Program-made: the position numbers and the translations under genes | From: Jaapia argillacea MUCL 33604 | Lineage: Eukaryota > Basidiomycota > Agaricomycetes > Jaapiales > Jaapiaceae | NCBI GenBank assembly: GCA_000697665.1 | Contig: KL197736.1 | Coordinates: forward strand, 160,406 to 224,405 | Direction: 5' to 3' | Length of the DNA: 64,000 nt | Shown: in pieces, positions 1-64,000 of the stretch | Layout of the letters: each line of letters begins with the position of its first letter | Numbering within the stretch: position 1 is the first letter of the stretch | Notes under the pieces: generated by a model | What the model saw: the letters and a program-made list of their open reading frames with translations, nothing else | Database searches by the model: none | Told to the model about the DNA's origin: nothing

Positions 1-84
1 TTGCATGTCTCCAGAAGTAACAAATTTGGCAAGTGCAAACACATGGTTTCGTAGCACATTATTTATGGGTGTGCAAACTCCCTA
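1..84 (-). mobile_element. terminal fragment of a PIF/Harbinger-like element
   Basis: The first 84 bases match, in reverse complement, the left end of the PIF/Harbinger element that starts at 4096. The same words occur in both: a block around ACAAATTTGGCAAG, then ACACATGGTTT, ATTATTTATGGGTG and the terminal CAAACTCCC followed by TA. This is therefore the outer end of a second copy of the same family, facing the other way and running off the left edge of the window. Nothing coding is visible in this fragment. The identity rests on similarity to the other copy, not on a transposase. Confidence 0.75.
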
Positions 85-740
85 TTTGCAAATCACATAC
101 GCCCATGCCACCAGACCGAAAAGCATCATTTGGTCATTGCAAGTTGAAGCAAGACAGAACGTCCGAAGCATGGATGGGAGTGATGGGATCCTAACAGGGT
201 AAGAGTCGCACTTGATTTGTGTTGTGGCTGATTGTTTAGGGAGAAGAGGAGGGCCCTTTAAGCTGAGTACGTTATGCGAACCTCCTTTTCTCGTACCCAT
301 CAGTTGTCGTTGAGTCCTGGTACAACAGAGCCTTTTGATACTAGGAAATGGTCTGATACTTGACTGGAGACATCAAATCCCTCACAGTGGGGTGAATGGG
401 TGACGAGTTTCCTGTCAGTTTCTCAACCATTGAGTTCAAGGATAATAGCAACCATGAAAGCGATGACAGAAATTGATTGATAGGATAAATATGCAGATGC
501 TGGGGCGATTCTACATTCAACTTGCTGGCTATGAAGGGCTATAGTTTCTGCCCTTCAAGATCTGGTGCAATGGGTGAGGCGATAGTGCAAGAATACATGG
601 CAATAGCCACAAAGATATAGCTCACATGGAATCTAATTTCATAAACAAGAGATGCAGGCTGCTGAGGCTCAACAGGACTCACCAGTAGAAGATGGCCCCA
701 GGGACGGAATGCAAGAAGTGAGCACTGATGTCACGATCAC
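85..740. other. no gene recognised
   Basis: This stretch lies between the Harbinger fragment and the LTR-like repeat. It has only short open frames without recognisable motifs. I see no tRNA-like folding, no tandem repeat and no splice-linked coding pattern. It may be internal sequence of a decayed mobile element, but nothing ties it to a family. Confidence 0.5.
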
Positions 741-3700
741 TGTGGGGTACTCGGGGTGCATGAGTTCCAAGTGAGGGGTAGTTGTTTGTCTTCAATGGAA
801 ATCGAAGAACGGGAGGGATCAGTGTTTCAGGATGCAGAAATGTGTAGGACAGACTTAGTAAGGTCCAATATTGATGTGTCCAGTAATCAGAACACAAAGG
901 GAAACTCAACTCAACACAGTGATAGTGGAGGAGTAATCCTGAGGGGAGGGTGTGCTATGGTGAGTACTTGTGTGGGTGTCTAGAACATTGGGAATCGAGT
1001 CGGACTACACCACTATTCTGCCAACATCTGCCTGACATGTGGCTGACTCCGGGGTCCCACGGACTCTCTGCACAAGGTGCCCACATGTCCAACCTGTGCC
1101 ACACATCTTCACTTAGAAATGTATACATTATGCACACACTTCGGGTGTGGTGCACATGTAACTACTGGTGGTCTGCTGAGGCCTGAGGGGCGACATTATG
1201 TGCCTTCCGTGTATCTGCAAGTGAGCATCAAAGGTTAGATTTGTGTGTTTCTTATCTTATTCTTCCAACCAGAACAATCCAATCCTCTGCTACGAAATGC
1301 CCACACTCGAACAAACTAGCCACAATAGCTAGATAGACATGAGATTCCACACCCATATATTGAAGTGATACTAGGTATGATACACAGTAATAAGGTAGGG
1401 AGCTAGTTACGAGAAGCAGTGGGGATATATGAAACAACAAATTGTCAATGTCAACCTCGAGTCTATCATGTCAAGCTTGAGAGTAATTGGCAGGAAGGCT
1501 AACCAGACATAGGGCCACAAGATCCACTGAGAACAGTAATGATTTGAGAGAATATAACATTTGAGCCAGGGAAGAGTGCGCCAACATAAAACAAAAGGAG
1601 AGCAGAGATGTGGGGAAGTCTAATGGCAGTCAGAGACTTCAAGAGGTGTCAGAACCAGTAAGTCAAGACGAAAACCAGCACGGGCAGCCATCGAGCCAAA
1701 AAGTCGTCACAAGAGAACCAGCTTAGCCATACCATCCTGTCGAGTCAAGTATCAGTTTGCAATGGATTCAAGTGTGCCAGGAAGACTGAGATATGTATGT
1801 TGGGGCATTGGAAACTTCGAGGCAGAAAACAGTCGTGATAGCAGATTGGTCAATTCCAACAGTATGGTGGCCATACCAGGTGCAACTCTGGCGATTGTAC
1901 ATGATTTGAGGATATGTAACAAGGAGAAGAGTGAGGGATGATCGATGAGGTCGCGACTGGAGGTTGAAACGTTGACCGGGAGAGATGGAGGGAGGTAGGA
2001 AGCAAAGTCGACAAGCGACCCAAACAAAGTTGAACAAGCATGTGCCCACATTAGGGTGGGCAATTCTGAACTTGGGTGAGACATGCACTGAGTCGCAAGG
2101 TCAAAATATTAATCTGTTGACTCGTCGCATTTTTCAGAGACTTAGGAATCAAGGATGTATCATAGTTGGATTGTCAAATAAAGACTACTGGGCCCTCTCC
2201 ATTCCAGAAAAGATTGATGGATGGCACAGGCAGCATCCTCTGCACATCACCACCTGCACTCATTTCTTACATGATCACCATCTTCAAATAACCACAGTTA
2301 TGTGCCCACTGCCCAGCCTGTATGCAACACATGGCTCACAGGAAACCTCACATCTGCCCAGCACAAGTGGCCGATTCTGTTCCACTCCTCATTGTCGCAC
2401 GGTCAACAGATGCAACTAAATTAGAAAAGACAGGAGCAACCGAAATGTGGGATGCATGGGCAGGCAGGTTGGTGGTGTACTCGGAAATCTAAGGATACAA
2501 TACAACAAAACTAACTGTAAGACGTGTGACGAAAGCAAACTAAAATGATAGGAAAGCAAAGAAATCAAATCAAAACGGACTGAAACTAATACATCGGGAT
2601 AGGAACAAAAGGAAAACACTAATTGGAACAAAATAAGATCGGAATGAATCGAAAAGAAAGTGTCGAGATAGAACGTGAAGGTCGGGAAACATCAACACAA
2701 GTCAAAAGTAAGAAAAACCAGAAATCCCGAAGATAAAGAAGTCTGAAGCCCAAGACAGTTAGATTCTGGGGGGATGCTAGAGAGCAACACAAGGACAAGC
2801 TTAGATTGAGAGCACAAGGGTGAACGACATCCGAGAGCGACTCAGGACAAGAGAGATCACGAAAGATTGTTATTGGGAAAGTAGCTACAGACAGGTTTTT
2901 ATACCTAAGTACATGAGGTAGCTATGGAATAGGAAAGGATAAAGGGAAAGGGGAATTTGGGACAACATGAGGGTGAATCAAGTGAAGGAGTGCACAACAA
3001 AAGAGGGGGACAAGTTGGAAAACAAGTAACTGAGGTAAAACATACTGAGTATCCTTGGAAGTGAGTGAAGTCCTAGCAGAGGCATATCGGACCGAAAGGG
3101 GAAGTGCACAGAAGCCTCAGGATGAGCAGGATCTATAGTAGTTAATCTCAGAAACCTAAAGTGAGTATCTTCCTGATTGAGGACTCAGTCCAAGAGCACA
3201 GACATGAGGTGTAGAAGTTGATAAGCAATGGTGTGGAGAGTGATGTAAGTGTTTTGTAAATCCCGGAGTATCGGATCATCAGAACGTGTTGTGGCAGTGT
3301 ATTGGGGACTCGGATCATCGAGATAAAGAACTTCCTGATAAGATTGTCAAGGTTCCGGAGACGTGCAAGGTTGTAAGTCCAAGGTGGTGAAGGAGGAGTT
3401 CTGAGTCGAATCGGATGTCTCGGAGTCCTAGGAACGTTCGCATCGGGTGCATCGGAGTCGTATCGTCGGGTCGAATATGGTCCTGACTTGATAACGTCGG
3501 AATTCCCGATGCTGAATGACGTGGAGGTGAGATAGTGAACAACTAGTCTCGAGTTGAATTCCGATGTTTCGGACTCCTAGGAACGCTTGCATCGGGTGCA
3601 TCGGAGTCGTATCATCGGGTCGAATATGATCCTAGCTCGATAACATCGGAATTCCCGATACTGAGCGACGTGGAGGCGAAATGGTGGACATCTGGTCTCG

Positions 3701-4039
3701 GGAGGAATCTCAGAGTTGGAGTGGATAGGAGATTCTGACATCATCCAGAATACGATTGACTCGTTAGGAGAATTAGGTGCGCCTTCAGACATTTGGATAT
3801 TTCTGAGTTCAGAATGACGAGGGAGCAAATTACTGAAAGTCGAGTTTCATTTGAGATGGGACTGAGTGCCGTGTGGTTGTCAGGAGTGAGGGAATGGAAT
3901 GTCGGGTCCAAAACCATATGAAACTGGCAAGTTTGACTCGATCTGAAGAGAGGGGATGTTGTATACTTGATTCGATGGAGTGACAGTTGAAATGGTATAA
4001 TGGCACGATTCTGTTAGTAGGCAGATTGGGTTCCCCACA
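741..4039 (-). mobile_element. LTR-like retroelement fossil with nested DNA insertion
   Basis: The block begins TGTGGGGTAC and ends TTCCCCACA on the plus strand, so read on the minus strand it runs from TGTGGGG to CCCCACA, the short inverted ends typical of a long terminal repeat. On the minus strand a TATAAAAACC promoter-like box lies near 2890-2905. Much of it is repeated in opposite orientation at 7618-9018. A roughly 150-bp unit is present twice in tandem at about 3400-3700. A 1,470-bp DNA element (1008-2477) is inserted in it. Without that insertion the block is about 1.8 kb. No capsid or reverse-transcriptase coding sequence is visible, so it is a broken or solo remnant. I found no flanking target duplication. 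Divergence from its partner suggests it is not recent. Confidence 0.55.
1008..2477. mobile_element. non-autonomous DNA element flanked by TA
   Basis: The element starts CACCACTATT and ends GGTTGGTGGTG, giving a 6-bp perfect inverted terminus (CACCAC/GTGGTG) flanked on both sides by TA (1006-1007 and 2478-2479). The paralogous copy of the host repeat at 8740-8760 lacks the insertion and has a single TA at 8752-8753, so it is an empty site. That comparison fixes both ends. A 3-bp TAC duplication fits almost as well but makes the ends less symmetrical. The 1,470-bp interior has no open frame with transposase motifs. The TA target suggests a Tc1/mariner-type mobiliser, which is inference. Confidence 0.7.
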
Positions 4040-4617
4040 TCGCCCATGATGTAACATGATGTGACATATGCAACTCCTTTGCAAGAGAGTCAGTAGGGAG
4101 TTTGTGCACCCATAAATAATGCGCTACAAAACCATGTGTTTGTGCTTGCCAAATTTGTTGCTTCCGGTGGCTGGGCAGAAGTTCTCTCTCTCTTGTTGCC
4201 CAATCTTATGGTCTGTACTCATAAACAAAAAGTAACTTCTGACGATGTGAATGACACCACTTCTGCATCTAAGGATACATCTCAGGCCACTTCTAAGCCG
4301 AAAGCCACCCCACAAAATTGGACTGTGAAGCAAATGGTGAAGCTTGTCGTCTCTGTCATGAAACAGAAACCCTTTGCAGCTGAACATGGCAAAGTCACTG
4401 AGACCTGGCAAGCTGTTGCAGATGAAGTGTCGGAGGAGGCTGGATTCCGCAGTTCCTTGATGGTGGGAGTGGTTTGCTGAAAAATCCTTGATCTACGTGC
4501 CATCCATATGGTGAGGTGGACACATCTGTTGCAATGAGATGATTTTGCTGAACTTGTATCATTTTGCTTAGGCAAGCAGGGATGAAGAGGACACAATGGA
4601 CTTCTCCTCTCTCAAGG

Positions 4618-5163
4618 TGTTATGAGCGCCTTAGCGTTAGCATAAGGTAGCGAATAAGGCTTGTAAGTCTTTTGGGTACTTCTTGCTAACTAGTACTCAG
4701 GCTACGATCTTGAGGCAGTAGAGGATGACGAGAATGAGCAAACCGGTTGAAGGATACAACTAAAGCGCTGTATTGTTCAAGTGGACAAGCTACCGAATAC
4801 AGAGTAGGTAGGTGTCCTTATATACTACAGGAACAATGGGATCTCGAACAATGTACTGTAGACAATAATGAACGAGACAATGTCTAAAGACAATGGTGAG
4901 CGAGTTAAGGTTCAGAACAATGACGATGAACAATGAAGGTAGAACAATGAAACAGAGAACAATGACGAGGCTGTACGAGGCTGTACCAGATGAGTCAGTG
5001 GATGCTATAAATAGTACAAGGTCCGAGATAAGATAAGATAAGATAAGATAAGATGAAAGGATGCTAAGTATCATAGACAAGGGAAATGATACGAAAGCGA
5101 ATAAAGTCCGATAAAAAGAATGAAAACAACAGTAAATCTATAAGTCCAGACGCGTTCACAACA
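4618..5163. mobile_element. solo LTR with 5-bp target duplication
   Basis: A 546-bp block begins TGTTATGAG and ends TTCACAACA, the TG...CA ends of a long terminal repeat. It is flanked on both sides by the direct repeat CAAGG (4613-4617 and 5164-5168), the 5-bp duplication made by LTR integrase. It contains a TATAAATA box near 5005 and a short AGATA microsatellite. There are no internal retroelement genes, so it is a solo LTR left by recombination. It sits inside the Harbinger SANT gene and is therefore younger than that copy. The ends are short, so the superfamily (Copia or Gypsy) cannot be told. Confidence 0.8.
5026..5055 (+). repeat. AGATA pentanucleotide microsatellite
   Basis: Five perfect AGATA units followed by one degenerate unit (AGATG), lying inside the solo LTR just downstream of its TATAAATA box. 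The length suggests ordinary slippage. Confidence 0.85.
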
Positions 5164-5969
5164 CAAGGCACCATTCACCCAAGAGGAGAAGATTGAACTT
5201 TCCAGCATCCTCGATGCATTGTGCAGGCAATGGGAGGAAGCCTTAAAGAGCAAGGATGATCTCAGTAAGCAGAAGAAGAAGGTACAAGTTTGCTGGCATT
5301 CCATAGATGTTTTGGTTGTGCTAACCTAACCTTGGCTAGAGAATGGATCGACAGGAGTGAGCCAGCGCTCAGGTGCGTCAAATTGCCCTACAAGGCTTAT
5401 CCCTCATGAGGCAGACGCAGCAACATCACGGTAGGGATACCCCATGTCCCAGCCCTACTCTACAAACCCAGTCTGCTCATTCCGAATCGTCTCCCGAACA
5501 TGAAACATCTGTGGATGGCCAGGATCATGGGGGATTGCAAATTGGATCCAATCATGATGAAAGTGATTCCGAAACAGTGGTTGGAGATGATGCAGAGACT
5601 GGGTCTGGTTGCCCTTCAAAGTGCCAGCGTGCTGTGATGGATCAATTGGATCCTGCACTCCTTGTTGCTACAGGGCCTATTAAGGACTGTCTTGGTGAAT
5701 TTTCGAGTGTTCTGAACCATGCAAAGGCTGAGAGCACACAGCATAAAGAGCACCAGACGGCACAGGGTCTTGAGCTACAACAGGAGGCTATTCAGCTCCA
5801 GAAGGAGCAGCTCAAAGTGGATCGTGAGCACAACCGTCTTTTGGGGCAAATTGTCGAAAGGCTTGTGGTCTCACCGGACTCCAAGGAGAATAACCCTGTC
5901 GAATCGTCTTAGATCGTTTAGCTGAGAATTCATTTGTAAAGAATTATTATCCTAATTAATGGACTACAA

Positions 5970-7424
5970 TCATGTAAAATACTCCTCAAGTGACAGAGGG
6001 GGACAGTCAAAATAGTGTGAGGTCTGTGAGCCATGTAGGCAAGTATGTGCATTCATAAGAAGAACAGCAATCAAATAGTACTTTCCAATAGGTGAAAGAT
6101 GAAGCTTGAGATGGCTACACAAATCCACAAAGCACCAGTAGTTAACAACCTTTCCAAACAACCACTCAACACACTCCCTATATTTGGACATAAGGTTATT
6201 GAACTCCTGCTCATCTCTCGTTAGATCCCGAACTTCCTTTTAAGTAGATATGATGGTATCTGTGTCACCATAGGCAGGGTCTCGATAGAGGAAGAGTTGT
6301 CGGCCACACAAATCCTTTGCATGAGCTGCACACTTCTCCTCAAGCTTCAACATTGCCAAAATTCCACCATCGGCATGTCATCCTTCCACAGGTCTGTAAC
6401 AGTATACAATGATACCATCTGGAGCAGTGGCTCCCTGGTACTTTGTTGCATGATTGCTGATGTAGCCGTTGTATGAAACATCTTGATCATCTCCTGGGCG
6501 GCAGATCGGGATGATTGTGCAGTCCAGAAATGCCCAGATGAGGTCAATCAGAGCACCTGCTGTATGAATAGCACCAGCATACTCTGAGAGCTTCACTGTT
6601 GTGAGACGGCAGGTGTCGAAGTCAAGAAGAAATCCCCATTCATCCCAAATGAAGCTGCAGAGCTTGTTTATACAATGAGACAATTGTTCAGCACAGCACC
6701 CAAACTTGTCTTCCATATCCCACAGTCAACATGGGAAGGCAAGACAGGAGCAGAGGATGATGAGGGCTTTGAAGGCACTGAAGCAGCTACGATTTGATGT
6801 GATGAAGGGATTGGGGATGTGAAGGACGTGTATTAGTCGGTGAAGGTCGGCACAGGTAAACCTGGGTAGCAATTCAGACATGAAGAGGGCCCCGTGGTGT
6901 TGAGGACTCACCTCATCATGTCACGTAGCTTTGTATCTGTCAGGCCATCGAGATTGAGGCGACATGGTTTCCACAGTAAACACCACTTTCGTATGGGTAA
7001 ATATGGATGTCTCAGAATGCAGATGGTGCTGGCCACAATATCTGTGGCAACAGAGAATACACCCTGCTTCCAACATGTCTTCCTCTTCTGTCATGTTGGT
7101 TTGCTTGGAGGTGCAGATGAGAGGCAGACAGTAGCAACAACAGCGAGAACAAGGCCATTGGAATCTAAGACCTGGCTAGTAGAGGCATCTGGGAGAGGGC
7201 CCAAGGTACTGTGTGATGAAGGTGAAGCCATAAGCCATAAGGACAGCTTGTTGTCGTGTGGATGCTGGTAGGAACGGCAGAGTTGTGAATGCCACAAAAA
7301 TCAACGCGCTCTGGCAAATTGAACACATGTGTTCTGTCAAGTCCTGGTCACCTCCTTGCTCAAACATTTTTTGTAACATCAAGCATAGATCTACATAATG
7401 CCATATCATACAAAAAAACAGCAT
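5970..7424 (-). pseudogene. PIF/Harbinger DDE transposase, decayed
   Basis: One minus-strand frame carries the conserved blocks of a DDE_Tnp_4 (PIF/Harbinger) transposase in order. There is an N-terminal helical region with FTCADLHRLIHVL (about 6840-6890), then WAFLDCTIIPICRPGDDQD (first catalytic D, about 6480-6545), LYRDPAYGD (second D, about 6255-6285), RECVEWLFGKV (catalytic E, about 6150-6185), and a C-terminus with GSQTSHYFD and LEEYF. The frame is maintained but broken by at least three stops: between the FPC and MEDKFG blocks, after CYRPVEG, and just before the KEVRDL block. Two of these are TGA where the family usually has arginine (CGA), consistent with C-to-T decay. The region upstream of 6912 is poorly conserved. 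It cannot encode a full-length enzyme. Confidence 0.8.
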
Positions 7425-7617
7425 GTCTCGGTGCTGTCTAGTGAGCTACACCATAAGTTTCGCTACAACGCTTGAAATGTGGTGCTTTGTAGCAACAAAT
7501 ATGGACAAACAAATGCTTGTGCAAACTCCCTAGTTATACAATTCTTCCTCCCAATGGGATCTGTCCCCAGCTCCCTAGCTATAGCGTGCTTGTTCTTAAA
7601 GGCACTTGTAAGACTTG

Positions 7618-9018
7618 ATACAATTCTGATGCACCCAATGCAAGTGTTCATAGGAGTCCGGAACATCAGAATTTGACTCAAGACTAGTTGTTCACCATCT
7701 TGCCTCCACGTCATTCAGTATCGGGAATTCCGATGTTATCAAGTTAGGACTGTATTCGACCCGACGATACGACTCCGATGCACCTGATGCAAATGTTCCT
7801 AGGACTCCAAGACATTTGATTCGACTCAGAACTCCTCCTTCACCACCTTGGACTTACAACCTTGCACATCTCCAGAACCTTGACAATCTTATCAGGAAGT
7901 TCTTTATCTCGATGATCCGAGTCCCCGATACACTGCCACAACACGTTCTGATGATCCGATACTCTGGGATTTACAAAACACTTACATCACTCTCCACACC
8001 ATTGCTTATCAACTTCTACACCTCATGTCTGTGCTCTTGGACTGAGTCCTCAATCAGGAAGATACTCACTTTAGGTTTCCAAGATCAACTACTATAGATC
8101 CTGCTCATTCCGAGGCTTCTGTGCACTTCCCCTTTCGGTCCAATACACATCCGCTAGGACTTAACTCGCTTCTGAGGATACTCAGTATGTTTTACCTCAG
8201 TTACTTAACTTCTGACTTGTCCCCCTCTTTCGTTGTGCACTCCTTCACTTGATTCACCCTCATGTTGTCCCAAATTCACCTTTCCCTTTATCCTTTCCTA
8301 TTCCGTAGCTACCTCATGTACTTAGGTATAAAAACCTGTCCATAGCTACTTTCCCAATAACAATCTTTCATGATCTCTCTCGTCCTGAGTTGCTCTCGGA
8401 TGTCGTTCACCCTCATGCTCTCAATCTAAGCTTGTCCTTGTGACACTCTCTAGTGTCCCCCTCAGAATCTAACTGTCTTGGGTTTCGGACTTCTTTATCT
8501 TCGGGATTTCCAGTTTTTCTTACTTTTGACTTGTGTTGACATTTCCCGACCTTCACGTTCTATCTTGATGCTTTCTTTTCGATTCATTCCGATCTTATTT
8601 TGTTCCGATTAGTGTTTTCCTTTTGTTCCTATCCCGATGTATTAGTTTCAGTCCGTTTTGATTTGATTTCTTCATTTTCCTATCATTTTAGTTTGTTTTT
8701 GTCACATGTCTTACAGTTAGTTTTGTCATATCGTATCCTTAGATTTCTGAGTAGTCTGACTCGATTCCCGACGTTCCGGACACCCATGCAAGTACTCGCC
8801 GTAGCACACCCTCCCCTCGGGATTACTCCTCCACTATTGCTGTGTCAAGTTGAGTTTCCCTTTGTGTTCCGATTACTGGACACATCACTTCCGGACCTTA
8901 CCAAGTCTGTCCTATACATTCCCGCATCCCAAAACACTGATCCCTCCCATTCTTCGATTTCCATTGAAGACAAACAACTACCCCTCACTCAGAACTTATG
9001 CACCCCGAGTACCCCACA
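7618..9018 (+). mobile_element. LTR-like fragment, inverted partner of 741-4039
   Basis: This block matches the minus strand of 741-4039 over most of its length, without the 1,470-bp insertion. It includes the shared TATAAAAACC box near 8330 and the same 3' end, ACCCCACA at 9018. The 5' part seen in the partner (starting TGTGGGGAAC) is missing, so this copy is truncated at about 7618. No protein-coding parts of a retroelement are present. It lies between the Harbinger element and the long-TIR element. It is a fossil of moderate age judged by frequent mismatches to its partner. Confidence 0.55.
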
Positions 9019-9402
9019 TCACAACATGGACCAAACCTTTTCACATGGATGTTCCATCAGATAATGCTATCCAGAAACCCCAGTTTCTGCTGGAAACCCA
9101 GGTTAAGTGAGAAACCACTAAGTCAACAAAAGCTAAGCAAAGTCAGGGAGGGTTGCTGATCCTGAAGTCTAGGGATTTTGGGGGTGCCTAGTTCTAGCTG
9201 AGGAAGACTGATGCCAGTATTATCTGAGAGGCGCCAAAGTGCGATCACTGTTGGCAACAACATGAACATCAGTTGGTGCGGTGGCGAAATAGTCGCGCTC
9301 GTCGTTGAAGACAACGTCAAAAATAAAACAATTTAATTTAAATTATATAATTAGTGATAAAGCGAGGAATGGTGGGCTTGCTACTGGTGTGTGTGGTAGA
9401 TA

Positions 9403-10957
9403 CACTGAGGGACAAAAGTATTTTGGGTTGGCCCAATTCGGCCATTTTGGACTAACCAGCGCAATTGAAGTTCTTTCTCAGACACGTAGTAGAAGGTATA
9501 TGTGTATTATCCATGCACAAAAAAAGACAGAAAACTGGAGTCCATATTGATCCCGAAAATAGCCCAAAAAGTTCTAAGGGTGCGTGACTGGAAACGGAGG
9601 AAGTGATTGAAACCTCCAAACAAACCAAACGAGAGATGATTGAACTGACCTGATTTAATATCGAGTATGGCCACCCTTCACACTCTTCAGTGCCGCGATG
9701 CGATCAGGCATTCCTTGATACAGTCTCTGGATATACGCCAAGTCGATCTTGTACCACTCTTCCACCATTGCCACCCATAATTCATCCACAGACTGAGGTG
9801 GGGGATTTCGGCCCCTCACCTGTCGATCCAGTTGATCCCAAACATGCTCGATGATGTTCATATCCGGACTCTGAGGGGGCCAGGGAAGTAAATGGAACCC
9901 ACTCTCGGACAACCATTGGGTGGCAAGCTTAGAAGTATGCTTCGAATCTCCGTCTTGCTGGAAGAAATACTGATGGGGGTCCATGTGGTAGTCGTAGGCA
10001 GTGCCAGTAGCACCCTCCTCCAGTATCACAATATAATCTGCAGCATTCATAATCCCAGACACCCGAAGAATGCGACCAACACCCTTTGACGTGACACATC
10101 CCCACACCATGAGGCTTCCCCCACCGAATTTCTTGGTATTCTGAGTATACCTCTCTTGAGAACCATCTCCTACCCTCCTCCAACACCATGCACGCCCATC
10201 CGAATGGAACAAATTGAATTTGGACTCATCCGAGAAAATCACCTTCTCCCATGCCTGACTATCCCAAAGCCCCACTGCTCCAGCCCAAATTCGACGCATG
10301 CGCTTGTGTCGCTTCGTGAGAAAGGGCACCTTCCGACGAACTGCTGGAATCAGTCCCTGGTCCCGAATGGCCCTCCGTACAGTTTTGGGGTGGACATTTG
10401 GGAAGTAGTTCTGCTGGAGGTCTGTGCAGTTGAGAGAGCGCCCTCGATCAAGCTGTAGAACACCAAATTCGGCATCCTTGGTGGTGAGCTTCCGTGGACG
10501 ACCCGTCTTCGGCTTTGGATAGCAGCCGTCGCCACGACGAAATTTATTGGTGATGTTACGGATGGTTTGTTCGGTCCGATTGAAAGCTTTTGCAATTGAC
10601 TCAACAGAACGGCCGGCATTCCGGAGTTCGACAATGCGACCACATATAGCAGGAGATGTGTAACCCATAGAATGCAGGAAACTGTTTGTGGGACGTTGTC
10701 GGCAGAGAAAACACTCAGAGAGAGGTTCGAAGATGTCCAGCCAGCGCATCAGGCGCGTCAGTCACGTGGGTGCTTGTGTACAATCGAAGTTTTCTCCCAG
10801 ATCTGTAGCCATTTCATGTGCTCCTTCGTTGAAGGGATAGGTGACAAGGATATGTATATACAGGCACTGAAGATACGAGACAATTTCTCGCTTTACCCGT
10901 ACCAGTGAAGTTACCGTGACAGGGGTCACCGACCCAAAATACTTTTGTCCCTCAGTG
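9403..10957. mobile_element. Tc1/mariner transposon, structurally intact
   Basis: The element of 1,555 bp has terminal inverted repeats starting CACTGAGGGACAAAAGTATT on both ends, identical over about 26 bp, and is flanked by TA on each side (9401-9402 and 10958-10959), the invariant Tc1/mariner target. It contains a single long open frame for a DD34E transposase on the minus strand. It lies inside the long-TIR element 9060-12677 and is younger than it. Intact ends, matching TIRs and an open frame suggest recent insertion and possible activity. Confidence 0.92.
9655..10749 (-). CDS. Tc1-type DD34E transposase
   Basis: An uninterrupted 364-aa frame. The N-terminal part has the paired helix-turn-helix DNA-binding region (about residues 30-110, including GRSVESIAKAFNRTEQTI and the GRPRKL AT-hook-like linker). 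The catalytic core follows: FSDESKFNLF carries the first Asp, FQQDGDSKHTS the second, and WPPQSPDMNIIEHVW the Glu. From the Asp of QQD to the Glu there are 34 residues, which is DD34E as in Tc1 itself. The GGGSLMVWG motif is also present. Translation could instead start at the internal Met at 10668 (MGYTSPAICG), which begins the DNA-binding domain and gives about 337 aa. No stops or frameshifts are seen. Confidence 0.92.
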   Translation of the reverse strand: MRWLDIFEPLSECFLCRQRPTNSFLHSMGYTSPAICGRIVELRNAGRSVESIAKAFNRTEQTIRNITNKFRRGDGCYPKPKTGRPRKLTTKDAEFGVLQLDRGRSLNCTDLQQNYFPNVHPKTVRRAIRDQGLIPAVRRKVPFLTKRHKRMRRIWAGAVGLWDSQAWEKVIFSDESKFNLFHSDGRAWCWRRVGDGSQERYTQNTKKFGGGSLMVWGCVTSKGVGRILRVSGIMNAADYIVILEEGATGTAYDYHMDPHQYFFQQDGDSKHTSKLATQWLSESGFHLLPWPPQSPDMNIIEHVWDQLDRQVRGRNPPPQSVDELWVAMVEEWYKIDLAYIQRLYQGMPDRIAALKSVKGGHTRY

Positions 10958-11969
10958 TACCAGCCAGATAGCGGAGTTTTAATTACTTTCCCACGCCTCA
11001 GACGCGTGGCTGTAACTACTATATTCGGACATTTTGGGCACATTTTCTCACGGTCCTTCTGATACTGTAGCTCCTCATCCACGGCCTCTCAGACAACCAA
11101 ACGACTTCAGAATAATCCGAATTTTATCTACAAAAAGGCCTTTGGTCTTTATCCACCTGCTAGCCTCAAGAAAGCTAACTTTTATCTGCTTATTCTGCCT
11201 GTACCACTGGATTCTTCAATTTGCTTGTTGATGGACAACACCCCAGGACCCATTGATTGTCAGAAGTGACTCTGGTAATGGGTTTGATGAATTGGACAGG
11301 GCACAGAAAGATCTCCCTGAGTGTAACAATCATGAAGTGGGAGATTTTATAATGGGAACAAGGTGTGTCTATCAATTTCTTCCTAATTCCAATTTCCTAG
11401 TAGTGAGCAATGAGAGACAGGTCAGATTTACTTATTGTAGTGTAGAGCTGGGCTTTCAAGGACTTGGAGTAGGTAGAATCCTGTGGAGGTAGTAAAACAA
11501 TCATGAATGGCCTTAGGGTGGATTGGGACTCAAACTCCGATAGCAAGGGTGACAGGACTTGTACTAAGATTCAGTAATTTTCATCTTGTTAGAGATGTCT
11601 TAGAGCACATAAATCCAGGTTTTTGAGTCATGTGGGTAGTTTTATGTGGAGTGGTAATAACATTACTGTCTCTCACAACCAAAGTGGTAAAGTTTTGGGT
11701 TTTTTCAGGCTTTGCCAAAGCCCAGAATTTCTGAATAATCAAGAAAGAGTATTGCTAGTGCAGGTACAAAATTCCTGTGATGTGTGATTGCCTTTGTGGT
11801 TGTGAAGAACTGAGAGTGCAGCATTATTAGCAAACCACTGGCAATTCAAAATAGTTCTACACTTTCAAAATTTATGCCAGAACACACAGAATAGATACTA
11901 GTTAGTTTGAACACCAAACTGTCTCAGATACAACCAGAAATCCTGAGTAAAAAATGATTAATCAAAAAT

Positions 11970-12197
11970 NNNNNNNNNNNNNNNNNNNNNNNNNNNNNNN
12001 NNNNNNNNNNNNNNNNNNNNNNNNNNNNNNNNNNNNNNNNNNNNNNNNNNNNNNNNNNNNNNNNNNNNNNNNNNNNNNNNNNNNNNNNNNNNNNNNNNNN
12101 NNNNNNNNNNNNNNNNNNNNNNNNNNNNNNNNNNNNNNNNNNNNNNNNNNNNNNNNNNNNNNNNNNNNNNNNNNNNNNNNNNNNNNNNNNNNNNNNN
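11970..12197. other. assembly gap (228 N)
   Basis: A run of undetermined bases inside the long-TIR element. Open frames that appear to cross it are artefacts. The true length of missing sequence is unknown, and a transposase for the host element could lie here in part. Confidence 0.99.
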
Positions 12198-13004
12198 CCC
12201 ACAAACAGCAGGACAATATAACCACTTGACCACAGGATCTTTGATAAGAGTGGTATCTGAATGTACAGATAGCGAAAATAGCTCCGCTATTTTTGATTAT
12301 TCTTTTTTCTTTTTCTTTTTCTTTTACCCACAAACACCGGTATCTTGCCGAATGGTGCTTCCAATTTCTTGATTTTCGGTAAAATAAAAAAAAAGCAGCT
12401 GCCGCTGTCTCCAACGATGAGCGCGACTATTTCGCCGCCGCGCCAACCGACGTTCATGTCGTTGCGAACAACGCCCGCACTTTGGCGCTTCTCGGCTAAT
12501 ACTGGCATCAGTCTTCCTCGGCTAGAACTAGGCACCCTCGGGCTTGACACCCCCCGAAATCCCTGGACTTCGGGATCAGCAACCCTCCCTGACTTTGCTC
12601 AGCTTTCGTTGACTTAGCGGTTTCTCGCTTAACCCGGGTTTCCAGCAGAAACTGGGGTTTCTGGATAGCATTATCCCGTTCCATCATACACTGATACTGT
12701 ATATACAGTATAAAACATTGCTTTTCTTTGAATTCTGTGAATTGACTCCAGACACCATAACAGGCCTAATCATGTCTTCTTTGCCTCATTTCACCACGCA
12801 ACCTAAGGAAACGCCGTTCATTCTTTTAGGTGTGCCTTTCCCACCGTTCCGGCTTGAGCTTCTATAACGCGGTTGCTTAGTACCTCGAGGAGGACACCGC
12901 GTCTGTCGATCAATCTGAAGTCATCTATGAAGGCATGAGGAGAACACGGTTTCGAAATGAAGCCACTCATTCCAGTCGTTGTGCAGGATCGGAGGACATC
13001 TCGA

Positions 13005-13050
13005 CGGCACATATAAATCGCCACGAATGCTTCATCGAGTACTTACCAAC
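13005..13050 (+). promoter_or_regulatory. TATA-box promoter of exon-array GTPase gene 1
   Basis: ATATAAAT at 13011-13018 lies about 100 bp upstream of the chosen start codon, inside a segment that is conserved with the region upstream of the second exon-array gene (TATAAC at 41451). The conserved words CGCCACGAATGCTTCATCGA follow the box in both copies. The pair of conserved TATA-like boxes at the same relative place supports a core promoter. Confidence 0.5.
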
Positions 13051-13435
13051 TTGAATCTTTACTCTCATATACCCAACATGCTGAAGAGCTTGAAGAAGTA
13101 CGCTCCGCTATGTTCACGTTGATGTCTAACAGTCTCATTGACAATCAGCTTAGGTTTAGTAGCGATAACATATCATATCCGATCTCGGTTGGGAGTATGA
13201 AGGCCGCCAGCCCCGGAGTTCAGGAGAAGGACCCGGGCCTCGGCGCCAAGGAGTGTGCCAAATCCCCTACGGCGATGGAAAATACCGAAAATCCACACCC
13301 TAACGGAAGTAACGTTAGTACCATAGCTTTTCCAGTTATTGCCGGAACGCACTCCCTCACGGGACAACCGAGCGGGCGTCAGTGAGTAATCTGGTCATGC
13401 GAGAACCTCGGGTGTTGCTGATCTACCTCTTATAG

Positions 13436-15892
13436 GACTGGTACTACCCCAGATGATGCTACAATTTCCTTGAACGGCGCGGTTATTAATCTGTACCCTC
13501 TGCCATGTTCACGCTACCGCAGTACTGACCATCCACTCGGTACTCGTAGCACGTCGAGTCCCATCCCCGTTGGGAATGCCGCGGGTACCAGTTTGTGGGC
13601 TCAGGAGAACCTCGCCGTCAAGGTGCCCGACAACCAGGAGTACCTTGCTTCAGCCACTAATACTGAAAATCAACACGCCGGTGTTGTCGATTCCTCAGTT
13701 ACTGCAGCAATTCCCTCTCCCACTGACCAGCCGAGTGGGTAAGTAATCCGACCATATGAGAAGCTTCACGGCCGATGATCTATCATTGTACAGAACCGGT
13801 ACCTCTCCAGATGGTGAACCCGCCAGGGTGCTTGACAACGAGGAATCCCCCGCTTCGGTCACGGATGGAGCAGGTGTGGACAACGTACCCTCGCCACAGG
13901 ACTCTGCCGAAAGATACACAACTGCCCAGGACTCGTCTCCTGCGCTGCCCTACATCAAGAATAGCGAATTCGCGACCACGGCTATCTCATCATCACCGCC
14001 AACAATTCCTCGTCGTTCTCCTCTCCGTCCGGCCCCGCGACCTCGCGCTGCATCTCTCAATCCACCGCCAGATCAACAACCTATCACTCAAATGCGGCTC
14101 CTCCATGCCAAATCTTTCGGCACCCTCTCTGGTTTCCTCAGTTCCATCACCCAACAGACTCATCTCGTCGACGTCCTCGAACCATTGCCCCTTCCGCCTG
14201 ATCCTGCTCCCGACTTGACTCTCCCGCTTTCACCTAGTGTTGAAAATCAACACACCTGGGCTGTAGATCCCTCGATTACTCCAGGAATGCCCTCTCCCAT
14301 CGACCAACCTAGCGGGCAAGTAATCTGACCACATGAGAACCTCAGAGCCGCTGATGTATCTCTTACAGAACTAGTACCTCTCCAGATGGTGCACAATTGC
14401 CTCTGCCCGGTGCGGCTATCAATTGGAAGACTCCGCCATGTTCAGATTACCGCACTACTGGTCATTCCCTCCGTATCCATAGTAGGTCAAGTCCCTTCCC
14501 CGTTGGGAATACGACGGATGACAGTTTGGGAACTGGGGAGAAGCCCGCCGAGGTGCTCGACAACAAGGAGTGCCCTTCTTTGGCCACTAGTACTGAAACC
14601 AGTGCTATCGACTCCTCGGTTGTTGCAGAAACACCGTCTTCCACCGACCAGCCGACAGAGCAAGTAATCTAACTATATGGGAGCCTTCGGGGCCGCTGAA
14701 CTACCTCTTACAGAACTGGTACCTTTCCGGATAGTGCACAATTGGTTCTACCCGGTGCGGCTATCAATTGGAACACTCCGTCATGTTTAGATTACCGCAC
14801 TACGGGACATTCCCTCCGTACTCGTAGTACGTCGAGTCCCTTCCCCTTTGGGAATGCGGCGGGTACCAGTTTGGAGACTCGAGAGAAGCCCATCGAGGTG
14901 CTCGAAAAAAGGCAGTTCCCCAAGTCCCCTGATTCGGTCACTGATACTGAAAATCAATACCCTCGTACTGTCAGTTCTTCAGTTGCTGCAGTAGGACCAT
15001 TTCCCACCGACCAACCCAACGCGCAAGTAATCCTGTCATATGAGAACCTTCGGGGCTGCTGATGTACCTCTTATAGAACTGGTAACTCTCCAGATGATGA
15101 GTCCGTCAAGGAGCTCGACAACAAGGCGTCCCCAGCTTCGGCCACGAGTGCTAAAAATCAATACGCCATTGTTGTCGATTCCTCAGTTACGGCAGGAATA
15201 CCCTCTCCTAGCGACCAACCCAACGGGCAAGTAATCTTGGCACATGAGAACCTTCGGGGCCGCTGATATACCTCTTCTAGAACTGATACCTCTCCAGATG
15301 GTGAGCCCGTCAAGGTGCTCGACAACAAGGAGTCCCCAGCTTCGGCCACTAGTGCTGAAAATCAACACGCCATTGTTGTCGATTCCTCAGTTGCGGTGGG
15401 AACGCCCTCTCATGGCGACCAACCCACCGGGCAAGCAATCTTGGCACATGAAAACCTTCGGAGCCGCTGATATACCTCCCCCAGAACTGATACCTCTCCA
15501 GATGGTGAGCCCGTCAAGGTGCTCAACAACAAGGAGTCCCCAGCTTCGGCCACTAGTGCCGAAGATCAACACGCCGTTGTGGTCGACTCCTCAGTTGCGG
15601 CAGGAATACCCTCTCATCGCGACCAACCCAACGGGCAAGTAATCTTGGCATATGAGAACCTTCGGGGCCACTGATATACCTCTTACAGAACTGATACGTC
15701 TCCAGATGGTGAGCCCGTCAAGGTGCTTGACAACATGGAGTCTCCAGCTTCGGCCACTAGTGCCGAAAATCAACACGTCATTGTCGTCGACTCCTCAGTC
15801 GCGGCAGCAATACCCTCTCCCACCCACCAACCTAGCGGGCAAGTAATCTGGTCATATGAGAACATTCGGGGCCGCTGATTTACTTCTCGCAG
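13436..15892 (+). repeat. tandem phase-2 exon/intron array, gene 1
   Basis: Eight consecutive exon-intron units resemble each other in both exon and intron. Exon lengths are 303, 522, 291, 309, 150, 150, 150 and 150 nt, all multiples of three. The introns following them are 53-55 nt and share a sequence around GAGAACCTTCGGGGCCGCTGAT followed by a TACAG-type acceptor. The introns at 14316, 14660, 15023, 15227, 15431, 15635 and 15839 start GCAAGT or GCAAGC. The one at 13739 starts GTAAGT and that at 13382 starts GTGAGT. The last four units repeat with a period of exactly 204 bp. Long exons hold an extra block (YAPPCSRYRTTGHPL-like) that short exons lack. Exon 3 also has a unique proline-rich insert. 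Confidence 0.8.
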
Positions 15893-18050
15893 AACTAGTG
15901 ATTCTCCGGATCATGTTCCCCACTCGTACGTGCTATGTTCCCGCCAATTCCCTAGAGACTTGTTGAATATCCCCTCAGTGCTGATAAACACGGCGAGCCA
16001 CAAGTAATCCCGAGGCTGGCTGGTAATGCGGAGGCCTTCAGCTTGGCGGTTCAGGAGAAGAAATCAGCTAAAGAAGTCGAATGCCAAAAATCATCCCCCC
16101 CTTCGGCTTCAGAAACCATCGTTGAAGATCAAGGACGCGCCAACGGAGCCAGCAGTCGCCGAAAGGAACGACGTGTCACTGAGATATTAGCTGCAGGAGG
16201 CTCCTCCAACTCTGACAAACCGAACGGGCGAGTAATCTGATGATACGAGTTTCTCCTGGGTCGTTGACTTACTCCATGCAGATTTTCCTCGACGGATGAG
16301 GTGTGTATCATTTCCTGGCCTCGTGGCTGTGAATCAATGTCCTGATTAACCCTGTGACTAGGATGCTCAGTTGTAGGCCCCTTCATCTTTCTCGAGATAG
16401 GAGATACTCATACACTTGCTGTAGGATCGACGAACCGGAAAATATTAAAGGATCGTGGATTCGGAATCCGTATGTGTTTTCGCTTCCCAGTCCCGCGGTC
16501 CCTTCTGATGCGTCGCTCCTCCCAGCGCGAAGAAGACCCTTTTGAACCACTTGGCATGTACTTTCCTGTCATCCAGTTGATTTGAGAAATGACGAGCGTG
16601 TCAGCCTAAGGGCGGTGACAGTGCGAAATCCCAGCAACGCAAGGGGTCTTTTGACCGAACCTCTTTCCGCGCACAGCTCGTCAAAATCGACGACCTCAGC
16701 CCAGAGGATGTAGTTATTGCGTGAGTCGTGTACCCTCCTCGTCAGATATCCGATATTCTAACACGTTCTATCTCTAGGGTGATAGGCCCCTCTGGATCTG
16801 GAAAAAGCACGGTGAGTGAAGTCAACTTCATATCCAGATGGCACCCGCTCAGCCTCAAATGAAGTTTGTCAGCCATGTCACCGGAGCGGAAGTAACAGTT
16901 GGCCACAGTTTGCAGTCGTGCACATCAGAGGTGCAAGTAATCAAGCTTCAATCCCCGAATAGCGGCTACGACGTGGTCTTCATTGACACTCCTGGATTTG
17001 AAGATACGCCCGAGTTGGATAAGCATATTCTGAACTCGATCTTGGATGGGTTGAATAAACCGTATGTATTCTTCATTGCTTAGGAACACTTGGTTCACCT
17101 TTCCCAGGTATAATAAACAGATTCTTCTGAGTGGCATTCTCTACTTCCACCGTATTTCCGACAATCGCATGGTGGGTAAACCCCTCATACATCTTGATAT
17201 GTTTCAGAAGCTCTGCGGGAAAAACGCTCCCGAGAAGGTCATTCTGACCACGACTATGTGGGACCAAGTCGATAAGTTAACGGGGAACGCACGGGAAGAG
17301 GAGTTGAAGACAATGAACTGGAGCTATATGTTGTCGAAGAAATCGAAGACCTCACGCTTTCTCAATACCCCCGAATCGGCTTGGACAGTCCTAGAACCCA
17401 TACTACGTTCGGCGCGTAAGGAACGTGCCTTGATGCCCGACGTCGAAGTTGTTAGTCCTGACGTCGAAGTTGTTAGCCCCGACGACTGCGTCATCGCGTA
17501 CGTAGTTTCTCCAATTATCAATACATCTATGGCACTAACACGACAACAGAATCATGGGTCCCACGGGGTCAGGGAAAAGCAACGTATGATATCGTTTGTA
17601 CTAACCCACGCGTTTTCTGACAGAGGAGTAGCTCATCGACACCCTCATGGAGCAGAAGGGGACCAAGTACCAACGATCGGGCAATTCGCTGGAATCTTAT
17701 ACGGACAAAGTGCAAGCTGTTCTGCTGCCCCCTGCCTTAGCGACGAAATATATTCCCGCCACACAGAAACGCGTCGTGCTGGTCGATACTCCGGGGTTCG
17801 ACGACACGAACAAGACGGATACGGAAATCCTGGACATGATTGGTGATTGGTTGACAAAAACGTGAGGTCAACTACTTGTGACAAACTTCCGTACTTGACT
17901 GGGTATATAGGTACAAGAACCAAGTTAAACTCGCGGGGATTATCTATCTCCATCGGATCTCAGACAATCGCATGTCTGGCTCCCCGCTCAAGAACCTCCG
18001 CATGTTTGGGAAGTTGTGTGGAGACACTGCAGCCCGCCGCGTTGTACTCG

Positions 18051-19936
18051 GCATCGGGAAAAACCTCCCGCGCTAGCCCAAGCTAATTAGGTTCCGTTAG
18101 TCCTAAGTGCCAGCTAACTGCACTATTCTGGCTTATTCCAACTAAGTATTCAAGACGCTTGGGGGTTGAGTTCACCCACGTCTACTAGTAACTAGATACA
18201 GTTCGATACATGCAGAATACGATCTATATCTATCCAGAAACAATCTGGCTACTGTGGAGGCCAGGGAACAGAACGGAATATGAAAAAAATGGAGCATGGG
18301 TTTGGGTATCAAGCAACAAAATGGAGGTAGAGCATGGGAGAAAGAGGGGGTTGGAAGGACTGGGAAGCTATGCTAATTATCACCGGGACCGAAATTCGGA
18401 AGTTGGTCCGTACTCAGATTCCGACGATTCTTCATGAGACCCTCGGGGATGGTAAGAAAGAGAAAGATGGAGGGGTAACTGAGAGGAGCATGGTTGATCC
18501 CTGGGTAGGTTGTGGTCTGAATGTCGTCTGGCCGTGAAGCTCGGTGTAGCTTGTAACATGGGCAGAGAGTCTCCCGGAGCAAGCGGTGATGCAGAAGGGA
18601 AGCAAAACGGCAGATCCAGCGTCCAAAACGAGGAGAGTACTAGTTGGCTGTGGCGGAAGCGCACCAACCATAGGCTTCGTTCGTGGCAGCAGAGAGTTTG
18701 GTAAATAGTGAGATCCAGGCTGGAGCAGCTTGGGAGCAGCCTTGCGAAACGATTCGCCAAGTCCAACTTGAGAATGAAGCGGAGCTTGAACTGGAGTCAG
18801 ATGACAGGTTGAACTTGCATCGGGAGCTTTGTGTCCTCTTTGCCATGTCGTCGTCGTTCGTGATGACAACGCCTCTGCAGGTAACTCACCTCCAACTCCC
18901 TTATCTTGATCCAAGGGCTATCCAATCTCCCATTCCTCTACTCAATCTGATTGCCAAGCCAAGCCATACCGCTCTACTGAAGTGAGTTTTTCTCCCCTCT
19001 GCTGCGAACTTACCTGGATCCCACTGTTCCCAGGTAACACAATCCTGACGGGCATTTGGTGGGAGACTACCAAGGCTGGGAGCGCTTCGCGCTCTTGGTG
19101 TTTGTTTTCCCGGCGCACCCTTGGTAAGTGACTTTATTTGTTTATGATGTTGGCATCCCAGCCTTCCGATTCTAACACTGCCCCCTCTTTTCGGTAGATT
19201 GAAGGTTTACAATGGAGTTCGGCTGTTGGGAGATGATCTCCCTTGCGGCTCCCGTTGAGCCAGTGTATCTGGTATGTCGGGATTCTCGCGCGCTCTCGGA
19301 CAAAGTCTAACGCGCTCCTCGCTGCTACCAGAGCCCAGTTCTCGTCCAACGGATTCCAACCACATCACCAATGCTCCCTCCTCGACACCAGCCCCTTCTA
19401 ACTCGCTGAATCCACATGTCAACTATATGTAAGTGTCAAAATGGCTTGTTGTCACAACCGTGCTGATCGTCATCCCATCTTAGCTGCCTTTACACCTGAA
19501 TCGAATCACAGTTATGCGTGTAAGTCCCTCCCTCGTTTGCCATCTTACTTCATCTTCTGATACCCCGTGTTGACGCAGCCCTCATCACGACTTTGGTATC
19601 ATCTGAGATGGCTTATGGGAGTTGCAGGGATGGTAGTTGAGGTTTGGATGTTTCCGTCGTGTACTCTCTTTGGTGCCCTATGTATTAGCTACATTTGCAA
19701 TGGAGTTACTTCGACCTTCTTTCGTCTGCGATGCAAGGGTTAATGAAGATTAGCTTCAAGAAAAGAGGGATAATCGTGTGTTTATGAGCTTCTAAACCGA
19801 CTAATCGAACTAAGGGCGGAGAATTAGGAGGGAACTTATCTAATTAGATCTAATTGACTTATCCACCTAATCGGGGCTTATTGGCGGTTATTAGATATAA
19901 TTACATCTAATTAGCGCGGGAGGTTTTTCCCGATGC
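18051..19936. mobile_element. TIR element inserted in GTPase gene 1
   Basis: Perfect inverted termini of about 25 bp (starting GCATCGGGAAAAACCTCCCG) border a 1,886-bp block that splits the codon run of the G2 domain. The direct repeat TCG flanks it (18048-18050 and 19937-19939). The uninterrupted paralogue at 50055-50080 reads straight across the site and confirms the ends. Subterminal regions are rich in CTAATTAG/TCTAATTA words. No transposase is recognised, so it is probably non-autonomous. A 3-bp duplication and subterminal repeats would fit CACTA or PIF-type elements, but the terminal bases match neither well. Confidence 0.85.
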
Positions 19937-21284
19937 TCGTATCGTCGATGTGGGACAAAATGGGTTCGGATCTCGCGGAAAAGAGGGAGGCGGAACTGAA
20001 GAACAATTTTTGGAAAGGGATGTTGAGAAACGGAGCCAGCGTTGATCGTTTCGCTGACTCACCCGTGTCTGCATGGGAAATCGTCCGCAAAATTATCGAG
20101 AAGAAGGATGATCTGGAAGCGCTTCTACTACAGGAGGAAATGGTGGATCTCCGAAAGCGTCTCAACGAGACCGAGACCGGAAAGGCACTTTACACTGGCC
20201 TTCAAATACTCCTTTCGGAGCAGCGGGAAACCATTCGCATGCTCACCCAGCAGGTAACATCGCATGACAATGAACAACTCGCGAAACTGTTGGAAGAAGA
20301 AAGCGTGCGTATTCAGAAGGACTTAGACGCTACATTCGTCCAAATCAAGCAGTTGAAGATCAGTATCGGAAGGAGAATCATGATGTCATTCAAGTTCAAG
20401 AAGGCCCGCGCGGTGAGCTCGAGCTCCATCTTCAGTATTTGCGTCGATCTGAGTCATCTGACCTTCCGCCAGGGTCCCATCGATGTTCCCCGGACGCGGC
20501 CCGACGTGGTGATTGCGTGAGTGAGATCATCGCACACTCGGCGGACGAGACAACTAACCGCCTCTTGGATAGGATATTGGGTGATGGGGGCTCTGGAAAG
20601 AGTACGGTGAGATGAGGTTTTCATCATCGAAATAGATGGAACCATGTATACTCACAACTGCCAGCAGTTCGTTGACTCCGCTGGAGTCGTGGATGGGTCG
20701 CACCCGGTGGATGTCCACAATGGGATGGTTCCCAGGCAGCACATTGCTTCTTCACACAAGCTCATGCAAAATTGCGCCTTTGACATTGTGTTGGTTGAAG
20801 TACCTGGCCTTGTGGACGCACATGAAGCTCTAGAGCATCTGGCTTGGTGGCTGAAAGTCAAGTAAGTCTATCTAGAGTGCTATTACTTAATCACTTGTTC
20901 ACTTTTCTTTTCCCCCTCAGATTTGTCGACGACAAACCCCCCTTCATTGGGCTCATCTATATTCACGACATCACCAAACCGAGGATCACGTACTCTAAAG
21001 ACAAGTACGATCCAATGTTTTTTGAAGTCTTAGGGAAGGAGTGGTTCAAACAAATCGTCGTTGTTTCGAACATGTGGAGTAAGCTCGAGGAGCAAGATTT
21101 TCACCAGCAGCTAGCCAACGAGGCGCTCCTGGAAGGCCACTGGGTAAGTATATTGCCGAAGATAGGCTGGAAGCCCATTATGCACCGCTTCTCAAAGACG
21201 AGGGACTCAGCTCGGGAGATCCTAGAACCCTTGATAAGCTCTGCCGAGAAGAAATGAGCACTGTAAATATAGCTGTATTGGTCC

Positions 21285-22000
21285 TCATTGACAGTAACGG
21301 ATGGAAAACAATTCAATTGATTCGGGAGGGAAGGGACAGGGAGGAGGGAAGGATGTTGTATGACAAGTGATGTACCCTTCAATGGGAGAACACAATTCTC
21401 CGGGAGTTCGCTGTTCAATCGTCAGTGCGTTATTATCGCCCTCTATGCATAAGACCACGACCCCCAACACGATCATCTGCTCAAGATTCAAGACTATCTC
21501 TGGATCACAAATCATGCCTCGCTTAGGCAAGAGAGCAAGGATCAAGTCCAGAAGCTTGAACATTCCACGGCCAAGAAGCGGGCCAGGGATGATACTCCCC
21601 CAAGCAATGGCCCCGTAGCAAATCAATCGTCTACCCAGTGCGGACTCGGACGCATCGCTCAGTTACCGTACTGAACCGGTTTTGCCTTGAATCCAAAGGC
21701 CAGTTCTGACTCTAGGACACCCTTAACTCCGCTGATGACATTGGATCCAACCAGATGATACTTACGACTGCCACAAGTGCAATGATGTAGGCGAGGGAGA
21801 GCCTCCTTAGCTTCTTCGATCTAATAACATCCGACACGAGGATAATAACCACAGTTAGAACCATTCCTTGGTGTCTGTTGGTGAGTCCATGCGTGATACC
21901 GAGGCCGTCGAGATCAGACTGGGGAATCTGGTTGTGAGAGGTATAGGACAAGGTTGACGGCTTGCGAGCCCAGGCGCCCCGACCGCATGGAAGATACCCT
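21285..22000 (-). CDS. hypothetical membrane protein, uncertain
   Basis: Two minus-strand open segments (21712-21951 and 21285-21626) contain hydrophobic helices, for example MVLTVVIILVSDVI, SLAYIIALVAVVSII and MIVLGVVVLCI. They could be exons of a small multi-pass membrane protein lying tail to tail with the GTPase gene that ends at 21257. I could not define a convincing start codon or splice junctions and recognise no family. It may instead be non-coding. A similar hydrophobic minus-strand frame lies next to another GTPase gene at 39282-39818. Confidence 0.25.
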
Positions 22001-22226
22001 AGTCATGTTGTTGGATACGAAGAGGTAGACGATCGTGGGTTACGATATCTATGCGCCGAGGGTTTCTCCAAGGTCTCGTGATAATATTATTGGCGAAGAA
22101 CAACCGTAGACTTCAGAACATACTTGGTGACTCCAATACATGACTTGATATGAGAGTGACGGGGCAAGGAATTGGATACAATGGAAACAACCACGGCATC
22201 AATGCAAGCATAGAGGATAGAAAGGA

Positions 22227-23942
22227 CTAAGCACCCATATCACCTGCGGGGCTACGTTTCAGATAGAGTAAAGGGAATCTGACGCAAGTAACACTCACCA
22301 GATTCTTTCGTCCAGTCATCATGTCTCTTGATATCAGCCTCCGTGACAGTCGGCCGAACACTATCTAACGATTTCAAGAAATCTGGGAGCCTCAAGGGAG
22401 GTTCTAACAGCTCGTCACTGTCGATGTCTGTCCATGCTTTTTCGACAGCTTGCGGATCTCCAGGTGAGCATGGTGTCCACTTCATCTTGCTATCGTCTGT
22501 CGGTGAAGTCACTCGCTTGAAGTGGGTGGCAGATAAAACTTTTCGAATGGGCTGCATTAGGGCGTCACGGACAACGATCGCAATATCGGATCCCGAGTAG
22601 CTGTAGTGACGATTCTTGACCGTCAGCGAAGGACCAATACTAAAGGTCAGAAACAACAAACCCATCCGTTTTATCAGCCAACGCACGGTAATCCCTGTGT
22701 GATAGCTCGCACGGCGTCGTGCCAACGTGAAGCTCAAACATGCGCTTCCGCGCTTCGGGCCCTGGTAATGGTATGTAAATTCGCTTTTCGAATCTACGAT
22801 GGACAGGATTCGTCAGAAACTGAACGACGATTGTCCTTAAATTATGGAAACGTCACCGTCGTTTGATAGCGTTGTCGAGATGCCACGGAATATTTGTTGC
22901 TCCAAGGACCAAGACGCCGGTATCGTCATGTCCGACGCCGTTCATCTGTACTAGAAACTCGGTCTTGATACGCCGAGAGCCTTCCGACTCTCCTTCGTTA
23001 CGGGTGCCCGTGAGGGAGTCAATCTCGTCGACGAAAATTATGGAAGGTTTGTTCTCTCGGGCCATCTCGAACAACTGCTTCACCAGTCTGAACAAGGCAG
23101 AAATCAGGTTTCGCGAAGTGACTGCTGCAAGGTCAGCAAACTCACCTTTCTGAATCACCCTGCCACTTGCTGACAAGATCACTGGAACTGACGCTGAAGA
23201 ACGTGCTATTGGCCTCCGTAGCCACGGCCTTCGCCAAGAACGACTTTCCAGTTCCAGGGGGACCATACAGCAGAATTCCCTTCCAGGGTGTCCGCTTTCC
23301 GGTGAATAGATGGGGGAATTTGATGGGTAAGATGACGGCCTCCTTGAGAGCTGCCTTGGCACCTTCGAGACCGGCAACGTCATCCCATCGAACATTCGGT
23401 TTGTCCATGAGGATAGCACTTGTGAGACCCGCTCGCAGTTTCTTCACCTCAGGATCTTGATCACCTCCAGAGTCTTCTTCGCCATCTTTCCTACGCAAAG
23501 GAGATAAGAAACAAAGGTAAATCCAAAGCTCTATAGCACACGCACTTCTTAACCACTCCGTTAGCACCGACTGCCCGCTTGGCCTTTGTCTCCGTCTTCT
23601 TCATGATGAATTGCTTCAATGTCTCTGCGCGAGTGAGGTATTCATCGATCTTCGCCTTGATTAACTGCTTGGATTTCTCGTTCTTCTCGTCTAGGAGATA
23701 AGTGGCCCTTGGCCTTCAACAAGAGTCGATGGTGAGAGAACAATATACGCACGTACATTTCAAGGCGAGCATGAAATAATCCAATGCATTCTGGTACTGC
23801 TTGTACGCCTCTTCGTAATTCCCTTTGATGTCGTCGTCGATCGCTCGCTGCACGAGATCTATGGCGCGCTAGACGGCCGGGCATTAATGGCCGTCGGTAG
23901 ATGATGTGCATCTGTACTCACATCCAGACTATTCGTAGACAT
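22227..23942 (-). CDS. VPS4: Vps4 AAA ATPase
   Basis: Vps4 disassembles ESCRT-III at endosomes, the bud neck and other membranes using ATP. The short first exon (MSTNSLD, 23922-23942) leads into an N-terminal MIT domain. Next come a basic linker (KRAVGANG) and the AAA domain, with Walker [14 protein letters not shown], Walker [11 protein letters not shown] and the second-region [17 protein letters not shown] carrying the arginine fingers. The C-terminal part has the Vps4 helix and ends in a short exon after WTKESG that gives DMGA and the stop at 22227. The gene has at least six introns of about 50 nt. Length is about 435 aa, as in yeast and human. No defects are seen. Confidence 0.9.
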
Positions 23943-24190
23943 GGTGGACGGAGATAAAGGGAGAGTTGCAGCGGTGAGAAGCCACCACCGAGTGAATGAG
24001 GGAGATCAAGCGTTGTTTACGTTTGTTGAAATCAAAGGGGACCGACTTCTAAAACGGGACCACTCATCCTGTGCAGAATTGACTGCTGATCGAAGCGAAT
24101 GTCTCAACATGATGACAGGTCGGGATAAGGCGCAGCTGAGACAGTTATTCTAGTCTTATTTTGACCAAGAGGAAGTGGGGATACGGACTG

Positions 24191-24934
24191 CTATCGAGCT
24201 TCTCCACCGACCCCCATCGCCGAACGGAGGACAGGACGTCCCTTGAATTCCAACCTTAGGAAATCACACTGGGTGCAATAACCGCCGTTTCGACACCGAA
24301 CACTGCTCCAAACATGCCACCCAAAAGTGATTGATTGATCGCGCCCCAGTCTTTGTACGAATAGCTTCCAAGCACCCCCCGAACATCGATTACTAAGCCA
24401 AACAGACAAAGGACATCCTGGATCTTCAATGTTCGGAGAGTGTTTGACGAAATGTTCGTTGGGTGTTAGGAGATAGAACAAATTCTCATTCCATTGGATG
24501 TTTGGAGGATTTATGGGGTCCCAACAATGGTCATTGTACCCAGTGTCATCACTTTCTGCACCGTTCAAAGAGCGGCTCGGCAAACTATTTAGTTTTTGAG
24601 AAGGTGAAATAGGAGATGCGTTCGACATAATGAACAAGCAGTTCAAAAGCTGCACATCTTGCTGGATGAGTTTCCCTGCAGAAAATGGAACCAACGGCGA
24701 AGAGAGCTGGTCTAGCACGCTCGGACGAAGCAAATATGGAGAGCCACTTTGGCCGGATACCTCTCGACAACTGACACATAATTCCGATGGGCTCCTCAGT
24801 TGTAGAGGAACCCTTCTGTCTGTGGGCATCGACGAGGGCACGATTTCTTGCATTAGTGCCAACTCGTCAGGACTCCCAGGTGGAGTCGACACGGAAATAC
24901 TTCGAAGAGGCTGGGAGATCAAGAAACGGATCAA
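24191..24934 (-). CDS. hypothetical protein, uncertain
   Basis: A 247-aa open frame without introns lies between the 3' end of the MYST acetyltransferase gene and the 5' end of VPS4, on the same strand as both. The N-terminal half is Ser/Pro-rich. A region beginning MSNASPISPSQKLNSLPS could be an internal start. I recognise no domain. A second frame over the last third encodes hydrophobic residues (GGMFGAVFGVETAVIAP), so the true exon structure may differ. It is more likely than not to be either a short-lived orphan gene or chance. Confidence 0.3.
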   Translation of the reverse strand: MIRFLISQPLRSISVSTPPGSPDELALMQEIVPSSMPTDRRVPLQLRSPSELCVSCREVSGQSGSPYLLRPSVLDQLSSPLVPFSAGKLIQQDVQLLNCLFIMSNASPISPSQKLNSLPSRSLNGAESDDTGYNDHCWDPINPPNIQWNENLFYLLTPNEHFVKHSPNIEDPGCPLSVWLSNRCSGGAWKLFVQRLGRDQSITFGWHVWSSVRCRNGGYCTQCDFLRLEFKGRPVLRSAMGVGGEAR

Positions 24935-24965
24935 TGAACAAATTCATAGAAGTTGAAACCCATTA

Positions 24966-27167
<2,202 letters not shown>

Positions 27168-27486
27168 CTTGTGAATAGATAGTGGAAGTTACTAAATAAG
27201 AAGTGAGGGTGCTGCAGAGCGATGGTCGGGCGATAGGTAAGGAGAAGCTATTCGCTCGTCTGAGTGCTACCTGCCAAACATGTTTGCCTCTCCGAAGATA
27301 ATCCATATCCATCATCAGTAAGTACATGACCATGCGAATCACGATTGGTTTACAACAATTATCTCATTCATGCGAACCAAGGGCAGCGAGAGGACATGCA
27401 GACATGAAATTGACGTGATGAAGAAAGGAGCATGGGATGCATAACGTAGTGGATGGGAGGGTGCAAAGTCAAGAGGAACATCGTAT

Positions 27487-28184
27487 TTACTCCTTGACGG
27501 TAGTGTCATGCTCGACAGCCAAAATTGCCTGCCTCTTCTCCAATGTGCGCGCAGCACGGCGCTCACGAGCCGCCTTTGGATCGAGTCAGAAGATATGTGA
27601 GTGACGAGAAGAAGGGAGCGAACCTTGTTCTTGGTGCGACGAGCCTCCATCTGGTCCGAGAGAACCTTGGTACGGCTCTTCTCCGCCTTGGCTTTGTGAA
27701 TGTACTCCATGAGCACACGCTTGTTCTTGAAAACATTACCCTTGGACTTTTGGTAGAGCGAGTGATAGCTTATCGTTGGGAGGAACATCAGTCCCCGCCT
27801 CTGAAAAGATTATCCGGTACCAACTCACAGATGCTTGTCAATCTTGCCCGCCTCCCGATACTTCCTCAACAACCGTCTTAAAACCCTCTGCCTTCGCATC
27901 CACAACACCTTTGTGGGCATCCTCGCCTCAGCGGTACCCTTTCGCTTTCCGGGGCCCATATGACGACCCTTTCGCTTCGCCGCCAACAAATCACGAGTGC
28001 GAGCGCGGGAGTGGACGGTGGTGGGCTTGATGATGACCCGCCCATCCTTGATCAATTTCTTGACATGAGTGCGAGAGTTGGCGTTACCGATTTCTGCTTG
28101 TTCGGCGGGGTCGAGCCAGATTTTGCGCTTGCCGACGCCTGCGACGGATGCGGCAAGCCGCTTTTGCGAGCGAAGGTTGACCAT
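27487..28184 (-). CDS. RPL19: 60S ribosomal protein eL19
   Basis: The N-terminus [20 protein letters not shown] is nearly identical to eL19 of other fungi and animals. It is followed by [10 protein letters not shown], the conserved basic middle ([30 protein letters not shown]) and a long basic C-terminal helix. An intron separates KIDKHL from [11 protein letters not shown], and a further intron follows RRTKNK, leaving a last exon ending DTTVKE and TAA at 27487. eL19 forms part of the large-subunit intersubunit bridge. The start is fixed by family alignment. A 5'-UTR intron is likely (28195-28257). Confidence 0.93.
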
Positions 28185-28194
28185 CGTCGAGTGT

Positions 28195-28257
28195 CTGAAT
28201 GAATGAAAGGGAAATCGTCAGTAATCGTTGTCGTCGCTGCAGACTTTTAGCCCTGAC
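28195..28257 (-). promoter_or_regulatory. probable 5'-UTR intron of RPL19
   Basis: A 63-nt segment with donor GTCAGG and acceptor TTCAG ends ten bases upstream of the eL19 start codon. Ribosomal protein genes of basidiomycetes often have an intron at or just before the start. Upstream of it an ATG at about 28318 opens a short frame (MPASKRERYQ...). This is out of frame with eL19 after splicing and so would be an upstream ORF or simply leader. Confidence 0.4.
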
Positions 28258-28399
28258 CTTGTTCTTGAGGGAGAGGTCGATGGTGAGCTGATAGCGTTCC
28301 CGCTTGCTGGCTGGCATGGTTACGTAAGTGCAGCCACCAAGAACCTTGTGCCACAACTGTACAGTTCTGGGCTAGCCGAGCCCGAGACGCACGTGACAA

Positions 28400-29613
28400 G
28401 GATAGCTGGGTGTGACCGGCGTGACTGTCTCGTTAGCTCAATCTTTTCCGACTGTTTCCTGCGATGTTCTGCTCTGGATCTCTTTTTTTGCGTGCTGGTT
28501 GTGCAAAGGGTCTGATTTGGGGTGCTGCGGTCGAGTCCTAGTCGTGCCAGATCGGCTCAGTTTCCTCCGCCTGTGTGCGCGTTCAGTGGAGTTCGGAATA
28601 TCCAAAGCTCGTGACGGCTGAACGTCCAATGGCGATTCGCTCGCTTTCCCTCGAGTCTCCCTTCGTTGTTTCAACGTGTATTTTCGGTCATCATTGCTGA
28701 GAAACACAGTGACACAATTGCTGCCTGAGAGCGGATGTTGGGTTGTTTTCCTCGGTGCTATCAGAATTCCATGCCGCATCATAGACCTGATCGTGTACCG
28801 GGCACGCTTCCGTACTCAGGCTTACCAAAATGGTTTACTGCAACAGCCGTTATCATGAAGTGAGATTGTTGGGGACAAGTTCGAGTCTTGAAGCGACCCT
28901 GCTGCTTCCTGATGGTTTCCGGCACAGTTAGGCAAAAGCAACAGCTGGTGCTCCGTCCTTCCCACAAACTCCCGCGAGCGAGGTGGGATGACCGTACGTG
29001 ATCCCATCTGATTCTTTAGGGAATGGGATGATGTTCTCGTGGATCGCCATGAGCTATGTTGGTGCTTCTTCATGCCTCGTGTCGGATGTATCTTGACAGT
29101 AATATGAATTCGATTGTGCCACTTTGATTTGTCCGACACTGTTCGTCTGAGGGTTTTGTGGACGTCGAGAATGTTGGTTTGCACTCCGCTCGACTTGCCA
29201 CTGAGTTGCCGGCAAATTGGTGGTCCAGTCCGGGCTGTGGGCCGGTGCGTCTTATGTAAGGCTTTATAGCAGGATTTCTGTGCAAAAGTCCTTCATCCGA
29301 CTCCCCACTCCGACTCTTCCCAGTTTCCTGCTCTCCTGCTTTTTTCAGCGCGCCCTCCAGGCAATCGCGAGGAGGCTTTTGACCTGCTCGTGCCCTTTTA
29401 TCTCTCCTTTTTTGTGTCGTGTCCGAGACAATCAGCTGTAACCGTGCCTGCCGTCATGATAGCCTCACAATAGACACCACCAATCAGCCGAACTCCTTCA
29501 CGACCTGTATCGACTTACTTGTATCCGACACTCCTATCTGTATCACCTCTACCCCTCACATCAGCTCGATCGCACATCGTAATTCCTCCAAATCGACTCC
29601 ATCATCTGCACAA
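28400..29613. promoter_or_regulatory. divergent intergenic region, RPL19 and kinase gene
   Basis: About 1.2 kb separates the divergently transcribed ribosomal protein gene and the HAL-type kinase gene. Short open frames occur on both strands, none with recognisable motifs or splice linkage. The segment 29280-29613 is C/T-rich, as expected for the promoter and leader of the kinase gene. I see no other feature. Confidence 0.5.
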
Positions 29614-31459
29614 ATGGCCGTCCCAGATTCATCCGAGACCGCTCAGGCGGAGGCTGAAGCTGACGGCTCCGACAAACCTCCCCGTCGCTCTTCGTTTTCC
29701 TTCAAGAAGGCCTCTGCGAGCAGCGCGAAGCCCAATGGCAATAATCATTCCTCAGCCGGATCCGCTTCCTCCCATAATAATCCACTGTCGTCAGCGAAGG
29801 TAACCCCCGGTGGCACTGCTACCTCAAATGGCCTGCCTTCCTCTTTCGTCGAACCCCCTCGTCACAAATCCTCAGTTCCACTCCCACCTCCAGACGCCTT
29901 CGCCCACGAGAAAGAACCTGGCCTCACCAGAGACGCTCTCAAAAAGCTCGTTTTGCCAAATTCACCTCAGCACAAACTGGATTCGAGTTCAACGCCGGGA
30001 ACGTTGACTCCCACCTCATCGTCACCCTCCCCATCCGAGAGTGAGACTTGGAGTCTTCCGTCAAGTCGCGCTCCTAGTCGACCCGGTAGTAGAGCACCTA
30101 GTGAATTTGGCGGAAGGTCGAGATCCGGATCTCAAATCGAGGAACCCTCGCCTATCTCACCCAAGAAAGACAAGGCGCCGCCACCCACTCCGAAGAAAGG
30201 GTCCAAAGGCCCGCCATCTGTTCCATCCGATGGAGGAGAAAAGAAGTCCCTGACTCTCAAAGATTTCCTCGCTGCTGGGCCGAAACTTGCGCGCAGATCG
30301 TCGCAACGGTCGACCAGCAGTAAGAAATCGGACTCTGATAAGGGGGAGAGTACGACGAGTTTAGCAAAGAAGTACGGAGTTTGTGAGAGAGTGGCGATTG
30401 GCAAAGGTGCCACTTCCGTCGTTCGGCTCGCTCACAAGTGGGACAGAACTGAGGAGAAACTTTACGCTGTCAAGGTTTGTCCCGAGGTGTGGAACGGCGT
30501 GTTTGCCGTCGTGCTAACAGTTTTACCTCCCCACAGGAGTTCCGAAAGAGACGGAAAAACGAGACTGAGAAAGAATACGTGAAGAAGCTTACCGCGGAGT
30601 TCTGCATATCTTCGACATTACATCACGTCAATATCGTCGAGACCGTCGATCTCGTTCAAGACGAAAACCAGCGTTGGTGCGAGGTGATGGAGTTCTGTCC
30701 AGGCGGCGACCTATATGCTGCAATCAAGAGGGGTGGAATGTCACCGAACGAGGTCGAATGCTGTTTCAGACAGATTCTTGATGGAGTGTCCTATCTCCAC
30801 AGCCAAGGCGTCGCTCATCGTGACATCAAGCCAGAGAACCTCTTCTTCGACACCAAGGGCCATCTGAAGGTACGCGATGCTCCCCCCTTTCAACTGTAGC
30901 CACACTAAAGCTTGGAGTTAGATCGGTGATTACGGTGCTTCAACTGTGTATCGCTTACCCTGGGAGACTGCCATTCACATGTCTACCGGACTCTGCGGGA
31001 GCGAGCCCTACATCGCTCCCGAGCAGTTCCTGGGCAAACGTAAGCCTTGACGCGCCTCTTTACTGGGCTGTCACCCTGATTGCTTGGCATGTTGTCTTAG
31101 CGTACGACGCTAGACTGGTCGATATCTGGGCGTGTGGCATCGTCTACTACTGCTTGCACTTCCAGGAGCTCCCGTGGCCTGCAGCGCAGACAAGCAATAC
31201 TCTCTACCAAGCTTATGCTGCTGCCTGCGCCTCCCATACGACACAAGCTTCCTGCCCTCCCACCATCAATAACCTCTCGCCTCGGGCATGCCGCCCTGTC
31301 ATCAGGAAGATGCTCGAGCCAGATCCCAAGTTGCGATGGTCGATCGAGGAAGTCATCAAGCATTCGTGGGTCCAGGGTATTGAGGTCTGCTATCTGTCAG
31401 AGAAGCCCGCCCATGTCCACGTCAACGCCCGAGAACTCTCCAAGCAGCTTCTCGCTTGA
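29614..31459 (+). CDS. HAL4/HAL5-type serine/threonine kinase
   Basis: Four exons (29614-30474, 30537-30869, 30922-31039, 31101-31459) give 556 aa in a consistent frame. The first 250 residues are Ser/Pro-rich and disordered with RRSSFSFKK and polybasic patches. The kinase domain then follows: glycine loop IGKGATSVVRL, VAIK-type lysine in LYAVKEFRKRR, HRDIKPENLFF catalytic loop, DYG in place of DFG (IGDYG), activation segment end SEPYIAPEQF, and DIWACGIVYYCL. The insert KNETEKEYVKKLTAEFCI is typical of the fungal Hal4(Sat4)/Hal5/Npr1 group, which regulates plasma-membrane transporters and potassium uptake. An in-frame ATG at 29419 would add 65 residues, but the start at 29614 is preferred. 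Catalytic residues are present, so activity is expected. Confidence 0.85.
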
Positions 31460-31890
31460 GGTCTCCACGACCGCCTTACCCTTCGTTTTGGATGACTTAT
31501 GACCGTGGTGCGCTTGACATTTCTCATACAAAGTCGTGTCGTATATATTGCAGAACTCTCTTCACATATTCTTTATTCTGTTCCTTGCCCTTCACGATAC
31601 CGAGAATCCTGTTCTCCCACCCCGTTCGTCGCCGTCATCATGCGCCACGTCTTCTGTCTCTACCGATGTAATCTGACTCGTTAACGGTTTTTATGGTAGA
31701 GGCACTCAATGGAATGCCATAAATCGCTCTGTCAATAGCTTGTACTAATGTATTAGCTGTATTCTTGCCATATCTCAAGGGAAAGCAAGGAAAGAACGTT
31801 CTGAACAAAGTTGACCGCTGGCCTTGGTATTAATAGTACTGTCGTACATAAGTATTCAGAATCATGCATGGTCTTGTTCGAATCACGCAA

Positions 31891-32382
31891 ATGTCTACAG
31901 GAAACCCTTTGCCCGTCTCTGTCTTCAACACTCTCTTGCTAAAGCTAGTGAACATCGTGGAGATTACTGAGAGTGCTGAAGGACCTCTCACACACCAGGC
32001 CCGACAAGCACTTCTCCAAGCTGTGAGTAACAACATGGACTTCGGCCACTGGCGGACTCTCCAACATACATTCTGTTCTAGACCAACGAATTCAAAGATG
32101 GGATGTCGAAAGCGCGAGAGTTGTCGAACGCCCTACCAGGGGGTGAGCTTTTGATCCAAGAGCAAGACGAGATCATCGAGATGCTGGAGAGGTTGAGGGA
32201 ACGAAAACAGTATGTCGTGCCCATTTCTTTCGGCTTGCATCATGTTCTGAAGCGGTTTCAAACGAAGACAGCAGTTGGTTGATTTCTCCAATCGTGTTTT
32301 CGCGACGAACAAAATCATCGAGGATGCGAAGATGGAGATAGACTCGATGGCATCAACTCCTTTCGCCCCCAGTTCGAGTTGA
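31891..32382 (+). CDS. MED9: Mediator subunit 9-like protein
   Basis: Three exons (31891-32022, 32082-32209, 32268-32382) make a 124-aa helical protein. The second exon encodes KARELSNALPGGELLIQEQD followed by a leucine-rich heptad helix (IIEMLERLRERKQ), the pattern of the Med9/Cse2 family (RARELLEELPGID...EEQ...). Med9 belongs to the middle module of Mediator and contacts RNA polymerase II regulators. The exon boundaries follow GTGAGT and GTATGT donors, and all phases agree. The third acceptor (GAAG before ACAGCAG) was chosen because only it keeps the frame open to the TGA at 32380. The family is short and divergent, so the call depends on the second exon. Confidence 0.6.
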
Positions 32383-32708
32383 AGCTCAACTCCTGGGCCA
32401 CCCGCTGTGGTGAACGGTGCAGTGACGAATACATCGTTTTCCAACTGGTCCGTATCACGATGGTCCCGATGGCTGACCGAACGTCCCGACTGGTTGGCCG
32501 ACATCTCTCCGTTTCTAGGTCCCGTCCCTTCACTTCTCTACTACATCTTTCTTTCCTTCAACCTTCGGTTTGCCTTGAAGGCACCATTATTCGTTTGCCT
32601 TGAAGGCTCATCCATTTATTCCAACCGGTCTATCAGCATCTCGCCTTGATTTCCCATTCTTTCCAAACTTGTTTGCGCCCCTTGCGCTATAACATCCAAC
32701 CCGCAGAC

Positions 32709-34260
32709 ATGCTGTCTATTTTGTCAACCTTCGTTCTTGCCTTCGCTCTTCGCCTTCCCCCCGCCTTTGCCAAGAATACCACTATCACTTGGTCAAGTCC
32801 AACCGATGGTGAGATTTTCGGTCCTGGTGATACAATCACTGGTCAATGGACTGGTCAAGCTGTCACCTCACCTTCGTTTCGACTTTGTGAAACCACCCCT
32901 TCCGATACCAACGACGACAGCGGTGGACACGGTGGAGGATCGGGGGATGACAGCCCCCAACGGCGAGTCTCAGACGGAGGCAACCTCGACCCAAGTTGTG
33001 GCCAGACGGTATGGCCAACGGTCGACCAAGATGCAACCTCTGGATCCTTTTCGGTGTCCTTGTGAGTTTGAAAATTGGCCTGGGCGTCGAAAGATATCTA
33101 ACTCGCATTCCTTGTAACGCTAGGGCGGTTCCTGATGTCGGGGACACAGCAGGATATTTTCTCCAAATGCAGGATGATTTTGGGAATATCATGGCCTCCC
33201 CTCCATTCACTCTCGCCTGTAAGTCCTATTCTTATTGCTTCCACCTATGATTATGGCTCACTCCTCTGGCAATATAGCGACTCTGGAGGCCCCTTCCAGC
33301 ACATCGTCCGCCGAACCTGTGATCTCACCTACTCTGGCATCCACCGTGCCCGTCAAACCCGCAACACCCCATGATTACCCAGATTATGTCGCTACACGCG
33401 TCCCTTCACCCATCGCTGCGGTTGCAGTCCCCCTTTCGATTGTCGGATTCATCTTACTATCGGCATTGATTCTCTCGATTCTCCATTGGAGACAACTAAA
33501 GGCAGAACGAAGGAAAGATATCGAAACCTTGAAGACTCTCCATCTTTGCCGCGACGATCTTCCCAGGAATCCTAGTTTCCGAATTGAGGTTGATTATCAC
33601 CGGAAGAAGCTGGATGAGATAATCTATGAGGAAAAGACGAAGGTGGTTGGCCTAGGGATGGACCATCTGCAATACCGGCATGGAGACATGCCCGGTCATT
33701 CAGCCGTAGCAGTGCCTCTGTCCATATCCCGCGCATCATATTCGGAGATCCCTCGGAGTCGCTCAGGTTCACGCCAATCTCGTTCCATCATCTATCAACG
33801 AGACCGGCAGCCTGAACGGAGACACGCGACTCGTCGGCCTTTCGTCCACCATCACTCCCGAGGAGGTCAGTCAGCACCGATAGCAAGGAAAGCCACGATG
33901 GTTCCTGCTCGACTGTTCAGATCTCCCCGAACAGAGACCTTCCGCCCAATGGAACCCCGTTCAGAAGAGTGCCACAACTCGGAACAACCTGATGCCACAG
34001 TCAACGCAACCGTTAACCACTCTCTCATATCCAACTACCTTCATCCATCTCCCATACCATCGTCACTATGTCTTGCGACACCGCCGTATCACAATCTTCC
34101 TCCTGGTCTTTGTCACGTTCAGGAACCGGAAATGTTGTATGTTAGACGGGAGGCGCATCCCGAAGACCCTTATGATCGGAAGACTACAGCTGGCCCTCTT
34201 CCATTTTCAGGCCACGGAGATGTATATGACAAGGTGGCCAATCTTCTGAATTGCAGATAG
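32709..34260 (+). CDS. secreted-domain single-pass membrane protein
   Basis: Three exons (32709-33061, 33124-33218, 33278-34260) give 476 aa. The start MLSILSTFVLAFALRLPPAF is a signal peptide. The ectodomain begins ITWSSPTDGEIFGPGDTITG, resembling the Kre9/Knh1 N-terminal fold of fungal cell-wall proteins. After a Ser/Thr-rich stalk a single hydrophobic helix (VAVPLSIVGFILLSALIL, about residue 210) is followed by a basic stop-transfer HWRQLKAERRK and a disordered cytoplasmic tail rich in Arg, Ser and His. The layout is that of a type I wall-sensor or receptor-like protein. The exact role is unknown. A similar membrane protein lies at 35910-37678. Confidence 0.65.
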
Positions 34261-34748
34261 CTTCCTTTATATGCATGTTTTCAATTGTTGATACTCGGAT
34301 CTGTTTACCGTTCTGTTTGTATGGTTCACGTATTACCGAATGAGCACTCTCGTCGAGTCTCATAAGTATATAATCAGTTCCATCTTGGACATTGGACAGC
34401 GCTTTCTGTCACGATCCAGATCCTGAAGTAACGCCCACTTGACCATCAACGAACAAGTATGTCAAAGACCTGCATATTCGAGTGCCGACGGTACCGCGGA
34501 TCCCCCGGCGAAGACGACGACAACGCCTTGGGAACGTGCATCCAATGATGCGAGTTAGAAGGGCGCAAGCGTGATAGATGGTGGCGAAAAGCCGGAGTTG
34601 GAAAGCCTGTAGGCTGTAGGAGATATCGCTCGCCATGGCGATGATAGATAGAGATACACAAAGTCGTTTCATTCGGATCGGCGTAGGAAGAGAACAAGAG
34701 GCTAAACTTCGGAGTTGCACACCACTCTGTGCGCGCCAGTGAACCTGT
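34261..34748. other. convergent 3' region, no gene recognised
   Basis: This region lies between the stop codons of the membrane protein gene (plus) and VMA12 (minus). Overlapping minus-strand frames of 83 and 103 codons are present but have no recognisable motif, no signal peptide and no plausible splice links. They are probably chance frames in 3' untranslated sequence. Confidence 0.45.
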
Positions 34749-35557
34749 TCATCTAACTTCGTCGTCAGCCCGTGCAGGCGGCTTTCGATGTCGCAAGGGG
34801 CGAGTATCTATTTCTTCTTCTCCCTCCAAGTCTGTCGCCTTATCGACGACCAGAGGCTCCTTTGTGGACTCCGTCTGAACGTCGGTCGAAGGAGGAACTG
34901 CCGTCGCGCGAATCGCCTTTTGCTTCCGTTTCCGCTCCTCTTGGCTTGCTTTCCTTGAGCTCCAGATCAGATAGAGAATACCTTCCGAAATGGCTACGAC
35001 CATTGCGGCGAATAACGCCAGCAGAACTCTCTGCGGGAGAAAGTTGGGGAGATTGTTCGGAAGAAGATATCACGCGAACTGACCCATTCATTTCTCAGCC
35101 CGGTATGATCGGCTGCGTACCACGTTGCAAACCCAGCCCCGCCAATACTGAGGAGGGCATTAAGGAGGGTCGTGATGGCTTTCCTATCGCTGATCCTTCT
35201 CCGCCGTTCCTCCTCCAGAGTTTGCTCTTTCGAGACATATATCGGAAAGGCCCGGTCTGGGAAAGAACGAGTACCAGCTAATAGTGCGACCATAGTGTAT
35301 GATTTGGGGTCAAGTGGTGGTGTGTGGCAGGTGAGCGCAGCATGGCCTTCGAGGGTGCGAGACCACTTGGAAATTGAAAAAAGGAGGGAATATGGTATTG
35401 TCGTACTAGACGTATTGGGCTGAGTGTATTGACTCAGGTGTCCGGCCAAGGGCGAGGGTAGGACGGTCAAAAGAGGTGTGAGAGCGTCGAGTAGGTGTGG
35501 TTCGAGAGATACAGGCACCTCTTCCTCGCTACGGGGGATGGAGGCTAGTGACGCCAT
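34749..35557 (-). CDS. VMA12: Vma12-like V-ATPase assembly factor
   Basis: Two exons (35084-35557 and 34749-35030) make a 251-aa protein. Vma12 (Vph2, TMEM199) resides in the ER membrane and is needed to assemble the V0 sector of the vacuolar ATPase. The conserved block ERRRRISDRKAITTLLNALL precedes the first membrane helix (IGGAGFATWYAADHTGLRNEW). The second exon supplies the second helix (VLLALFAAMVVAISEGILYLIW) and a basic, acidic-ending cytosolic tail. The start MASLASIPRSEEEVPVSL at 35557 was chosen as the first in-frame ATG. The frame extends further upstream without another ATG. The gene is divergent from the membrane protein gene at 35910. Confidence 0.8.
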
Positions 35558-35909
35558 TATATCAGTGCCAGGTTCAGGAACAAAGGGAGAGGCGGAGCCG
35601 GTGAAGTCAGAAATAATTTGGAGAATAAAGCGTGTTTGTGGTAACCTATGCGGACTGTGGTCGGCAGAGCCTAGGTATATTCCCCGGTTACGTCTGCAAT
35701 GATGACGGGCGCGACGGTGCCGGATTGGGGGAAATTCTGTTGTATCTGCTTCTATCAACTCGTGAGTGATAGCTCCGGACCAAGTGAGGCTGTTACCAAC
35801 ACAAGCGCCTCATGCAACGGGCAGTTCTGTCTCTTGCTTTGTCACCGTACTCTCCAATTTTTCGATTTAATCAACGACTTGCCCTCGAGGCCACCCATTC
35901 TGCCTGGGG
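35558..35909. promoter_or_regulatory. shared divergent promoter region
   Basis: This 352-bp segment separates the start codons of VMA12 (minus) and the membrane protein gene (plus). No clear TATA box was seen on either side. A short inverted motif could not be assigned. Confidence 0.4.
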
Positions 35910-37678
35910 ATGTGGGCGCTGTTCACGATACTATCATGGCTCACGCTGGCCACTGCTACTTCTCATGATCTCATGAAATCTCCTCTCCTTTCGCGCGCAG
36001 TCCAAAGTTCTGCGATATGCCTGAATACATATAATTGGATGCAAAACTCAAAGCAGCAAACTCCATGTCTGGTTGTTTCGTACCTCGAGGCTCAGTGTAA
36101 TGAAGGAGGTGAGTGGTCGGAAATATCTATTTCTGTGGATTCGAGGCGAAGAATTCTCATGTTGATCTATCTTTTCCTCGCAGATTGGAACGTGCCGCCA
36201 CTTTCCTCACCGGACAGCCACTACGATACGCCCAACAACACTAATTTGCAGTTGAGTCCGTGTGCTTGGTTCGTTGGAGCTCTTCTGCTTTTGGCCATCG
36301 CTCCTGATATGCCCTTGCTCTTCCGCAGCTCTTGGGTTGCCTATAATTTATACGCTGGATGCACTCTGTGTCAAGGAACACAATTCAATCTATCCGTGCT
36401 CACGTTGGTTGACTATTCTTGTTACCCCGTCGCCCTCTCAAGTGTTTCGCTGTACTTTTAGGTGGGATGCGTGGTCGGTACAATGCGGAACCTTTGTATC
36501 CACAACAGAGTGTGTTCTCTCAAGCTCGCTCCATTTTGCTTCACTAACTCCAAACCTTCAGTTACTATCCCCCGAACATCAACATCCCCGATGCGACCGC
36601 ATTACCGTACTGGTCCATCACTGATCGTAAGGCAGAGATCTTTCTTTTCCTCCTTGGTTGAGTAACTCCATCTTGTCTAGCTCGGACATGGACTGCCCGC
36701 CGCTTTGACCTGAATGCAGCGTACACGATTTACACTCAAGGTAAGTCTACCTCGATGTCTTCCCCGCCCCTGCCGCCGGCTAACCAATGTCCAGCTCATC
36801 CCGACATCATACCCTCCAGCCTTCCATCTCCATCTGCTTCCTCGCCAGCCAAAAAGAGTACACCTCTCGGGGCTATCATTGGGGGTGCGGTCGGTGGCGT
36901 AGTCTTCCTCTGCATCGTCGCTGGGATCATCGTGTGGTATATCGTCAACAAGCGTCGTCGGGACGAAAACGAGCATGGCGATCTTTACCGATACGGCACT
37001 TTGGACTTGGGCTCCGACTCGCAGCATGGTCGTCCCGTCAGAACACACTCGACATCACTAGGTTCGATTGGGGCCATGATCTCACACATTGGGGGAGATC
37101 AGCCAACGTCTCCCACACGTTACTCATCTGGTGGCATCCTTCAGCACATGTCGCCGGAACCTTTCACTGCTGTGCCGACTCACAGTCCCTCGAATAGTCA
37201 TGGTAGCATGCAGGTCACCTCCCGCTACTCGAGTTATGGAGGAGGGCCTACGACTCCACCTAACCATCGTCCATCGCAGAGTCAGAGTAGTATCTATACT
37301 ACTGCTGGCGCTCCTTTGACCCGACCACCGACTATTGACGAGACCGCTAGTCAATACACATCTGGTCCCCTGGGGTCTCCGTCGACGGACGATTCACGCG
37401 AGATGGGCTGGTTGACGCCGAGGAGGCCGGTAAGACTGAACCCACCTTCCTATGCGGATACCATGTCGGCTGGACGAGTCGGAGGAGCCCACAACGCTCA
37501 AAATTCATTGGATAACTCGCAGTCTGGTTCACCAGGCGAGTTGGGGACCTCGGATGGCGGTCCTCGTGCTGGGTCATCACAGGTGGATGTTAATGATAGC
37601 TCCACAGTGAGCGGTACGACGGTTATATCGAGTGGAGGGAGCGCATTGGGAGATAGGAAGCTACGACCTAGTCCTTGA
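35910..37678 (+). CDS. cysteine-rich ectodomain single-pass membrane protein
   Basis: Seven exons (35910-36108, 36184-36268, 36329-36403, 36462-36509, 36562-36626, 36681-36740, 36795-37678) keep one frame and give 471 aa. MWALFTILSWLTLATATS is a signal peptide. The ectodomain has the cysteine pattern of a lineage-specific agaricomycete family: QTPCLVVSYLEAQCN, LSPCAC, YNLYAGCTLCQG, WDAWSVQC, then NINIPDATALPYW. A glycine-rich helix (AIIGGAVGGVVFLCIVAGIIV) is followed by NKRRR and a long Ser/Thr/Pro-rich cytoplasmic tail. Two donors are non-consensus (GTTCGT, GTTGGT) but are required by phase and by the cysteine pattern. The function of this family is not established. A wall-sensing or adhesion role is a guess. 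Confidence 0.75.
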
Positions 37679-37897
37679 GTCTTTCTTTTCGTCTTAACCA
37701 ATGGATAGATTACCATGTATATTTCATATCTTTTTGGACGATAGACAGTGTACTTGTCGATCTCAGGTTTACTGCTGTATCATCTTACTATTTATCGTGG
37801 GACTGTGAAGATCAATGTTTGTGAGGGTGCTATTGCGACTATAAATCCTCGCTCAGTACTTGATAACAATGCGTTTCCGGTGGAGTCGTTACTACAG

Positions 37898-39124
37898 CTA
37901 GATCGACAGTGCAATCACATACACGCCAGAATTCGACCTCGTCAAAGCCTGTGGGAGCTCAAGAATCGAAAAGCAGACTGGTGTGGAAGAGGCTGGCCCG
38001 TCACTTGTTGAAGTTCTAGACGAGAATGAGGATGTGGAGATATACCCAGGAGATGAGGACTTCACCAAGCGAGCGAATAAGGGTTGGAATGCGGCCGAGA
38101 TTTTCTTCCCCAACGGAATCTTCACCTTGACACCTTTCATTTTATCTTGGAACTCCTCGAGATTTCGCTCATACTCCGCCTTCAACTCATCCATGCGCCC
38201 CGAGCCATCCTGTTTAGCAGCCTGCTCTGAGAGCTCGCGGACTGTCTTCATCTGCCTTTGGACCAGGCGCTGGAGGGTGTCGACCAACTCGGGACTGGCG
38301 TGAACAGCGAGGAGCTGTTTCCGAAGGTCAACTAATTCATCCTGTAGTGGGAGAACGTCCTGCTGTGGCTTCCTCAACGCGAGGAATTTGTCGAGGATTT
38401 GAAAGGCTGTTTCACGCTTCTTGTCGAAACGGCAAACCTCTGCTCCTTGAACTAACAGGTCCTTCCAATCTTTGCTCTTCAGCTCCGACTCCCTAGATTC
38501 CGCCTTATTTCTGTCTGTTACGTCCCATTTGGTCGTCACAAGGACCACACTCAGCGTCAGGGTGGTGTCCCCGCACACCTCCTTGAACACCTTGACACGA
38601 TTGTCTGCTGGCTCGGTGTTACGATTGTCGGAAATACGTTGAAAGTAGAAGACACCAGCAAATTTTGTCCTAGTCTTCCTAACGCGATGTGAGATGGATC
38701 CTAAAAGTCGTTAATCGGGCCTACGATTTTCCAAGCCAGTCTCGAATTTTTTGAAATACTTCTCTATCTTCGATGGTGGCAGAGTCGAGGCCGGGCGTGT
38801 CGACGAGGACGACACGATCACCGTTATAGTGAATACCATGGGGTTTAACATCCTTCGTCTTTGGATCCAACCCGTGCCCTGCACGAGATTCCGGTGGCGA
38901 GATATTGTCGATAAACTATTCGGGAGTCAGTAAACTAAAGGTGTCTGGTGAGAGCATCACGTACGGTGCTTCTCCCCGATCCCGACAGACCTACGAGACT
39001 GGAGACCCGTCAACCTCGGGAGCTTGGGGAACACTGAGAAAAATGTAACACACGCTATTATGACGTCCTCCTTCGTGAGTTTGCTAGCATCGAATTGGCT
39101 GGCGGAAGCGGTTTTCCCGAGCAT
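37898..39124 (-). CDS. AIG1-like GTPase with Arg in Walker A
   Basis: Four exons (39054-39124, 38965-38998, 38725-38915, 37898-38678) give 358 aa in one frame. The short second exon encodes the P-loop GLSGSGRST, in which the usual lysine is arginine. The third has VVLVDTPGLDSATIED, the fourth FYFQRISDNRN (the family box), VLVTTKWDVTD (G4-like), a coiled coil (about residues 200-300) and a basic segment LGKKISAAF. The last 50 residues form a Ser-rich then hydrophobic tail not seen in the neighbouring paralogues. Introns fall at the same places as in the other GTPases of the window, including one on each side of the P-loop exon. Loss of the Walker A lysine usually abolishes nucleotide hydrolysis, so it may be a pseudo-GTPase. 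Confidence 0.78.
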
Positions 39125-39281
39125 TGTAGACGATAATTGTGTGAGGAAAATATGCGGGCGATCAGGCCGCGGATACGGGGTATTATCGAGGGGTGCAGAG
39201 CAGTTGGGTGAGTACTTGAACCCTAACAGATTCACATTCTTCCAGTTGGAAATCAGGGTGTTGATGGGTCTGTGTCGCTGA

Positions 39282-39984
39282 TCACAAACACAAGGGTGTG
39301 GTTGTCGTGCCCAGGAAGCCTTTGGCGTGTATCGATCTGAGTGTCTTCACACACCTGGCGTTCATATCGATTTCATAGATCGAAAATGGAGGACAAGATT
39401 GGGTCAGGAAAATGAAAATGGCAAGGACGAGCACCGTGCCGATCGTGCATGCATTTCGGGAGCAGTGCACGACAATAATACTAATTGATCTCATGGCTCT
39501 AACTTTGATGATTTGTAGGAAGACCAGCGTAACGGTTGAAGCTCGGTGGTACTCATGGCACTGATTCCTTCCTCGATGAATGGGGACTGACCTGAGGGTC
39601 CTGAATATAGAGAAGAGAACCGAGTGTTCAATACCGTGACGATGATTTGATTGTCGGACAACGTAGTAACTACCGGCGTCCGACCACGAGATTCGATACC
39701 ATACTGGCCATACCACGCATACTAGTACTTTGCCCTCTGTACCCAAGCTGATGGGCTTCGTGTGCTCTCCTTCCAGTGTCTTCCCGTACGCGACTCCAGG
39801 CATCATATCCACGAGCATCCAGAGCCCTTGGACTGTGCCAAAAGATCCCGTTTATTTCAGAGTTATCCGGGGGCTCAACTTCTTTGAAGCTCTCCTTTGG
39901 CTGTGAATAGGAAATGGGTCCCCAACAAAAGACTATCATCGAAGCAAACTTATCATCGCCCCATGATGTACAGAACTTGCGCAT
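39282..39984 (-). CDS. hypothetical membrane protein, uncertain
   Basis: An open frame of 178 codons (39282-39818) overlaps a second open frame (39670-39984) on the same strand. The first contains hydrophobic stretches (ASTVTLVFLQII, TIGTVLVLAIFIFLTQS) that could be membrane helices of a small multi-pass protein. I recognise no family, and the junction between the frames is unclear. It lies between two GTPase genes on the same strand. Confidence 0.3.
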
Positions 39985-40056
39985 TTGAGCTTACAAACCA
40001 AAGGACATCGTCCGGATCCACTCGACAGCCCCCAGTCTTTTGTATGTCAAAATCGC

Positions 40057-40861
40057 CTATGCACCGGAAGGAGGATCCCCTGTGCAATCTTGTAAGAACC
40101 TCCTCACCACGTCCTGAGCAGACTCCCTGCTATGGGCGTGGCGTAGCGGGTGAGGGTATGGATCTCGCCAGTACTTCTCCCTTATTTCGTTCTCCCTTCT
40201 CTCGCCCACTAGTCTCTCGCTCAGCCTATCCCAATGTGTCGCCACCAAAAACACTGTCTTGTCAAAGCTCACCTCGCAAAGCTTTGCGAAATCCTCGAGC
40301 CGTTTCAGCGGCGGTTTCGTCGCCCGGTTGTCCGTTATGTTATCCAAATACAAGATGCCTGTGATGTGGCCTTCCTTACGACGGCTGCTTAAGGCTAAGT
40401 ATGTTGAAAGGGCAGTCAGATTGGTTGGGGTGGACTTACTTTTTCTGACGCCATTTGTTGAGTTTTTCTCTGAGTTCCAACTGGCCACGAAGGTCGCCCT
40501 GATTCAAACCGGGAGTATCCACGAAGACAATTCTCCGGGTTTGGCCTCTACCACCGTAAGGAAAATTCATAGCAACATGTGTGACCTCGCATGGACGCGG
40601 TTCCAGGTTGTGATTCACCTGCATCCTCTCAGTCTCAGAGCCGAGTGCCTTGTTTATGAACTGAATGTATCGCTCAAGGTCGTGTTGGGATTCAAAGCAG
40701 TTCGTGATGTGGACTCACTGAACTCTTTCCCGCTCCCGTCGGTCCAAGAAGTCTGGGGAACGGAAGTCAGGTACATTCATCGCTTCATGAATGGGTGCCT
40801 ACAGTATGATAACAGCGTCCTTCGACCTGGGTTTGGAGAATTTCGACCCTCCGTTGCCCAT
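40057..40861 (-). CDS. small AIG1-like GTPase with N-myristoylation motif
   Basis: Four exons (40803-40861, 40719-40752, 40440-40660, 40057-40384) give 213 aa. The N-terminus MGNGGSKFSK matches the N-myristoylation consensus (Met-Gly, Ser at position 6, basic residue after it). The P-loop exon encodes GPTGAGKSS, followed by RRIVFVDTPGLNQGD, the family box variant GILYLDNITDNR and VATHWDRLSERL. The long coiled coil found in the paralogues is missing, so the protein ends soon after the last G-domain helices. Membrane anchoring would place it on an internal membrane or the plasma membrane. The last intron uses an acceptor AAGCAG chosen because an upstream one would give a stop. Confidence 0.75.
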
Positions 40862-41439
40862 ATGAGCGAGGAGTTGAGATCAATGATGGCTGGCTGATAC
40901 TCGAGGTCATTGCATGGGCAATGTCTATATGATTAGTGGGGATCGATCTACCTTGAGCAGGGCTCGTGTTCATTCTGAACTTACCTGTGGGTCAATTTCA
41001 CCGCAAGACGGAAAACCCGAGCCATTGGTCGAGTTTGGCATCGATCAAAACTTCATGGACCAGCACAGACCACCACCATGCCTTCCCCTGAAACCCTACT
41101 GACTTGGTGTAATAGTCGAACTCCCGGACCTAACCTCAATCGCCGGTCGTGGTTATTGCCACGTTTTAACGTGACATTTTCGCCGTGTTGAGCTAATTGT
41201 TTCTCATGTCTTCTCTGCCTCATTTTATATCTGATTGCATGCTGCAAGGAACCGATGTATGCCACGCTGCATCGTTCCGGGTCAAGCTCCATCACGCGAT
41301 GTCCTCCTTGCGGTACTGGGCAAACGCGTCTGACTCGATCAATCCAAAGTGATCTATGAAGGCATGGGAGAGCGTAGTTTCAAAGTAAAACCGCACCTCT
41401 CACTCGTTGTGCAGGTCCTGAGGACATATCTGCGGCACC

Positions 41440-41480
41440 CCTCCTTTCTCTATAACCGCCACGAATGCTTCATCGAATAA
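41440..41480 (+). promoter_or_regulatory. TATA-like promoter of exon-array GTPase gene 2
   Basis: CTCTATAACCGCCACG at about 41448-41463 corresponds in position to ATATAAATCGCCACG upstream of exon-array gene 1. The surrounding 250 bp are also related between the two loci, including ATCTATGAAGGCATG and GAATGCTTCATCGA. Confidence 0.45.
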
Positions 41481-41524
41481 CTACTTGAACCTTTACTCTC
41501 ATACACCCCTCCGATCCAGTCAAC

Positions 41525-44500
41525 ATGCTATCATGGTACGCATCGCTATGTTCACGTTGTTGTGCTCAGCCCCGCTGACAATTCGCTTAGGTCTCTTAGC
41601 GGTTCCATCGCCTATCTACGTGGTACCGGAACGCCCTCCCCCATGCAACCACCGAGCGGGCCCCAGTGAGTAATTTGGTCATGCGAGAACCTCAGGTGTC
41701 GCTGATCTGCCTCTTACAGGACTGGTAACACCCCAGATGATGCTGCATCTTCCCTGAGCAGTGCGGCCATGAAATCGTACGCTCCACCATGTTTATGTTC
41801 CTGCACTACTGATCCTCCCCTCGGTATTTGTAGTACGTCGAATCCCATCCCTGTTAAGAATGCGGCGGATACCAGTGTCGGGGCTCGGGAAACGCAGGTC
41901 GAGGTGCTCGAAGACAAGGAGTTCTCTAAGTCCCCTGCTTCGGTCACTGGCGCTGAAAATCAGCGCTTCAGTACTGTCAATTCCTCAGTTACCGTAGTAA
42001 CGCCCCCTCCCACCGACAAGCCGAGTGGGCAAGTAATCTGACCATATGAGAGTCTTCGGGGCCGCTGATCTATCTCTTACAGAACTGATACCTCTTCAGA
42101 TGATACGCAGTTGTCTGTCGGTGCGGCTATGAATGTGTACGCTCCGTTATGTTCGCGTTACCGACTACTGACCATCCAAGCGGTATTCGTAGGACGTCGG
42201 ATCCCGCCCCTGCTGGCAATGCTGCGGGCACCAGTTTGGAGACTCTGGAGAAGCCCTCCGCTTCAGCTACTAGTGCTGGAAATCAACACGCCAGTGCTGT
42301 CGATTCCTCAGTTACTGCAGTAACACCTTTTCCCACCGACCAGCTAAGCGGGCAAGTAATCTGGCCATATGAGGACCTTCGGGACCGCTGATCTACCTCT
42401 TGCAGAACCGGTACCTCTCCAGATGATGCACAATTAACTCTGCCCGGTGCGGCTATGAATTGGTACGCTCTGCCATGTTCACGTTACCACTCTACTGACA
42501 ATCCCCTCGGTACTCGTAGTACGTCGAGTCCCATCCCCGTTGCTGCGGGTACCAATTTCGGGACTCTGGAAAAGCCCGTCGAGGTGCTCGAAAAGGAGTT
42601 CTCCGGGTCCCCCGCTTCTGCCACGGGTGCTGAAAATCAACAGGCTCGTACTGTCGGTTCTTCAGTTACTGCAGCAATACCCTTTCCCACCGACGAACAG
42701 AGCGGGCAAGTAATCTAGCCATATGAGAACCTTCCCGTCCCTGATCTACCTCTCGCAGAACTGCTACCTCTCGAGATGGTGCACAATTGTCTCTGCGCGC
42801 TGCGGCTATGAATTATGCTCCGCCATGTTCACGTTACCGCACCACTGGCCATCCCCTTTGTACTCGTAGTGCGTCGAGTCCCTTCCCCGTTGGCAATGCG
42901 GTGGATACCAGTTTGGTGGGGATGGTAACCCCGGTGCTCGAAAAAAAGCACTTCTCCAAATCCCCTAATACGGCCACCGGCGCTGAAAATCAGCACGCCA
43001 GTGTTGTCGATTCCTCCGTTACTGCAGTCACACCTCCTACCACCGGCCGGCCGAACGGGCAAGTAATCTGACCATATGAGAACCTTCACAGCGACTGATC
43101 TTCCTCTTACAGCACCGGTACCTCTCCAGCTAGTGCACAATTGTCTGGAACCGGCGCGGCTATGAATGTGTACGCTCCGCCGTGTTTACGTTGCCGCACC
43201 ACTGGCCATCCCTTCCCTACTCGTAGTACGTCGAGTCCCTTGCCCTTTGGGAATGCGGCTGGTAGCAGTTTGGAGACTCGGGAGAAGCCCGTCGAGGTGC
43301 TCGAAAAAAAGCAGTTCCCCAAGTCCCCTGATTCGGCCACCGGTGCTGAAAATCAACAGGCTCGTACTTTCGGCTCTTCAGTTGCTGCAGTAATACCCTT
43401 TCCCACCGACCAACCCAGCGGGCAAGTAATCCTGTCATACGAGAACCTTCGGGGCTGCTGATCTACGTCTTACAGAACTGGTATCTCTCCAGAAGATCAG
43501 TCTGTCAAGGTGCTCGACAACAAGGAGTCCCCAGCTTCGGCCACTAGTGCTGTTCAACACGCCATTGTTGTCGATTCCCCAGTTGCGGCAGGAATACCCT
43601 CTCCTAGCGACCAACCCAACGGGCAAGTAAGCTTGGCATGTGAGAACCTTCGGGGCCGCCGATATACCTCTTACAGAACTGATCCCTCTCCAGATGATGA
43701 GCCCGTCAAGGTGCTCGACAGCAAGGAGTTCCCGGCTTTGGCCACTAGTGCTGAAAATCAACACGCCATTGTTGTCGAATCCTCAGTTACGGCAGCAATA
43801 CCCTCGCCTAGTGACCACCCCAACGGGCAAGTAATCTTGGCGTATGAGAACCTTCGGGGCCGCTGATATACCTCTTCCAGAACTGTTTCCTCTCCAGATA
43901 GTAGGCCTGTCAAGGTGCTCGACAACAAGGAGTCCCCAGCTTTGGCCACTAGTGCTGAAAATCAACACGCCATTGTTGTCGAATCCTCAGTTGCGGCAGC
44001 AATACCCTCGCCTACTGACCACCCCAACGGGCAAGCAATCTTGGCATACGAGAACCTTCGGGGCCGCTGATATACCTCTTACAGAACTGATATATCTCCA
44101 GATGGTGAGCCCGTCAAGGTGCTCGACAACAAGGTGTTCCCAGCTTTGACTACCAGTGCTGAAAATCAACACGCCAGTGCTGTCGATTCCTCAGTTGCGG
44201 CAGGAATACCCTCTCCCACTCACCAACCTAGCGGGCAAGTAATCTGGTCATGTGAGAACCTTCGGGGCCGCTGATTTACTCCTCGCAGAACTAGTGATTC
44301 TCCGGATCATGTTCTCCACTCGTACGCGCTCTGTTCGCGCCAATCCCGTAGAGATTTGTTGACTATCCCCTCAGTATTGGTAAACACGGCGAACCACAGG
44401 TAATCCCGAGCCTGGCTGGTAATGCGGAGGCCTTCAGCTTGGGGGTTCAGGAGAAGAAATCTGCTAAAGAAGTCGGATCCCAAAAACCATTCCCCCCTCC

Positions 44501-46113
44501 GGTTTCAGAGACTAGCGCTGAAAATCAAGGACACCCCAACGGAGCTGGCTCCGTTCGCCGAAACCAACGACGTATCACTGGGATGTTTGCTGCAGGAGGC
44601 TCCTCCAAATCTGACAAACGGAACGGGCGAGTACTCTGATGATACGAGTTTCTCCTGGGTCGTTGACGTACTCCATGCAGATTTTCCTCGACGGATGAGG
44701 TGTGTATCCTTTCCTCGCCTCGTGGCTGTGAACCAATGTCCTGATCAACACCGCGATCATTATGCTCAGTCGTATGCTCCTTTTCATCATTATCGAGATA
44801 GGAGATACTCATACACTTATTGTAGCACCGACCCACCGGATAATAGTAAGGGATCAAGGGGTTGGAAACCGTAAATGCTTTCGCTTCTCAGTCCCACTAT
44901 CCCATCTGATGCGTCGCTCCTCCCAGCATGAAGACGCTTTTGAAGCTCTCGGCATGTACCCTTCCTGTCATCCAGTTGAAATGAGTAATGACGACCGTGT
45001 CAGCCTAAGGGAGGTGGCAGTCCGAAAACCCAACGTAAAGGCTCTTTTGATCAAACCTCTTCCCGCGCAACCGTCGTCAACATCGACGACCTCGGCACAG
45101 AGGACGTGGTTATTGCGTGAGCCGCCTAACCTCATCGTTAGATATCCGATATTCTAATATGTTCTATCCCTAGGGTGATGGGCCCCACAGGATCTGGAAA
45201 AAGCACGGTGAGAGAAGTCAACTTCATACTCAGATGGTACCTGCTCAGCCTCAAATGAAGTTTGTTAGCCATGTCACCGGAGCGGAAGCGAAAGTTGGCC
45301 ACAGTTTGCAGTCGTGCACATCCGACATACAAGTAATCAAGCTTCAATCACCGAATAGCGACTACGACGTGGTCTTCGTTGATACTCCTGGATTTGACGA
45401 TACGCACAAGTCGGATACAGTCATTCTGAACTTGATTTCGGATTGGTTGAATAAAACGTATGTCTTCTCCATCGCTCAGGAGCGCTTGGTTTACCTGTCC
45501 CAGGTATAATAACAAAATTCTTCTGAGCGGCATCCTCTACTTCCACCGGATTTCCGACAACCGCATGGCGGGTACGCCACTCAAAAATCTTGATATGTTT
45601 CAGAAGCTGTGCGGGAAAAACGCACTCGAGAACGTCATTCTGACGACGACTATGTGGGACGAAGTCGATGAGTCAACGGGGAGCGCACGGGAAGAGGAGC
45701 TGAAGTCAAAGTACTGGAGTTACATGTTGGCGAAGAAATCGAGGACCTCGCGCTTTCTCAATACACCCCAATCGGCTTGGGCAGTCCTAGACCCCATACT
45801 ACGTTCGGTGCATGAGGAACGCGCCCTACTGCTCCAAACGGAGATGGGGGAGTTGCGGCGAACTCTCCCCGAAACCTCAGCTGGGCACGGACTCTTCAAT
45901 ACCATGGAGGAACTTCTCAAGAAGCAGCAGCATGTGCTTCGGAGGCTTCAGGAGGAGACGATCAAGTCGACTGATTCAGACGTTCTGGAGACCTTAACAG
46001 CCGAATACAGTAGGCTTCGGCAGGAAGTTGGGAAGACGATGGAGCAGATGAAAGCCTTGCAGTTGCCGTTTGGAAAGCGCTTGCTCCTCAAGCTCCTTCG
46101 ATTCAACCGATGA
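41525..46113 (+). CDS. exon-array GTPase gene 2
   Basis: Same design as the gene at 13110-21257 but with one G domain. Array exons run 41720-42028, 42083-42351, 42406-42705, 42759-43058, 43113-43421, 43476-43622, 43677-43826, 43881-44030, 44085-44234, 44289-44321, 44375-44626. Then come linker exons I could not fully resolve, the P-loop exon 45174-45207 (GPTGSGKST), 45234-45457 (SHVTGAEAKVGHS, DTPGFDDTHKSD) and 45504-46113. The last exon holds YFHRISDNRMAG, LTTTMWDEVDES and a C-terminal coiled coil ending LLKLLRFNR. The G domain is intact. The start is doubtful: the first exon is out of frame with exon 2 compared with gene 1, so translation may begin at 41769 (MKSYAPPC). The exon at 42083 has lost one base near 42165 and is 269 nt, so it would shift frame unless skipped. 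Confidence 0.65.
41720..44288 (+). repeat. tandem phase-2 exon/intron array, gene 2
   Basis: Nine repeated exon-intron units. Eight of nine exons are multiples of three (309, 300, 300, 309, 147, 150, 150, 150 nt). The one at 42083-42351 is 269 nt. The nine introns following these exons, from the one at 42029 to the one at 44235, all start GCAAGT or GCAAGC, are 53-54 nt long and share the GAGAACCTTCGGGGCCGCTGAT core. As in gene 1, long exons come first and 150-nt exons last with 204-bp spacing. The intron after 44626 starts GCGAGT. Intron and exon similarity between units and between the two genes points to repeated unequal exchange or conversion. Confidence 0.8.
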
Positions 46114-46734
46114 CTACCGGGTGTTAGGTACGATTTCCACTTGTTTTTCGACAATTTCTTATAGTCGTCTACAGCATCGACATCGACGGTCAATTCTGAG
46201 ATAAACTCTCACCCCTTTGCTTCCTGCCTATATCGTTGTTAATCCTGTATTCTTAACCATGTTTCACTTCAAATTGCTCTGTTTGCTTGGACCCGCTTCC
46301 CAACCTTCCATTGTAAGGGAACTATTGTTTGAACCTACAGGCGGAGAGGAGCTTGGTTATTGATCTTTCCCATGTACTTATTCTATTTGAAAATACCCAT
46401 AGCGACACCAATTGGATACGATTACTTTCAATGGCAGGGATACAGATGTAAGTACGAGTCCCGAGGATCGAAGCTACAAGAAAATATGAACGAGAGATGC
46501 ACAGCGATGTGCGCCTCGACTGACTCGAAACGCGTTATGATCAGTGGTCGTATTCGGAGATGAATGTGAGGCGATCAAGAAATGGGATCAATGCTGAGCT
46601 CCCGATGGTGGCGCAGTAACGTCGGGATGTCCGTTCGCAGATGATACATATGTGGCTCGAGTGGCGGACGAGTATGGAGACAAACACAAGACCAGATGAC
46701 TTGGACGCAGCCAGAAAGCATAACTATTCAATCA
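46114..46734. other. convergent 3' region, no gene recognised
   Basis: This is the gap between the stop of exon-array gene 2 (plus) and that of the GTPase-helical gene (minus). It has only short open frames without motifs. AT-rich runs near 46200-46420 fit 3' untranslated sequence of the plus-strand gene. Confidence 0.45.
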
Positions 46735-48760
46735 TCAGAGCGTCATTCCCCTCCCCGCTGGGAGCATATTCCGAATAGGATAAAGCGAAGGGCTGAGAAC
46801 CCTCTGGGCGAGAGCATCGATCTCCCCTTCGATTCGGGCGATGGATTGCTGACGGATGACAGCAAATTGCAGCTGGAAAACGGATTCCAATCGATGAAAT
46901 ACAATCGATATCAAAGGAACATACCCCGAGAATGTCGCAGGTAACGTCGATCTTGTTATTACAGGAGCGGACAATCTGCTCATCAGCCGATCCCAGTGGA
47001 TAACGCGAGGTTGAACTATGGGTCGATATCTCCGTGACAAGTTTCTGGAGGGTCTCCATTTCCCTGCCATAGAATCAAGTTAGTTCGGTTTTGAGACAAG
47101 GAGGCCATAACCGACTTCACGAAGCCGTTCACAGCATCAGTCATCTCCTGAGAAAAGTCGGTTGACTTGATTTGGTCTCGGACAGCAAGGATCAACAGAC
47201 AGGCATTTTGGGCCAATAGAATCAGGTCACGTTCTGTCGTATGCATGGCCTAACCGAAAAAGTGAAAAGGGGAATAATATGTGCCATAAAACGAAGCCCA
47301 CCTCCACCAATTCCGCTAACTTCAAGGCCAACCCAACAGCTCCTCGAAGGAAAGGAACCATAGTGAGATCATCAGCGTGCCAAGCCCCACGCAATACAAT
47401 GATGATTCCTTGTAACAAGATCTTATCCTCGCGATCGGTAGGGTCTTCGGCAGAACCAGAGTGAGGTATACGCTGCGGCAGGGTATTGACTTGGGGAAGA
47501 GATTCCCCTCCAAGGTCTTCGGCCGTCACAACTGTTAGTGTTACGGAGCGTCTGAGAGGATGGTCAGCTCCGGTCAAATGCTGCTGCTGAACGGCGGCTC
47601 GACTAAGGAGATCCCGAGCATCAGCTAGCTCCTGTTCCGCCGCCGCACCAGGAGGGAGACCCGTGGCCTTCCGCAATGCAGATTCAAGTCGGTGAATAAT
47701 GGTGCGGAATTCGTCGATAACCGTCATGAGCCACAGAAAGAGTGTTTTCCCAGCGCTCGTCTGAGAGAGAGGTAACCCCCTTCCCATCTCTTCCTGTATC
47801 AATAGGTTATGTCCCCTGCCTTTACACCGACCGATTATGTCCCACGCGGACTGCTGGGTATAGCGGAACCGAACAACTTGAGATCCGCAGCAGATCATTG
47901 ACCTCCAATACAGATCACGAAGCTCTTTCTCCCGAAGAGAGCCCACAGCCTCGTCGATGTCCCCCCACATTGTGGTGACAAGTAACACGTCTTGCAAGGC
48001 GGGATTTCCGCAGAGCTTTTGAAATAGCGACAGGTTCCTGAGAGGAGTCCCAGCCATCCTGTTGTCTGATATCCGATGAAGGAAAAGAAGGCCAGAGAGT
48101 GTGATCTTCCGGCGGTAGCTAGAGAAAACTGTCATTGTTGGCTATCAATGGGCTGGACGGGAGGACCTCACGTTGCATAGAGCCAGTCAGCAATAGCCTG
48201 AAGTATCTCTGTATCTGACCTCAGAGTGTCATCAAACCCGGGGGTATCGACCAGGACAATGTCACCACCACCGGAGGGCCGAGGCAAACGGATGGGTTGG
48301 ACAGCTTGCGTACACGACTCGAGTTTATGGCCAATTTCTACGTGGTCGTTTCCCGCAGCTAGGTTGATGAACTGTCACCCAGCGTCAATGATAAAGTGTG
48401 CATTGCTGGTAGATGGCAGGCTTACTGAGCTCTTGCCTGAGCCAGTCGGGCCCATGACCCTACGTTGAGTCAGAAATATTGCCACAATCCACCATGTACT
48501 AAATCACTAACTCACGCAATAATAGTGTCGTGGGCCCAAAATGAAAACTCACCCGTCGCGGTTAGAGTTGACATTGGCTCTTCCACAAGAGTGGCGGAAG
48601 AGTTTTCTGGTTCATTGGCCAAGGAAGACCTACTCCGCCCGTAATCCGACCTTTGCTTTCGTCTCAGCGGGTTAACACGCCCGAGCTGATGGAGCCGTAA
48701 AAAAATCAGCATCAGCAGAGCTCTATTCCACCCTGACAACAGGATACATACTTTCTTCAT
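46735..48760 (-). CDS. AIG1-like GTPase fused to NLR-type four-helix domain
   Basis: Eight exons (48752-48760, 48516-48685, 48426-48459, 48172-48371, 47302-48118, 47098-47249, 46925-47063, 46735-46872) keep frame and give 552 aa. The N-terminal half is the local GTPase: GPTGSGKSS, DIVLVDTPGFDDTLRSD, FLHRISDNRMAG, LVTTMWGDIDEA. After a coiled coil and a linker, residues from about 370 form a helical domain: MVPFLRGAVGLALKLAELVE, then ACLLILAVRDQI, ALQ-type helix MASLEMETLQKLVTEIS, a loop SSRYPLG-like, CNNKIDVTCDILGLQF and RIEGEIDALAQRVL. This order matches the N-terminal helical domain of agaricomycete NLR-like proteins, related to the MLKL/HeLo four-helix bundles that permeabilise membranes. 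Here it is C-terminal to a GTPase. One intron (47064-47097) is only 34 nt but is needed for the frame. Confidence 0.72.
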
Positions 48761-49189
48761 GTGAAGCGAACTGGCCTGGTATCAGGGTGAGGGAGATCTT
48801 TGACGTTCAAGGGTGCCAGCCACGGTCAGGTTGTGCATGTTATTTATGAATAGCACAAGGTTTGTGGACAAGTGACGGAGCGACGGTGCAGTAACGCTGC
48901 TATCTGCTGGGACATCGCGCGATAATCATCATTGAACCTCAGAGTTCTTTAGCCCTTGGAGGCTTGAAGGCTGGTACGTCTGGCATCGAAGGAGCGTGGA
49001 AGCAACGTGTGTTTCATTCTTGGCTTGAGTTGGGACACTGGCCGCGAGCAGAACCTGGCAAAGTTCGTGACAGTTCGTGACATTGGAGTCCGAAACCTTG
49101 TCCCTGAACCTCATTGCCACTGGCTCTCAGATCCTTGCTCAGATCGGATGGAACCTGCACACAAATGCATTGGATACACGCCTACAGTA

Positions 49190-49454
49190 TGGTTTGGATC
49201 GTTGATTGTAGGGTGTTCGGGGCGGCACCTCACCTTCGGGTCGCCGTGTCCTTCTTGTGCTATGATAGGCGAGCCAAGTGTGGCTCCACTCGCCATGATG
49301 GAACAACCCCGTGCGGGAAAGGCGTGTCCTCATATTCAAGTACTCAAACCACCAAAAGCCTTCGCACTTCACATATTCAGAATACTCTGACGTTCTCGCT
49401 GGACTAATAGCACTACACACCATCATCTTCCACAACTTGTGCTGATTCTCAGCC
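49190..49454 (+). promoter_or_regulatory. conserved upstream region of single-domain GTPase genes
   Basis: This segment shares long words with 63840-64000 (CACCTCACCTTC, TCCTTCTTGTG, GAAAGGCGT, TATTCAAGTACTC). It is more weakly related to the region upstream of the inverted GTPase at 62749 on the minus strand. In each case it precedes, or is placed to precede, a GTPase start codon. It probably carries the promoter that was duplicated together with the genes. The region 48761-49190 upstream has no recognised gene. Confidence 0.5.
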
Positions 49455-50599
49455 ATGGCCAAATCTAACATCGATGCCGAAGCTGTTAGCCCTGACGACT
49501 TGGTCATCGCGTACGTGGCTTGCCAGCTTATCCACTCATCTCTGGAATTAACACGAAAACAGAATCATGGGTCCAACGGGGTCTGGGAAAAGCACTGTAT
49601 GATATCGCTTGTACTGGCCCGTGCGTTCTCTGACAGAGGAGTAGCTCATCGACACGCTCATGGAGCAGAAAGGCCAGCGATCCGGCACATCGTTGAATTC
49701 GTGTACGGACAAAGTTCAAGCTGTTCGAGTTCCCCGTGATTTAGTGTCGAAACACATCTCCGCCACCCAGAGCCGCGTTGTGCTGGTCGATACACCGGGA
49801 TTCGACGACACGAAGAAGACGGACACGGAAATTCTGAAGATGATCGGCAACTGGTTGGCAAAAACGTGAGCGCGTCGACTTCAGATAGTTCGACGAACCA
49901 GACACTCAATCCCTAGTGTATAGGTACGGGAATAAGGTTAAGCTTGCAGGGATTCTCTATCTACATCGCATCTCAGACAATCGCATGTCTGGCTCCCCGC
50001 TCAAGAACCTCCGCATGTTTGGGAAGTTGTGCGGAGACACTGCCGCCCGTCGCGTTGTACTCGTGTCATCGATGTGGGACAGATTGCAGGACCAGGAACT
50101 CGCACGAAGGAGGGAGGCGGAACTGAAGGACAATTTTTGGAGAGGGATGCTGGACAACGGAGCCAGCATTGATCGTTCCGCCAACTCGTCCGAGTCTGCA
50201 TGGCGTATCGTCCGCAAAGTTGTCCAGAATAAGGAAGAACGGGAAGCGCTTTTACTGCAGGAGGAAATGGTGGATCTCCAGAAGCATCTCAACGAGACCG
50301 AAGCCGGAAAGGCACTTTACACCACCCTTCAGAAACTCCTTTCGGAGCAGAAGGAAACCATTCGCCTGCTTGCCGACCAGGCATCCCAGGCCAATCCAGA
50401 AGTGGCGAAGGAGTTAGAAGCAGAACATGCACGTCTTCAGAAGGAGTTGGACGCTACATTCGTCGAAATCAAGCGGTTGAAGATCCCTTTCGGAAGGAGA
50501 ATCATGATGTTCTTCAAGTTCAAGAAAGCCCGTGGGGTGAGTTCTACCTCTATCGTCCGTCTTCGCGTCGATCTGACTTTCATTCAGCGCGCCGTCTAG
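49455..50599 (+). CDS. single-domain AIG1-like GTPase
   Basis: Five exons (49455-49510, 49563-49596, 49645-49865, 49924-50536, 50588-50599) give 311 aa. Exon 1 encodes MAKSNIDAEAVSPDDLVIA. The 34-nt exon 2 is the P-loop IMGPTGSGKST. Exon 3 carries LIDTLMEQKG and VVLVDTPGFDDTKKTD. Exon 4 has LYLHRISDNRMSGSPLKNL, VLVSSMWDRL, a long coiled coil (LLLQEEMVDLQKHLNETEAG onward) and a basic end (GRRIMMFFKFKKARG). The last exon adds RAV and the stop. It looks intact. It is the closest paralogue of G2 in gene 1 and of the minus-strand gene at 61595-62749. Confidence 0.85.
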
Positions 50600-51522
50600 T
50601 TCCTTCAATGTGATCAAACGGCCGTTCGGAGTTGTGTTCTCGTTTTCGCGGAGGCGGGGGTGCGGGTGCTTCGTTGGACACTCTAGACTCCATTATCACT
50701 GGAGCGAGGGGTGTACGATTTTTGTTCGATGTACCGAGAAGTATGGGAGCTTGCTAGCCACTCCACCTATTCTATTGGATAATTGACAACGGTTTGGATC
50801 TTGTGCACTTCTTCGTTCAGAATTCAACCAAATGTCTTTCAATACGGTGAGACTCTGAAGATGGGATCAAGGATAGTGAGAATATGGTATTCTCGGTCGA
50901 TGACGACGTATTGCCAAGCCGCTCTGCGTCAAACCCTCTCCCTATGACAATACGCACTAAGTTCACTCTTGTGGTCGTCACGACGGTATGTCGACGCCTT
51001 CCATCCAGGGTCAAAGAACGCGCATAGACTTGACTGTCTACTTGCAGGTCATCCCGGTGAAGGAAATGCAAAAGCATCCCTCATCGAACGGCTCAATACT
51101 TCAAGTTCAATAGCGGGCAACAAAGGGTTCACCTTCTGTGCGAACCTCACGAGAGTCCTCTTCTATTTCAACCTCAGAAAGCAAAACCTCCGAAGTCTAA
51201 GTACTCCTGTCGTCTTCAGCGTAATAGATAGAAACCGTGGATATTTCGGCGTACTCGGATGTGAGAATGTGCTTCCTGCATAACTTTGATATCTTCGTTG
51301 TTGTTAGCAAGTATTGAAATGAGTGGATCCTCCCTCGGTGGAACAGGTACTAGCATGGAGTGAGGCGAGTAGGATTGTTGTCGTCGTTGCATATCGCAGG
51401 GGAAAGATAGCCATTTGTTTTCGGCTCTTGCCGTAGACCGTTGCTTGCCATTGCGTAGGCGGCTTTGGCGCAGCTTGAATCCCTCTCATCGAACAAGGCG
51501 ACGCGCGAAGATAGGTCCCTCA
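50600..51522. other. no gene recognised
   Basis: This region lies between the GTPase gene and VPS35. A 104-codon frame at 50969-51283 contains AGHPGEGNAKASL, superficially like a P-loop, but lacks any other G-domain motif. The last 100 bases are probably the VPS35 leader. Confidence 0.4.
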
Positions 51523-54500
51523 ATGGCTAGCCCTGTCGCCCCTGTGGAGGAAGGCAAGATGCTCAGCGAGGCCTTGAACACCGTCAAGATACAGGTCCAG
51601 CAGATGAAGAGATATCTGGTGAGCATTTCGTTGAGCTGTTGGCTTTCTGGTCTCCTCTTGGGACAGACTTTGCTGAAGCTTCTCTGCTTTGTATCTGTCT
51701 AGGAACTGGATCAGCTGATGGACGCCTTGAAGGCCGCAAGCTTAATGCTTGCAGAGCTGCGAACATCTTCGTTGTCACCCAAGCAGTATTACGAGCTTTG
51801 TCAGTGTTAAAGTCTTCTTCCATGTTCTGTGTATTCACCTCCCATCCTCAGATATGGCAGTTTTTGACGCACTTCGTCATTTATCCAACTATCTATACGA
51901 CGCGCATATGCAATCACGGCACCACCTCGCCGACCTGTACGAGCTTGTACAATATGCTGGCAATATCGTCCCTCGCCTATACCTGATGATAACCGTTGGT
52001 TCGGTCTACATGTCGGTACCGGATGCCCCAGTCAAGGAGATCATGAAGGACATGATGGAGATGTCGAGAGGGGTGCTACATCCTATCAGAGGGCTGTTTT
52101 TGCGACATTATTTAAGTGGTCAGACGCGCGGACATCTGCCTGTTGGGAACGACCCTGGGTACCTATTTTCACGCTCCTGACCCTTTCCGTTGCTGATATG
52201 TATGGTTGCAGTCCAATGGGAAATCTTCAAGATTCGATAACCTTCGTTCTAACCAACTTCATGGAAATGAACAAACTTTGGGTTCGACTTCAGCACCAAG
52301 GACACTCTCGCGACCGCGAGAAAAGAGAGATGGAGCGGAAAGAGTTGCGTATTCTGGTTGGCACGAACCTCGTTCGGTGTAGTCAGCTGGATGGAGTGGA
52401 TTTGGACATGTACCAGAAGGATATTCTTCCCAGCATCTTGGAGCAGATCGTGCAGTGTAAGGACGTCATAGCTCAAGAGTATCTGATGGAAGTGGTTATC
52501 CAGGTGTGCTGCAGCTCGATCGTGTCTGACCCAGTTCATCTACTAATATATTTCCGACGCAGGTATTTACAGACGAATTCCATTTGCACACTCTTGGGCC
52601 TTTCCTATCTGCCACAGCTCAACTCCACCCCAAGGTCAACATTAAGCAAATCGTAATCGCTCTCATAGACCGTCTCGCCGCGTACGCTGCCCGTGAAGCG
52701 GAGAACGAGGACCCCGAGGAGACCAAGAGGCAAGAGGAGGCGGCTGCAAAGCGACTTGCCGAGCGGGTGAAGTTGCAACGTGCCAGAACAAGAGAGAATG
52801 GTGCGGTGTCCAGTCCATCCACAGATGTTGGACCTGGTGGAGATGCTTGGGGTGGATCCCTGACGCTACCGGAGAAAGAATTCGGAAGCTTGAGTTTGGA
52901 TGGCTCGAGTGGAGAGGTCAATGGGGAGAAAGTTGACAAAGGGAAAGGAAAGGAATCCGAGGGAACTGTCCCTGTAAAGAAATTCAGGGGCATCCCAGAA
53001 GATGTCAAGCTGTTTGAAGTCTTTTGGAAGCAGGTGGTCGAATTGATCAAGGTGAGAAGTGTGCCGCCATGGTTGGATCTCATCGCTGAGGCAACGTCTA
53101 GGCTCGACCGGATTTATCAATCCAAGACATCACCGCGCTTCTGGTTTCTCTAACAAACCTGTCTTTGAGCTGCTATCCTGACCGTTTGGAATATGTCGAC
53201 CAGATCCTTGGCTTCGCACATGATAAAATCCGAGAGTTTGCAGACAGGTGAGCGCCTCGTCAGCCTCTCTTCATCCGTGCTTACTGATGCCGGTTAACAG
53301 CCCTGACCTCCATGCACCACCAACAATAACCAATCTAGCATCGCTACTAGTGGCGCCTATCAACTCCTACCAATCCGTCCTGACCCTTCTTGCTCTACCA
53401 CGCTACGCTGCCCTTCTCGCTCTTCAGCCCTTCTCCACTCGCCGAACCCTTGCCCACTCCATCATTTCTTCGATCCTGAAGAACGAGACCGTTGTTGAAA
53501 CTCCTGAAGACGTGGATGGCGTCTTGGAACTGTGTCATGTTCTCATCAAAGACCAGTCAGACTTCGGTGGGTCGGCGGGCTCTGCCAATGGCGGTATTCC
53601 CAGTCTTAAGGATGGGCGCAGAACACATGCATCATCTTTCTATTTGGAGAGGGAGGAGATCGCTGAGGAACAAGGCTGGGTTGCGAGAATGGTCCATCTA
53701 TTCCGAGCAGAGAGTCTGGCTGTCCAATTCGAGGTAAATAATTCTTTCCGCTCGAGTTCCCCACCACCTTCGCTCATATTTGTTGAACAGCTTCTACAAA
53801 CGGCTCGGAGACACTTCGAGACCGGTGGTGAACGCATGCGATTCACGTACCCCGCCTTGATCACGTCTACAATCAAACTATGTCGACGTTACAAGAGTCG
53901 CGAGCACCTGGTGAGTACCAGAATACCATCGAAATATGGCTCACCACCCATTTCGTACTTCAGGAGGACGACTGGAAATCCAAGGTCGACACCATCCTCA
54001 AATTTGCCCGTCAGCTTACGACAATCCTAGCAACGCAAGTTGAAGCACCAACAATCGCTCTCCGACTTTTCCTCCTCTCTGCTCAAATTGCTGACGAATG
54101 CGGTTTCGAAGATCTCACATATGATCTTTACGTCCAAGCCTTTACAGTTTATGAGGAATCCATTTCAGAGAGTCGAGCACAATTGCAGGCCATTACATTG
54201 ATTATCGGAACCCTGCAGGGTGCTCGAGTGTTTGGGGTGGATAATTATGATACTTTGATCACAAAGGCAGCCTTGCACGGCGCCAAGTTGCTGAAGAAAC
54301 CTCATCAGGCTACGGCCGTGAACTTGGCGAGCCATATGTGGTGGCAGGAGCCGGCGGAGGGTGGAACTGAAGATGGGGCATTGGTCGAGGCGGAGAAGAA
54401 GGACGGGAAGGAGTCTGAGGGCGCCACGGCTGTACGTTGTTTTGAACTGTGTTGTGTGTCCGACAACGTTCCCTGACCCTCTCGTGCAGTTCCCCCACCA

Positions 54501-54967
54501 AGACAGTAAACGCGTCCTGGAATGCCTGCAGAAGGCACTCCGGATTGCAAACTCCGCCATTGAGGAAATCGTCACAGTACAACTTTACTGTGATACCCTT
54601 GATAAGTACCTATACTACCTCGATCGTGGTGCGGCAGCTGTGAGTCATATCCACTTCTGCGATTCTACTGGGTACCTCAGTCTTACGCCCAATCGCTCAG
54701 ATCACCCCCAAATTCGTCAATTCCCTAGTCGAGCTTATAACTTCGTCAATTGACAACATCTCTTCACCCGACGTCCATCCGTCGCAACGGGCTCCCCCTG
54801 GACTTGTTGAAGGGGTTCAAACACCTGAGATGATCTCACGGCATTTCCGGAACACACTGATGTTTATTGTTGGGAGGAAGGGCGGGAGCGGTCAAGGAGG
54901 GTCAGGAAGATGGGACGAAGTTGACATAGTTGGTGCCTTGTTGAAGATGGGGATTGGACAGCGATAG
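51523..54967 (+). CDS. VPS35: retromer subunit Vps35
   Basis: Vps35 is the scaffold of retromer, which recycles cargo from endosomes to the Golgi. [19 protein letters not shown] begins the protein. It continues [19 protein letters not shown] and [20 protein letters not shown], which contains the PRLYL signature required for binding Vps26. Further helical repeats ([34 protein letters not shown]) form the solenoid. A disordered, Lys/Glu-rich insert with [16 protein letters not shown] follows. The C-terminal half ([38 protein letters not shown]) binds Vps29. Roughly eleven exons are joined by short introns, ending at TAG 54965-54967. Total length is about 970 residues, slightly above the usual 800-950 because of the insert. 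Confidence 0.88.
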
Positions 54968-55951
54968 GGTGGTTTGGGCTCGCGATGGGTGGTACTGCTT
55001 GTTGTGCATTCAATGTGATCGCCTTGGTGGTATATTCTGACAGCCTGTCATCTTTGTAGTCGCTATTTTACATTCTACGTCGTGTACATGGACCATTCTT
55101 TCGTGCGACTGAGTCGAGTGCGCAGACCGCATGACAACGCTATCATAGATACCTGATGCGTACGCACTCGAACTCGAAGTAAAGTATCTGATCGTTGATC
55201 AAAGACTCGGACAAGCACAGATATCCATGGTGCATGTCAGGCGCCGCAGACCACTCCATCGATAATCATCACCGCAAACTTACCGCCCCGCAGGAGCCCC
55301 CTGGCAGGCTCCAATCCGAGTCACTGGCATGTTATTCATAACTTATCCCAGTTCACCCACATGCCATCCTGGCATTTGGCTCCAAGAGGCAACCTGCCGA
55401 TAGTATCACATTTATCCACCCCAACAATTCGACATTCGTGTCGGGGATTGGGTGAAAGAAAAGGTTCAAGAAGTGCACGTATCTCCGCAGATCACACCAT
55501 CCATTGACCACCTTCCATCGATCCTGCAGCTGTTAAACGTTCAACTTAAGTTTCATTCGCATTTTCGCATTTTTCGAGAGGTTCCTGCACGGGAATTTGG
55601 GCGGACATTGAGAACCCGGCGAGACACACACAGTTGTGGATCTCGATAACCGCTGACCTCCGGAGGCTCGTTGGATGGCTTCCACACCCTCATCACGCTG
55701 CGTTCCCTTGGTTCAGAATGCACGCGCGCTGTTCCAAGGCGGCGGGATCGATGCTGATCGATGCACCTTACATAATGATCAGCACAACAAGTGGGAATTC
55801 GCGTGCAGGCAAGCTGAGGGGCGAAAGGTCCGTTCTTCTATCTAGGCTACGATCCATCAGGGTCCTCCACTGCATCTTCCGGGCCCTCGCCCGACATAAA
55901 CATCCATCTCTTCTTGACGACGGGCATTATCCCGCCCAACTTTCCTCAATC
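54968..55951. other. intergenic, no gene recognised
   Basis: The first part is the 3' region of VPS35. The rest leads to the double GTPase gene. A C/T-rich stretch near 55480-55560 may be leader or promoter of that gene. There are only short open frames without motifs. Confidence 0.45.
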
Positions 55952-57901
55952 ATGACCATATCCTATTCACCCCCGGAGGACATTTCTCCCGAAGACTTGA
56001 TTATTGCGTATGGGCTTTTTCAAATAATCGAACTCTTCGACAGTACTGACGAGACTAATCCAGAGTTATGGGTCCCTCGGGATGTGGAAAAAGCCATGTA
56101 TGTTATTCCTTGCCTGTGCTCGCCCAAATTCTGACCATTTACTAGCTCATAGACACACTTATGGAGGAGACAGGATCCGAGAACAAACGATCCGGCGATT
56201 CGCTGGACTCATCCACGAATAAGGTTCAAGCCTTTCGAGTCCCTTCCCAGCTGTCAACCCTCCACCTTCACGACAACGTAGCGGCAAGGGATAGTGTTGT
56301 CTTGGTTGATACGCCATGGTTTGACGATGCGCAGAAAACTGACATGGAAATTCTGACAATGATTGGCGATTGGCTGAGATTGACGTGAGCTCTGTCTCAG
56401 TTATCACAGCTTGCGATCTACTCACCCACGCTTAGTTATCAGAAGAACGTCCGACTTGCTGGGATACTTTATCTGCACCGCATTTCAGACAACCGCATGT
56501 CTGGCTCGCCACACAAGAACCTCCACATGTTTGGGAAGTTGTGTGGAGACACTGCCGCCCAGAGTGTGATTCTAGTGTCGACGATGTGGGACAGAGTCGG
56601 AGAATCGATGGCAGAGAGTAGGGAGACACAGTTGATTGGGACATATTGGAAGGGTATGCTGGATAATCATGCGAAGACTGCGCGCTTCCATAACTCGCTT
56701 GATTCCGCTTGGGGCATCATCGACCAAGTCGCGGAGAACGCAGCAGATAAGGAAGCATTCAGGAGGAAATGGTCGTCCTTCAAAAGTGCCTCAATGAGAC
56801 CGAGGCCGGCAAGACGCTTTATAGTTCCCTCCAGAACCTACTTTCGGAGCAGAAGAAGAATTTTCGCATGCTCACCGACCAGGCAGCGTCCCAGGGCAAA
56901 TCAGAGCTCGCAAAACACTTGGAAGCCGAATGCGATCGGATTCAGAAGGAGTTGAACGCTACATTCACTCAAATCAAACAGCTGAAAATCCCATTAGGAA
57001 AGAGGATCCTCATGTTCTTCACCTTCCAGAAAGCCCGCGCGGTGAGCTGCACTCGTTTCTACCTCACTTTACCTCGGGCTGACTTTCCGCCAGCGCCCCA
57101 TTCATGTTCCCCGGGTGGAGGTTCGTAAGCGAAAGGATATGGCCATTGCGTGAGTGGGATCGTCCGCGTGCTCGCGCCTGGCTGACAGGAAAACTAACCG
57201 CCTTCTCGGATAGGTTATTGGGTGCGTCGGGCTCTGGAAAGACTTCGGTGAGAGTCGTTTTCCATGATTGAAATGATTGGAATTATGTGTAGTCACACGA
57301 GTCCACAGTTCGTTAACTGGGCTGGCGTGGCTGGCGAGCTCCCAAAGGTTGGGGATGACAGTTTGCAACCCTGCACGTCGGAAATTGCGTCACACAAGCT
57401 CATGGGAGATCGTGGGTTTGACATTGTCTTGGTCGACATACCTGGCTTGGGCGACGCAAAGGAAGCTCTAGATGAAGTGTATCTGTGGCTGCAAGAGAAG
57501 TACACTCATCTACATCGCTGTTGTTTTTTCACTTGCCCATGTTTCTTTGGCTCTTCAGGTACGGCGCTGGATCTGCACTCAGCGGACTCATCTACTTTCA
57601 CAACATCACCGACAAGAAGCTCACATATTGTTCAACCGATAATCACCCAAGGTTTCATAGACTCTTGGGGAAAGGGTGGTTCGAAAAGGTCGTTATTGTC
57701 ACGACCATGTGGAATGAATCCGAGCAGGGATATTTGGACGATGAGGACGAACTTCAGCGAGAGAAGGAATTGAGGGGACACTGGGAAAATATGCGTCCGC
57801 AGACTGAGAAATCGGGAGCCGTTATGTGCCGATTCCAAAAGACCAAGGCATTAGCTCGCAAAATCCTCGAAAACTTGACGAGGTCCTCGGACACTTGGTA
57901 G
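55952..57901 (+). pseudogene. double AIG1-like GTPase gene with frameshift
   Basis: Exon 1 (55952-56007) encodes MTISYSPPEDISPEDLIIA. The P-loop exon (56064-56097) gives GPSGCGKSH. Exon 3 (56146-56384) has VVLVDTPWFDD, where the glycine of DTPG is Trp. Exon 4 (from 56436) has LYLHRISDNRMSG and VLVSTMWDRV. In that exon about 7 nt are missing near 56757-56765 (GAAGCATTCAGGAGG against GAAGCGCTTCTACTACAGGAGG in the paralogue at 20115-20140). This shifts the frame to a stop at 56955, although the coiled coil continues in the next frame to about 57042. A second G domain follows (GASGSGKTS, LVDIPGLGDA, LIYFHNITDKKL, VTTMWNESEQ) and ends at 57901. The second domain matches G3 of gene 1. The layout is that of a two-domain gene now probably inactive. 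Confidence 0.75.
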
Positions 57902-58457
57902 GGCTGCCGAGAAGCGATGCACAGCGCTTCAAGTTCTTGAAGGGGTTCCACTCATACTTTCCCTTCGAACACTGTTGGTTTTATTTCGATGGGATGTATC
58001 TTTGGCGGAAGTTATGGAATACTATATATGTAGCCATGTTGATGGACCCGGCCTTGCTCCGTGCTCATTGGTACCACGACGTTATAGTATCAATGCAAAG
58101 GTTAGCTTAGGTTCTTATCGATCCCTTCTCTCCATGCAGCGCCGATCGATCGCCCACGTGTGGGCTCGGGGCTTGCTGCGTCTGCACCTATACATATTAT
58201 TTTAACTTTTATCTGTCGAGCCTCCAGGGTCCAAACTTTCGGAAGGCAGCCCTTGGCCATGTCTTCCCTTCACCAGATCCATGCTCCCTGGGGCCCGGTA
58301 CTTCATGTACAAGCTCTTCGATGAGATGTCTAATCATTTCTATTCCTGACCGTCTTGAAGAAAGAACTCCCCTCTTTCCTGTCGTCCAGAAATCTTACAA
58401 GTACGTGGTACCTTACTCCAGGTTCGAACGGACTGAAGGAACACGTCACGACAGGAG

Positions 58458-59491
58458 ATGAGCTCTCTTCCCTCAGATCATGTCCTTTCTGTATCCACAA
58501 TCCAAGAGCTTCCTTCCGCTCAACGACACAAGCTTCACGTCCAAGGCAATCCCGTCGATAAGTTTGTAGAGTGGGCCCACTCTGGGGACGCAAAAAACGA
58601 CGATATAGACCTCATATACATCACTGATCTCAACTGGATGAAGGAACCAGGCTACCCATCGCACGAATTCCTCCTTGTATCAATCATGGGCCCCCAATTG
58701 AAACAGCCTACGGCTTTGCGTATCGAACGAGACACCGAATCTTGGGCCACCGTGTTTCGGCCATACTCCAGGTCAGTGTGCAAGGACACGGTGACTTTGG
58801 CAGAATCATACGGATGGGGTTCCCTTCTGAAGACCCAGCCACGCCAGTCGCAATCTCTCGCTTCCGTCACGTTTCAATCCAACAACATCCCTCTGCTCAA
58901 GCTCGTTATTCTTTTGGATGTCATCAGCCAGAGTCCTGGGTTTTATAATGTGTGGACGGTAAACTGCTGGTGGTTTGCAGAGACTATTTGGAGGAACATC
59001 GTGGAGCTTGCCAAGGAGAACGAGATGAAGTTTTTGTTGGTGGAAGAAGAGGAATTAGCTCGGTTTTGGGGATCGGTCACCGACGGCGCCGATGTCAAAA
59101 ATTGGGATGCGAGAAAGTTTGGGTTAGTTCAGGAACAACTTCACGCTGTTTGCTTGATGAGGGCATTTGGGGACAATGTCGCAAAGAGTAAAGTGGACCA
59201 TTGGTCCAAGGAGGTTGATGACATTTTCACGTTGAGGGCGTACAATGCAAGTATTCACCTCTGATCACTGAGCTAGCATTATTTATAATTGTATACTTAG
59301 GCTACCCCGAGGAACGGTGCAACTCTTTCAACGCCTCAGTCGAAAACGCAACGCTCCGCTGTTTCATCTCCCCGCACCTCAACAACCACAATGCCATCTA
59401 CGCCCGCAAAAGAGCAGCTCACCACTGCCCCTCAACTCCAAGGGGGCTCGGCGACTCGTCTTTCGCCCACTTCCACACTGACGAGAGCTAG
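58458..59491 (+). CDS. conserved agaricomycete hypothetical protein
   Basis: A first exon of about 790 nt encodes a globular protein of 265 residues with the features of a family often seen in mushroom genomes: HEFLLVSIMG, LRIERDTESW, DTVTLAESYGW, and LLDVISQSPGFYNVWTVNCWWFAETIW. The NCWWFA motif is the most conserved part of this family, whose function is unknown. A short intron (GTATTC donor near 59250, TTAG acceptor near 59300) joins a second exon. Phase favours a reading that ends at 59491, but a Ser/Thr-rich frame in the same exon is also open to 59513, so the C-terminus is uncertain. Confidence 0.55.
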
Positions 59492-61594
59492 TATCGACTC
59501 TGGTCCGTCCTAGAAGTGCAATATCCCGCCAACGTTGAATATATCATGTTCCAAATCCTCATTTACTCGGCTCGACATCGCGAGTGCAAGTCCCCCTATC
59601 ACGGCTTCATTGGCAAGTCAGACTTGCGTCGAGAGTCCATCTTCAGGTCAGTTCCTCCCTCATACCGAACAAGCGAAGCTATATGCTTTCTCACCTGATA
59701 CCACAGCCTGCCGTTCCCACCGCCCATAGCCTGGCATCCTCCAATTGCTACTTCACCTCGTTGTCCCAGCCCCCGATCACCCCACCATCCTTATACATCC
59801 GTTGCACCGCTTCTTTGGCTTGGTCTTTTGTCCCATCTCGATGCCACCCAGGTGTGCTGTCACCATCTACATTCGTATGATATGGCTATTCTCTCGCCTT
59901 CCGCGATATTGTGCGAGCTCTTCGTCGACCACCCTGTTGTACGAGTTTCAAGTGTACCCACATTCGCTTGTCAAGATGTTCATCGTTTGGTGAATATGCG
60001 CTTCTTCTCTCCTGAGTGCGATGCACTTTGTCTGTTTATTTCTCAGTTTTGGTTCGCGTTTGTAGCCCACATAGGTAGTCAACTTGTGAACTTGCTCGCT
60101 CTTGCCAGCGTTATAGGGCTTTTCAAGAGTATGCGGAATCTGCCTTTTCTTGTTTTCTCGTTTTGCGAGTCTGAGTCCGCGACCGACGTTTTTCCGCAGC
60201 TCTGGGCCTCAAGCCTTTGATGGACATCGCGTGTCATGTCGGGTTTGTCCGAACCCTCTTAGAGCAAGAATGGACTGTAATTTCGCTCGGGGGCATTGTG
60301 GACTCGTTTACACAACTGCAGACAGTAGAAGTGCCTCTTTGGGACCAACTGTGTACTCCAAAATTACATGGTTTTGTCACCAAGCGCGTAGTACACAATG
60401 CGTACCATTTAGCGTTGATACGCCACAGTTGCCCAAATTGGCGACATGTCTCAAGGACTGGTCTCGGGGACATTGTTGGGAGATGTCCTGGGACTTGTCT
60501 CACGGTCCTACTTGTGGCTGAAAGGAAAACAAAATTTCAAGTTTTCCGCATAACGATGCAAGGCGCTGTAAAGCAGCCTTGCATTGTGATCGAACGTGGC
60601 CTTCCCTTGCCTGTGAGGGCCCGCTGTTTCCGGTACTCATGTAGCAAATCCCCTCCCTGATGTTCTCAAGTTTCCAGTACTTCACGTCTTCCCTTGGAAG
60701 TTACACTGAGGAGAGTGCCACTACGGTAGACGTGCACCGGAGATAAACTGGAAGTGGTTGAATGCGTAGGCCAGGCAGATTGATTGCTTCTGATGTATAG
60801 GGGAGAGGGTAAAGAAGACGGCTGATGAAAGCAAAGTCGAAGCAAATCATGGAAGGTGTTTGGTGAATATTAATGGTGGGTTGTGGAGGAGGGAGGTTAG
60901 GGTTTGGACGGGTACTGGGGGGGGTATTTTACGAAAAGTCAAAACAAATTCAGGGAAGCTTCCCCACATCCGTGCACCTTATAATCATTAAAGGACTATC
61001 ACGGATAAATATAAAGTTGTGGTCGTAGTTGTAACCCACTGGTCACGACAATCTCGAGAATCCAAACGTAAAGAAGCATATATGAAGTCGAAACAGAATC
61101 CGTTGGTCAGAAAAGGGAACAAGATACAATCTGAAGCCTCTATCAGTGTAACGCTGGTCGGAGAATTCGGTTAACGGCGCAAGGAGCGCTTCAGTTGAGC
61201 TTTTGGAAAGTTTGAAGCGGCGCAGGATTACTCAGTCGGGCCTGCAAATTCTGCGGTGACATTGTTTTCCAACACTTCAACGAAGCACGCATACTCGCCT
61301 CCGCGAAAAGTGAAGCACCTCCGGGCGTACGCGAGGCTTGAGAAATCGATTACTCCAACGGATCGACGACAAGACACATGTCGTGAAAAGGATATTTAGA
61401 TGGCCTCCACAAGTGTCCAACAAACTCCTAGCCACGAAGCGACGACTACATCGAACAAGGATCGTATACGTCTCACTGCAGCAAACGGGGTCCTTTGTGT
61501 CCAACGAAGTGCCCCCATACCCGACCTCCACGAGACAGAGAACATATCTGTGAAAGGGCGAGAAATATTCACTGGGATCATAGCGATGAAGGGA
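59492..61594. other. 2.1-kb gene-poor stretch
   Basis: This lies between the hypothetical gene (plus) and the minus-strand GTPase gene. Open frames at 59828-60220 (130 codons) and 60217-60660 (147 codons) have no recognised domains or splice links. The first has a hydrophobic segment. No TIRs, LTR ends or tandem repeats were found. A run of G occurs near 60915. It may hold a decayed gene or the remains of a mobile element. Confidence 0.4.
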
Positions 61595-62749
61595 CTAGAC
61601 GGCGCGCTGAAGGAAGGTCAGATCGACGCAAACACGGATGACAGAGCGATAGCTCACCCCGCGAGCTTTCTTGAACTTGAATAACAAGATGATTCTCCTT
61701 CCGACCGGGATCTTCAACCGCTTGATTTGGACGAATGTAGCGTCCAACTCCTTCTGAACACGTGCATGCTCTGATTCCAACTGCTTCGCCAGTTCTGGAT
61801 TGGCCTGGGATGCCTGATCGGCAAGTAGGCGCCGAATGGTTTCCTGCTGGTCTGAAAGGGCTTTCTGAAGGACAGTGTAAAGTGCCTTTCCGGCTTCGGT
61901 CTCGTTTAGGCGCTTTTGAAGATCCACCAGTTCCTCTTGTAGTAAAAGGACTTCTCGAGCTTCTTTGCTCCTGACAACTGTGTTGACAATTTCCCATGAA
62001 GAATCGGTCGTGTTGTGGAATCGAGCATAGCTGGCTCGGTTGTCCAGCATCCCTTTCCAAAAATTGTCCCTCAGTTCCACCTCCCGCTTTTCTGCCGTAC
62101 CTGGGTCCACTGTGTCCCACATCGTCGACACTAGGACGACACGGTGAGCGGCGGTGTCTCCGCACAACTTCCCAAACATGCGGAGGTTCTTGTGGGGGGA
62201 GCCAGACATGCGGTTGTCTGAGATGCGATGGAGATAGATAATCCCCGCGAGTTTAACCTGCTTCTTGTACCTATACACCGAGAGTCAAGTTCGCCTGGCA
62301 GTCTGAAGTTGTTGGCCTCACGTTTTTTCCAACCAGATGCCGATCATATTCAGAATATCCATGTCCGTCTTGTTTGTATCGTCGAACCCCGGAGTATCGA
62401 CCAATACAACACGTTCCGTTGTGCCCGGGAGGTGTCTCGTCACCAACGCAGGGGGCAGTTGAACAGCCTGAACTTTGTCCGTACACGATTTCAGCGATTT
62501 GCCGGAGCGTTGGTCCCTGGTCCCCTTCTGTTTCATGAGCGTGTCGACGAACTACTCTGCGGTCAGCAAACGTATGAACCAGTGCGAGCGATATCATACA
62601 TTGCTTTTCCCAGAACCTGTTGGTCCCATGATTCTGTTGTTGGGGTTAATCTCATAACTATGAACGTATTGATGATTCGAGCAAAGCACGTACGCGATGA
62701 CAATGTCGTTAGGGATAACAGCTCCAACGTCGATGTCGGATTTGACCAT
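61595..62749 (-). CDS. single-domain AIG1-like GTPase, inverted paralogue
   Basis: Five exons on the minus strand (62694-62749, 62600-62633, 62322-62551, 61658-62270, 61595-61606) give 314 aa. They have the same exon design as the plus-strand gene at 49455-50599, with the same tiny last exon (RAV and stop). Motifs are MVKSDIDVGAVIPNDIVIA, IMGPTGSGKSN, VVLVDTPGFDDTNKTD, LYLHRISDNRMSGSPHKNL, VLVSTMWDTVD, a coiled coil (LLLQEELVDLQKRLNETEAG) and GRRIILLFKFKKARG. The frame is open throughout. Asn instead of Thr at the end of the P-loop (GKSN) is shared with G2 of gene 1 and could weaken magnesium coordination, since the first Ser is kept. Confidence 0.85.
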
Positions 62750-63420
62750 AGTTAAGAATCAGTGTAGCTGGGTAAAGATGTATAGCGCTACTAGTCTACA
62801 GAGAAGGCCTATATCAGATGTGAGGCGATTGTGGTCCGAGTACGTCAATGTGAAGATCGCCCACCTTTCCTTCACCAGGTTATTCCATCAATGCTAGTGC
62901 CTCACCTAGACGGGATGCCTGAGGAAGGTGAGGTGGAGTCCTTGTTCCGGAGAACCCAATCAGATGAGACCGGGTACAATTAATAGCGCTCGTATGTACA
63001 AACTCACATGCAGCTAGTGCTAGCACTCTCGCTTCTTGGAAGCACATGTGGTGTCAATGTGGTTGTCGTAATGTAACCGTACCATGAACCTTGGGCTTAC
63101 TAGCCCGGAGAATCGTCCCATAGCTGGTTTCGCTCCGCACCTTCAGCACACATTTACACCCTTCACTGGCACAAACCTTAACTTGGTATTAATTTGCTTG
63201 TCACTTGTTATTCGAATAGTTTAAGCTGTCCAAGAAGTGGGAGGGGCTCCCAGGAGCCCCTCATGATCAGCAACCAAAGCAACAAAGGTGTGTCGTGGGT
63301 GTTTCTGACCATCGCTGATGATGGTCTTCCTTCAAGGTATCGACAACCCTCAGGCCTCAGGCTCGACACGTCTTCGACGACTTGAGTCCCTTTGATTCAT
63401 TGTTGTAACGCGTATAAGGT
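62750..63420. other. intergenic, conserved GTPase upstream sequence
   Basis: The first 200 bp, read on the minus strand, resemble the region upstream of the GTPase at 49455 (GAAAGGTG, TTCACATTGACGTACTCGGACCAC, CTAGTAGCGCTATACATC). This suggests a duplicated promoter. The rest shows no gene. Confidence 0.4.
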
Positions 63421-63820
63421 ATGGTCAACTCAAAGCCCAACACCCCTACACGAGGTTTCCTGCCACCCGATCCACCAGAGCTGATACGACCACAGATGAA
63501 TCATGGTTTCACCAGGGCATGGGAAACTTGAGGTGTGTAGGTTGTCTCTTTCATTTCCCAAGTATGCGATCTCTGACCACGAAGCAGCTAATGATCGATC
63601 AGACAAGGTTCACGCTGCTCGGATTCTAGCTACCTCGGTGAACCTTCACGCTCCGGCAGTCGATGATCAGATCATGATCGTTGATACGTCGGGTTTGAGG
63701 ACGGTTTCGAATGAGGAAGATGAAGATGCAGATAACCTGAAAATCACTGGCTCCTGGTTGGGTGGCGGGAAAGTGAGAACAACTAGATGTCTACGCGAAA
63801 GGTTACATGTGCTAACATGA
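63421..63820 (+). pseudogene. relic of an AIG1-like GTPase gene
   Basis: The segment has the skeleton of the single-domain GTPase genes but with decayed motifs. A start ATGGTCAACTCAAAG is followed by a region corresponding to exon 1. Then AATCATGGTTTCACCAGGGC lies where the P-loop exon should be, translating IMVSPGHGKLE instead of IMGPTGSGKST. Finally QIMIVDTSGLRTVSN lies where DTPGFDDT belongs. The order and spacing match the 49455 gene. No box or coiled coil follows, so only the first third remains. It is oriented plus, tail away from the inverted paralogue at 62749. Confidence 0.6.
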
Positions 63821-63839
63821 TTTGCTAGTGGACCGTTGA

Positions 63840-64000
63840 TTGACTGATGTGCGGACATAAGAGCTCCACCTCACCTTCAAGTCGCCGTATCCTTCTTGTG
63901 CCATGATAGATGAAGCAAGTGTCTCCACGAGCCTTTGAAGGAACACCTTACCCGGTGCGGGAAAGGCGTATCCTCGTATTCAAGTACTCACTCGAACCAC
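63840..64000 (+). repeat. duplicated GTPase upstream segment at window edge
   Basis: The last 160 bp repeat sequence found at about 49215-49355, upstream of an intact GTPase gene (CACCTCACCTTC, GTCGCCGT, TCCTTCTTGTG, GAAAGGCGTATCCTCGTATT). By analogy another GTPase gene may begin just beyond the window. Confidence 0.6.

Follow-up and report, generated by a model that had tools for sequence, protein, structure and literature searches.

Two paralogous arrays of GC-AG introns

The 64,000-nucleotide stretch of DNA analysed here (the window) carries two paralogous arrays of short repeat introns, and 18 of the 21 introns in the two arrays together have a GC donor (GCAAGT or GCGAGT in 16 cases, GCAAGC in the other two). 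Judging from the sequence, these introns probably arose from one or a few GC donors that were multiplied through the duplication of phase-2 exon cassettes. The use of GC as donor is well supported, because the reading frame, the avoidance of stop codons, the conservation of the splice signals and the existence of a paralogous array all bear on it.

Array A lies, like all features described below, on the + strand. Its first exon (13110-13381) has a putative start, namely the earliest in-frame ATG in 13000-13381. Ten repeat introns of 53-55 nt follow, every one in phase 2 and ending in AG. Intron 1 (13382-13435, 54 nt, GTGAGT..TAG) and intron 2 (13739-13793, 55 nt, GTAAGT..CAG) flank a repeat exon of the long type (13436-13738, 303 nt). 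The exon that follows, 13794-14315 (522 nt), is repeat-like at both ends, and its centre, roughly 13863-14234, gave no match in the self-comparison at E 1e-10. Beyond it, GC-AG introns with the donor GCAAGT are found at 14316-14368 (53 nt), 14660-14713 (54 nt), 15023-15076, 15227-15280, 15635-15688 and 15839-15892, and one with GCAAGC at 15431-15484. They separate two further exons of the long type, 14369-14659 (291 nt) and 14714-15022 (309 nt), and four of the short type, 15077-15226, 15281-15430, 15485-15634 and 15689-15838 (150 nt each). Exon 15893-16227 contains a proposed extra GT-AG intron (15926-15978, 53 nt, phase 2, GTACGT..CAG) and is followed by a GC-AG intron of the form GCGAGT..CAG (16228-16281). 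The last exon, 16282-16345, is open up to a TGA common to both copies. We verified the donors that had been read earlier from the letters alone (GTGAGT at 13382, GTAAGT at 13739, GC at the seven following sites and at 16228), and their words, AG ends and phase 2 were as described. With the proposed intron 15926-15978 removed, array A forms a single frame of 880 codons from the ATG at 13110 to the TGA at 16345. Its exons are rich in S, P, A and T, and the predicted protein (674 aa, last exons left out) gave no Pfam match at E values up to 1.

Array B, at 41666-44680, is a paralogue of array A that was absent from the sequence-only reading; TRF, the donor motif and self-comparison each picked it out. 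Its intron 1 (41666-41719, GTGAGT..CAG) is followed by nine GC-AG introns with their intervening exons over 42029-44288 (intron starts at 42029, 42352, 42706, 43059, 43422, 43623, 43827, 44031 and 44235), then by a proposed extra GT-AG intron (44322-44374, the counterpart of 15926-15978) and by a GC-AG intron with the donor GCGAGT (44627-44680, the counterpart of 16228). Ten of the 11 repeat introns of this array thus have a GC donor. The exons in 41720-44234 measure, in order, 309, 269, 300, 300, 309, 147, 150, 150 and 150 nt. Eight of these nine are multiples of three, the ninth being the 269-nt exon 42083-42351, which carries a one-base deletion. When it is left out, the open frame that starts with exon 41720 extends over 720 codons and ends at the TGA shared with array A; when it is included, the frame has 10 stops.

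TRF delimited a 204-nt unit in array A (15008-15896) and again in array B, together with a 353-nt unit in B, and self-comparison matched 14237-17429 to 42627-45825 at 84.9%. These repeat units and matches support the earlier proposal that the GC donors spread by duplication. In our reading, each of two paralogous, probably fungal genes holds exon cassettes arranged head to tail, most of the exons being about 150 or 300 nt long and the introns 53-55 nt. The cassette intron combines a GC donor, mostly in a good U1 context, with an ordinary branch site of the CTGAT type and an AG acceptor, so that the major spliceosome most likely cuts at the GC. A GC donor that existed before most of the duplications would have been copied together with its exon by tandem duplication, and gene duplication would then have multiplied the array. 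Because the exons are symmetric, the number of cassettes could rise or fall, and single cassettes could be skipped, with the reading frame intact. The predicted product is a repeat protein rich in serine and proline.

Origin of the GC donor

The sequence-only reading had derived the GC donor from the GTAAGT of intron 13739. We built intron trees from five alignments, without the +2 and +3 bases; the trees are unrooted. In all five, 13739 nests among GC introns and the intron-1 pair stands apart (pair bootstrap 96-100), which makes the proposed derivation the less favoured one. Each of the five trees requires two C/T changes, and the 13739 branch carries one of the two. The positional counterpart of 13739 in array B, intron 42029, has a GC donor and an identical GAGTGG exon end, and the two introns are sisters in no tree. 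The most economical history, favoured though not proven by the trees, would be that GC is older than most of the duplications and that 13739 reverted from GC to GT. Intron 1 is left by the trees as either an old GT or a second return, and recombination between repeats adds uncertainty to this placement.

A possible but less probable history is that GC arose from GT copies, 13739 included, on more than one occasion, or through a small insertion or deletion where the exon ends, and not by a single substitution. The need for two C/T changes in unrooted trees is consistent with it. So is the outcome of constraining the GC introns to a single clade (p-AU of 0.0034, 0.15, 0.082, 0.026 and 0.076): the clade is rejected in two of the five data sets (p<0.05) and stands in the other three. 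At intron 1 the sequence is GGGCGTCAGTGAGT, as against GGGCAAGT in the array, and the exon end there is 6 nt longer than in the array and can be aligned either way. Moreover, in mammals, according to PMC2490688, GT-to-GC changes number 298 against 40 in the reverse direction, which weakens the GC-to-GT reading of 13739. Repeated or indel-based origin is opposed by the occurrence of GC also in 16228/44627, the most divergent pair of the intron family, and by the fact that two changes, with one on the 13739 branch, satisfy every tree. An early GC donor, copied with its exon, remains our preferred reading. The cassette had also been called exceptional. The 18 GC introns are borne out by the DNA, but this number counts copies and not events. 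One origin may suffice and, because a single GC event followed by duplication can explain the array, the case is less surprising than had been claimed.

Coding status of the array exons

An unlikely alternative, but one to be weighed seriously, is that the arrays are decaying or non-functional copies, in which a once-coding repeat appears open through recent duplication or conversion. Comparison of arrays A and B over seven exon pairs (489 codons) gave a dN/dS of 0.92 (bootstrap 0.69-1.23), leaving out three exons that had no partner (13794 in A, 42083 and 42406 in B) and the last exon. Changes at the three codon positions numbered 80/95/89. Amino-acid constraint, which would place dN/dS below 1, is not seen in the array exons; the value for the neighbouring GTPase was lower (0.43, 0.26-0.75; 168 codons), the two intervals just overlapping. 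Differences between A and B were counted at 264 of 1467 exon sites and at 51 of 389 intron sites outside the splice signals (all ten intron pairs), giving a Fisher p of 0.023 over sites that are not independent. The array exons diverge at least as much as the introns. Decay would also agree with the one-base deletion in exon 42083-42351, and with the finding that array B has no start like that of array A, the sole in-frame ATG within 41480-41665 yielding seven codons. It would further agree with the state of a second GTPase downstream of array A, whose match to its relative is split into two pieces some 1.9 kb apart.

Three observations argue against decay. First, the 16 intact exons contain no stop in 1264 codons; in unconstrained simulations with 0.09 or 0.18 substitutions per site, the mean was 7.1 or 13.2 stops, and none of the 400 runs at either rate was free of stops. 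Second, exon lengths differ by threes (42083-42351 apart), whereas intron lengths differ by single bases. Third, the splice signals are conserved: over an intron tree of length 3.53 no change occurred at +1 G, at +4 A, at +5 G, in the GA of the branch site or in the terminal AG, as compared with a mean of 2.3 changes at 39 non-signal sites, and the +2 position is C or T only. Five canonical sites (+1, +5, branch A and AG), which were picked from general intron knowledge after the counts had been seen, all fall among the 11 unchanged positions of 54 (p 0.00015). We read these results as an open frame maintained with little constraint on the residues, as in a putatively disordered S/P/A/T-rich repeat. 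It is conceivable, though improbable in our estimation, that the weaker GC donors and the phase-2 cassettes together form a device for length variation, by which one gene would yield a disordered repeat region in many isoforms; skipping could in that case make a damaged cassette, for example 42083-42351, tolerable.

Repeated insertion of a mobile, introner-like intron would account for the many near-identical introns within one 64-kb window, but is very improbable. A search with a 27-nt intron core (up to 3 mismatches) gave 12 matches, all 12 inside the two arrays, and 0 in 100 shuffles. The same intron was not found at unrelated sites or genes within the 64-kb window, and the exons repeat in register with the introns, as tandem duplication of exon plus intron predicts.

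Choice of the donor site

It had been claimed that the frame needs GC and that the GT four bases downstream (GTAATC) breaks it. Both statements hold for the eight exons in 13436-15838, all of which are multiples of three and stop-free with GC, and none of which is a multiple of three with the downstream GT. Both fail for exon 15893-16227 (335 nt), which has in-frame stops and becomes a multiple of three with the downstream GT and not with GC; the same is true of the lengths of 44289-44626 (338 nt) and 42083-42351. The stops of 15893-16227, however, are internal and the same with either donor, likewise those of 44289-44626. Removal of 15926-15978 or 44322-44374 leaves the last exon of either copy open and in phase 2 when GC is the donor, and these exons fit GC only with this further proposed intron. 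Apart from the last exon of each copy, 17 exons lie between introns; 16 of them, with seven distinct lengths, are divisible by three, although such counts overstate the evidence because repeat copies are not independent.

Nineteen introns and their flanks were aligned, and a GT or AG column qualified as a candidate site if 70% or more of the 16 GC introns included had it. Donors at -53, -41, 0 and +4 were combined with acceptors at 0 and +17, giving eight combinations. GC at 0 with AG at 0 was the only combination open in both arrays, with 0 stops in A (1200 nt, six exons) and 0 in B (1506 nt, seven exons). In the remaining seven combinations no frame had fewer than 7 stops, and the counts ranged up to 14. 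Reading through the introns met a stop in 20 of 21 cases, the exception being 43623. RNA folds of four introns were ordinary (z -0.22 to -1.23).

The donor context in the GC introns is mostly GG directly followed by GCAAGTAA. Pairing with U1, calculated with a duplex program that could shift register, gave -7.2 to -8.7 kcal/mol at 14 of the 18 GC sites; moved four bases downstream, these sites gave -3.0 to -4.5. For the two GCAAGC sites the energy was -5.6. Pairing was weak at 14660 and 15023, where it was about equal to, and no better than, that found four bases on. A GT at +5/+6 is present in 16 of the 18 GC introns and missing at 15431 and 44031; every GTRAGT site ordinarily carries this pair at +5/+6.

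It is hardly credible that the true donor is the GT four bases downstream: its presence in most GC introns, the equal U1 energies at two sites and the lengths of the 335-, 338- and 269-nt exons speak for it, but with the usual acceptor it leaves the other 16 exons at 1 mod 3, places at least 8 stops in every frame of the stretches tested, is lacking at two sites, forms a duplex weaker by more than 2 kcal/mol at 16 of 18, and is what any GTAAGT-type site carries at +5/+6. We infer that GC is the donor used in the transcript.

Relation to the GTPase

A GTPase region lies downstream of each array, at 16721-17429 for array A (introns from 16721, 16812 and 17062) and at 45117-46113 for array B (introns from 45117, 45208 and 45458). 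The GTPase of array B matches MMR_HSR1 (E 4.8e-10). Every one of 12 GTPase introns (three at each of four places: after array A, after array B, at 17.5 kb and at 49.5 kb) begins with GT, a weak baseline in that these introns were placed by eye while GT was being sought. At 17.5 and 49.5 kb the second acceptor chosen broke the frame, and only the donors there are usable. The window as a whole looks fungal: it has a G+C content of 49.8% and introns of about 50 nt, and it encodes a ribosomal protein L19 that has fungal chains among its best matches of solved structure.

The TGA common to both arrays comes before the GTPase. A search for exon paths from the array to the P-loop gave no shared splice path under strict rules and 17 weak ones under loose rules. 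Also under loose rules, three weak paths to the GTPase begin at ATGs that are kept in both copies and lie downstream of the array. A GTPase pattern search of viral_contigs matched 7 stretches, none of which was confirmed as a relative. The array had earlier been assigned to a GTPase gene, a membership that these paths do not establish. The array product would be encoded directly upstream of the GTPase or, less securely, fused to it.

Comparison with known systems

Fungal introns are GT-AG in 98.7% of cases on average, as stated in PMC7072748, and PMC2490688 describes GC donors as tending to keep the remaining consensus and to switch with GT. No array of GC-AG introns was described among the titles listed from the open-access literature, and a search of viral_contigs for the exact intron pattern gave no match. 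The two arrays would offer a natural replicate series: 18 GC-AG introns in register, nearly equal in length and sequence, and one position at which GT takes the place of GC. Read counts across this series would measure the efficiency of GC splicing and exon skipping, a measurement that GC introns occurring singly do not allow. The arrays also suggest that duplication alone can raise the local frequency of a rare splice word, and such arrays would be misannotated by gene finders that exclude GC donors.

On the sequence evidence, the case fits GC-AG U2-type introns multiplied by symmetric exon duplication. The 18 introns have GC at +1/+2 and end in AG, the frame calls for these donors and not for the nearby GT (in the last exon of each copy only with the further proposed intron), and the donors are otherwise near the U1 consensus. 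Like other GC-AG U2 introns, they combine a GC donor with a strong remaining consensus, an ordinary branch site and an AG acceptor, and they show switching between GC and GT at one site. Such introns are normally few and scattered, whereas here 18 near-copies stand in two arrays. The bases before a GC donor are usually AG; unlike these, the array donors are mostly preceded by GG. Tandem duplication of symmetric exons is known from the genes of repeat proteins, collagens and titin among them. The arrays resemble these genes in that phase-symmetric exon plus intron is repeated head to tail in one phase, and differ from them by the non-canonical donor.

Fungal introner-like elements, as presented in PMC4457414, likewise comprise many similar introns, but they gain introns at new sites, whereas in the arrays the exons are copied too. 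There is also a likeness in gene type to let-2 of C. elegans, in which, according to PMC2490688, a repeat-type protein gene (collagen) also has a GC donor, and this donor is required for regulated splicing. let-2 offers one intron with demonstrated developmental regulation; the arrays, known here from DNA, offer a GC donor repeated along two genes.

Array introns and exons

Array A, the exon-cassette repeat at about 13.1-16.3 kb, was compared with its paralogue, array B (41666-44680). Outside the splice signals, 51 of 389 intron sites differ between the two arrays, a lower proportion than that of the exon sites (264 of 1467). This lower divergence of the introns is perhaps due to gene conversion. 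Within the array introns, the AATC at positions +7 to +10 is well conserved, with 0.75 changes per site as compared to 2.32 in positions 11-35.

In array B, the exon at 42083-42351 lacks a single base that is present in seven other long-type exons. Because this exon is in phase 2 at both ends, its skipping would be possible without frameshift. Alternatively, the missing base may reflect decay or an error of the assembly. In array A, both ends of the 522-nt exon at 13794-14315 are repeat-like; about 370 nt of its interior gave no self-match when the window was compared with itself (E 1e-10).

GTPase copies, an inverted repeat and a Tc1/mariner-like transposase

Downstream of array A, the similarity of the GTPase to its counterpart in B ends near 17429. 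From about this position on, it leads into the start of another GTPase, where there is a 21-nt repeat (17400-17500). Together, these two features suggest a fusion of two GTPase genes. Further on, self-comparison showed that two segments, 17465-18056 and 19936-20452, match 49478-50576. The gap of about 1.9 kb between them (18056-19936) has the look of an insertion of other DNA into a GTPase copy.

Self-comparison also revealed an inverted repeat with arms about 1.1 kb long (2478-3614 and 7616-8753; 92.6% identical). A Tc1/mariner-like transposase (DDE_3) lies near it on the minus strand, at 9655-10758.

Between 38 and 63 kb, more open frames have in common, as judged by eye, a GTPase-like motif around RISDNR. 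They are located at about 38, 40, 47, 50, 56 and 62 kb, on both strands, and on this visual inspection would form a local family cluster.
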